Assembly (NCBI RefSeq): GCF_002532075.1
Contig: NZ_LYXE01000119.1
Location: forward strand, 1-38,870
Source of the DNA: Candidatus Chloroploca asiatica
Lineage (GTDB): Bacteria; Chloroflexota; Chloroflexia; Chloroflexales; Chloroflexaceae
Length of the DNA stretch: 38,870 nucleotides
Direction: 5' to 3'
The translations under genes were made by a program, and so were the position numbers. Shown here piece after piece: positions 1 through 38,870 of this stretch. The notes below the pieces were generated by a model. The model saw nothing but the letters and a program-made list of their open reading frames with translations. It did not search any database and was not told where the DNA came from. Numbering within the stretch: the stretch's first letter is position 1; every line of letters begins with the position of its first letter.

Positions 1-60
1 CCGCAAGGGGTGCCCGTACACCGGATTCGGCCCCCGCCCCGGTACGGGCACCCCTTGCGG
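1..60. repeat. Palindromic GC-rich repeat, copy 1
   Basis: Positions 1-19 and 42-60 form a perfect 19-bp inverted repeat around a 22-nt loop. The 47-bp core at 7-53 recurs exactly at 184-230. No coding content is evident, and it looks like a dispersed REP-type element. The window boundary cuts the left side, so the full element may extend further. Confidence 0.7.
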
Positions 61-89
61 GTGCCCCGTTGTATCCGATTTCGTATGAT

Positions 90-123
90 GCAATCGCCCT
101 GATCCAGGACACAGGGCGATTGC
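90..123. repeat. Short hairpin between the palindromic repeats
   Basis: Positions 90-100 and 113-123 are perfect 11-bp inverted repeats with a 12-nt loop. There is no T-run after either arm, so it is not a canonical terminator. It may be part of the surrounding repeat element. Confidence 0.45.
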
Positions 124-148
124 GTCTTCCGTGTATGCACCCCGCCAA

Positions 149-230
149 GGCACCCGCAAGGGCACCCGCGAGGGCACCCGCGAGGGGTGCCCGTACACCG
201 GATTCGGCCCCCGCCCCGGTACGGGCACCC
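149..230. repeat. 12-bp tandem repeat plus palindromic repeat, copy 2
   Basis: Three 12-bp units based on GGCACCCGCRAG run from 149 to 184. They lead into the second copy of the 47-bp core at 184-230, exactly 177 bp downstream of copy 1. Nothing else of note is seen from 231 to 345 apart from the approach to the next gene's Shine-Dalgarno. Confidence 0.65.
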
Positions 231-357
231 GCAAGGGGTGCCCCTACTTGCGTGCGTATGAGGGTTGTGGTGCGATAAATATCGTACATACGTTCTTTTC
301 TGGCTCGTTCCGCGTTCACCCGCACGGGACGAGCCTTCGTCCCACTGAGGTCACGCG

Positions 358-1317
358 ATGGCGCTCGATCATGACGGCATCTTCAAGCAACTGCTCAGCT
401 CGTTTCTCGTCGAGTTTCTCGACCTTTTTGCCCCGGATATCCTCGCCCTCCTTGACCCTGCCACGCTGATCCTGCTCGCGCCCGAGTCGTTCGTGGACTT
501 GCTCGATCCTGACCGCCGCACCGCCGACCTGGTTGTCCAGGCACAGGGGCGCGAAGGGCTGGCAACCTTCCTCATTCACCTGGAGCATCAGGCGCAGCGC
601 GATGCCAAGTTGCCCCGCCGGATGTTTCGCTACTTCGCCCGGTTCTATGACCGGTACGACGTTCCGATCTATCCGATCGCGCTCTGTTCGTATCCCAGCC
701 CGCGCCGATTAGCCCCGGATCGGCATCAGGTTGTGCTGGGCACCCATGACGTGCTCCGGTTCCAGTACCTCATGATACAATTGAACCAGTTGGACTGGCG
801 CGCCTATCTGAGTAGCACGAATCCGTTGGCGGTGGCCTTGATGGCGCGGATGCGGATTCCGCGTGAGGAACGCTGGCAGGTCAAAGCAGCCTGTCTGCGC
901 ATGCTGGCGGGTTTACCGGTGACGGCAGCACAGCAACGGATGCTGGCCGCCTTTGTCAGCATCTATCTCCCCTTGAATGACGTCGAGACCCGTCGGTTTG
1001 AGGCGGAAGTTGCCACATGGCAGACACCAATCCAGGAGGCAGTCGTGGAACTGATCACAGAATGGGAATTGAAGGGGCGGGAAGAAGGACGGCAAGAAGG
1101 ACGGCAAGAAGGACGGCAAGAAGGACGGCAAGAGGAACGCCAGGCTCTGCTCCTTCGTCAACTCACGCGCAAACTTGGACGGTTGCCTGAGGCAACCCAA
1201 CGTGAGATCTTAGCCTTGACGCCCGAGCAGTTACTCACGTTAAGTGAGGCCTTGCTGGAGTTTGACACGCTCAGCGATCTGACCGCCTGGCTTGGCCAGC
1301 AGCAAGCTGGGGCGTAA
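358..1317 (+). CDS. Rpn/PD-(D/E)XK nuclease-like protein with EGRQ repeats
   Basis: The 319-residue protein opens with HDGIFKQLL and has an ADLVVQ strand followed by HLEHQ. This matches the D...E-x-Q pattern of the Rpn (recombination-promoting nuclease/putative transposase) superfamily with the PD-(D/E)XK fold. Family members are thought to cut DNA. The ATG at 358 is preceded by GAGG at 347-350 with a 7-nt gap. Near the C-terminus four perfect 12-bp units (1084-1131) encode EGRQ repeats, a hydrophilic and probably helical spacer seen in many relatives, followed by a helical tail. Such genes are often multicopy and variable in repeat number. It stands alone, convergent with the ubiA-like gene. 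The family assignment is strong, but activity is unproven. Confidence 0.8.
   Translation: MALDHDGIFKQLLSSFLVEFLDLFAPDILALLDPATLILLAPESFVDLLDPDRRTADLVVQAQGREGLATFLIHLEHQAQRDAKLPRRMFRYFARFYDRYDVPIYPIALCSYPSPRRLAPDRHQVVLGTHDVLRFQYLMIQLNQLDWRAYLSSTNPLAVALMARMRIPREERWQVKAACLRMLAGLPVTAAQQRMLAAFVSIYLPLNDVETRRFEAEVATWQTPIQEAVVELITEWELKGREEGRQEGRQEGRQEGRQEERQALLLRQLTRKLGRLPEATQREILALTPEQLLTLSEALLEFDTLSDLTAWLGQQQAGA
1084..1131 (+). repeat. Four 12-bp in-frame tandem units (EGRQ)
   Basis: Four identical copies of GAAGGACGGCAA lie inside the Rpn-like gene. The unit is a multiple of three, so slippage changes protein length without a frameshift. Confidence 0.9.
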
Positions 1318-1373
1318 CGTCCATGGTCATTCACCGAAGGCGCTTGCGCGTCACTGTCTGGTGCCTCGATGGG

Positions 1374-2252
1374 TCACACCCAGTAGGCAACGGTATGGGC
1401 GAGCATCAGCGCAAGCATCAGCCCCGCGCCCGGAACGGCTGAGTCGGTACGGGTCGCACGGAAGCCAACATACAGGCCGAGCGGCAGCGTGAGCAGGCCC
1501 GCAACCGCGACGGCGGCGGGGATGATGTGCGGCATGAGCAGCAGCGGCAGCAGATAAGCCAGGGCAATACATGCCCACCAGAGCCAGCGCAACCGCTGGC
1601 CGAGGATGACCGCCAGGGTGCGTTTGCCAACCAGGGCATCGGCGTTGCGGTCGGCCCAATGCACCCCCAGGATGCAGGTGAGCGCAGCCGCCACCATCGG
1701 GGCGAGTTGGAGATAGGCCTCGAGCGGCGGCGCGTGGTGGGCGGCGGTCGCATAGGCCATCAAGGGCATAAGGAGGCCGCCGAGCAGGGCATTCGTGATC
1801 TCCCCCAATCCGCGCCGCTCGAGCGCCAGGGGCGGCAGCGAGTAGGCCCAGCCGCCGCTGAGACCAATCAGCAGGATGAGACCGGCCGCCAGAGGCAACC
1901 GACCACTGAGCACCGCTCCGATGCCGACCACGATCGTCAGGGCGCTAACAAAGAGTGCGGCGTTAAGCGCTAGCGTGCGCGTGGCCAACCCTGCGGCAAT
2001 CGCGCCGCTTCCGCCAGAGATACCAGTGTGAACCGCAAGCGCATCGGTGTCAGCATCGGCATACTCATCCGCATAGTGAGCCGCCAGGTTAGCCAGCATC
2101 GTGAGGGTCAACGCAAGCGCCTGATCGCCCCAAATGATCGGGTGGCCTGCGTACCTGGCCATGGCAACCCCAACCGCATAGGCCAGCACCCCGCTCGGCA
2201 AAATGAGCGGGCGGCTCATCTGCCAGAGGCCACGCAGCGGGTTAGGAGCCAT
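1374..2252 (-). CDS. UbiA-family membrane prenyltransferase
   Basis: This is a polytopic membrane protein of about 292 residues that would move a prenyl chain onto an aromatic acceptor, as in quinone, (bacterio)chlorophyll or archaeal-type lipid synthesis. Both Asp-rich motifs of the family are visible: an N-terminal DEYADADTD region and a second HWADRNADALVGKRTL region, the latter close to the usual DxxxD...GKRTL loop. Several hydrophobic helices follow. I chose the ATG at 2252, which lies inside the last codons of the upstream remnant gene (stop at 2242-2244), so the two are probably translationally coupled. A start at 2333 would add a poorly conserved leader. MenA-like function is plausible, but the acceptor cannot be told from sequence alone. 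Confidence 0.8.
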   Translation of the reverse strand: MAPNPLRGLWQMSRPLILPSGVLAYAVGVAMARYAGHPIIWGDQALALTLTMLANLAAHYADEYADADTDALAVHTGISGGSGAIAAGLATRTLALNAALFVSALTIVVGIGAVLSGRLPLAAGLILLIGLSGGWAYSLPPLALERRGLGEITNALLGGLLMPLMAYATAAHHAPPLEAYLQLAPMVAAALTCILGVHWADRNADALVGKRTLAVILGQRLRWLWWACIALAYLLPLLLMPHIIPAAVAVAGLLTLPLGLYVGFRATRTDSAVPGAGLMLALMLAHTVAYWV

Positions 2253-2448
2253 TAGCTGGCGAACGTGTGATGCTAATGAGTTGGGCAATATCCTGCACCG
2301 CGACAACGTTCCGTCGGCCCGTACCACGCCCAAAGATCGTCACCTTCCCCTGCTCGATCTGCGGCTTGCCGATGAGCCCGTAGGCGTGAGTCGCGAGAAA
2401 CGCGGTGGGACGCACGAGCGTGCCACTCGCGCCAACAATCAGAACCAT
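2242..2448 (-). pseudogene. Internally deleted NmrA-like NAD(P)-binding protein
   Basis: The 68-residue frame starts with MVLIVGASGTL, the Rossmann nucleotide-binding start of NmrA/atypical-SDR proteins. It jumps after about 15 residues to a segment ending KVTIFGRGTGRRN and VAVQDIAQL, which normally lies more than 150 residues further on. The middle of the domain is therefore missing, yet the reading frame is open. The ATG at 2448 has a strong Shine-Dalgarno (GAGGAA) a few bases upstream and a good promoter about 80 bp upstream, so it is probably still translated. It may now act mainly as a leader that delivers ribosomes to the overlapping ubiA-like gene. It is unlikely to be a working reductase. 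Confidence 0.65.
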
Positions 2449-2526
2449 AGCTTTCCTCACGATCCTCAGAGAGTGACCAAACCCCGAACATAGCGTGCGC
2501 CAACAATAGTCGTGCAGTGAATACCG

Positions 2527-2556
2527 ATTATACATCTTGGCATGAGCATCGTGCAA
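2527..2556 (-). promoter_or_regulatory. Sigma-70-type promoter for the remnant/ubiA-like pair
   Basis: Reading the minus strand, TTGCAC (2551-2556) and a perfect TATAAT (2527-2532) are 18 bp apart. The start point would be near 2519, giving a leader of about 70 nt before the ATG at 2448. Confidence 0.6.
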
Positions 2557-2638
2557 ACGTTTCTCTGATCCTCGCAGGGCTACGCTGACGTTGGAAAATG
2601 TCTGGTGAGCTGGTTGACTTTTATAGAGGCGAACGATA

Positions 2639-3142
2639 GTGGAGCAACCGAGGCCAAACGGAGCAGATCCCGATGGTGCTACGGGCGGCGGCAGTTCAGA
2701 GATGATCAACCCAATGACTTCCCAACGAGACAATTTGCTTACCACACGCGAGCACGACGTGATGACTCTGGTGGCACGTGGTGCCAGTGACCGACAGATC
2801 GCCTTACAGCTCTTCCTCAGCCCCTGGACGGTGCGCCACTATGTGCGTCACGCCTGCGTAAAGCTGGGGGCGCCGAACCGCACCGCAGCAGCGGTGCGCT
2901 ACGCCGTGCGCTACTGGCCTCCCGTCGGCAACGACACAGGGCAGGATCTGGTTGCACTGAGCGCGCAGGAGTGCCGCGTGCTTGATCTGGTGGTGGATGG
3001 CTTGCATGACGATGCGATTGCAACCCACCTGGACGTATCAATCTCCACCGTCAGGCAGCACATCCTACGTGCCTGCCACAAACTCGGGGTAGAACATCGC
3101 ACCGGCGCGGCGGTGGAGTACTACCGGAGCAAGGGAGCATAG
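2639..3142 (+). CDS. Small regulator with two tandem LuxR-type HTH domains
   Basis: This 167-residue protein consists of a short polar N-terminus and two LuxR/GerE-type DNA-binding domains, at about residues 35-90 and 106-160. The first carries LTTREHDVMTLVARG, SDRQIA and TVRHYVRHACVKLG. The second carries LSAQECRVLDLVVDG, DDAIA and TVRQHILRACHKLG. No receiver, PAS or ATPase domain is present. The GTG at 2639 is favoured because AGAGG (2625-2629) is correctly spaced; an internal ATG at 2702 lacks a site. Two HTHs in one chain suggest it binds two half-sites without dimerising, which is inference. It is divergent from the ubiA-like pair and may regulate that promoter. Confidence 0.75.
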   Translation: MEQPRPNGADPDGATGGGSSEMINPMTSQRDNLLTTREHDVMTLVARGASDRQIALQLFLSPWTVRHYVRHACVKLGAPNRTAAAVRYAVRYWPPVGNDTGQDLVALSAQECRVLDLVVDGLHDDAIATHLDVSISTVRQHILRACHKLGVEHRTGAAVEYYRSKGA

Positions 3143-3147
3143 TGTTG

Positions 3148-3172
3148 GAGGAAAGAGGAAAGAGGAAAGAGG
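3148..3172. repeat. 7-bp purine-rich tandem repeat
   Basis: GAGGAAA is repeated three and a half times immediately after the tandem-HTH gene. Right after it, at 3174-3185, lies a half-copy of the TGTGAGGTCT element found elsewhere in the window. The rest of the gap to 3431 shows no gene; TTGACA at 3247 has no matching -10. Confidence 0.6.
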
Positions 3173-3431
3173 ATCTGTGAGGTCTCAGGCGGCACTCCTC
3201 CTCCTTGCAGAGACAAAGCGCGGAGACAGAGACGACCACAGTGAACTTGACAAAACAAATAGGGGCAAGGACTACTGACAAGTAGGACTTTCTTCTCACT
3301 CAAGAATGACAGGTAGCAGGGGAGAGGAAAACAGGCTACGATTCGGTTCATAAAAGCACATTGCCTGGGCTCCGTCTGACAAAAGCGTTGCCATCTATGG
3401 ATCGAACTCATACCAGGAAAGGCTTCATCAG

Positions 3432-4205
3432 ATGAATCGATCAATCACCTTTCGCACGCAGATCGCGATCAACACAGTGACCCTGTGCCTGGTTGCCTTC
3501 ATGCTTTTAGCATCAAATACCTTTGCTAATTCCAATGTTGCCAACACGGTTAGTAGTACCACAACGACCACCATCAGCTACCAGGGCCACCTGACTAGTC
3601 CTGACGGCACAGCGGTCAGCGCCACCCTACCGATGACCTTCAACCTCTATACCGGGCCTACGGGCGGCACAGCGGTATGGACGGAGCAGCGCAGTGGGAG
3701 CAACGCGGTACCAGTGAGCAACGGCTTATTCAACGTCGCCCTGGGCAGCGTGACCCCGATCCCGGTCAGCCTGCTCAACGCACCACTGTGGCTGGGCATC
3801 AGCGTGAACAGCGATGCCGAGATGTCGCCACGGGAACAACTGGCGAGCGTGCCCTATGCGGCAGTTGCGGGAAATGTGCCTGATGGCAGCATCACACAGC
3901 TACAGGCACCGAGCCTGGTTAGATCCGCTAACGATACGAATGTTCGACTGTATCACGGAAAGAAGACCATGACCAGTCAAGGGAGTCAAAATATACTACA
4001 ATTTTCGATTACTCTTTCTCCTCCATGCAAGTATCATTTTGAGGTTTTTCTACAACCATCATGGACGTATCATAACGATGTCATTTCAAGTGTAGGAGGA
4101 ACCCCAGATGGTTTCACAGCTTATTTCCGCCTTGCTGACGGACGAAGCTGGAGCGATGGTCAGTGGCTGCCTGTTGATTGGCTTGCTATCTGTAGTGACA
4201 ACTGA
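3432..4205 (+). CDS. Secreted protein, constant N-domain, variant C-domain (A)
   Basis: The 257-residue product has a signal peptide (MNRSITFRT, then a hydrophobic stretch to about residue 33). A module of about 115 residues follows, with ISYQGHL, PMTFNLY, GLFNVALGS, PLWLGISV and SPREQLASVPYA. This module is recurrent in secreted proteins of Chloroflexota and other phyla, often before tail-fibre-like or adhesive domains; its function is not established. From about residue 155 the sequence is unrelated to its neighbour and visibly more AT-rich than the N-terminal part. A Shine-Dalgarno (AGGAAAGG) sits about 9 nt before the ATG. It is probably cotranscribed with the paralogue 43 bp downstream. 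Confidence 0.7.
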   Translation: MNRSITFRTQIAINTVTLCLVAFMLLASNTFANSNVANTVSSTTTTTISYQGHLTSPDGTAVSATLPMTFNLYTGPTGGTAVWTEQRSGSNAVPVSNGLFNVALGSVTPIPVSLLNAPLWLGISVNSDAEMSPREQLASVPYAAVAGNVPDGSITQLQAPSLVRSANDTNVRLYHGKKTMTSQGSQNILQFSITLSPPCKYHFEVFLQPSWTYHNDVISSVGGTPDGFTAYFRLADGRSWSDGQWLPVDWLAICSDN

Positions 4206-4248
4206 AATGCTTGTGCCATATTGATCGAATAACGAGAGGAATGATCCC

Positions 4249-5118
4249 ATGAATCGCACCGTCACCTTCCGCACACTCCTGCTCGCAAACGGCCTGAGCA
4301 TCCTACTGCTTGTAGCCGCGATGCTCGCCACCAGCACACTGGCCGGCCCAACTTGGCAAGCGGCACCCGCTGGTAACACAGCAACGACCACGACCATCAA
4401 CTACCAGGGCCATTTGACCAACCCTGGTGGTACGCCGGTCAGCGCCACCCTACCGATGACCTTCAACCTCTACGCCGCGCCTACGGGTGGCACGGCGGTA
4501 TGGACGGAGCAGCGTAGTGGGAGTAACGCGGTGCCGGTCAGTAACGGCTTGTTCAACGTCGCCCTGGGCAGTGTAACCCCGATCCCGGTCAACCTGTTTG
4601 GCGCACCACTGTGGCTAGGCATCAGCGTGAACGGCGATGCCGAGATGTCGCCACGGGAACAACTGGCGAGCGTGCCCTATGCAGCAGTAGCAGGAAATGT
4701 GCCACAACTGCTTGGCGAAAAGAGATGCGATCAGAATGAGACTGGAACCCCTACTACAGAAGTATTACCCGAGGGGTTTCATGTCGTCAAGTGTAGTAAT
4801 GCTCAAGATGCCATGTCAGTTACCGTTGCAACAAACGGTGGACCTGTGGTTGTCCATATGACTGCCCGCTACTACATGAGCCCGGCAAGGCAAACGTACT
4901 GTTCTATCGCAGTCTTTAGAAACGGAACCAGAGTAACAGGCGTAAACCTCGGAGGCAACACTCTCAACAACACGGGACAGGGATGTTCTGGCTCCTTTGT
5001 ATTCACTGAATTGCCGCCAGGAACCTATACATTTAAATCTGAGGCCGGGTTCTTTGGAGGCGCAGAAACAACGGTTAATTGGAAACATGGCCGACAGATC
5101 GCCGTCTTTCAGTTTTGA
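4249..5118 (+). CDS. Secreted protein, constant N-domain, variant C-domain (B)
   Basis: This 289-residue paralogue of the preceding gene shares its signal-peptide start (MNRTVTFRT) and a nearly identical module (INYQGHL to SVPYAAVAGN) at protein and DNA level. After about residue 155 it switches to a different C-terminal domain with a Cys-containing beta-rich appearance (CSIAVFRNG, LPPGTYTFKSEA, ending IAVFQF). AGAGGA at 4235-4240 lies 8 nt before the ATG. Tandem copies with a shared N-part and exchanged C-parts suggest recombination-driven diversification of a surface or secreted binding domain. No function is known for the C-domain. Confidence 0.7.
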   Translation: MNRTVTFRTLLLANGLSILLLVAAMLATSTLAGPTWQAAPAGNTATTTTINYQGHLTNPGGTPVSATLPMTFNLYAAPTGGTAVWTEQRSGSNAVPVSNGLFNVALGSVTPIPVNLFGAPLWLGISVNGDAEMSPREQLASVPYAAVAGNVPQLLGEKRCDQNETGTPTTEVLPEGFHVVKCSNAQDAMSVTVATNGGPVVVHMTARYYMSPARQTYCSIAVFRNGTRVTGVNLGGNTLNNTGQGCSGSFVFTELPPGTYTFKSEAGFFGGAETTVNWKHGRQIAVFQF

Positions 5119-5349
5119 TCTCGAGGTCTATGTCTCCAGCAGAACTGACGTAGCGGCTACTCGGACAAGTCGTGACGCAGCGCATCAGGACACGATCTCC
5201 ATGGCACCAGAAGTACTACATCGCCCACGGGCCAGTGGTGCCACGAGAAGTGAGGGGAGCGTGCGTCAGACCTCACAGCGTTAGTTTTGCGGCATTGACT
5301 TATCAGGCTAAACTTCATGCCTTTCTGTAATGTGAAAGAAGGATTTGCT

Positions 5350-8300
5350 ATGAATCGCCCCACCACCCTTCACAAGTTGGTGAGTCCCATTGTGTTGCTG
5401 ATTGTAGCGATGCTGATGGTTATGCACCCAAGGTATGGATTAGCACACCAGCCTGAAATGACTGTGATGCCACAGACAGAGTCCGTTGCGGCAGTCGGCT
5501 CCTACGACAACGCCGCCATCGCTGACTATGCACTTGCCCGTGTCGGTCAGTGGGGTGGTCAATGTCGCCAGTTCGTCAACAACGTCGTCTGGGCTGTTTC
5601 GGGCGGTACACAGAGTATTGGTGGTGGCAACGGTGCCTTCGCCAATCTCGCCGCCAACGGCATCGAAATCACGAACATCAACGACTTGGTGAAGGGCGAT
5701 GTCGTGCAGTTCGAGAACTCACCAGTGGTCGCGTGGCTGCATACATTCATTATCGTAAGCCGTGTTAGCGGCAACACATTCAACGTCGTTGACTCTAACT
5801 GGGATACGGGCAGTGGGAACAACGAAATCATCCACGCTCACCAGATCACCTTCACGCTCGATCCAGCAACCAGGCGGGCGTTTCGGTTTGGGACAGTTCA
5901 GCATCCCAACCGCCCTCCCAACCCGCCTTCCCTCTTGTCCCCCGCCGATGGCAGTACGAGTGGCAGCACCAGCGTCGCATTGACGTGGAAGCATAATGGC
6001 GACCCCGATGGCGACACGTCCTTCAACTACTATGTGAGAGTCTTCAGCAATAACGTCGAGATTAAGAACAGCGGATGGATCGACGAAAGCACCTGGACGG
6101 TGCGCGATCTCAGCGACGGCAACTATGAGTGGACAGTTCAGGTCGGTGACAGGAAGGTGGGCAGCATCCTTGCTGCACGCTGGCGCTTCACTGTTGATAC
6201 CGTTGCGCCAACTGGGTCGTTTACGCTGAATCATGGCTGGGCGACCGCCAACAGTGTCAGTATGCCGCTCGACCTGACCGCTACTGATCAGCATAGCGGT
6301 GTCCAGGACGTGCGCGTGGGCAGTACGTGTGCCTCGCTGGGCGCATGGCAGCCCTTTCAGCCTCGCATCTGGTGGCAAGCCACTGGTCAGCACGGCGACA
6401 CCGTGCGCGTCTGTGCTCAATTCCGTGACCGTGCGGGCAACTCGTCGCTGACTGCCGAGCAGAGCACCCGCCTTGATTTCTATCCCGCTCAGCCATCCTC
6501 CGCCAGCTACCGGCTGCGCTCAGATGTGAGCGCGATTAGTGGTGAGCCTCATCAGTCGGGCAATTATCGGCTGAACAGCACGGCAGGACAGACTCTCGCC
6601 AGCGGGAGCTACGCCACAAGCAGCAGCTATCGTGCTGCACTTGGCTTCTGGCCTCGCTTTTTCTTCACCCCGCTCACCTACAGCATCACCGGGCGCGTCA
6701 CCGACGCCAACGGCAACGGGCTTGGCAGCGTGACGATTAGTGACGGTTCGCGCATGGCGAATACGACGAGCAATGGCGATTACACGATCAGCGGCGTGCC
6801 CGCCGGCAGCTACACGCTTACACCCAGCCGCAGTGGCTATACGTTCAACCCTTCATCGCTCAGTGTGAGTGTCAACGGCAATGTGACCGGTCACAACTTC
6901 ACGGGCACGCTCATTCCTCCAGCGACCTACAGCATCAGCGGGCGCGTGACCGACGCCAACGGCAACGGGCTTGGCAGCGTGACGATTAGCGACGGTACGC
7001 GTATGGCGAATACCACGAGCAATGGCGATTACACCATCAGCGATGTGCCCGTCGGCAGCTATACGCTTACGCCCAGTCGCAGTGGCTATACGTTCAACCC
7101 TTCATCGCTCAGTGTGAGTGTCAGCGGCAATGTGACTGGTCACAACTTCACGGGCACGCTCATTCCTCCAGCGACCTACAGCATCTCTGGGCGCGTCACC
7201 GACGCCAACGGCAACGGGCTTGGCGACGTGACGATCAGTGACGGCACGCGCATTGCGAATACCACGAGCAATGGCGATTACACCATCAGCGATGTGCCCG
7301 CCGGCAGCTATACGCTTACCCCGAGCAAGGACGACTTCAGCTTTAGCCCGACCAGTCTGAGTGTGACCGTCAATGGCGATCTGAGTGCGCAAAGCTTCAC
7401 TGGCACGCGCAACACCTACACCATCAGCGGGCGCGTCACCGACGCCAACGGCACCGGTCTCAGCGACGTGACGATTAGCGACGGTACGCGCAGTACCACG
7501 ACCAATAGCAATGGCGACTACACGTTGAGCAACGTCCCGGCGGGCAGCTACACGCTTACCCCGAGCAAGAGTGGCTTCAGCTTTAGCCCGACCAGTCTGA
7601 GGGTGACGGTCAGCGGCGATCTGAGTGCCCAAAACTTCACCGCGACCGCGACGCCCCCGGCAACGGGTGTGACCCTGGCAATGGTGCCCGCGTCCCCGAG
7701 CCTCGCGGTCGGCGGCACGGTGATGGTCACCCTCGAGGTGCGCAGCGATACCCAGCCGATTGACGGCGCGGCCTTCTTCCTCGACTTTGACCCGAGTGTC
7801 CTGGAAGTGGTTACGGTGCAGCCCAACCCCGTGCTCCCGCTTGAGCTGATCTGGCGTATCAATGCGACGCCCGGCCAGCTTGATCTCGTGCGCAGCGCCT
7901 TGAATCAACCCTTCCCCCAGGGCACTTTCCACTTCGCCACGGTCACCTTCCGTGCCCGCCAGGCCGCCCCCGCTGGCACCTCGATCCAGTTCAGTCGCAC
8001 CGCCGACCGCCAGACCGATGTGACCGCCAACGGAGTCTCGGTGCTCGGGCCGCTGGTGCCCGCCACGCTCACCGTGCGCGATGGCATGGCCGTGAATGTG
8101 CAGGTGCACCTCGAAGGCGCCCCCGGCTCCCCGGATCCGCGCCTGAGCTTGCCACTCGCGGTGACGCTGCGCCCAGCCGGAAGCACGACCCCCGTCTATC
8201 AGGCGACCCCGACCCTCGACCAGGCCGGTCGCTTCCAGATCGCGGGCCTCGCCCCCGGGGCCTATACCCTGAGCGTCAAGCATCCCCAGACGCTGCGGGC

Positions 8301-9042
8301 GGAGGTGACGCAGGAACTGAGCGGGGACACAGCGACTATTGCCATCGGGCCGCTCCCCTCGGGCGACGCCAACAATGACAACCAGGTCTCGTTGCTTGAC
8401 TTCTCGGTGCTCGCCACCACCTTCGGGCGCAGCAGCGGCAGTGCGGGCTACGATGGGCGGGCGGATTTCAACGGCGATGGCGTGATCAATCTGCTCGACT
8501 TCTCGCTCCTCGCCAAGCACTTCGGCAAGGCAGGAGCAGAGGCCTCACCACCCGTCGAGGCGCGTGCCGGTCAGTCAGTCATCCGGGCGGAGCAGGTCGT
8601 GCCAAACCTCACCGCAGGGGCAATCGTGACCCTGAACGTGGCGGTACACGCGCCGGCGACCGGGCTGGATGGGGCTGCGGCAACACTGGCCTTCGACCCG
8701 AACGTACTCGAAGTGCTCGCCGTGACGGGCGATGCCACACTCGAGCGCTCGCTCCAGCAGGTGGTTGACCCCATCGCCGGACGGATCATCCTGGCGCGGG
8801 GCACCCTCGCGTCGCAACTCCCCACGGGGCAGGTGCAGCTCGCGCAGATCCAGTTGCGGGCACGCACCGATGCCGCCGCGACCTCGATCACGCTCGTGGA
8901 TGACGGTGAGCACGGTCAGAGTGTGGTCACGGCGCGTGGGCACGTGGTGCCCCTGGCGGCAACGGAATGGCGGCTGACGCTGAGCCCGGTGAAGCATACC
9001 GTCTACCTGCCGGTGGCGATCCGCGCAGCAACGACACGGTAA
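5350..9042 (+). CDS. Secreted CHAP-cohesin-dockerin-cohesin modular protein
   Basis: The ATG at 5350 (AGAAGGA 6 nt upstream) gives 1230 residues and matches the MNR starts of the two preceding genes. In order: signal peptide (1-35); a CHAP/NlpC-like amidase domain (about 50-185) with Cys in GGQCRQFVNN and His in LHTFIIV; Ig/FN3-like segments (190-435); four carboxypeptidase-regulatory-like beta repeats (443-770); a cohesin-like domain (about 775-905, IDGAAFFLDFDPSVLEVV); a CnaB-like sandwich; a type-I dockerin (about 1001-1060) with GDANNDNQVSLLDFS and ADFNGDGVINLLDFS loops; a second cohesin-like domain (LDGAAATLAFDPNVLEVL); and a basic tail with TVYLPVAIR. The protein would be exported, could cleave peptidoglycan or peptide amides, and could bind or be bound through cohesin-dockerin pairing. 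The partner is not shown by sequence. Confidence 0.8.
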   Translation: MNRPTTLHKLVSPIVLLIVAMLMVMHPRYGLAHQPEMTVMPQTESVAAVGSYDNAAIADYALARVGQWGGQCRQFVNNVVWAVSGGTQSIGGGNGAFANLAANGIEITNINDLVKGDVVQFENSPVVAWLHTFIIVSRVSGNTFNVVDSNWDTGSGNNEIIHAHQITFTLDPATRRAFRFGTVQHPNRPPNPPSLLSPADGSTSGSTSVALTWKHNGDPDGDTSFNYYVRVFSNNVEIKNSGWIDESTWTVRDLSDGNYEWTVQVGDRKVGSILAARWRFTVDTVAPTGSFTLNHGWATANSVSMPLDLTATDQHSGVQDVRVGSTCASLGAWQPFQPRIWWQATGQHGDTVRVCAQFRDRAGNSSLTAEQSTRLDFYPAQPSSASYRLRSDVSAISGEPHQSGNYRLNSTAGQTLASGSYATSSSYRAALGFWPRFFFTPLTYSITGRVTDANGNGLGSVTISDGSRMANTTSNGDYTISGVPAGSYTLTPSRSGYTFNPSSLSVSVNGNVTGHNFTGTLIPPATYSISGRVTDANGNGLGSVTISDGTRMANTTSNGDYTISDVPVGSYTLTPSRSGYTFNPSSLSVSVSGNVTGHNFTGTLIPPATYSISGRVTDANGNGLGDVTISDGTRIANTTSNGDYTISDVPAGSYTLTPSKDDFSFSPTSLSVTVNGDLSAQSFTGTRNTYTISGRVTDANGTGLSDVTISDGTRSTTTNSNGDYTLSNVPAGSYTLTPSKSGFSFSPTSLRVTVSGDLSAQNFTATATPPATGVTLAMVPASPSLAVGGTVMVTLEVRSDTQPIDGAAFFLDFDPSVLEVVTVQPNPVLPLELIWRINATPGQLDLVRSALNQPFPQGTFHFATVTFRARQAAPAGTSIQFSRTADRQTDVTANGVSVLGPLVPATLTVRDGMAVNVQVHLEGAPGSPDPRLSLPLAVTLRPAGSTTPVYQATPTLDQAGRFQIAGLAPGAYTLSVKHPQTLRAEVTQELSGDTATIAIGPLPSGDANNDNQVSLLDFSVLATTFGRSSGSAGYDGRADFNGDGVINLLDFSLLAKHFGKAGAEASPPVEARAGQSVIRAEQVVPNLTAGAIVTLNVAVHAPATGLDGAAATLAFDPNVLEVLAVTGDATLERSLQQVVDPIAGRIILARGTLASQLPTGQVQLAQIQLRARTDAAATSITLVDDGEHGQSVVTARGHVVPLAATEWRLTLSPVKHTVYLPVAIRAATTR
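6679..7660 (+). repeat. Four in-frame ~245-bp repeats
   Basis: Units begin at 6679, 6928, 7177 and 7417. Each encodes a GRVTDANG...SNGDYT...VPAGSYTLTPS beta-sandwich. Neighbouring units are nearly identical in DNA, so copy number is likely to vary between strains. Confidence 0.85.
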
Positions 9043-9307
9043 AGAAGTCTGGGGAATACGTTTCCCGGTAGCGCCGCCGACCACGAATGGGGCAACGAAT
9101 ACACGAATACCGCACCGCCCATTTTCGTTTATTCGTGATCAGTATTCGTGGTCGGCAAGGGCTGTCAGCAAACTTCGTTCACAGACCAGTAAGAAGTCTG
9201 GGAACGAAGTTTCCCAAACTAATAAGTCGGCACTCCCGAAAGCCGGTCGATGCGTTTGTCAACGGAATTTTCTGATGATTTGACGCAAAGGCACAAAGAG
9301 CCTTTGC
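9041..9307. repeat. Intergenic repeat cluster between the two cohesin genes
   Basis: This gap holds nested repeats and no gene. A 13-bp inverted repeat lies at 9076-9088 and 9144-9156, with CGAATAC-type motifs in its loop. A second inverted repeat pairs 9171-9187 with 9196-9211. A short direct repeat containing AAGAAGTCTGGG recurs near 9044 and 9190. At 9281-9307 there is a copy of the GACGCAAAGG dispersed motif. The remaining sequence to 9411 has only the Shine-Dalgarno of the next gene. Confidence 0.6.
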
Positions 9308-9411
9308 CGCTCAGGGTGGCCCAACACAAGCAAACGTCATTGACCGACACATCAAGCATCCGAGCATACCAGGGAACGAAGCCCTGTTAAAATGAATGAT
9401 GAGGCGCAGCT

Positions 9412-10923
9412 ATGCGGAGCAAGCGACAACCTAACCATCTTTGGCTTCCCAGTTTGATCGTCGTTCTGGTGATCCTTGTCGGTATCACCTTCTCGCTGGC
9501 CCGGCTGATGGCTGCGCCAACCGTGACCCTGAGCCTGGTACCGTCAACGCTGACGATGGCCCCGGGCGAGATTGTCACCGTGACGATTGAGGTGCAGGCC
9601 GGAACGGAGCCCATTGATGGGGTGGCAGCCTATCTCGATTTTGACCCCACGCGCTTCCAGGTGAGCGAGGTCAGCCCTAATAATACGGCGTTGCCCTTTG
9701 AGTTGGTGAACCGCTTTGAGAATACGCTCGGCACGCTTGATCAGGTGCGTGGGGCGCTCAACCAACCCTTCCCCAGCGGCACCTTTACGCTGGCAACCTT
9801 TCAGTTGCGTGCGCTCGATGTTCTAGGGACGAGTGCCCTCAGTTTTAACCAGGGCGTGCCTTCGCGCTTACGCCAGAGCGACGTCACCTCGGGCGGCGTC
9901 TCGGTGCTTGGCTCCGTCGGAGCGCTCACGGTCGAGATTACCGACGCCAGTTCACCGACCCCGACCGAAAGCCCGACCGAGCCGACGCCCAGCACGCCAA
10001 CCGAAACCCCGACCGAGCGTCCAACCAGCGCCCCAACCGAGAGTCCGTTACCCACCAGCACCCCGACCAACACGCCGACTGAGAGTCCGTTACCCTCCAG
10101 CACGCCAACCGCGAGCGCGATGCCTACCACCACCCCAACCGCGAGCACGTTGCCCACCAGCGCTCCGACGAACAGCCCGACGGGCACCCCGAGCAATACA
10201 CCGACGGCCACGGTTCCTCAGACGCAGACGGTGATCTTGAGCCTGGTACCGTCAACGCTGACGATGGCCCCGGGCGAGGTTGTCACCGTGACGATTGAGG
10301 TGCAGGCCGGGGCCGAGGCCATTGATGGGGTGGCGGCCTTTCTCGATTTTGACCCCACGCGCTTCCAGGTGAACGCGGTCAGCGCTGGGGCGGCGTTGCC
10401 CTTTGAGTTGGTGAACCGCTTTGATAACACACTCGGCACGCTTGACCAGGTGCGCGGGGCGCTCAACCAACCCTTCCCCAGCGGCACCTTTACGCTGGCA
10501 ACCTTTCAGTTGCGTGCGCTTGATGTTCTAGGGACGAGTACCCTCAGCTTTAACCAGGGCGTGCCTTCGCGCTTGCGCCAGAGCGACGTCACCTCGGGCG
10601 GCGTCTCGGTGCTTGGTGCGGTTGGAGCGCTCACGGTCGAGATTACCGACGCCAGTTCACCGACCCCGACCAGCACGCCGACGAGTGTCCCGACTGAGAG
10701 CCCAACCAGCACGCCGATAAGCACGTCAACACCAACGACGATAGCCCCCTCTCCTACGCCAAGCGTACCGCCTTCTTGGCGTGTATTCATACCATCTATT
10801 CATAAGAACAGCACAGCTATCTTCACTTCCGATTTTACTCCATCTATCGGAGCGCGTGCGCTCACTATTAAGACCTCACAGGTCTGCTCGTCGGCATTGG
10901 GACGCCATCATCAAGACCTGTGA
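9412..10923 (+). CDS. Scaffoldin-like secreted protein with two cohesin domains
   Basis: The 503-residue product has an N-terminal membrane/signal segment (about 12-33). A cohesin-like domain follows (about 36-178, with [17 protein letters not shown]), then a Thr/Pro-rich linker (180-270). A second, almost identical cohesin runs from about 274 to 413, followed by another Thr/Pro linker. The C-terminal motif [11 protein letters not shown] recalls the TVYLPVAIR tail of the upstream protein. GAGG at 9401-9404 precedes the ATG by 7 nt. Linker and domain order resemble small scaffoldins, so it could display dockerin-bearing partners such as the preceding gene product on the cell surface (inference). 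The last 17 or so codons read through a dispersed palindrome at 10871-10928, so the natural C-terminus may be recently altered. Confidence 0.75.
9531..10668 (+). repeat. Duplicated cohesin-coding segment
   Basis: DNA from about 9531 to 9963 is repeated at about 10239-10668, an offset of roughly 708 bp, with few differences. One codon is lost near the VSPNN/VSAG stretch. This indicates a recent within-gene duplication or gene conversion between the two cohesins. Confidence 0.8.
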
Positions 10924-10928
10924 GGTCT
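10871..10928. repeat. AGACCTCACAGGTCT palindromic element
   Basis: Perfect 15-bp arms at 10871-10885 and 10914-10928 enclose a 28-nt loop. Each arm is itself nearly palindromic. Related copies occur at 35527-35570, with half-copies near 3174 and 5269. It overlaps the 3' end of the double-cohesin gene and could act as a terminator, although no T-run follows. Confidence 0.7.
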
Positions 10929-10970
10929 CTTCTCGTCCTTATTTGCAAGGTATTGCGCCTAGAAAGTGCC

Positions 10971-10999
10971 TTGCTCCGACGGGTTTTCCCGTCTATACT
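10971..10999 (+). promoter_or_regulatory. Promoter placing the start point at the MalT-like ATG
   Basis: TTGCTC (10971-10976) and TATACT (10994-10999) are 17 bp apart. Transcription would begin at about 11006, which is the first base of the ATG. No Shine-Dalgarno precedes that ATG, so a leaderless mRNA is predicted. Confidence 0.55.
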
Positions 11000-11005
11000 T
11001 GCGGC

Positions 11006-13654
11006 ATGGTTGTTCAGTTTCTCCAAACCAAATGCTATGTGCCGCCTCCCCGCGCCAAGAGCGTGGTACGTGCGCGTCTGAGCGACATGCTGCAACGTGG
11101 CCTGCTGGCCGGTCGCAAACTGACGCTCATCTCTGCCCCCGCCGGATATGGCAAGACGACGCTGGCGGCGGATTGGGCGCGTCAGACCGGCGTTGCGCTT
11201 GCCTGGCTCGCGCTCGATGAGCAGGATAATGAATATGGGCGCTTTCTCACGTACCTGCACTTTGCGCTGCAACAGATCGATGATGGTGCGGCGATGCAGT
11301 TACGGACGGCCCTGGACGCGGCGAGACTCCCTTCACCAGAAGCGATCGCCATTGGTCTCTGCTATGATCTCGCCCAATTGGGGCTGCGCAACGGACGTTT
11401 GCTGCTCGCCTTCGATGACTACCACAAAATCCGCGAACCCCTTATCCACGATCTGCTCAACCTGCTGCTAGAACACCTGCCACCCACCTGCCATCTCTTG
11501 CTCCTCAGCCGTGAAGACCCGCCCCTTCCCTTGCCCCGTCTGCGCGTGCGCGGCGAGATGACCGAGCTTCGCGCCCAGGATTTGCGCTTCACCGTTGCCG
11601 AGGCGGAACAGTTTTTCCATCAGACGATGCAGTTGGCGCTACGGCCTGACTGGGTGGCGGCGTTGGGGGAACGCACTGAAGGGTGGGTCGCCAGCCTGCA
11701 ACTGGCAGGACTCTCGCTGCAGGGGCGCGATGCGGCGCACACCGAGGTGTTCATTCAGGCCTTTGGCGGTAGCCATCGCTATGTCTTCGACTATCTGGCT
11801 GAAGAGGTGTTGGGGCAGCAGCCAGAGGAAGTTCGTGCCTTTTTGTGCGGAACGGCCGTGCTCGACCGCTTCAATGCCTCCCTTTGCCACGCCCTCACTG
11901 GCCGCGCCGACAGCCAGGCCATTTTACATCAACTGGAGCAGGCCAACCTGTTCCTCATTCCGCTGGACGATCGTCGTGAGTGGTACCGCTATCACCACCT
12001 GTTTGCCGACTATCTCAACACCTTGCTTAGCCAAGCGGAAAAGAGGCAGTTATGCCAGGCCGCAGCAGCATGGCATGCCGCTAATCAGTTGCCGCTCGAA
12101 GCAGTGCGCTATGCGTTCGCCAGCGCTGATGTCGCCTTTACCGCCGCTATGCTGGAACAAGTCTTGCGGCGCGATACCACCTGGTCTAGCTTTGATCTCG
12201 GTCTTTTTTCCTCTTGGTTCGCTGCGTTGCCGCTGCATGTTCTCGAGGGCCGTCCGGAATTGAAGCTCAACGCCGCCCGTATTTTTTATCTAGCACGACG
12301 GTTTGACCTGGCAGAAAAGCAGATCACCCAGGCAGAGCAAGCGTTACGTGCAGCGACACCAACGCCTGAAACAGCGCAATTGCAGGCACTGGCGACGCTC
12401 TATCGTGGGTCTATTGCTTCGGTGCGCGGCGATTTCGCCCAAGCGATGGCACACTTCGCCCTTGCTCAGGAACGTCTTGATCCTGACGATCATCTGGCCC
12501 ATGCGCGGGCGTTGTTTGGGCTGGGTCTGGCCTATAAACTAGCCGGGCAGACTGAACGCGCCGTGCAGCACTATATGCGCGCTGCGGCTGAAGCCATGTC
12601 GGCTGGGGTCGCTTTTCTGGTGGTGCATGCGCAATGCAACGCGGCAGAAGTGCAAATGACCCAGGGGCGCTTGCGCCTGGCTGAGCAGACGTGCCAGCAG
12701 ATTGCGCACTATGCCACCGAAGCAGGTTATGCGCATCTGGGGCTGCCCTTGACGCTACTGGGAGGGTTGGCCCTCGAGCGCAACGATCTGACGACCGCCG
12801 CACAATGCTTGCAAGAGGGCTTGGCGATCGCACGCCAGAGTGGACTGACGGATGATGTCCTCGTGGCGATGCGCTTCCTTTCCCGCCTGCACCTTGCCCA
12901 GGGTAACGCAACCAGCGCACTAGGCATGATGCAAGAGGCCCACGCCATCACCCAGGGGCAAGAGATCCCGCGCTTATCGCTGCTGTCCGCTGCTCATTTG
13001 GCACGCATACAACTGTATGGGGGGCAGCAAGCGGCGGCAGCGCAATGGGCAACCGCGTACCAAGCTACCCACGCCGACTACGTGCGTGAATTCGAGGATC
13101 TGACCCTGGCGCGAATTTGGCTGACGCTGGGCGAGCTCGACGCGCTCCCCACGCTCCTGCTCTCGCTGTTGGCACAGGCGGAAGCGTCGGGGCGGGGGCA
13201 GACTTGCCTGGAAGCAATGCTGCTGCTTGGCCTATACCATCACGCGCAAAAAGAAACGGACAAGGCCCTGGAATGGATCGGCCGGGCGCTACGCCTGGCT
13301 GCGCCGGAAGGGTATGTGCGGCTTTTCTTGGATGAGGAACCTTCCCTGCGCGACTTGCTGCCCCAGGTACGAACAATTGCGCCTGACTGGGTAGACAGCA
13401 TTCTGGCTATGGCTCATCCTTCGGTAGCCCCCCGCGCCGCGCTGCTGACGCAATTGCCTGAACCATTGAGCGAACAAGAATTAAACGTCTTGGCCTTACT
13501 CTGCGCCGGTCATTCGAATCGGGAAATCGCCGCCAAACTCTTTATCAGCCCCGGCACGGCCAAGTGGCATGTGCATAACATTCTCCAAAAGCTTGGCGTC
13601 GGCAGCCGCACCCAGGCCATCATTCGTGCCCGCGAATTGGGCTTAACTTCCTAA
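11006..13654 (+). CDS. MalT/LAL-type LuxR transcriptional activator
   Basis: The 882-residue product is a large ATP-binding LuxR (LAL/MalT) regulator. It has a Walker A motif in SAPAGYGKTT (about 44-51), a LLAFDDYH Walker-B-like strand, winged-helix and TPR-like superhelical regions through the centre, and a C-terminal LuxR HTH (about 815-880) with PLSEQELNVLALL, NREIAAKLFIS and TAKWHVHNILQKLG. Such proteins are STAND-type switches that oligomerise on inducer binding and activate nearby genes. The longer frame from 10781 overlaps the preceding gene and lacks family similarity, so I use the ATG at 11006. The target is unknown; adjacent candidates are the cohesin genes upstream and the hydrolase downstream. 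Confidence 0.85.
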   Translation: MVVQFLQTKCYVPPPRAKSVVRARLSDMLQRGLLAGRKLTLISAPAGYGKTTLAADWARQTGVALAWLALDEQDNEYGRFLTYLHFALQQIDDGAAMQLRTALDAARLPSPEAIAIGLCYDLAQLGLRNGRLLLAFDDYHKIREPLIHDLLNLLLEHLPPTCHLLLLSREDPPLPLPRLRVRGEMTELRAQDLRFTVAEAEQFFHQTMQLALRPDWVAALGERTEGWVASLQLAGLSLQGRDAAHTEVFIQAFGGSHRYVFDYLAEEVLGQQPEEVRAFLCGTAVLDRFNASLCHALTGRADSQAILHQLEQANLFLIPLDDRREWYRYHHLFADYLNTLLSQAEKRQLCQAAAAWHAANQLPLEAVRYAFASADVAFTAAMLEQVLRRDTTWSSFDLGLFSSWFAALPLHVLEGRPELKLNAARIFYLARRFDLAEKQITQAEQALRAATPTPETAQLQALATLYRGSIASVRGDFAQAMAHFALAQERLDPDDHLAHARALFGLGLAYKLAGQTERAVQHYMRAAAEAMSAGVAFLVVHAQCNAAEVQMTQGRLRLAEQTCQQIAHYATEAGYAHLGLPLTLLGGLALERNDLTTAAQCLQEGLAIARQSGLTDDVLVAMRFLSRLHLAQGNATSALGMMQEAHAITQGQEIPRLSLLSAAHLARIQLYGGQQAAAAQWATAYQATHADYVREFEDLTLARIWLTLGELDALPTLLLSLLAQAEASGRGQTCLEAMLLLGLYHHAQKETDKALEWIGRALRLAAPEGYVRLFLDEEPSLRDLLPQVRTIAPDWVDSILAMAHPSVAPRAALLTQLPEPLSEQELNVLALLCAGHSNREIAAKLFISPGTAKWHVHNILQKLGVGSRTQAIIRARELGLTS

Positions 13655-13695
13655 TCAACCCCAACCCACCTCTCGCCCCAAACCTACCCCCCCAA

Positions 13696-13711
13696 CCTAT
13701 CTTTGGATAGG
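13696..13711. terminator. Weak hairpin after the MalT-like gene
   Basis: CCTATC and GATAGG form a 6-bp stem around TTTG, 42 bp after the stop codon. There is no clear T-run, so termination here is only possible. Confidence 0.25.
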
Positions 13712-13792
13712 CGATCTCCCTTTGCGCTCACGGTATGCTGCAACCAGACTTTTCTTGTCATTGGCCGTCTTTACCGCCTCAGGCCGAAAACT

Positions 13793-14932
13793 ATGCACCG
13801 CTTCAACGTACAAAAGGCAAAAAGTGTCATGTGGACAGTTATCGTCATTATGGTGGCAGCCAGCCTGGTTCTCTTGAGTCTCTTGCTCGCCTGGAGTCCC
13901 GGACGGCCACAACCCTTCCTTGATGCACATGGCCAACCGTTGGCCGACAGTCTTGCCGAGAAAATCCACGTTGACATCAATGGCGTGGAGCAGGGCATGT
14001 TTATCAAGAGCAAGCATATTGGCCATCCGGTGCTGCTGTTCGTGCATGGTGGTCCCGGAATGCCCGAATATTGGCTGACCCAACGCTACCCAACTGATCT
14101 CGAAGCGCATTTTACGGTTGTCTGGTGGGAACAGCGTGGTGCGGGCCTTTCCTACAGCCCTGATATACCGCCAGAAACGATGACGGCCGAACAGTTTGTC
14201 GCTGATACTCTGGAAGTGACCCGCTACCTCATCAACCGCTTTGGCCAGGAAAAGATCTACTTGATGGGCCACTCGTGGGGCAGCTACCTTGGCATCCAGG
14301 CAGTGGCAGAGGCACCAGAGTTGTACCATGCCTACCTCGGCATGGGGCAGGTTTCGTATCAACTGCAAGCGGAACAACTGGCGTATGCTTATGCCCTGGC
14401 GCAGTACAACACCAACGGGAACCAGCGCATGGTGCGACGCCTAGAAGCCGCACCGCCCACGATGACCGTCCCGCTTCCGACGGCCTATGAGGCGCTGCGC
14501 GACGAATACATGCACGGGATCGGCATCGGTACTACCCGTGACATGACCTCAGTTATCACGGGTATTTTCCTACCATCCTGGCAATTCCGCGAGTACACGC
14601 TGCGCGAAAAGGTCAATCTGTGGCGCGGCAAGGTCTATTCCCGTTCACGCACGTTTAGCCTGTGGGATACGATGCAGGCCACTGACTTGACGCAACAGGT
14701 GACGGAACTGGCAATTCCAGTCTATTTCTTCCACGGTACATACGATTACACCTGCGCCTACCCATTGGCGAGGGCCTATTTTGACGAACTCAAAGCGCCG
14801 CTGAAAGGATTTTACACGTTCGAAAACTCGGCTCACTCGCCCATATTTGAAGAACCAGATAAAGCCCTGAAGATCTTGTTGGAAGATGTGTTGAAGGGGG
14901 CAACAACCCTCGCTGATGAAGAAGAGCGATGA
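13793..14932 (+). CDS. Membrane-anchored alpha/beta hydrolase (S33-like)
   Basis: With the ATG at 13793 the protein has 379 residues; a start at 13829 is equally possible and neither has a clear ribosome site. An N-terminal hydrophobic segment (MWTVIVIMVAASLVLL) predicts a membrane anchor or export signal. The hydrolase core has the HGGPG oxyanion-hole motif of the proline-iminopeptidase/epoxide-hydrolase-like group, the nucleophile elbow GHSWGS, an acid in GTYDYT and the catalytic His in NSAHSPIFE, so the triad is complete. The substrate is unknown. Its stop codon overlaps the start of the next small gene (ATGA), indicating an operon. Confidence 0.75.
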   Translation: MHRFNVQKAKSVMWTVIVIMVAASLVLLSLLLAWSPGRPQPFLDAHGQPLADSLAEKIHVDINGVEQGMFIKSKHIGHPVLLFVHGGPGMPEYWLTQRYPTDLEAHFTVVWWEQRGAGLSYSPDIPPETMTAEQFVADTLEVTRYLINRFGQEKIYLMGHSWGSYLGIQAVAEAPELYHAYLGMGQVSYQLQAEQLAYAYALAQYNTNGNQRMVRRLEAAPPTMTVPLPTAYEALRDEYMHGIGIGTTRDMTSVITGIFLPSWQFREYTLREKVNLWRGKVYSRSRTFSLWDTMQATDLTQQVTELAIPVYFFHGTYDYTCAYPLARAYFDELKAPLKGFYTFENSAHSPIFEEPDKALKILLEDVLKGATTLADEEER

Positions 14933-15135
14933 ACAATTACCACATCTGCGTGCGCGGCCATCTGGATGAGCGCTGGTTTGACTGGTTTGATGGGCTGACC
15001 CTTGCCGTCACCGATGATGGGATGACGCTCATTACCGGCAGAGGTCTCGATCAGGCCGCGCTGCACGCCATGCTTAACCGCATCCGTGACCTTGGACTGG
15101 AATTGATTTCGGTGCAACAGGTGAAAGCTGAGTGA
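14929..15135 (+). CDS. Small uncharacterised protein coupled to the hydrolase
   Basis: The 68-residue cytosolic-looking protein starts by ATGA overlap with the hydrolase stop. Its pattern YHICVRGHLDERWFDWFDGL, a short loop, then DQAALHAMLNRIRDLGLELISV resembles a small family known to me from actinobacterial and Chloroflexota genomes, where it is described only as hypothetical. It contains two amphipathic strands and a helix. No catalytic residues are evident. Confidence 0.7.
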   Translation: MNNYHICVRGHLDERWFDWFDGLTLAVTDDGMTLITGRGLDQAALHAMLNRIRDLGLELISVQQVKAE

Positions 15136-15251
15136 GGTAGCACATTTTGAGGATGCATCTAGAGGGGCGAGGCGCGCTCAGCCGGATGACCTGGAGCCAT
15201 TAGGCGACTAGCTGGCGCGGCCGAATTGCCCGCCCGCCCCGCAACCTGGCC

Positions 15252-15383
15252 TTGGAATGGTTTGCGTTGCTCGACGCTCCTAGCAAGCAACTCTACACCT
15301 TTGCCGACGCCGAGCACTCGGTCGCCTTCGAGCAGTATGAAGCGCTCCACGACATTTTGACAGGGACGGTTCTCCCAGAAGCG
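15252..15383 (+). pseudogene. C-terminal remnant of an alpha/beta hydrolase
   Basis: About 44 residues beginning EWFALLDAPSKQLYTF and containing AEHSVAFEQYEALHDIL match the end of S33-type hydrolases, including the catalytic-His segment (compare YTFENSAHSPIFE in the gene upstream). No upstream portion with a nucleophile elbow is present, so the gene is truncated. The open frame continues to 15611 without similarity, through the operator-like repeat at 15449-15475. The stretch 15136-15251 shows nothing recognisable. Confidence 0.6.
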
Positions 15384-15448
15384 TCCAGACGACCAGCGAT
15401 GCTGCGCGGCGTTCAGTATGACAAGGCCGCGAGCATCGTAGCCTCAAC

Positions 15449-15532
15449 GGTATCCCTCACGCTGTCAGGGATACTCCTGACACTCCATGCGGAATTTTTC
15501 GGCTACCGGCGCTGGCGCATAGCCGCTATACT
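15449..15532 (+). promoter_or_regulatory. Shared operator-promoter module, copy A (glsB-csbD)
   Basis: An imperfect palindrome (15449-15475, centre 15462) with the core CTGTCAGGGATACT is followed by the block CGGAATTTTTCGGCTACC (15490-15507) and by TATACT (15527-15532). The operator centre lies 65 bp upstream of this -10-like hexamer. No good -35 exists, which fits an activator or alternative sigma factor. The start would be near 15539, about 70 nt before glsB. Copies B (27972-28055) and C (18546-18628) share the layout. Confidence 0.5.
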
Positions 15533-15607
15533 CAAGAGTACAAGCCACATTCCCTATCGCAATTTAAACGTATATCCAACGGCGTATGCCGTTGAAAGGG
15601 CACATCG

Positions 15608-15862
15608 ATGATTAATCTTCTTGTATGGCTCATCGTCGGCGCGGTGATCGGTTGGGCTGCGGGTCTCGTGCTAGGTGACCGCAACAGTGTCTTGGTCAAT
15701 ATCATTGTTGGCATCGTGGGTGCCATGATCGGTGGGCTTCTCTTTGGTGGGCCAACGATCAACGAGAGTGCCCTGAACCTAACTGCAATGCTCATCTCGC
15801 TGGTTGGCGCAATCATTCTTCTCGCGGTCGTCAATCTTGTTCGCCGTGGACGCCTGGCATAG
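15608..15862 (+). CDS. GlsB/YeaQ/YmgE-family stress membrane protein
   Basis: The 84-residue protein has three hydrophobic segments with glycine-rich faces (GAVIGWAAGLVLG, GIVGAMIGGLLFGG and a C-terminal helix) and ends in basic residues. This is the size and pattern of the GlsB/YeaQ/YmgE (transglycosylase-associated) family of small inner-membrane proteins linked to envelope, acid and osmotic stress. AAAGGG lies 7 nt before the ATG. A shared operator-promoter module lies just upstream, and a CsbD-type gene follows. Confidence 0.85.
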   Translation: MINLLVWLIVGAVIGWAAGLVLGDRNSVLVNIIVGIVGAMIGGLLFGGPTINESALNLTAMLISLVGAIILLAVVNLVRRGRLA

Positions 15863-15872
15863 GACGATAAAA

Positions 15873-15949
15873 CGGAGGTTGTGGTGCGTCTCAACCTCCG
15901 TGTCCGCATATTGTTGCTGCGCCGGATCGCTAGAACGATGCGGCGCAGC
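15873..15949. repeat. Two hairpins between glsB-like and csbD-like genes
   Basis: The first stem pairs 15873-15881 with 15892-15900 (9 bp). The second pairs 15916-15924 with 15941-15949 (9 bp). Neither has a T-run. They may attenuate or stabilise the transcript between the two stress genes. Confidence 0.5.
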
Positions 15950-15969
15950 GCTAGATAAAGGACTCGACA

Positions 15970-16269
15970 ATGAGCAACGGAACCGAACGGGTAAAGGGTA
16001 AGGCAGAGGAAATCAAGGGAGCCGTGAAGGCGACTGTCGGCAATGTGGTTCATAACGAACAGTTGGAGGCGGAAGGCCATGCCGATCAGGTTGAAGGTCA
16101 GGCTCGCCAGAACCGCGCGAAGACGGAGGAGCGGGTCAAGGGCACGGGCGAGGAGCTCAAGGGCGAGACCAAAGATGCTGTTGGCGGCCTGATTGGCGAC
16201 GATCACATGAAGGCGGAAGGCAAGGCGGAAGCCCAGAAGGGCAAAGCTCGCCAGAACGTCAATAAATAG
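15970..16269 (+). CDS. CsbD-family stress protein, duplicated domain
   Basis: The 99-residue, highly charged and disordered-looking protein carries KGKAEEIKGAVKATVG and later VKGTGEELKGETKDAVG, so it has two CsbD-like units in one chain. Classical CsbD proteins (about 60-70 residues) are induced by sigma-B or other general-stress systems; their molecular role is unclear. AAAGGA at 15956-15961 lies 8 nt before the ATG. Its position after the GlsB-type gene suggests joint stress control. Confidence 0.85.
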   Translation: MSNGTERVKGKAEEIKGAVKATVGNVVHNEQLEAEGHADQVEGQARQNRAKTEERVKGTGEELKGETKDAVGGLIGDDHMKAEGKAEAQKGKARQNVNK

Positions 16270-16333
16270 GGATAATCACATGCGACGCGGCGGTTCTGCT
16301 CCTCAGACCCGTCGCGTCGCAAAGGCTGTCCCT

Positions 16334-16964
16334 CAGGCTCTGCGCACAGGATGATGCGCTGTATGTGTGCCAGAGCGCAAGAAAAGGAAAGTCCTATGCA
16401 AAATCTTGTTACATCGCTCCGCTGCAGCAACTGCGGCACGCCGCTGGAACTGCCTGCCAAGGGTGTATTTGGCGTTAACTGCCCGGTCTGCCAACTCCTC
16501 AACACCTTCGGTGTGCTCCTCCCCGATTCCGACCTTACCGCCGAGACGTTTGAGGCACAGCTTGGCAATCTGGTCGCCCAGGCCCGCACAAGCGGCATCC
16601 CGCTCGATGTCATTGTTCACACCCTGCGCGACGAGCTAGAGTTCTCAGCTGAACTGGCGAGCCGTGGGCGGGATTTGTATGTGCAGATCATCGATCTTGG
16701 CCCCAGCATAAGCCAACCCCTGCGTCGATCCCAGCGTGACGATAGCGCCATGCTGCGCGGCCGCAGCGTCGGAGGCTAGGGGCATGCAAAGAAGGCGGTT
16801 TTTTTGGCGCAAAGGCGCAAAGGTTTTCGTGTAGGTGCGCTCATCCTGCGCGGCTTGGCGTGCGCTTCTTTGAACAGTATTGAGGGTAGGGGCGCAGGCC
16901 CCAGACATACTTATTTTGGGCGTGGCCGACATGGCCAGGCAAGCTGGCAAAGTCGGCCATTAGG
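16334..16964. repeat. ~640-bp segmental duplication, copy 1
   Basis: This segment is closely similar to 18738-19380. It covers the upstream region, a whole zinc-ribbon gene, the GCGCAAAGG dispersed motif (16806-16823), a GGGGCGCAGGCCCC hairpin, and a long imperfect hairpin (16925-16959). The two copies flank the FAD/Rieske gene in direct orientation. Confidence 0.85.
16396..16779 (+). CDS. LSD1-like zinc-ribbon protein, paralogue 1
   Basis: The 127-residue protein has an N-terminal CSNCGTPLELPAKG...CPVC cluster, a four-cysteine ribbon resembling the LSD1-type zinc finger. A helical middle follows (AETFEAQLGNLVAQARTSG), then a C-terminal tail with LYVQIIDLG and basic Arg-Arg-Ser repeats. AAAGGAAA before the ATG at 16396 decides the start. 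It is about 90% identical to the gene at 18807. No function is known; metal binding and a protein-protein role are inferred. Confidence 0.7.
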   Translation: MQNLVTSLRCSNCGTPLELPAKGVFGVNCPVCQLLNTFGVLLPDSDLTAETFEAQLGNLVAQARTSGIPLDVIVHTLRDELEFSAELASRGRDLYVQIIDLGPSISQPLRRSQRDDSAMLRGRSVGG

Positions 16965-16990
16965 GATGGCGAGAATCTCAGGAGAACCGA

Positions 16991-18514
16991 ATGCAGAGAC
17001 AGATCATCCAGACCACCTCAATCTGGCACGACGGCTTCAATCTTCCCACGTATAGCCCGCTGACCACGGATCTGCGCATCGCAGTTGCAGTCGTGGGCGC
17101 AGGGATCGCGGGCCTCTCGACCGCCTATCAACTCGCCAAGCGTGGCATCCAGGTTGCGGTTTTCGACGACGGGCCGATCGGTGGTGGCGATACCGGCAAT
17201 ACCACCGCCCATCTGACTGGTATGCTCGACAAGGGCTACGCCGAGACCGAATATCTGCGCGGTACCGATGGCGCGCGCCTGACCGCTGAGAGCCATCTTG
17301 CCGCAATCGACATGATCGAGCGCATCGTCCGCGACGAGGCAATCGCCTGCGACTTTGCCCGCATGGATGGCTACCTCTTCCTCGCCCCAGGCGGCGAGTT
17401 GCGCACCCTCACTGAGGAGCGCGACGCCGCCCAACGCGCTGGGCTCAACGATGTCGCGCTCCTCAGTGAAGGGGTCACGCTTGGCAACGTGCGCCTCAGC
17501 CCGGCCCTGCGCTTTCCGCACCAGGCCCACTTTCACCCACTGAAGTATCTCGCCGGGCTCTGCCACGGGATCGAGCGTATGGGCGGCCAGATCTTCTGCG
17601 GCACGCACATCACGCGCGTGAACGCCGAGGCGATCGTCACACTCGAGACCACTGACGGCCCGGTGATCCGCGCCGACTCGGTGGTGCTGGCGACCCATAT
17701 GCCGATCGACGACACGCTCGGCTACTCGTTGCGGATCTTCCCCGCGCTCACCTATGTGATCGGCCTCCACCTCCCCACCGGCAGCCTGCCAAACTTTCTG
17801 GCCTTTGACACGGCCGACCCCTATCACTACGTCCGCATCCAGGCCGCAGAAGATCACGACGTGCTGATCGTCGGCGGTGAGGATCATAAGACGGGCCAGG
17901 CCGATGATATGGATGCGCGCTATCAGCGCCTCGCACAGTGGGCCCGCACGCAATTTCCGCTGGCCGGTGAAGTGCTCTACCGCTGGTCGGGTCAGGTGGC
18001 GAACTCCTTCGACGGCCTGGCGCTGATGGGGCCTGATCTGGTCTCGCCGCACGTCTACGTGATCACCGGGCAGACCGGCATCGGCATGACCCACAGCACC
18101 ATCGGTGCCATGATCATCGCCGACCAGATTGTCGGAATTCCCAATCCATGGGCGGAGCTCTACGCACCGGGGCGGGCGACGGGGCATGGACTCGGCGAGG
18201 TCGTAAGCGAGGGGCTGAATGTGCTGTCGCAGTATACCGATCTGCTCAAGGGCGGTGATGTCGCCTCCGCGACCGAGATCCCTGCCGGGAGCGGGGCCGT
18301 AGTCGGCTGGGGGCCGATGAAGGTCGCCACCTACCGCGATGACCAGGGGAGGCTCCACCACTGCTCGGCGCTCTGCACTCACCTTGGCTGCATCGTGGCG
18401 TGGAACGACTCCGCGAAGACCTGGGACTGTCCGTGCCATGGCTCACGCTTCGATAGCTATGGCACGGTGATCAACGGCCCCGCTCCCAGCGATCTTCTCC
18501 CAGCTGAGGAGTGA
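16991..18514 (+). CDS. FAD-dependent oxidoreductase with C-terminal Rieske domain
   Basis: The 507-residue protein joins a DAO-type flavoprotein domain, with the dinucleotide motif VVGAGIAGLSTA (about 35-46) and GQTGIGMTHSTIGA near the FAD-binding end, to a C-terminal Rieske [2Fe-2S] domain. The cluster ligands are visible as CTHLGC and CPCHGS. Such fusions are found in bacteria and would oxidise an amine- or hydroxy-acid-like substrate while passing electrons through the cluster; the substrate is not known. AGGAGA lies just before the ATG at 16991. It sits between the two copies of the duplicated zinc-ribbon segment, so the cassette may be mobile or amplifiable. Confidence 0.85.
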   Translation: MQRQIIQTTSIWHDGFNLPTYSPLTTDLRIAVAVVGAGIAGLSTAYQLAKRGIQVAVFDDGPIGGGDTGNTTAHLTGMLDKGYAETEYLRGTDGARLTAESHLAAIDMIERIVRDEAIACDFARMDGYLFLAPGGELRTLTEERDAAQRAGLNDVALLSEGVTLGNVRLSPALRFPHQAHFHPLKYLAGLCHGIERMGGQIFCGTHITRVNAEAIVTLETTDGPVIRADSVVLATHMPIDDTLGYSLRIFPALTYVIGLHLPTGSLPNFLAFDTADPYHYVRIQAAEDHDVLIVGGEDHKTGQADDMDARYQRLAQWARTQFPLAGEVLYRWSGQVANSFDGLALMGPDLVSPHVYVITGQTGIGMTHSTIGAMIIADQIVGIPNPWAELYAPGRATGHGLGEVVSEGLNVLSQYTDLLKGGDVASATEIPAGSGAVVGWGPMKVATYRDDQGRLHHCSALCTHLGCIVAWNDSAKTWDCPCHGSRFDSYGTVINGPAPSDLLPAEE

Positions 18515-18545
18515 GCATTAGGCTCATTGGTGGGAAGCTCCGTGT

Positions 18546-18628
18546 GGAATACCTGACAGTGTCAGGTATTCCAGCAACCAAGAGGGGCTGAAAGCCCGCT
18601 TTCTACGCTGTCACATCTTTGCTATGAT
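18546..18628 (+). promoter_or_regulatory. Shared operator-promoter module, copy C
   Basis: Positions 18546-18572 form an almost perfect 27-bp palindrome (13-bp arms, centre 18559) of the same family as copies A and B. TATGAT (18623-18628) lies 64 bp downstream of the centre. A small GGGCTGAAAGCCC hairpin is in between. The likely target is the zinc-ribbon gene at 18807 and possibly the glucan synthase beyond it. Confidence 0.45.
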
Positions 18629-18737
18629 ATTCAGAGATGGAAGAGCAGACTGATCGGCCCCTATTCACCCCCACGCAGTCCTGTTGTTGCAATAATCAGC
18701 TCCTCCCCGGTTCTGTCGCGTCGACAAGGCTGGCCAG

Positions 18738-19380
18738 CAGGCTCTGGGCACAGGGTGATGCGCTGTCCGTGTGCCAGAGCGCAAGAAAAGAAGAAAGGAA
18801 AGCCCTATGGAGAATCTTGGATCGCTCCACTGCAGCAACTGCGGCACGCCGCTGGAGCTGCCTGCCAAGGGTGTATTTGGCGTTAACTGCCCGGTCTGCC
18901 AACTCCTCAACACCTTTGGTGTGCTCCTCCCCGATTCCGATCTTACCACCGAGACGTTTGAGTCGCAGCTTGGCGATCTGGTCGCCCAGGCCCGCGCAAG
19001 CGGCATCCCGCTCGATGTCATTGTTCACACCCTGCGCGACGAGCTAGAGTTCTCAGCTGAACTGGCGAGCGGTGGGCGGGATTTGTATGTGCAGATCATC
19101 GATCTTGGCCCCAGCACAAGCCAACCCCTGCGCCGATCCCAGCGTGACGAGAGCGCGATGCTGCGTGGCCGCAGCGTCGGAGGCTAGGGGCGTGCAAAGA
19201 AGGTGGTTCTTTTGACGCAAAGGCGCAAAGGCGCAAAGGTTTTCGTGGAGGTGCGCGTATCCTGCGCGGCTTGGCGTGCGCTTCTTTGAACGGTATTGAG
19301 GGTAGGGGCGCAGGCCCCAGACATACTTATTTTGGGCGTGGCCGACTTTGCCAGACAAGCTGGCAAGGTCGGCCATTAGG
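18738..19380. repeat. ~640-bp segmental duplication, copy 2
   Basis: This is the direct repeat of 16334-16964. It includes three GCGCAAAGG-type units (19214-19239), one more than copy 1, and a 15-bp near-perfect hairpin (19340-19354 with 19360-19374). The duplication ends 37 bp before the glucan synthase start. Confidence 0.85.
18807..19187 (+). CDS. LSD1-like zinc-ribbon protein, paralogue 2
   Basis: The 126-residue near-copy of the protein at 16396 has the same CSNCGTPLELPAKG...CPVC ribbon. Differences are scattered substitutions (for example ENLGSLH for QNLVTSLR, ASGG for ASRG), and the frame is intact. GAAAGGAAA precedes the ATG. Conservation of both frames suggests that both copies are still under selection. 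It is about 230 bp from the glucan synthase. Confidence 0.7.
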   Translation: MENLGSLHCSNCGTPLELPAKGVFGVNCPVCQLLNTFGVLLPDSDLTTETFESQLGDLVAQARASGIPLDVIVHTLRDELEFSAELASGGRDLYVQIIDLGPSTSQPLRRSQRDESAMLRGRSVGG

Positions 19381-19417
19381 TGCGAGATTCTAGAGTGCCA
19401 GCAAGGAGGGTCTCATC

Positions 19418-22400
19418 ATGATTCGCAAGACGTGCGCATCACTCGCGGATGGCGTTCGGTCACTCGGTGCAAGTCTGTTTCCGCGCCCCGCGCCAGGCCC
19501 TCTAGCTGAGCCGACCTTCGCCCCCCTGCTCGGCGACCTGCTGAGCGCCGAGCAACTGGACGTGCTTGCGCTCACTCTCGCCAACGACCAAGCTGATGTT
19601 ACTGTGCTCCCGCGCGGCGGCAACATCCTGCGCAGTGCGCTCGATCATGATGAGCGGCAGATCGCGGAGGCGCATCGGAGCCTCGGCGAGGACATCCGGT
19701 TGAGCGTGCCGATCAGCCCGGCCGCCGAGTGGCTGATCGATAATGCCTATCTTGTCAATGAACAGATCCGCACGATCCGCCACGATCTGCCACAGGGCTA
19801 CTACCGCCAACTGCCGAAGCTACGACGCGGCCCATTCGCCGATCTGCCCCGCGTCTATGGCATTGCGCTAGAGCTGATCGGCCACACCGATGGTCGGGTG
19901 GATGCCGCCGTACTGCTGCGCTTCCTCAGCGCCTACCAGTCAATCACCCCGCTCCAGATCGGTGAGCTATGGGCCGTGGCGATCATGCTGCGGATCGGAT
20001 TGGTCAAGAACCTCAGCCGACTATCGGCCCAGGTACTGCAGGTGCGTGCGCTCCGCCACGAGGCCGACACCTGGGCTGATCAGTTGCTTGGTGCGTCAGA
20101 CGAGACGATGGGCGCGGATGTGCTGCGTGCGCTGACCCACCGTCACCCGGCCCTGCCGATCACCCTCGCCGCCCAGTTGCTGCGCCGCCTGCGTGCCCAC
20201 GAGGGCGAGCACGACATCGGTCGGGTGGTAACCTGGCTCGAGACCCAGCCGGTCACGCCGCACACAACGATCGAATCGCTCATCCATGAGGAGCACCAGC
20301 GCCAGGCTGCGAACCAGGTCTCGGTCGGCAACACCATCAGCAGCATGCGCGCCCTGGGCGCGATCGACTGGCCAGACTGGTTTGCGAAGGTGAGCCAGAT
20401 CGAGCATCTGCTGTGTCGTGACCCGGCGGGGGCCTATGCGCGCAGCACCAGCGCGACCCGCGACCGCTACCGCCACGCGGTCGAGGATCTGGCCCGCGGG
20501 GCGCGCATGAGCGAGGTCGAGGTCGCACGCCGCGCGGTCATCCACGCCGACGCGGCAGTCGGCACCGACGCACGCCAGCGCCACGTCGGCTACTATCTGG
20601 TGGGCGCAGGGCGTCCGACGTTTGCGGCCCAACTTGGCTACCGTCCGTCACCCCTAGAGCGCGCCCGCAATGCGGCGATGGCGCATCCGACGGCGTGCTA
20701 CCTGGGGGCCGTCGGCGCGACCACGGCCGCAATTGTGGCCACCGGGCTGCGACTGGCACGGTGCGGCTATGCCATAGGGGGGAAGCATCGGCAAGGGATG
20801 GGCGCTGGCCAGCACCCATCCCTTGCCGATGCTCCCCCCCTACTATCCATCGCCCTGGCGCTCATTCCGGCCAGTGCTCTGGCGGGCGAACTGGTCAACC
20901 GCGCCGTGACGACGATGTTGCCACCGCGCGTGTTGCCGCGTCTCGATCTGTCGGCGGGCATCCCCGCTGAGTTGACGACCGTGGTGGTGATGCCGACGCT
21001 GCTGCTGACCCCAGACAGTGTGGGCCGCCAACTCGACACCCTGGAGGTAATCGCCCTGGCCAACCAGGATCCGAACCTGCACTTTGCCCTGCTCACCGAC
21101 TTCGCCGACGCGCCCGAGGAGAACATGCCCGAGGACGCCTCGCTGCTCGATGCCGCAGCCGAGCGCATGCGCCAACTCGCCGAGCGCCACGGCGCGGATC
21201 GCTTCCTGCTGCTGCATCGCCACCGTATCTGGAATGAGCGACAGGGCCGCTGGATGGGCTGGGAGCGCAAACGCGGCAAGCTGGAAGAATTTAACAAGCT
21301 GCTGGTCGGCGCGGGCGAAACATCCTATGGCGTGATGGTCGGCGATCAGCGCGTATTGGAGCGTGTGCGCTATGTAATCACCCTTGACGCCGACACACAG
21401 ATGCCGCGTGACGTCGGCCAGGCCCTGATCGGCACGCTGGCCCACCCGCTCAACCAGGCCCGGTTCGATCCGCTGACCGGGCGGGTGGCTGAGGGCTACG
21501 GCATCCTCCAGCCGCGGGTCGGCATCGACCTGCCCAGTGCCACGGCCAGTCGCTTCGCCCGCGTCTTCGCTGGAAATATTGGCGTTGACCCCTATACAAC
21601 CGCCGTCTCGGATGCCTACATGGATCTGTTTGGCGAGGGTATCTTCGCCGGCAAGGGCATCTACGACCCGGCGGTTCTACGCACCGCTCTGCACGGGCGC
21701 TTCCCCGAGAATGCCCTGCTTAGCCACGACCTGATCGAGGGCCTCTACGCTCGCGTCGGGTTGCTCTCTGATGTGGAGGTGGTGGACAGCTATCCGACCA
21801 CCTACGCGGCCTGGGCGGCACGCCAGCACCGCTGGGTACGCGGCGACTGGCAGATCGCGGCCTGGCTGCTGCCTCGCACACCGTCGGCCGAAGGCTGGCG
21901 GGCGAACAGCCTGCCAGTGATCGCGCGCTATAAGATCTTGGACAACCTGCGACGCAGCCTCACCCCAGCCGCAACGGTCGCCCTGCTCGTCGCCGGCTGG
22001 CGCTGGCTGCCCGGCCGCCCGGCGGTCTGGACATGCCTGGCCCTGGCGCCCCTAGCTGCGCCACTGGCGTTCGACCTGCTAGCCGCCGCCCGCGCCGCCG
22101 TGCTGGAACCGGGCAATATGGGTGCGCTGCGGGCCAGAGTGCGCGAGTTGCAACTCAGCGCCCTGCGCTTGGCGCTCAACGTCGCCTTTCTACCCGACCA
22201 GACCTTGCTCAACCTTGATGCGATCGTCCGCACCCTGACGCGCACGCTGATCACACGGCGCAACCTGCTCGAGTGGGAGACCGCCGCGCAGTCGCAGGGC
22301 CGGCTCCAGCGCTCCCATATGCCGGTGCTGCGCCGAGGCGCGCCCATGCTCATCGTCGGCGCGGCCCTGGTGACTGCCCCAGGCCGCCGCCACGCCGAGG

Positions 22401-25400
22401 CCCTCTCTGCGCTGCCGATACTTGCTGACTGGCTCGCTGCGCCAGCCCTCGCCGCCTGGCTCGACCAACCACACATTCATGCGGTACTCCCGATCAGCGC
22501 CGAGGATCGGCTCCTGTTACGGCGGCTGGCCCGCGCCACCTGGGCCTTCTTTGAGCAGTTCGTCCGCGCCGAGGCCAACTTCCTGGCCCCCGATAACTTC
22601 CAGGAGACACCGCGCCCCCTGATCGCCGACCGCACCTCGCCCACAAACATCGGGCTCCAGCTGCTGGCCGACCTGGCCGCCTACGACTTTGGCTATATCG
22701 GCATGCTGGAACTGACCGAGCGCACCGAGCGGGTATTCGCGACACTGGCGCTACTAGAGCGCTGCGAGGGCCACTTGCTGAACTGGTACGACACCCGTAC
22801 ACTGAACCCGCTGCCACCGGCCTACGTCTCAATGGTGGACAGCGGTAATTTCGTGGCGGCCCTGCTCACCCTGCGCCAGGGTTACCTGGCCCTGCGCGAT
22901 ACACCCCTGATCGGCCCGCAAGCCCTCGTCGGGATCGAGGACTCCCTCGCGCTGATGGGACAGAAGCTTGGCGACCATGGGCCAGCGCGCAAGACGGTTG
23001 CCGCCCTATCCGAGCTACTCCGCGATACGCCTACTACAGTGGGCAACTACCGCGATCTGCTCGGTGAGGTTCTGGAGTGGGCAGAGGATCTAGACACCGT
23101 CGGGCCGGTCGCCGTGTGGGGTGCGCGCATTGGAAGCCAGGCACGTAGCCTGCTGGAAGATGTTGACAGCCTCGTGCCCGCATTGGATCACCGTGAGCGT
23201 CCGCCGACCCTCGGCGAACTGGCTGATAGCGGCGTCCCCACTGCTGCCGCCCTGCTTGCCCGCCACGCCTGGGTCGCCCGCGCCTGCGCCGATCAAGTTG
23301 AGGCGATGCAGTTCGACTTCCTCTATGACAGCCAGCGCCACCTGTTCTCGATCGGCTATCGCGTCTTTGAGGGCCAGCGCGACAGCTCCTTCTATGACCT
23401 GCTGGCCTCCGAGGCTCGCCTGGGCAGCTTTCTGGCCATCGCCAGAGGTGAGGTACCGCAAGAGCACTGGTTCCGCATGGGGCGTGGCCTAACGGCGGTG
23501 GGCTTGGGCGCTGCGCTGCTCTCGTGGAGCGGTACGATGTTTGAGTACCTGATGCCGCTGCTGCTGATGCGCCGCTACCCCGAAACGTTGCTCGACGCCA
23601 CCTACACCGCCGCCGTCGCCCGCCAGATCGCGTATGGCAAAGAGCGTGGCGTGCCATGGGGCATCTCGGAGTCGGCCTACAATGCGCGCGACCTGGCGAT
23701 GAACTATCAGTACCACGCCTTCGGTGTGCCTGGCCTGGGGCTAAAGAGCGGTCTCGACGACGATCTCGTGATCGCACCCTACGCGACGATGCTGGCCCTG
23801 TCGGTGCGCCCGGCCGAGGCCCTGGAGAACCTGCGGGTGTTGGTCGCCGATGGCATGTTTGGCAGCTACGGACTATACGAGGCCGTCGACTACACGCCCA
23901 GCCGCGTGCCGCCCGGCCAGCGCCACGCGATTGTGCGCTCGTTTATGGCCCACCACCAAGGCATGAGCCTGCTCGCCCTGGATAACGTGCTCCACGCCGA
24001 GGTGATGCAGCGGCGCTTCCACGCCGAGCCGCTCGTGCAGTCAGCCGAGACCCTGCTTCAGGAACGCGTGCCCCAGACGCGCCCGGCCCAGACGGCGCGG
24101 ACGGCCGTCCGTGAACCCCAGATCGCCTTTTTCGCCCCGCCAGCACCGCGCCAGTTCAATACGCCCTTCACCAGCATGCCCTACAGCCACCTGCTCTCCA
24201 ACGGTCGCTACCGCCTGATGCTCACCACTGCTGGCGGTGGCAGCAGCAGCTTCGACGACTTGGCGATCACGCGCTGGCGCTCCGACGTGAGTCGCGACGA
24301 CTGGGGCAGTTTCATCTACATCCGCGATGCCCGCAGTGGCACAGTCTGGTCGACAACCTACCAGCCGACCCGTCACAAGTCGCTGAGCTACCAGGTAACC
24401 TACGGCCTGGATCGGGCCGAGTTTCGTCAGCGCGTGGCCGGGATCGACACGCGCATGGAGGTCGTCGTCTCGCCTGAGGAGCATGCCGAGCTTCGTCGGG
24501 TTACGCTCACGAACCTCACAAGTGCGCCACGCGAGCTAGAATTGACGAGCTATAGCGAGGTGGTGCTGGCCCCGCCCGCCGCCGACGAGGCGCACCCCGC
24601 CTTCGCCAACCTCTTCGTCGAGACCGAATTTGTGCCCAAGCACGACGTACTGCTGGCCGTACGTCGGCCGCGTGCGTCCGGTGCCGCTCGCACCTGGGCC
24701 ATCCACAGCGTGAACGTACGCGGCCACGCCCTCGGTGCCACCCAGCACGAGAGCGACCGGGCCGCCTTCGTCGGGCGCGGGCGCGACATGGCCGACCCGC
24801 AGGCGCTCCACGTGCCCCTCGGCGGGCACACCGGCGCCGTCCTTGACCCGGTGCTGAGCCTCCGTCGGCGCGTGCGGATCGCGCCTGGGGCCAGCGCTCA
24901 GATCACCTTCGTCACCGGCGTGGCCGAGGGCAGGATCGAAGCGCTGGCCCTGGCCGCTCGTCTGCGCGACCCAGCGGCTGCCGAGCGCGCCTTCGAACTG
25001 GCCTGGACCCAGAGCCAAGTGGAGTTACACGATCTGAACATCGGTGCCGACCAGGCCCACCGCTTCCAACGCCTCGCCAGCGCCGCGCTCTTCCTCAATG
25101 TACGGCGGCGAGCCTCGCCTGAGACCCTCACAGCGAACACCAGAGGCCAACCCAACTTGTGGGCCTACGGCATCTCCGGCGACTTCCCTCTGGTGCTGGT
25201 GCGCGTCGGTGTAGACGACGAGTTGACCCTGGTGGCAGAACTGCTACGCGCCCACGAGTACTGGCGGCTCAAACGGCTGCAGGTAGATTTGGTCATCCTC
25301 AACGAAGACAGCGGCGGCTACGCCCAGGGGCGCCAGGATCATCTGCTCAGCCTCGTGCGCAGCAGCCGCGCCGGGGCGCTGCTCAACCAGCGTGGTGGCA

Positions 25401-28057
25401 TCTTTCTCCTGCGTGGCGATCTCGTGCCCGCAGCCGACCAGGTGCTACTCGAGACGGTCGCCTGCGCCCTGCTATCCACGCGCCGGGGCGATTTGGCCCA
25501 GCACCTGCGCCGTCGCGAGTCCGATGCTGGCCAGGCCCCCGCCGTGCCAAGCATCTCTACCGCACACGACGCGCTGCTCCCGCCCATCGACCTGATCCAG
25601 CCCTCGCCCTACGGCGGCTTCACGCCCGACGGGCGTGAGTATGTGATCGACCTGGTTCCCGGTGGTTCCACGCCCGCACCTTGGATAAACGTGGTCGCCA
25701 ACCCCGGCTTCGGCTTCATCATCAGCGAGAGCGGCGGCGGCTACACCTGGGCCGGCAATAGTCGCGAGAACCGGCTCACCCCGTGGGCGAACGACCCCGT
25801 GCGCGACCCCTTGGGCGAGGCGCTCTACCTGCGCGATGAGACCAGCGGCACGATCTGGTCGCCCACGCCGCGTCCTGTGGGCTTGGGCCATGTGCGTGTC
25901 CGCCACGGCTTTGGCTACACCAGTTTCGCACGCCAACACGGCGACATCGCCAGCGATCTGACGATCGCTGTGCCCAGCGATGACCCGGTGAAGATCTTCC
26001 GCCTGCGCCTGTGCAACCACGGCGACCAGCCCGCACGGCTCACAGCGACGCTCTACGTCGAGTGGGTGCTGGGCGTCTTCCGCGCCCAGATGGCCCCCTA
26101 CATTGTTACTGCCTATGACGAGGAGGGCGCCGCGCTGCTGGCCCACAATGCCTACAACGTCGAGTTTGGTGAGCGGGTGGCGTTTCTCGCCGCGAGCGAG
26201 CATGTGCTGAGCTACACCGGCGACCGTACCGAGTTCATCGGTCGCAACGGCGACCTCAGTCGACCGACAGGCATGGCCGCACGGGCCCTCTCATGTCGCG
26301 CCGGCGCGGGGGGCGACCCATGCGGTGCCATTCGCTGCGCGCTCGATCTGGCCCCCGGCGAGGAGCGCGAGCTCGTCTTTTTGCTTGGTCAGGGCGCGGA
26401 CACCAATGATGCGCGGCGGCTCATCGCGCGCTACCGTACCACGACTGCGGCGGCCCGCGCCCAACAGGCTGCCGTCGCGGGCTGGCGCACGCTGCTCGGC
26501 GCGACTCAGGTACAGACACCCGACCCGGCCCTCGACCTGCTGCTGAACGGCTGGCTGCTCTACCAGACCTTGGCCTGCCGAGTCTGGGCGCGCTCGGCCT
26601 TTTACCAGTCGGGCGGGGCCTACGGCTTCCGCGACCAACTCCAGGATGTGATGGCCCTGACTCAGGCCGCGCCTGAGGTGGCCCGTGCCCAAATCCTGCG
26701 CGCCGCCGCACGCCAGTTTGGCGAGGGCGACGTCCAGCACTGGTGGCATCCGCCGAGCGGGCGCGGCGTCCGCACCGGTTTCTCCGACGACTATCTCTGG
26801 CTGCCCTATGTCGCCTCCTTCTACTGCGAGGTGACAGGCGACCTGGCGCTGCTGGATGCGCCAACGCCCTACCTCGAGGGCCGACTCAGAGAGCCGGGCG
26901 AGGCCGAATATTATGGCTTGCCCACGGTCTCGGCGCGTCAGGCCAGCCTGTACGAGCACTGCGCACGAGCAATCGACTATGGACTGGGGCGGATGGGTGC
27001 CCATGGCCTGCCGCTGATGGGTGCTGGCGATTGGAACGACGGCATGAATCTGGTGGGGGCCGACGGCACCGGCGAGAGCGTCTGGGTTGGCTGGTTCCTG
27101 ATCGCGGTGCTGCACCCCTTCGCTGATCTGGCCGCAGCCCGTGGCGACACCGAGCGCGCAGCGCACTACCGGGCCGAGGCCGAACGGCTACGGGTAGCGA
27201 TCGAGACCAGTGCCTGGGACGGCAACTGGTATCTGCGCGCCTTCTACGATGACGGCACGCCGCTCGGCGCACAGGCCAGCGCCGAGTGCCAGATCGACTC
27301 GCTGACACAGTCCTGGGCGGTGATCGCAGGTGTCGGCGATCCGACCCGCGCACGGGCGGGTATGGAAGCGGTGGACAACCTGCTTGTTGACCGCGAAGTT
27401 GGGCTGATCCGGCTCTTCACTCCGGCCTTCGACCAGGGCGACCATAACCCAGGCTATATCAAAGGCTATCTGCCAGGAGTGCGCGAGAACGGCGGCCAGT
27501 ATACCCACGCCGCAATTTGGACGATTTGGGCATGGGCGCTGCTGGGCGAGGGCGAGCGAGTGGCCGAACTGCTGCGCCTAATCAGCCCGGTGCGCCACGC
27601 CGCCGAACATAGCGCACGCTACATGGTGGAGCCCTACAGCATCGCCGCCGATGTCTACACCGCCGAGGGCCACGCCGGACGCGGCGGCTGGACCTGGTAC
27701 ACCGGATCGGCAGGCTGGTTCTACCGTCTGGGCGTCGAACAACTGCTCGGCCTGCGCCGCCGTGGCGATACCCTTAGCATCACCCCCTGCCTGCCGCCAG
27801 AGTGGCCCGGCTACACCGCGAACTACCGAGTCGGCACGGCGACCTACCAGATCACGGTCGAACGCGGAACCGATGCACTGGTGACGCTTGATGGCGTGGA
27901 GGTGTATGACGGCCAGATCCCGCTGCGTGACCATCCTGGGACGCATGAGGTACGCGTGGTGATCGCCGGGGTGGAACCCTCACACTGTCAGGGATACTGC
28001 TCATACAAGAGTCGGAGTTTATCGGCTACCACTCTTGGCCCGCATTCGCTAGACTGA
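19418..28057 (+). CDS. ndvB: Cyclic beta-1,2-glucan synthase (NdvB/ChvB type)
   Basis: The 2879-residue protein has the length and layout of cyclic beta-1,2-glucan synthases, large inner-membrane enzymes that initiate, elongate and cyclise periplasmic glucans used in osmoadaptation. Visible parts are membrane segments near residues 425-500 and 830-900, a GT84-type transferase core with DADTQMPRD (about 655) and QHRWVRGDWQ, a glycoamylase-like region with WGISESAYNARD (about 1415) and GLKSGLDDDL, and a C-terminal GH94 phosphorylase-like domain with GAGDWNDGMN (about 2537). AAGGAGGG upstream supports the ATG at 19418. Two oddities stand out. An in-frame hairpin encodes residues about 453-475, and the last 25 or so residues are read from a regulatory repeat belonging to the next gene. 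The symbol is assigned by family, not by experiment. Confidence 0.88.
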   Translation: MIRKTCASLADGVRSLGASLFPRPAPGPLAEPTFAPLLGDLLSAEQLDVLALTLANDQADVTVLPRGGNILRSALDHDERQIAEAHRSLGEDIRLSVPISPAAEWLIDNAYLVNEQIRTIRHDLPQGYYRQLPKLRRGPFADLPRVYGIALELIGHTDGRVDAAVLLRFLSAYQSITPLQIGELWAVAIMLRIGLVKNLSRLSAQVLQVRALRHEADTWADQLLGASDETMGADVLRALTHRHPALPITLAAQLLRRLRAHEGEHDIGRVVTWLETQPVTPHTTIESLIHEEHQRQAANQVSVGNTISSMRALGAIDWPDWFAKVSQIEHLLCRDPAGAYARSTSATRDRYRHAVEDLARGARMSEVEVARRAVIHADAAVGTDARQRHVGYYLVGAGRPTFAAQLGYRPSPLERARNAAMAHPTACYLGAVGATTAAIVATGLRLARCGYAIGGKHRQGMGAGQHPSLADAPPLLSIALALIPASALAGELVNRAVTTMLPPRVLPRLDLSAGIPAELTTVVVMPTLLLTPDSVGRQLDTLEVIALANQDPNLHFALLTDFADAPEENMPEDASLLDAAAERMRQLAERHGADRFLLLHRHRIWNERQGRWMGWERKRGKLEEFNKLLVGAGETSYGVMVGDQRVLERVRYVITLDADTQMPRDVGQALIGTLAHPLNQARFDPLTGRVAEGYGILQPRVGIDLPSATASRFARVFAGNIGVDPYTTAVSDAYMDLFGEGIFAGKGIYDPAVLRTALHGRFPENALLSHDLIEGLYARVGLLSDVEVVDSYPTTYAAWAARQHRWVRGDWQIAAWLLPRTPSAEGWRANSLPVIARYKILDNLRRSLTPAATVALLVAGWRWLPGRPAVWTCLALAPLAAPLAFDLLAAARAAVLEPGNMGALRARVRELQLSALRLALNVAFLPDQTLLNLDAIVRTLTRTLITRRNLLEWETAAQSQGRLQRSHMPVLRRGAPMLIVGAALVTAPGRRHAEALSALPILADWLAAPALAAWLDQPHIHAVLPISAEDRLLLRRLARATWAFFEQFVRAEANFLAPDNFQETPRPLIADRTSPTNIGLQLLADLAAYDFGYIGMLELTERTERVFATLALLERCEGHLLNWYDTRTLNPLPPAYVSMVDSGNFVAALLTLRQGYLALRDTPLIGPQALVGIEDSLALMGQKLGDHGPARKTVAALSELLRDTPTTVGNYRDLLGEVLEWAEDLDTVGPVAVWGARIGSQARSLLEDVDSLVPALDHRERPPTLGELADSGVPTAAALLARHAWVARACADQVEAMQFDFLYDSQRHLFSIGYRVFEGQRDSSFYDLLASEARLGSFLAIARGEVPQEHWFRMGRGLTAVGLGAALLSWSGTMFEYLMPLLLMRRYPETLLDATYTAAVARQIAYGKERGVPWGISESAYNARDLAMNYQYHAFGVPGLGLKSGLDDDLVIAPYATMLALSVRPAEALENLRVLVADGMFGSYGLYEAVDYTPSRVPPGQRHAIVRSFMAHHQGMSLLALDNVLHAEVMQRRFHAEPLVQSAETLLQERVPQTRPAQTARTAVREPQIAFFAPPAPRQFNTPFTSMPYSHLLSNGRYRLMLTTAGGGSSSFDDLAITRWRSDVSRDDWGSFIYIRDARSGTVWSTTYQPTRHKSLSYQVTYGLDRAEFRQRVAGIDTRMEVVVSPEEHAELRRVTLTNLTSAPRELELTSYSEVVLAPPAADEAHPAFANLFVETEFVPKHDVLLAVRRPRASGAARTWAIHSVNVRGHALGATQHESDRAAFVGRGRDMADPQALHVPLGGHTGAVLDPVLSLRRRVRIAPGASAQITFVTGVAEGRIEALALAARLRDPAAAERAFELAWTQSQVELHDLNIGADQAHRFQRLASAALFLNVRRRASPETLTANTRGQPNLWAYGISGDFPLVLVRVGVDDELTLVAELLRAHEYWRLKRLQVDLVILNEDSGGYAQGRQDHLLSLVRSSRAGALLNQRGGIFLLRGDLVPAADQVLLETVACALLSTRRGDLAQHLRRRESDAGQAPAVPSISTAHDALLPPIDLIQPSPYGGFTPDGREYVIDLVPGGSTPAPWINVVANPGFGFIISESGGGYTWAGNSRENRLTPWANDPVRDPLGEALYLRDETSGTIWSPTPRPVGLGHVRVRHGFGYTSFARQHGDIASDLTIAVPSDDPVKIFRLRLCNHGDQPARLTATLYVEWVLGVFRAQMAPYIVTAYDEEGAALLAHNAYNVEFGERVAFLAASEHVLSYTGDRTEFIGRNGDLSRPTGMAARALSCRAGAGGDPCGAIRCALDLAPGEERELVFLLGQGADTNDARRLIARYRTTTAAARAQQAAVAGWRTLLGATQVQTPDPALDLLLNGWLLYQTLACRVWARSAFYQSGGAYGFRDQLQDVMALTQAAPEVARAQILRAAARQFGEGDVQHWWHPPSGRGVRTGFSDDYLWLPYVASFYCEVTGDLALLDAPTPYLEGRLREPGEAEYYGLPTVSARQASLYEHCARAIDYGLGRMGAHGLPLMGAGDWNDGMNLVGADGTGESVWVGWFLIAVLHPFADLAAARGDTERAAHYRAEAERLRVAIETSAWDGNWYLRAFYDDGTPLGAQASAECQIDSLTQSWAVIAGVGDPTRARAGMEAVDNLLVDREVGLIRLFTPAFDQGDHNPGYIKGYLPGVRENGGQYTHAAIWTIWAWALLGEGERVAELLRLISPVRHAAEHSARYMVEPYSIAADVYTAEGHAGRGGWTWYTGSAGWFYRLGVEQLLGLRRRGDTLSITPCLPPEWPGYTANYRVGTATYQITVERGTDALVTLDGVEVYDGQIPLRDHPGTHEVRVVIAGVEPSHCQGYCSYKSRSLSATTLGPHSLD
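20775..20842. repeat. 68-bp hairpin inside the glucan synthase gene
   Basis: Arms 20775-20802 and 20815-20842 pair over 28 bp with one mismatch. The 12-nt loop contains the palindrome CTGGCCAG. It lies in frame and encodes GGKHRQGMGAGQHPSLADAPP between two hydrophobic segments. It looks like a REP/MITE-type insertion tolerated in a loop. Confidence 0.85.
27972..28055 (+). promoter_or_regulatory. Shared operator-promoter module, copy B (YflT-like gene)
   Basis: This module aligns without gaps to copy A: CCCTCACACTGTCAGGGATACT (27977-27998), then CGGAGTTTATCGGCTACC (28013-28030), then TAGACT (28050-28055), 65 bp after the operator centre at 27985. It overlaps the 3' end of the glucan synthase frame. 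The start would be near 28062, about 104 nt before the stress gene. Confidence 0.5.
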
Positions 28058-28096
28058 AAGTATACATCTTCCTCTCCATCAATTATGTACGACGAC

Positions 28097-28143
28097 AGAA
28101 GCAAGCAGCGCGCTTCGACGAATGAGATAGAAGCAAGCAGCGC
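28097..28143. repeat. 15-bp direct repeat in the leader of the stress gene
   Basis: AGAAGCAAGCAGCGC occurs at 28097-28111 and 28129-28143, 32 bp apart, in the predicted 5' leader of the next gene. Confidence 0.7.
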
Positions 28144-28165
28144 TGTTCTACGAAGGAACACTGCA

Positions 28166-29278
28166 ATGATTCGAACGATAACCGGACTTTTCGACACCAC
28201 CGATGACGCCCACAGCGTCGCGAATGATCTGATAAACCAGGGTATCCTACGCGAGGATATCAGCATGGTGGCCCGTGACGCGAACGATGAGAGCACCCGT
28301 CAGCAAGAGGTAGGTGCAGAGCACTCCGTGGGTTCGGGCGCGGTAGGCGGCAGCGTGGTCGGCGGGGCGGTCGGCCTGCTGGTGGGGGCCGGGTTGCTCG
28401 CCATCCCTGGGATTGGCCCGGTACTAGCGATCGGCCCCCTCGCCGCCGCTATCGGCAGCATCGGTGCTACGGTGGGTTCCACCGCCCTCGGGGCCGGTGT
28501 CGGCGCGAGTGTTGGTGGCATAGCCGGCGCACTGATGGGCACCGGAGTGCCCGAAGAGTCGGCCCACATCTATGCCGAGGGCGTGCGGCGGGGCGGTGTG
28601 CTGCTGACCGTGAGTGTCGATGCAGCCATGGCCGAGCGGATCAATGTTGATGCGGTGATGCGCCGCTATGGGGTGGTAGACATCGAGGAGCGCAGCAAGC
28701 AATGGCACAAAACCGATTGGCACCCCTCACTGGCAACGGACACGAACCAGCCAGACTTCGCCCAGGGGCAGCGCAGTGCGCCACCCAACACGAACCAGCC
28801 AGACTTCGCCCAGGGGCAGCGCAGTACGCCACCCAACACGAACCAGCCAGACTTCGCCCAGGGGCAGCGCAGTACGCCACCCAACACGAACCAACCAGGC
28901 TTCGCCCAAGGGCAGCGCAGTACGCCACCCAACACGAACCAACCAGACTTCGCCCAGGGGCAGCGGGTTACGCCACTCAGCAACAACTACCCAAACGCCA
29001 CCACCCACGGTATGCACGACGCCAACGGCAACAATGATCACGACTTCCAGACCCATTATCACTCGACGGTAGCAGCAGGCGGACGGCCCTACAGTGACTA
29101 TGCCCCGGCCTATATCTTTGGCACCGACATGGCCACCGACGCGGGCATTCACGGTCACTCGTGGGATACGGTTGAGCCAGACTTGCGCCGTACCTGGAAT
29201 CTGAAATATCGGGACACATGGGACGAGTTCAAGACAGCCATACGCTACGCATGGGAGAAGGGTTCCGGACAAGGCTAG
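28166..29278 (+). CDS. YflT/GSP17M-like general stress protein with minisatellite
   Basis: With the ATG at 28166 (GAAGGA upstream) the protein has 370 residues. Residues 1-50 (TITGLFDTTDDAHSVANDL) match the heat-induced/general-stress YflT-type domain. A glycine-zipper membrane-interacting stretch follows (GGSVVGGAVGLLVGAG and further Gly-rich helices), then a hydrophilic region with five 16-residue repeats, and a C-terminal domain with YSDYAPAYIFGTDM and DEFKTAIRYAWE that often accompanies this family. It is likely a membrane-associated stress protein. The longer frame from 28085 only adds the leader repeats. Confidence 0.8.
   Translation: MIRTITGLFDTTDDAHSVANDLINQGILREDISMVARDANDESTRQQEVGAEHSVGSGAVGGSVVGGAVGLLVGAGLLAIPGIGPVLAIGPLAAAIGSIGATVGSTALGAGVGASVGGIAGALMGTGVPEESAHIYAEGVRRGGVLLTVSVDAAMAERINVDAVMRRYGVVDIEERSKQWHKTDWHPSLATDTNQPDFAQGQRSAPPNTNQPDFAQGQRSTPPNTNQPDFAQGQRSTPPNTNQPGFAQGQRSTPPNTNQPDFAQGQRVTPLSNNYPNATTHGMHDANGNNDHDFQTHYHSTVAAGGRPYSDYAPAYIFGTDMATDAGIHGHSWDTVEPDLRRTWNLKYRDTWDEFKTAIRYAWEKGSGQG
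28739..28978 (+). repeat. Five 48-bp in-frame minisatellite units
   Basis: Units start at 28739, 28787, 28835, 28883 and 28931 and encode NTNQPDFAQGQRSTPP with few changes. The unit is a multiple of three, so expansions keep the frame. Confidence 0.95.
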
Positions 29279-29308
29279 ACCTTGAGTTAGGCTGTCAAAC
29301 ACACCAAG

Positions 29309-29333
29309 CGCCGATCCAACTGGATCGGCGTTT
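29309..29333 (+). terminator. Rho-independent terminator of the stress gene
   Basis: CGCCGATCCA (29309-29318) and TGGATCGGCG (29321-29330) form a 10-bp stem with a tight AC loop, followed by TTT. It lies 31 bp after the stop codon. Confidence 0.7.
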
Positions 29334-29355
29334 CGCATCAGCAAGCCTTAAAACG

Positions 29356-29431
29356 TGGCGCCCCCGGCGCGACTCGAACGCACGACACGCAGTTTAGGAA
29401 ACTGCTGCTCTATCCTCTGAGCTACGGGGGC
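29356..29431 (-). tRNA. tRNA-Arg (anticodon CCT)
   Basis: The minus strand reads GCCCCCG for the 5' acceptor strand, with a D-arm, an anticodon arm whose loop is TTCCTAA (anticodon CCT), the T-loop TTCGAGT, the matching 3' acceptor strand, discriminator G and an encoded CCA. It decodes AGG. Confidence 0.95.
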
Positions 29432-29553
29432 GTATGAGGTTGATCAAGCCAAACCTGGCTCGGCAATGGGGGCATCAAATGCCGCTCGCTGCTTGCCTTC
29501 ATCATACGCGCTGGCCCACCAGAATGGGCCAGCGCACACGGAAGCAGAACGAG

Positions 29554-30195
29554 TTAGCGCTGACCAAACAGCCGCCAGCCACTCGGCAAGGCGACTGCGG
29601 CCAGCCCGATCTTCAGCGCAGCACCCGGGAGGAAGGGCAGGACAGCCGCAACAACGAGGGCTGAAATGCTGACACTGCCAGTCAAGAATGCCGTAGCAAC
29701 CACAAGCCATGTGAAGCCCATCACCAGGATAATTGCTTCGCCAGCGAGCATCGCAGGCAGCGCGGTGCGAATCTTGCGATCCCACCCCCGGTTCGCTAGG
29801 TAGCCGACGACCGCTGCCGCCACCGGGAAGGCAAAGAGATAGCCTGCCGTCGGGCCAAAGATGACCGGCAGCCCCGGAATGCGGCTCGGGCTCCACGCGC
29901 TCGTGCCCATCGAGAAGACCGGTAAGCCCAAGAGACCTTGACCCAGGTAGGCGAGCAGGGTCAGCGCCCCCAGACGCGGGCCGTACAGGGCACCAATCAG
30001 ATAGACGCCAAGCGTCTGACCAGTGATTGGCACGGGGGTGAAGGGCAGGTGAATGCTGATCCGCGCCAGCATTGCCATCAAGATTGTCCCGGCTACGATC
30101 AGCAATCCATCACGCACAATGGGATTGGCTAGAGACCCGCGGGCGGGGACCAGGCGGTCGGCCAGGGTTCCAACAGTCGTCACGCCAGTGGTCAT
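29554..30195 (-). CDS. bioY: BioY biotin transporter substrate-binding subunit
   Basis: The 213-residue, six-helix membrane protein has BioY hallmarks: FTPVPITGQTLGVYLIGALYG, a GPTAGYLFAFP stretch and a C-terminal PFLPGAALKIGLAA. BioY captures biotin alone or with the EcfA/EcfT energising units; none of those is in the window. The ATG at 30195 is supported by GAAGGAGC upstream, whereas a start at 30234 lacks one. It is transcribed divergently from the GAPDH-arsJ operon. No clear BirA operator was seen. Confidence 0.9.
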   Translation of the reverse strand: MTTGVTTVGTLADRLVPARGSLANPIVRDGLLIVAGTILMAMLARISIHLPFTPVPITGQTLGVYLIGALYGPRLGALTLLAYLGQGLLGLPVFSMGTSAWSPSRIPGLPVIFGPTAGYLFAFPVAAAVVGYLANRGWDRKIRTALPAMLAGEAIILVMGFTWLVVATAFLTGSVSISALVVAAVLPFLPGAALKIGLAAVALPSGWRLFGQR

Positions 30196-30235
30196 ACAGG
30201 TCGCTCCTTCATAGATCGTACGAATGATGGGCACT

Positions 30236-30265
30236 ATTGTAACACGTTCTCGGCAATGCTCGCAA
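30236..30265 (-). promoter_or_regulatory. Candidate bioY promoter
   Basis: On the minus strand, TTGCGA (30260-30265) and TACAAT (30236-30241) are 18 bp apart, about 40 bp upstream of the bioY start. Between 30266 and 30390 the only other structure is the hairpin at 30308-30348. Confidence 0.45.
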
Positions 30266-30307
30266 AAAATATTCGCCTGTATGTATTCACCCTTCGCCTC
30301 GGGGCGC

Positions 30308-30348
30308 GGGCCTCCCGCCTGCGGGGTGCGTTCGCGGGCGGGAGACCC
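30308..30348. repeat. GC-rich REP-like hairpin in the divergent region
   Basis: GGGCCTCCCGCC (30308-30319) pairs with 30337-30348 with one mismatch. It lies between bioY and the GAPDH promoter and may insulate the two. Confidence 0.5.
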
Positions 30349-30392
30349 TCGCTCCTGGCTCGCACGTGCATCATTATATCAATCTAAACTGT

Positions 30393-30420
30393 CTTAATCT
30401 TCACTTAACAGAGCCTTAAC
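30393..30420 (+). promoter_or_regulatory. Pho-box-like triple direct repeat
   Basis: CTTAAT (30393-30398), CTTAAC (30404-30409) and CTTAAC (30415-30420) are spaced at exactly 11 bp, one DNA turn. They end 11 bp upstream of the -35. PhoP of Bacillus binds TTAACA-like hexamers with this period, and cyanobacterial Pho boxes use CTTAACC. Binding by a PhoB-type regulator here is inferred. Confidence 0.5.
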
Positions 30421-30431
30421 GCGCTATATTA

Positions 30432-30460
30432 TCGACATAAGCGGGTTGAGCTCGTATAAT
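30432..30460 (+). promoter_or_regulatory. Promoter of the GAPDH-arsJ operon
   Basis: TCGACA (30432-30437) and a perfect TATAAT (30455-30460) are 17 bp apart. The start would be near 30467, giving a leader of about 29 nt to the GTG at 30496 with AGGAG in front of it. Confidence 0.65.
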
Positions 30461-30495
30461 ATCGATGGAGTTTGTTGTAGTAGAGGAGAAGGCTT

Positions 30496-31503
30496 GTGAC
30501 GGTACGGGTTGGTATTAATGGCTTTGGGCGGATCGGGCGTCTGGCGTTGCGTGCGGCGTGGGGCTGGCCCGAGGTGCGGTTTGTCCATGTCAATGAGGTT
30601 GCAGGTGATGCGGCGGCATGTGCCCATCTCTTGATGTTTGATTCGGTGCATGGTCGCTGGGGCCGCGAGGCTTCAGGTGAGGGCACCCAGTTGCTCGTTG
30701 ATGGGCAGTCGCTTGGTTTTAGTCGCATCAAAGATCTCGCCGCAGTGCCTTGGGCCGACGCCGGGGTTGATCTGGTGATCGAGGCCACGGGCAAATTCCG
30801 CACGCCTGAACAATTGGCTCCCTATTTTGCCGCCGGGGTCAAAAAGGTGATCGTTGCTGCCCCCGTCAAGGGTGAGGCGCTCAATATTGTGATGGGCGTG
30901 AATGACCATTGGTACGATCCCGCGCTCCACCATCTGTTGACGGCTGCGTCGTGTACAACTAATTGCCTCGGGCCGGTGGTCAAGGTGATCCACGAGGGTA
31001 TTGGGATCAAGCACGGGATGATTACGACGGTGCATAGCTCAACCAATACGCAAACGGTGCATGACTCGCCGCACACCGATCTGCGCCGCGCACGAGCTTC
31101 GAGTCTGTCGCTTGTGCCAACGACCACCGGTTCGGCTACGGCGATTGGCCTGATCTTCCCCGAGTTGAATGGCAAGCTCAATGGGCAGGCGGTGCGCGTT
31201 CCGTTGCTCAATGCCTCGCTGACCGATTGTGTCTTTGAAGTCACTCGCCCGACCAGCGTCGCTGAAGTCAATGCCCTCTTGCAGTCCGCCGCGGCTGGCC
31301 CGCTCGCCGGTATTCTTGGCTATGAGACGCGCCCGCTTGTTTCGATGGATTATGTCACCGATCCCCGTTCGGCGATTGTTGATGCGGCGTGTACGATGGT
31401 GACGAATGCGACCCAAGTGAAGATCTATGCTTGGTACGATAATGAGTGGGGCTATGCCAATCGTCTGGTTGAACTGGCCCGTAAGGTGGCAGGGTTGTTA
31501 TGA
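30496..31503 (+). CDS. ArsJ-associated glyceraldehyde-3-phosphate dehydrogenase
   Basis: The 335-residue type-I GAPDH has the Rossmann start [11 protein letters not shown], the catalytic SCTTNC (Cys153) and the base-pair partner His in TTVHS (about 180), with the C-terminal [11 protein letters not shown]. It is cotranscribed with an arsJ-type transporter (ATGA overlap at 31500-31503). In such pairs GAPDH uses arsenate in place of phosphate to make unstable 1-arseno-3-phosphoglycerate, which ArsJ exports; this is established for other bacteria. The GTG start has AGGAG 7 nt upstream. A housekeeping glycolytic role cannot be excluded, but the context favours arsenate resistance. Confidence 0.88.
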
Positions 31504-32825
31504 CCACGACCAGGACGCCGCAGCCTCCAGCGCCCCTCGGTGAGACCGAGGCCCTGGCCCAGCGCCAAACAAACCTGCGCAATTATGTGCTCGTGACGTT
31601 CGCGTACTGGGCTGATACGCTTACCGACGGCGCTATTCGCATGCTGGTGCTCTTCTATTTCTACCAACTCGGCTTTACGCCCTTGCAGGTCGCCTCGCTC
31701 TTTCTCTTTTATGAGATCTTTGGCATTCTGACTAATCTTTTTGGTGGCTATCTGGGCGCACGCTTCGGACTCAAGACGACGCTCTTTCTCGGCCTTGGTA
31801 CCCAGGTGATCGCGTTGAGCCTGCTCGCGTTTGCGCCGCCGTCACTTCTGGTGGTGCCGTATGTGATGCTGGCGCAGGCGTTTTCGGGTATCGCTAAAGA
31901 TTTGACCAAGATGTCATCGAAGAGTGCGGTCAAGCTGGTCGCCGGCGAGACGCAAGGGCAACTCTATACCTGGGTGAGTGTGCTCACCGGTTCGAAGAAT
32001 GCGATCAAGGGCGTCGGTTTCTTTCTCGGGGCGTTGCTGCTCACGCTGATCGGGTTTCAGCTCGCCATGCTGGTGCTGGCCGTCCTGGTACTGACCGCGC
32101 TGGGCACCACGGCGCTCTTGATGCGCGGCGATCTCGGTACGGCCAATAAGAAGGCGAAGTTTACCCAGATGTTTTCGCATAACCGGGCCGTCAATCTGCT
32201 GGCTGCCGCCCGGATCTTCCTTTTTGGGGCGCGGGATGTCTGGTTTGTCGTTGCGCTGCCGATCTTCTTTGTGAGTGTGCTCGGCTGGGATTTCTGGCTC
32301 GCGGGTGGGTTTATGGCCGCCTGGACGATTGGCTATGGCATGGTTCAAGCTGCAACGCCCCGCCTGATCCGCCGACGCGTCGAGGGCAATCACGAGCCTG
32401 ATGGGCGCACGGCAACCATGCTTGCCTTTGCGCTGGCGTTGTTTCCGGCGGCGATTGCCCTTGCTCTGATGAATGCGTTGGCCCCAGCCTTTTCGGTCGT
32501 AACCGGGTTGATCATCTTTGGCATTGTCTTCGCCTTCAATTCAGCCGTGCATTCCTACCTTATTCTTGCGTATACTGACAGCGATAAAGTAGCCATGAAT
32601 GTCGGCTTCTATTATATGGCGAATGCGATGGGCCGCCTCGCCGGAACCGTGCTCTCCGGGTTACTCTACCAGATCGGGATGAACCTGAGCACCTATGGCG
32701 GTCTGATCATCTGTCTCTGGGCCTCGGTGGCCTTTGTGTTGCTGGCTGGCCTGATCTCGCTGCTGCTGCCCCGCCACACCGCCCCGCGCACCCGCCCGAT
32801 TGCGCTTGGCGACCTCGGTGAATAG
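31500..32825 (+). CDS. arsJ: ArsJ organoarsenical (1-arseno-3-phosphoglycerate) MFS exporter
   Basis: The 441-residue, roughly twelve-helix MFS protein carries segments typical of Ars[55 protein letters not shown] and [15 protein letters not shown]. The start codon overlaps the GAPDH stop, so expression is coupled. Function is exit of the arsenate-containing glycolytic ester, with no ArsC reduction needed. No arsR lies alongside, which makes the Pho-box-like sites the best candidate for control. Confidence 0.9.
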
Positions 32826-32840
32826 CTTATGGTAGGATAT

Positions 32841-32879
32841 GCTTATGCCGAGGCCAGCTTCGCTGGCCTCGGCATAAGC
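32841..32879. terminator. 18-bp perfect hairpin after arsJ
   Basis: Positions 32841-32858 and 32862-32879 pair perfectly across a TTC triloop, 16 bp after the arsJ stop. No T-run follows, so it may act as an RNA-stabilising or factor-dependent structure. Confidence 0.55.
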
Positions 32880-32886
32880 GAGTGCA

Positions 32887-32982
32887 AGCGGGTTGCGGCA
32901 GAAGCGGGTTGCGGCAGAAGCGGGTTGCGGCAGAAGCGGGTTGCGGCAGAAGCGGGTTGCGGCGGAGGCGGGTTGCGGCAGA
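32887..32982. repeat. Six 16-bp tandem repeats upstream of scpB
   Basis: AGCGGGTTGCGGCAGA is repeated six times, the last two with single changes, ending 31 bp before the scpB start. They are open in the scpB frame but sit before its likely start codon. Confidence 0.9.
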
Positions 32983-33013
32983 AGTTTGGTTTCTGATGAG
33001 GTCGAGGTTTACT

Positions 33014-33544
33014 GTGATAGAGAGCGAATTCAGTCTGGTTCAACTGGTCGAGAGCCTACTTTTTGTGGCGGGTGAGCCACTGACGCTGCCTGATCTAGCG
33101 CGAGCACTTGAGGTACCGGCTGAGGCGGTGGAACAGGCTTTGCAAGAACTGGCAACGCACTTGCAGACCCGTGGCATCCGCCTCCAGCGCCACGGTGACG
33201 GACTGCAACTGGTTACTGCGCCAGAGGCTACCCCAGCCATCGCACGGCTGCTCGGGCTCCAGGCCAGTGGACGGCTCTCCAACGCTGCGCTCGAAGTGCT
33301 GGCCATTATTGCCTACCGCCAACCACTCACCCGCGCCCAGGTCGACGCGATCCGCGGGGTGGATAGTAGTGGCACGCTGCGCGCCCTGCTTGCCCGTGAC
33401 CTGATCAGCGAGGCCGGGCGGCTTGAAACTGTCGGTCGGCCGATTCTCTATGCCACCACGCCCGCCTTTCTCCAACAATTTGGCCTGCTCAGCCTCGCTG
33501 ATCTGCCGCCCCTCGATCTTCCCCAGGTCGAAGCAGCGCAATAA
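33014..33544 (+). CDS. scpB: Segregation and condensation protein B
   Basis: With GTG at 33014 the protein has 176 residues. It shows the ScpB winged-helix pattern: LVESLLFVAGEPLTLPDLA, LQLVTAPEA, SNAALEVLAIIAYRQPLTRAQVDAIRGV and a final RPILYATTPAFLQQFGL. ScpB works with ScpA and SMC in condensing and segregating the chromosome. The GTG has GAGG (33004-33007) upstream, whereas the in-frame ATG at 32996 has none. scpA is not adjacent here; instead the gene borders the origin region. Confidence 0.88.
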   Translation: MIESEFSLVQLVESLLFVAGEPLTLPDLARALEVPAEAVEQALQELATHLQTRGIRLQRHGDGLQLVTAPEATPAIARLLGLQASGRLSNAALEVLAIIAYRQPLTRAQVDAIRGVDSSGTLRALLARDLISEAGRLETVGRPILYATTPAFLQQFGLLSLADLPPLDLPQVEAAQ

Positions 33545-33910
33545 CCCACGCTGATCTGCCGTCCCACGATCGCCCCCACCTAATAACCCACGCCTTGTCC
33601 ACACTCACCCCCCAGTTATCCACAATTTTGTTGCGAAGCATTGCTTGTCTCCCAACAGGGCTTCCATCCCATTGCAATGCTTTCGCCCGATCCAAAAAGC
33701 CATGACACCACGAAAAGTTATCCACATCGGTCGCGCATAGTTGTCAACATAGACACGTGAATCAAGCACTGGGATCGAAAGTTTCAGCCCTAGAGCACCG
33801 TGCAAAACTATAAGCAAGAATTATAGAGATCGTACGTTATGTTGCTTGAAATGGATGGGAAGATCGAGTATGATTGCCAGCAGACTAAAAACGCAACGGC
33901 GACTACTCCT

Positions 33911-33976
33911 GCTACGCTCGTAGCTTGTATGAGCAGAAGCGAAGCTACGCTCGCAGCTTGTGTGAGCAGAAGCGAA
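33911..33976. repeat. Two 33-bp direct repeats in the origin region
   Basis: The unit starts GCTACGCTCG and ends GAGCAGAAGCGAA. The second copy has two changes, and a third copy begins at 33977 and breaks off. Confidence 0.85.
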
Positions 33977-34076
33977 GCTACGTAAGGGCCAACGGCCCGC
34001 TTTCCAGGTTCATTTTGATGTGTAAGGGGCAGCGGCCCCGCTTTATCGTGAGAAGTCTGCGGGAAGGCAGTGTGTC

Positions 34077-34105
34077 TTGCCCCCTGGCTTTGTATTGTCT
34101 ATGTA
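34077..34105 (+). promoter_or_regulatory. Possible dnaA promoter
   Basis: TTGCCC (34077-34082) and TATGTA (34100-34105) are 17 bp apart. Both hexamers are weak, and the implied start would fall close to or inside the Shine-Dalgarno. Confidence 0.35.
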
Positions 34106-34121
34106 GGACAAGGAGGTGCCT

Positions 34122-35519
34122 GTGAATCTGAACCAGATCTGGCAAGCAGCACTGGGCACCATTCAGATGCAGACATCCCGTCAAGAGTTTGATACGTGGC
34201 TGCGTGGTACCACCCTCCTTGCGCTCGATGGTGGGACGGCAACGGTCGGGACGAGCTCGCCCTTCCATAAAGAGGGGATTGAGACACGTTACATCACGCC
34301 CGTCCGCCGTTCGCTCGGCGATGTGGTCGGCTACCCAGTGCAGGTGCGGATCGTGATTGCCAATGGCACCAGCGGGATGCTCCGCCATGAGCTAGCCACG
34401 ACGACGCCCCTGGTCACGGCAGCGGATGATGAGGCGTATGGTAACAACGAGCGGGCCGTGCAGCTCGATCTGTCAAGTGCGCTCCGCACCGGGATGCTCA
34501 ATCCAAAGTATACTTTTTCGCGGTTTATCGTTGGCTCAAGCAACCGGATGGCCCACGCGGCCTGCCTTGCGGTGGCCGATAATCCCGGCCAGGCCTACAA
34601 TCCCCTCTTCCTCTACGGCGGGGTGGGGCTCGGCAAGACCCACCTGTTGCACGCAATTGGCAATTATGTGCTCGATCGCGACCCTGAAATTAATGTGCTC
34701 TATGTCTCTTCCGAGAAGTTTACGAATGATCTGATTAATGCCATTCGTCGCCAGCAGACCGAAGAATTTCGCATTCGCTATCGTAATATTGATGTGTTGT
34801 TGATTGACGATATTCAGTTTATTGCGGGCAAAGATGCCACCCAGGAGGAGTTTTTTCATACGTTTAATGCGTTGCATTCGGCTGCCAAGCATATCGTGAT
34901 TAGCTCGGATAAGCCGCCCAAAGCGATTCTGACCCTTGAAGAACGCCTGCGCAGCCGCTTTGAATGGGGCCTGATCTGCGATGTGCAACCGCCCGATCTC
35001 GAGACTCGTACGGCCATCCTGCGCGCAAAAGGCGAACAGATGAATGTCTATATTCCCGACGAAGTCTTTGATTTCCTGGCCTACAAGGTTCAGAGCAACA
35101 TCCGTGAACTCGAGGGGAGTCTCAATCGTGTTGCGGCCTACGCCGACTTGCACGGCCTGCCTGTCAACGTCGAGGTGGCAACGCTCGCCCTGGCCGATCT
35201 GCTCGGCACCTCACGCCGCCGTCGCATCACGCCCGAGATGATTATTCAGGCGGTCAGCGAACACTATGGCATTGATGTGCGCATTCTGCAGGGCCGTGGC
35301 CGCTCACGCAATATCGTTGGCCCACGCCAGGTCGCGATGTATCTGCTGCGCGAAGAGACCGAGTGTAGCCTGGTTGACATTGGCAACCTACTGGGTGGGC
35401 GCGACCATACCACCGTCATGCATGGCTATGAGAAGATCGGTGACGACATCAACACCGATACCCGCCTGCGCAACGAGGTGCTCACCATCCGCGAGCGGCT
35501 CTATGCCCAGAGTGCGTAG
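34122..35519 (+). CDS. dnaA: Chromosomal replication initiator DnaA
   Basis: The 465-residue protein shows domain I ([13 protein letters not shown]), the AAA+ domain with Walker [14 protein letters not shown] and Walker [13 protein letters not shown], the arginine-finger region, and a domain IV ending [15 protein letters not shown], the DnaA-box-binding signature. The GTG at 34122 is chosen because AAGGAGG (34110-34116) lies 5 nt upstream; the in-frame GTG at 34116 would overlap that site. The start next to DnaA boxes supports an origin here and possible autoregulation. Confidence 0.97.
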
Positions 35520-35526
35520 GGGTATT

Positions 35527-35570
35527 CGTCGAGACCTCACAAGGTCTGGCAGATCTGTGAGGTCTCGACG
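35527..35570. terminator. Palindromic element after dnaA
   Basis: Perfect 15-bp arms at 35527-35541 and 35556-35570 lie 8 bp after the dnaA stop. It belongs to the GACCTCACA/TGTGAGGTC repeat family (compare 10871-10928) and can terminate dnaA transcripts, although no T-run is present. Confidence 0.5.
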
Positions 35571-35581
35571 TCGGATAGTTT

Positions 35582-35607
35582 GACGCAAAGGCGCGAAGGC
35601 GCAAAGG
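35582..35607. repeat. GCGCAAAGG dispersed repeat supplying a ribosome site
   Basis: Three 9-bp units GACGCAAAG/GCGCGAAGG/GCGCAAAGG directly precede the next ATG, and the final AAAGG is the only Shine-Dalgarno-like sequence there. Related copies are at 9281, 16806 and 19214. Confidence 0.7.
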
Positions 35608-35610
35608 TGT

Positions 35611-36318
35611 ATGCCCCTCGACGCGATCATCACAACCTGGAGCCAGCCCGAGGTGCTCGTGCTCGCGGGGCTTAGCCTGTTGCTCACGGTGCTCTGGCGC
35701 GTGCCGATCCTTGGCTGGCTCTTGTATCCGTTGCGCCTGCTCGATACCTTTGTTCACGAGATGAGCCACGGGGTGGCGGCGATCATGACGGGTGGGCGCT
35801 TCGAGCGTTTTGTCGTCTACCCAAATCGTGAGGGGTTGGCACATATTCGTGGCGGCAACCGTTTTGTGGTGGTGAGCGCCGGTTATCTTGGCCCTGCGTT
35901 ACTCGGTGGGGCGCTGATTTTGCTTTCAGCGACCGACCTTGCTGAACAGATGATCCTGATGGGCCTCGGCCTCGGATTGGCCCTGCTCTGCCTGCGCTTT
36001 GTCCGCAATCTCTTTGGCATGGTGGCCGGGTTACTGCTTGCGAGCAGCCTCATTGCCGCCGGATGGTACCTCTCACCCCAACCAGCCTCTTGGCTCTTTC
36101 TCTTGCTCATGATGCACCTGCCCCTGAGCGCCGCCAATAGCCTCGTTGACCTGATGCGGCTATCGGTGCGCCGCTCGCACCGCGAACAACGCACCGACGC
36201 CGAGGTGCTCGCCGAAATGACGCACCTCCCCGCGCTGGTCTGGGCCTTATTCTGGTTTATCCTCGCCCTGATCATTATGGTCGTCACCGTGACCGTTGCA
36301 TGGTCGGCAGGGGCGTAG
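35611..36318 (+). CDS. M50-type membrane zinc metalloprotease
   Basis: The 235-residue polytopic protein has the zinc motif HEMSH in the first part (TFVHEMSHGVAAIMTGG) and several later hydrophobic helices, fitting the M50B-like group of intramembrane proteases. A second-site Asp is not obvious, as in many of these shorter members. The substrate is unknown. The start relies on the upstream dispersed repeat for its ribosome site. It lies 91 bp beyond dnaA. Confidence 0.75.
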   Translation: MPLDAIITTWSQPEVLVLAGLSLLLTVLWRVPILGWLLYPLRLLDTFVHEMSHGVAAIMTGGRFERFVVYPNREGLAHIRGGNRFVVVSAGYLGPALLGGALILLSATDLAEQMILMGLGLGLALLCLRFVRNLFGMVAGLLLASSLIAAGWYLSPQPASWLFLLLMMHLPLSAANSLVDLMRLSVRRSHREQRTDAEVLAEMTHLPALVWALFWFILALIIMVVTVTVAWSAGA

Positions 36319-36700
36319 GGGCGCAGTTAGGAACCGGCGGGTGCCGTTGCTGCGCCTAAGGGCGTGCCTGGCCCACGGGATCACGGGGCGATGCACGCCC
36401 CGTAGGGGCGCAGCAGCTGATGACTGATGCAGCCCCCACCGGAGCCGGTGCGGGCCACGCCGTGGTTGGCGCAGGATCGCCCAGCCCTGGGTTCCCGCGT
36501 GCGTGGGAACGCCATGGTATGGTGGGCCGTCCCACCGGTCATGCCCGCGGCATCCCCATGTCATGCCCGCGCACACGGGCATCCAGCGGGTCATGGTGGC
36601 GCAACCCTTTGACGGGTTCACCCCCATCCACCCACATTTGCGCCCTGCCACCTGGGTATACTAAAACTGACTCCGTGCTCGTTCCTGGCGCTGCCTCCGC
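36319..36700. repeat. Gene-free region with several palindromic repeats
   Basis: No gene is seen. Recognisable elements are GGGGCGATGCACGCCCC near 36384, the motif TAGGGGCGCAG near 36318 and 36404 (also in the zinc-ribbon duplications), GTTCCCGCGTGCGTGGGAAC at about 36491-36510, and ATGCCCG/CGGGCAT at 36563-36582. They resemble REP-type repeats. The IS element begins just beyond. Confidence 0.5.
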
Positions 36701-36714
36701 TGCAACGCTGAATC

Positions 36715-36900
36715 TACCCCACGGCTAAAGCCGGGGGGTTCTGGTGGCAACCCGACGCGCTCTGCCCGGCTCTCCCGCTTGCGGCGGTACAGCATCCGCG
36801 CCCTCACGCGCCCTCGTGACCACTGCCCCGGCGACCCGCTCCGACCCGCCATGTGGCAGGTGGCTACCCCCAGAGGGGGCGGCGCTTGCAGGTTGGTGGT
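36715..36900 (-). ncRNA. Predicted omega-RNA of TnpB
   Basis: In IS605-type elements the TnpB guide RNA comes from the right end, overlapping the tnpB 3' end and running into flanking DNA that serves as guide. Here that would be the minus strand from about 36900 across the hairpin at 36717-36737. Limits are guessed from family knowledge, not from a measured transcript. Confidence 0.35.
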
Positions 36901-38311
36901 CTTGCGCCCAGGCGGTGAACGCCTGCACGCTGACCGGACTCGACGCCGCCGGGAGGCGCGATTCCGCACCCGAAAACGCCTGGCGGGCGCTTTCCGCGTC
37001 GAGACGCCAGATTGGGCCATCTGGCCCGCATTCGGCCTGAGCAAAGCGCGCCAGATAGGCGCTCCACACGTCCCGCTGCACCGTGATGCCACAATCACAG
37101 CAGTGGACGCGCTCGGCGAGCGGCTTGCGCGCAATCGTGCCGCAGAGACAGGTTTGCGAGAGTCGCAGCGACGTGGGCAGCACCGTCACCGACGCGCCAG
37201 CACTCACAGCCTTGCGCGTCAGGAGGGTCACAAACGTCGCCGGGGCGGCCTGCCCCACGGCCTTGCCGTAGGATTTTTGGAAACTCCGGTAGCTGTTCTT
37301 CTCGATGCGAATGGCGTCCCCGAGACGGAGGACAGCGTTGGCGAGTTGTCCGTGCAGGCTCGTGCGATGGGCAGCCTCCCGGCGCAGCGCCTCGGCCAGC
37401 TTGCCCTCGGTAGCACGCTGGTTCTGGCTCTTGCGCCACCGCTTCGGGCCCGGCCTGACGCGCCCGTCAGGGAGATAGTTGGCGGGATTGTTGGCCCGCC
37501 GCTGGCGGTCGAGCTTGCGCCGTAGACGCCGCTGCACCTGCTTTTCACCCGCGAACGGTGCCGCCAGATCTACCTGTGCGCCCCAGTCTTCCCCCGCCAG
37601 CCCGAAGGTGCGCGGGCCGGGGTCGATCCCCACCACACCGGTTCCGATGGGATGCTTCGCCTTGCGGTAGGGCGTTCCCGCACAGACAAGCTGGACGAAG
37701 AAGCGTACCCGCCCGTTCAGGACGCGCCGTATAAGCCGAACGAACTTGATGTGGGATGCCAGGGCGTGCGCGACCACCGGGTCGTCGGCGGGGATGCGGG
37801 CTGCCAGAGCAAGCGGCCCCCACCGTACCCGCCCCTCGCGCCAGCGGATACCCTGCTTGTTGGTCTTGCCCTCCACGCTGAGCAGTTGCCCCTTGCCCTT
37901 GAAGCGCGGGCGACCCCGCTTCCCAAACTGGTACTCCCGCACGGCCCCAAAGGCCCGCGTGGCAAGGGTTTGGATCGTATTTGCGTCAAGGTGCTGGCCC
38001 ACCCAACTCTGGGTAAACTGTCCCGCCCAGGCATGTAGGTCATACTCCCGCAGCCCAAACCGCTCGTCCAGTGCCCGGAACGCCGCTGCACGGGCCTTCC
38101 GCTCCTCCTGCGTGCGCCGGGGGAGCGTGCGCGCCTCCTGGTACGCTTTCGCTTGCCGCAGCAGTTCCAGCCGCTTCAGACTTTCCCCCAGCACGGCGTT
38201 ATAGACCTGGCGGGCGCAGTCCAGGCGCACACCCAGCGCCCGCTCGTCATCCCCGGAAAGGATGAGGGGCAGTTCACAGCTAAAGCTGGATGTATGCGAG
38301 CGCCGCGCCAT
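36725..38311 (-). CDS. tnpB: TnpB RNA-guided nuclease (IS605 orfB)
   Basis: The 528-residue protein retains the RuvC-like triad: Asp230 in GIDPGP, Glu337 in RIEKNSYRSF and Asp414 in QRDVWSAY. It also has a zinc ribbon (C388, C390, C404/C407) and a helix-turn N-terminal region (ARQVYNAVLG, RFKGKGQ). It is therefore probably an active omega-RNA-guided endonuclease that keeps the transposon at its donor site. An unusual tail of about 100 residues follows the catalytic region, likely because that DNA also encodes the guide RNA scaffold. The stop codon falls in the right-end hairpin. Confidence 0.9.
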   Translation of the reverse strand: MARRSHTSSFSCELPLILSGDDERALGVRLDCARQVYNAVLGESLKRLELLRQAKAYQEARTLPRRTQEERKARAAAFRALDERFGLREYDLHAWAGQFTQSWVGQHLDANTIQTLATRAFGAVREYQFGKRGRPRFKGKGQLLSVEGKTNKQGIRWREGRVRWGPLALAARIPADDPVVAHALASHIKFVRLIRRVLNGRVRFFVQLVCAGTPYRKAKHPIGTGVVGIDPGPRTFGLAGEDWGAQVDLAAPFAGEKQVQRRLRRKLDRQRRANNPANYLPDGRVRPGPKRWRKSQNQRATEGKLAEALRREAAHRTSLHGQLANAVLRLGDAIRIEKNSYRSFQKSYGKAVGQAAPATFVTLLTRKAVSAGASVTVLPTSLRLSQTCLCGTIARKPLAERVHCCDCGITVQRDVWSAYLARFAQAECGPDGPIWRLDAESARQAFSGAESRLPAASSPVSVQAFTAWAQDHQPASAAPSGGSHLPHGGSERVAGAVVTRAREGADAVPPQAGEPGRARRVATRTPRL

Positions 38312-38314
38312 GGG

Positions 38315-38713
38315 TTACACGCCTTTCTGCTGCTCAAGGTACTGCGTGATGATCGCCAGTGATGCGCCCCCACCCGTTGCGACAACAGAGCTCTTCGTCC
38401 AGCGTGTCGGCAACCTCGTGCGGAGCGATGGGAACGCCTGGCGCACCAAGCGCGACGCGCGGCCTTTCATCAACCGCATGAGCCAGTGGATGCCGAATTG
38501 AGGGTCACACCCCACCAACACATGTACATGATCGGGCATAACTTCCCATTCAATCACCTCAGCCTGGCGCTCGGTGGCAACCTCGCGAAGCATGGCTTTC
38601 AGACGATCATCAATGCCGCCCTGAAGCACCGTACGACGATACGTGGGACACCAGACGACATGGGAGGTGCAGGCAGAGACGATGTTGCAGTTAGAATGAA
38701 ACTTTTGTTCCAT
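38315..38713 (-). CDS. tnpA: TnpA HUH-Y1 transposase (IS200/IS605)
   Basis: The 132-residue Y1 transposase has the HUH motif DHVHVLV (His62, His64) and the catalytic Tyr125 in ITQYLEQQ, with the full family length. It cuts single-stranded DNA at the hairpin-marked ends and rejoins circular intermediates. The ATG at 38713 has no Shine-Dalgarno and lies 7 nt after a TATACT, suggesting a leaderless message. tnpB follows after 3 nt. Confidence 0.93.
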   Translation of the reverse strand: MEQKFHSNCNIVSACTSHVVWCPTYRRTVLQGGIDDRLKAMLREVATERQAEVIEWEVMPDHVHVLVGCDPQFGIHWLMRLMKGRASRLVRQAFPSLRTRLPTRWTKSSVVATGGGASLAIITQYLEQQKGV

Positions 38714-38719
38714 TCAGGC

Positions 38720-38749
38720 AGTATACCACGCAGAGCTACGTACGGTCAA
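38720..38749 (-). promoter_or_regulatory. tnpA promoter overlapping the left-end hairpin
   Basis: On the minus strand, TTGACC (38744-38749) and TATACT (38720-38725) are 18 bp apart, and the predicted start is at or next to the tnpA ATG. The -35 lies in the loop of the left-end hairpin, so TnpA binding could repress its own promoter (inference). Confidence 0.6.
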
Positions 38750-38806
38750 CTGCGTAGCTCAAGCACGCAAGCTGCCCTTATGGCGCTCCGCCCTGATCAA
38801 CGATAA

Positions 38807-38840
38807 TTAGAATTGCCGGTGGTGATCTTTAGAATTGCCG
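38807..38840. repeat. Two TTAGAATTGCCG direct repeats at the window edge
   Basis: The 12-bp motif occurs at 38807-38818 and 38829-38840. It may be part of a terminal binding array of another element that continues outside the window. Nothing else is visible from 38766 to the end. Confidence 0.45.
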
Positions 38841-38870
38841 ATCCCATCTGCCTCCGCGATGACCTACCAT

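Follow-up and report, generated by a model that had tools for sequence, protein, structure and literature searches.

A predicted Pho box upstream of the gap-arsJ arsenate efflux operon of Candidatus Chloroploca asiatica

Which signal controls an arsenate efflux operon that has no arsR gene beside it? The question is raised by the gap-arsJ operon of the photosynthetic bacterium Candidatus Chloroploca asiatica, which lies in a 38.9-kb stretch of DNA (the window), contig C118 of a 5.84-Mb genome (G000). The congeneric genomes G001 and G002 were used for comparison.

Repeat array and promoter of gap-arsJ

The gap gene (30496..31503, plus strand, GTG start, 335 aa) encodes an ArsJ-associated glyceraldehyde-3-phosphate dehydrogenase (GAPDH), which scored 555 bits against NF033735 (ArsJ-associated G3PDH; cut-off 450). 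It is followed by arsJ (31500..32825, plus strand, 441 aa), encoding an organoarsenical efflux MFS transporter that scored 558 bits against NF033734 (ArsJ; cut-off 400). The two ORFs overlap by 4 bp and form an adjacent pair of the GAPDH-ArsJ arsenate efflux type, whose products are predicted to make and export 1-arseno-3-phosphoglycerate. Among the best 80 named loci, drawn from 468 confirmed ArsJ loci, the nearest ArsJ proteins were those of Candidatus Chloroploca mongolica M50-1 (98%) and Chloroploca sp. Khr17 (97%). The divergent neighbour is a bioY-like ORF (29554..30234, minus strand), at a position where several relatives carry arsR. A tblastn search of the whole window with the ArsR proteins of this genome and of its relatives detected no ArsR gene, in agreement with the first-pass annotation, which had reported no arsR nearby.

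Several other features of the window were recorded. Tandem GCGGGTTGCGGCAGAA units were seen by eye directly 3' of arsJ (about 32885-32985), and long-unit tandem repeats, also seen by eye, occupy 28740-28980 within the ORF at 28085-29278. A very long ORF (19418-28057) encodes 2879 aa, and a 528-aa ORF (36725-38311, minus strand) matches a Cas12f1-like/TnpB TNB domain with 27.1 bits, just over the cut-off. The intergenic region before dnaA (33545-34115), a possible replication origin, contains two TTATCCACA words (33616-33624 and 33718-33726) that are likely DnaA boxes.

Upstream of gap, the hexamers CTTAAT (30393-30398), CTTAAC (30404-30409) and CTTAAC (30415-30420) follow each other in steps of exactly 11 bp, confirming an earlier description of three CTTAAY units with this period. 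The array (30393..30420, plus strand), a predicted Pho box, ends 11 bp before a promoter, again as first described: the -35 hexamer TCGACA (30432..30437, plus strand) and the -10 hexamer TATAAT (30455..30460, plus strand) are separated by 17 bp and together match 11 of 12 consensus positions. The box and the -35 hexamer are kept among the three Chloroploca genomes, TCGACA being identical in G001 and G002; in G001 the first unit is GTTAAT and the -10 is TATACT. An alternative -10, TATTAT at 30427-30432, was rejected because it is not conserved in G001 and G002.

It is very improbable that the repeats are a functionless chance feature. In the 5.84-Mb genome the exact CTTAAY triple is found a single time and its reversed pattern not at all, and a search for YTTAAY triples with up to two mismatches gave one match in the window and none in 100 dinucleotide shuffles of it. 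The units are also kept in both congeners, while the sequence 5' of the box and of the palindrome described below has strongly diverged among the three genomes. Weak versions do arise by chance: at two mismatches the genome contains eight sites, five beyond the three described below, compared to two for the control, and we therefore regard the weaker sites as uninformative.

Distribution and spacing of the repeats

With at most one mismatch, the source genome contains three sites and no others: the gap-arsJ site in the window, C90:12223 and C65:13537. The C90 site precedes pstS-pstC-pstA-pstB, and the C65 site precedes ugpA-ugpE-ugpB. PstS (tandem type, TIGR02136) and PstC (TIGR02138) of C90 scored above their NCBIfam cut-offs; UgpA and UgpB were the best models for the C65 genes, yet below their cut-offs, and pstA was named by eye or position, without a family search. 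By the strict triple, the regulon of this genome comprises these three operons only. The anticipated recurrence of the triple at phosphate genes was thus found for pst, and also for ugp, but not for phoU: the genome has two phoU genes, and both are absent from the strict-triple sites, as is the regulator gene on C184 discussed below. The strongest PF12849 match of the genome (C169:115900) is also without a site. G001 and G002 likewise contain three sites apiece, all upstream of these same operons, with reversed control matches numbering 0 in G000, 1 in G001 and 1 in G002. Absence of the motif from the phosphate genes and from the operon of relatives, which would argue against a Pho box, was seen in neither place. 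A weight matrix gave a similar picture at gap-arsJ, whose score was never equalled by the best score in 5000 resampled upstream regions. Since the matrix was trained on 12 sites hand-picked from matches to the YTTAAY pattern, its scores depend on that pattern; the identities of the downstream genes, unlike the matrix scores, are independent of it.

The survey was extended to 41 genomes. A site was present in 18 of the 25 that belong to the family and in 4 of the 16 that belong to other families of the order. With at most one mismatch, the family genomes contained 46 places compared to 6 for the reversed pattern, the 46 including overlapping windows at one promoter in G004, G017 and G019. The 16 genomes from other families contained 7 places compared to 16 for the control, showing that the pattern is uninformative outside the family; one of the sites there, in G037, lies before a pst cluster. 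At least 16 of the 46 family sites (a raw count) immediately precede pst, ugp, PhoX, GDPD or phosphatase genes, three precede gap-arsJ, and many precede genes that have no obvious link to phosphorus, such as those in G012, G018, G019, G020 and G022. Left out of the 16 were SBP_bac_5 and SBP_bac_6 genes, an ABC-transporter gene of G007 and a ugp-like cluster of G014 behind a GntR gene.

Two side observations came from these scans. Pho-box-like triples precede SBP_bac_5 transporter genes in three genera (L051, at G000:C39:11000, minus strand; L133; L106), and these genes possibly encode a phosphorus-related peptide or organophosphate importer. An exact CTTAAC-N5-CTTAAC pair lies upstream of a gene whose product contains a sigma-70 region 2 domain (L052, at G000:C109:106282, minus strand).

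The distance from the last unit to the -10 was compared in 23 of 27 listed promoters (4 of arsJ and 19 of other genes), with pst and ugp of G001 and G002 excluded. Outside arsJ the -10 recurs at one helical phase to the motif: 11 of the 19 non-arsJ promoters have a -10-like hexamer at 10, 21 or 32 bp past the last unit, and every other phase accounts for at most 4. The distance is 32 bp for the pst and ugp promoters of the source genome and for gap-arsJ of G014, a genome of another genus. For gap-arsJ of the three Chloroploca genomes it is 34 bp, which departs from the usual phase by 2 bp. The pst and ugp promoters of the source genome have an extra in-phase unit (CTTAAC, ATTAAT), with 10 bp between its end and the -10. 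Such a unit is missing from all four gap-arsJ promoters, which carry a -35-like hexamer (TCGACA or TGGACA) instead.

Collectively, we consider it likely from sequence that the CTTAAY array is a Pho box, the site for this lineage's PhoB/PhoP/SphR-type regulator, which would activate gap-arsJ together with pst and ugp. At the sequence level the first-pass proposal of Pho-box-like repeats is supported by the same motif before pst and ugp in all three genomes of the genus. The motif also fits the cyanobacterial P-box YTTAAYYW-N3 as given in PMC9846622 and the units of CTTAACCT plus a 3-bp linker as given in PMC1906773.

Of the 102 matches to the PhoB model TIGR02154 in the source genome, none scored above the cut-off (best 233.8 compared to 296.2 bits). 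The C184 regulator gene sits before a kinase gene whose best models are PnpS and PhoR, both below cut-off; the pair is a candidate PhoB/PhoR-type system only. Regulators on C126 and C199 are further PhoB/PhoP candidates. The YycF, MtrA, RpaB and PhoB models score the regulators of this genome much alike, and WalR/YycF-, MtrA- and RpaB-like regulators use similar repeats. Another OmpR-family regulator with 11-bp direct repeats, such as one of these, might therefore bind the array, and the link to phosphate would then be indirect. We regard this as quite improbable, since the sites were found without gene information and nonetheless precede pst, ugp, PhoX, GDPD and phosphatase genes.

arsR linkage, palindromes and related loci

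ArsJ was found above cut-off in 32 of 400 genomes drawn from the phylum, these 32 lying within the same order. Among the 39 gap-arsJ loci of the order, at least 25 have arsR within 4 kb, a count that is a lower bound at short contigs (upstream sequence of 154 bp in G021 and 258 bp in G025), and 8 have a PstS homologue near. The gap-arsJ operon of Vibrio cholerae is described as being under ArsR (PMC9601151). A palindrome, TCAAY-N4-RTTGA, occurs with at most one mismatch in 14 of 26 upstream regions of relatives, compared to 234 of 4000 windows taken at random from these loci and 76 of 4000 upstream regions after shuffling. It often stands directly after the -10, several of these relatives have a divergent arsR, and it is probably an ArsR operator.

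These findings suggest a rival explanation, in which the main control of the Chloroploca operon is by arsenic, through an ArsR encoded elsewhere and acting on two palindromes that flank the box and the promoter, the Pho box being a minor modulator. The first palindrome, ATCAATCTAAACTGTC (30378..30393, no strand assigned), is a degenerate form that overlaps the first base of the box and is nearly identical across the three Chloroploca genomes. The second, ATCGATGGAGTTTGTT (30461..30476, no strand assigned), is a very degenerate copy directly after the -10, with ATCAAT in G001 and G002, and clear copies occupy that place in relatives. Both are putative operators, and both have at least two mismatches, a level with a high chance rate. 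An arsR lies 1.7 kb from gap in G001; there is no linked arsR in G000, where the counterpart of the G001 gene is on another contig, and none within 4 kb in G002. The source genome has eight ArsR-family (HTH_5) matches, all outside the window, including an arsR on C49 that precedes arsD-arsA and one on C79 that precedes an arsM-like gene (neighbours named by eye, without a family search). The C49 arsR has a better palindrome, TTCAATCGTGGTTGAA, upstream of itself. Weighing the linkage and the palindromes of relatives against the degenerate copies in Chloroploca, we consider predominant control by arsenic unlikely.

The palindrome was also searched for throughout the source genome. At two mismatches it occurs at eight distinct places (on both strands each), compared to 3 and 3 for the control. 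None of the viewed places lies before an arsR gene, and the palindrome was set aside as an own-genome operator; only one place, between pstS and pstC, was suggestive. This palindrome, TATCAATTCAAACTGATG (L049:5948-5965; G000:C90:9947-9964), hardly varies among the three Chloroploca genomes. It is similar to the ArsR-type palindrome found at gap-arsJ promoters, and it could give pstCAB a second point of control. The Chloroploca PstS itself (L049:6061-8070) is a tandem protein with two PBP_like_2 domains, 669 aa in G000, and the G002 frame is 378 aa.

The Pho box is present in 4 of the 39 gap-arsJ loci of the order (G000, G001, G002 and, with two units, G014) and absent in 35. The best two-unit scores within 1.5 kb were 21.7 and 21.8 bits in the four carriers compared to 13.1 bits in the other 35 loci. 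A separate scan scored 36 upstream regions, L015 and L170 being without a usable gap start and three others shorter than 240 bp. In G014 the two-unit box lies at the same place before gap-arsJ and is combined with a clear palindrome, a divergent arsR and pstS downstream of arsJ. Most simply, a Pho box would have been added to ArsR-type promoters in two lineages, with loss of the linked arsR in Chloroploca. We propose, as an evenly balanced possibility, that Chloroploca moved arsenate export from a linked ArsR to the Pho regulon by adding a box to an ancestral ArsR-type core promoter, giving an anticipatory defence that would rise with high-affinity uptake of phosphate, and hence of arsenate, ahead of arsenic sensing. 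The Chloroploca promoter has the look of an ArsR-type core promoter, as found in relatives, to which a Pho box has been joined on the upstream side, and some control by arsenic may therefore persist.

Loci from beyond the order were also compared. Among these best 80 of the 468 ArsJ loci, the triple stands before gap in the two Chloroploca loci; the upstream slices were informative for 74 of the 80, excluding L211, L220 and L221 (GAPDH truncated by the start of the locus) and L226, L245 and L269 (less than 50 bp), and a separate scan took in all 80 loci whole. A few weaker matches (16 to 18.5 bits), found in L229, L247 and L262, are at other positions of the respective loci. PstS-like genes occur in 16 of these best 80 of 468 loci, suggesting that the phosphate link of gap-arsJ clusters recurs without a Pho box.

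Two cyanobacterial arrangements were recorded separately. In Anabaena sp. FACHB-1237, six in-phase YTTAAY-like units lie about 150 bp before PstS-gap-arsJ (L257:3548-3614); the reversed sequence of these AT-rich loci scores similarly, and this array was set aside as a Pho box and kept as a lead only. In L246, L248, L255 and L270, the sequence upstream of the PstS-like gene of a cyanobacterial PstS-gap-arsJ cluster carries two ATCAATTTTTTTTGAT/GAA palindromes with a spacing of about 53 bp.

A proposed phosphate-starvation model and known systems

The motif that gap-arsJ shares with phosphate-uptake genes suggests that the arsenic defence is probably switched on in phosphate starvation. In the model that we propose, a phosphorylated PhoB-type regulator would bind the tandem units upon phosphate starvation and switch on gap-arsJ from its TCGACA-17-TATAAT promoter, along with pstSCAB and ugpAEB. 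With high-affinity phosphate uptake switched on, arsenate could enter with phosphate. The extra GAPDH would then convert arsenate to 1-arseno-3-phosphoglycerate for export by ArsJ, a pathway described in other bacteria (PMC9601151). If this is true, GAPDH-ArsJ detoxification lies inside the phosphate-starvation response, which would explain a defence timed with the risk of arsenate entry. The locus would also exemplify rewiring between a repressor responding to arsenic and an activator responding to phosphate, which could be traced species by species. For Chloroflexaceae-type bacteria, the analysis provides a concrete Pho box and promoter rule, with 11-bp units and a -10 at 10, 21 or 32 bp, and a short list of targets.

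The closest parallel to the box is cyanobacterial. The SphR/PhoB Pho box is described there as a tandem array of three or more CTTAACCT-like units, joined by 3-bp linkers, that precedes pst and phosphatase genes (PMC1906773, PMC9846622). It has the same 11-bp period as the Chloroploca box, and both stand before pst; the Chloroploca box belongs to another phylum and precedes a gap-arsJ pair without sphX. In Anabaena PCC 7120, a Pho box was predicted upstream of sphX-gap3 (PMC1906773). By our own reading, the site given there contains TCAAC-N4-ATTGA and may therefore be an ArsR-type site. In Nodularia spumigena CCY9414, which has sphX-gap-arsJ, phosphorus limitation raised GAPDH in two of three table columns (log2 1.57 and 2.41) and arsJ in one (log2 1.20) (PMC9846622). 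The effect is modest, arsR is adjacent, and the authors of that study found no conserved P-box; in Chloroploca, in contrast, the box is present.

Other systems couple arsenic and phosphate with different genes. PhoB of Halomonas sp. HAL1 is reported to bind a Pho box before the arsenite oxidase genes aioBA and to act at low phosphate (PMC4563254); this is a proteobacterium and the process is arsenite oxidation, whereas the Chloroploca operon is for arsenate export. Arsenic and phosphate genes are linked in arsenic islands with pst/pho genes, and Agrobacterium pstS1 and phoU are under ArsR, as cited in the same source (PMC3834237). Those islands are mostly of the aio type, unlike gap-arsJ, and GAPDH does not figure in the text of PMC3834237. 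In the V. cholerae var operon, arsR-varG-varH-arsJ, GAPDH and ArsJ give arsenate resistance through 1-arseno-3-phosphoglycerate (PMC9601151). That operon is arsenate-inducible and ArsR-repressed, and the term PhoB does not appear in the main text of the report. Among the literature matches listed, in which subscription journals are mostly outside coverage, there was neither a Pho box before gap-arsJ outside cyanobacteria nor a described Pho box for Chloroflexota. Since coupling of arsenic and phosphate is already known, these comparisons suggest that the novelty of the Chloroploca operon is that of a variant with an unusually clean cis-element.
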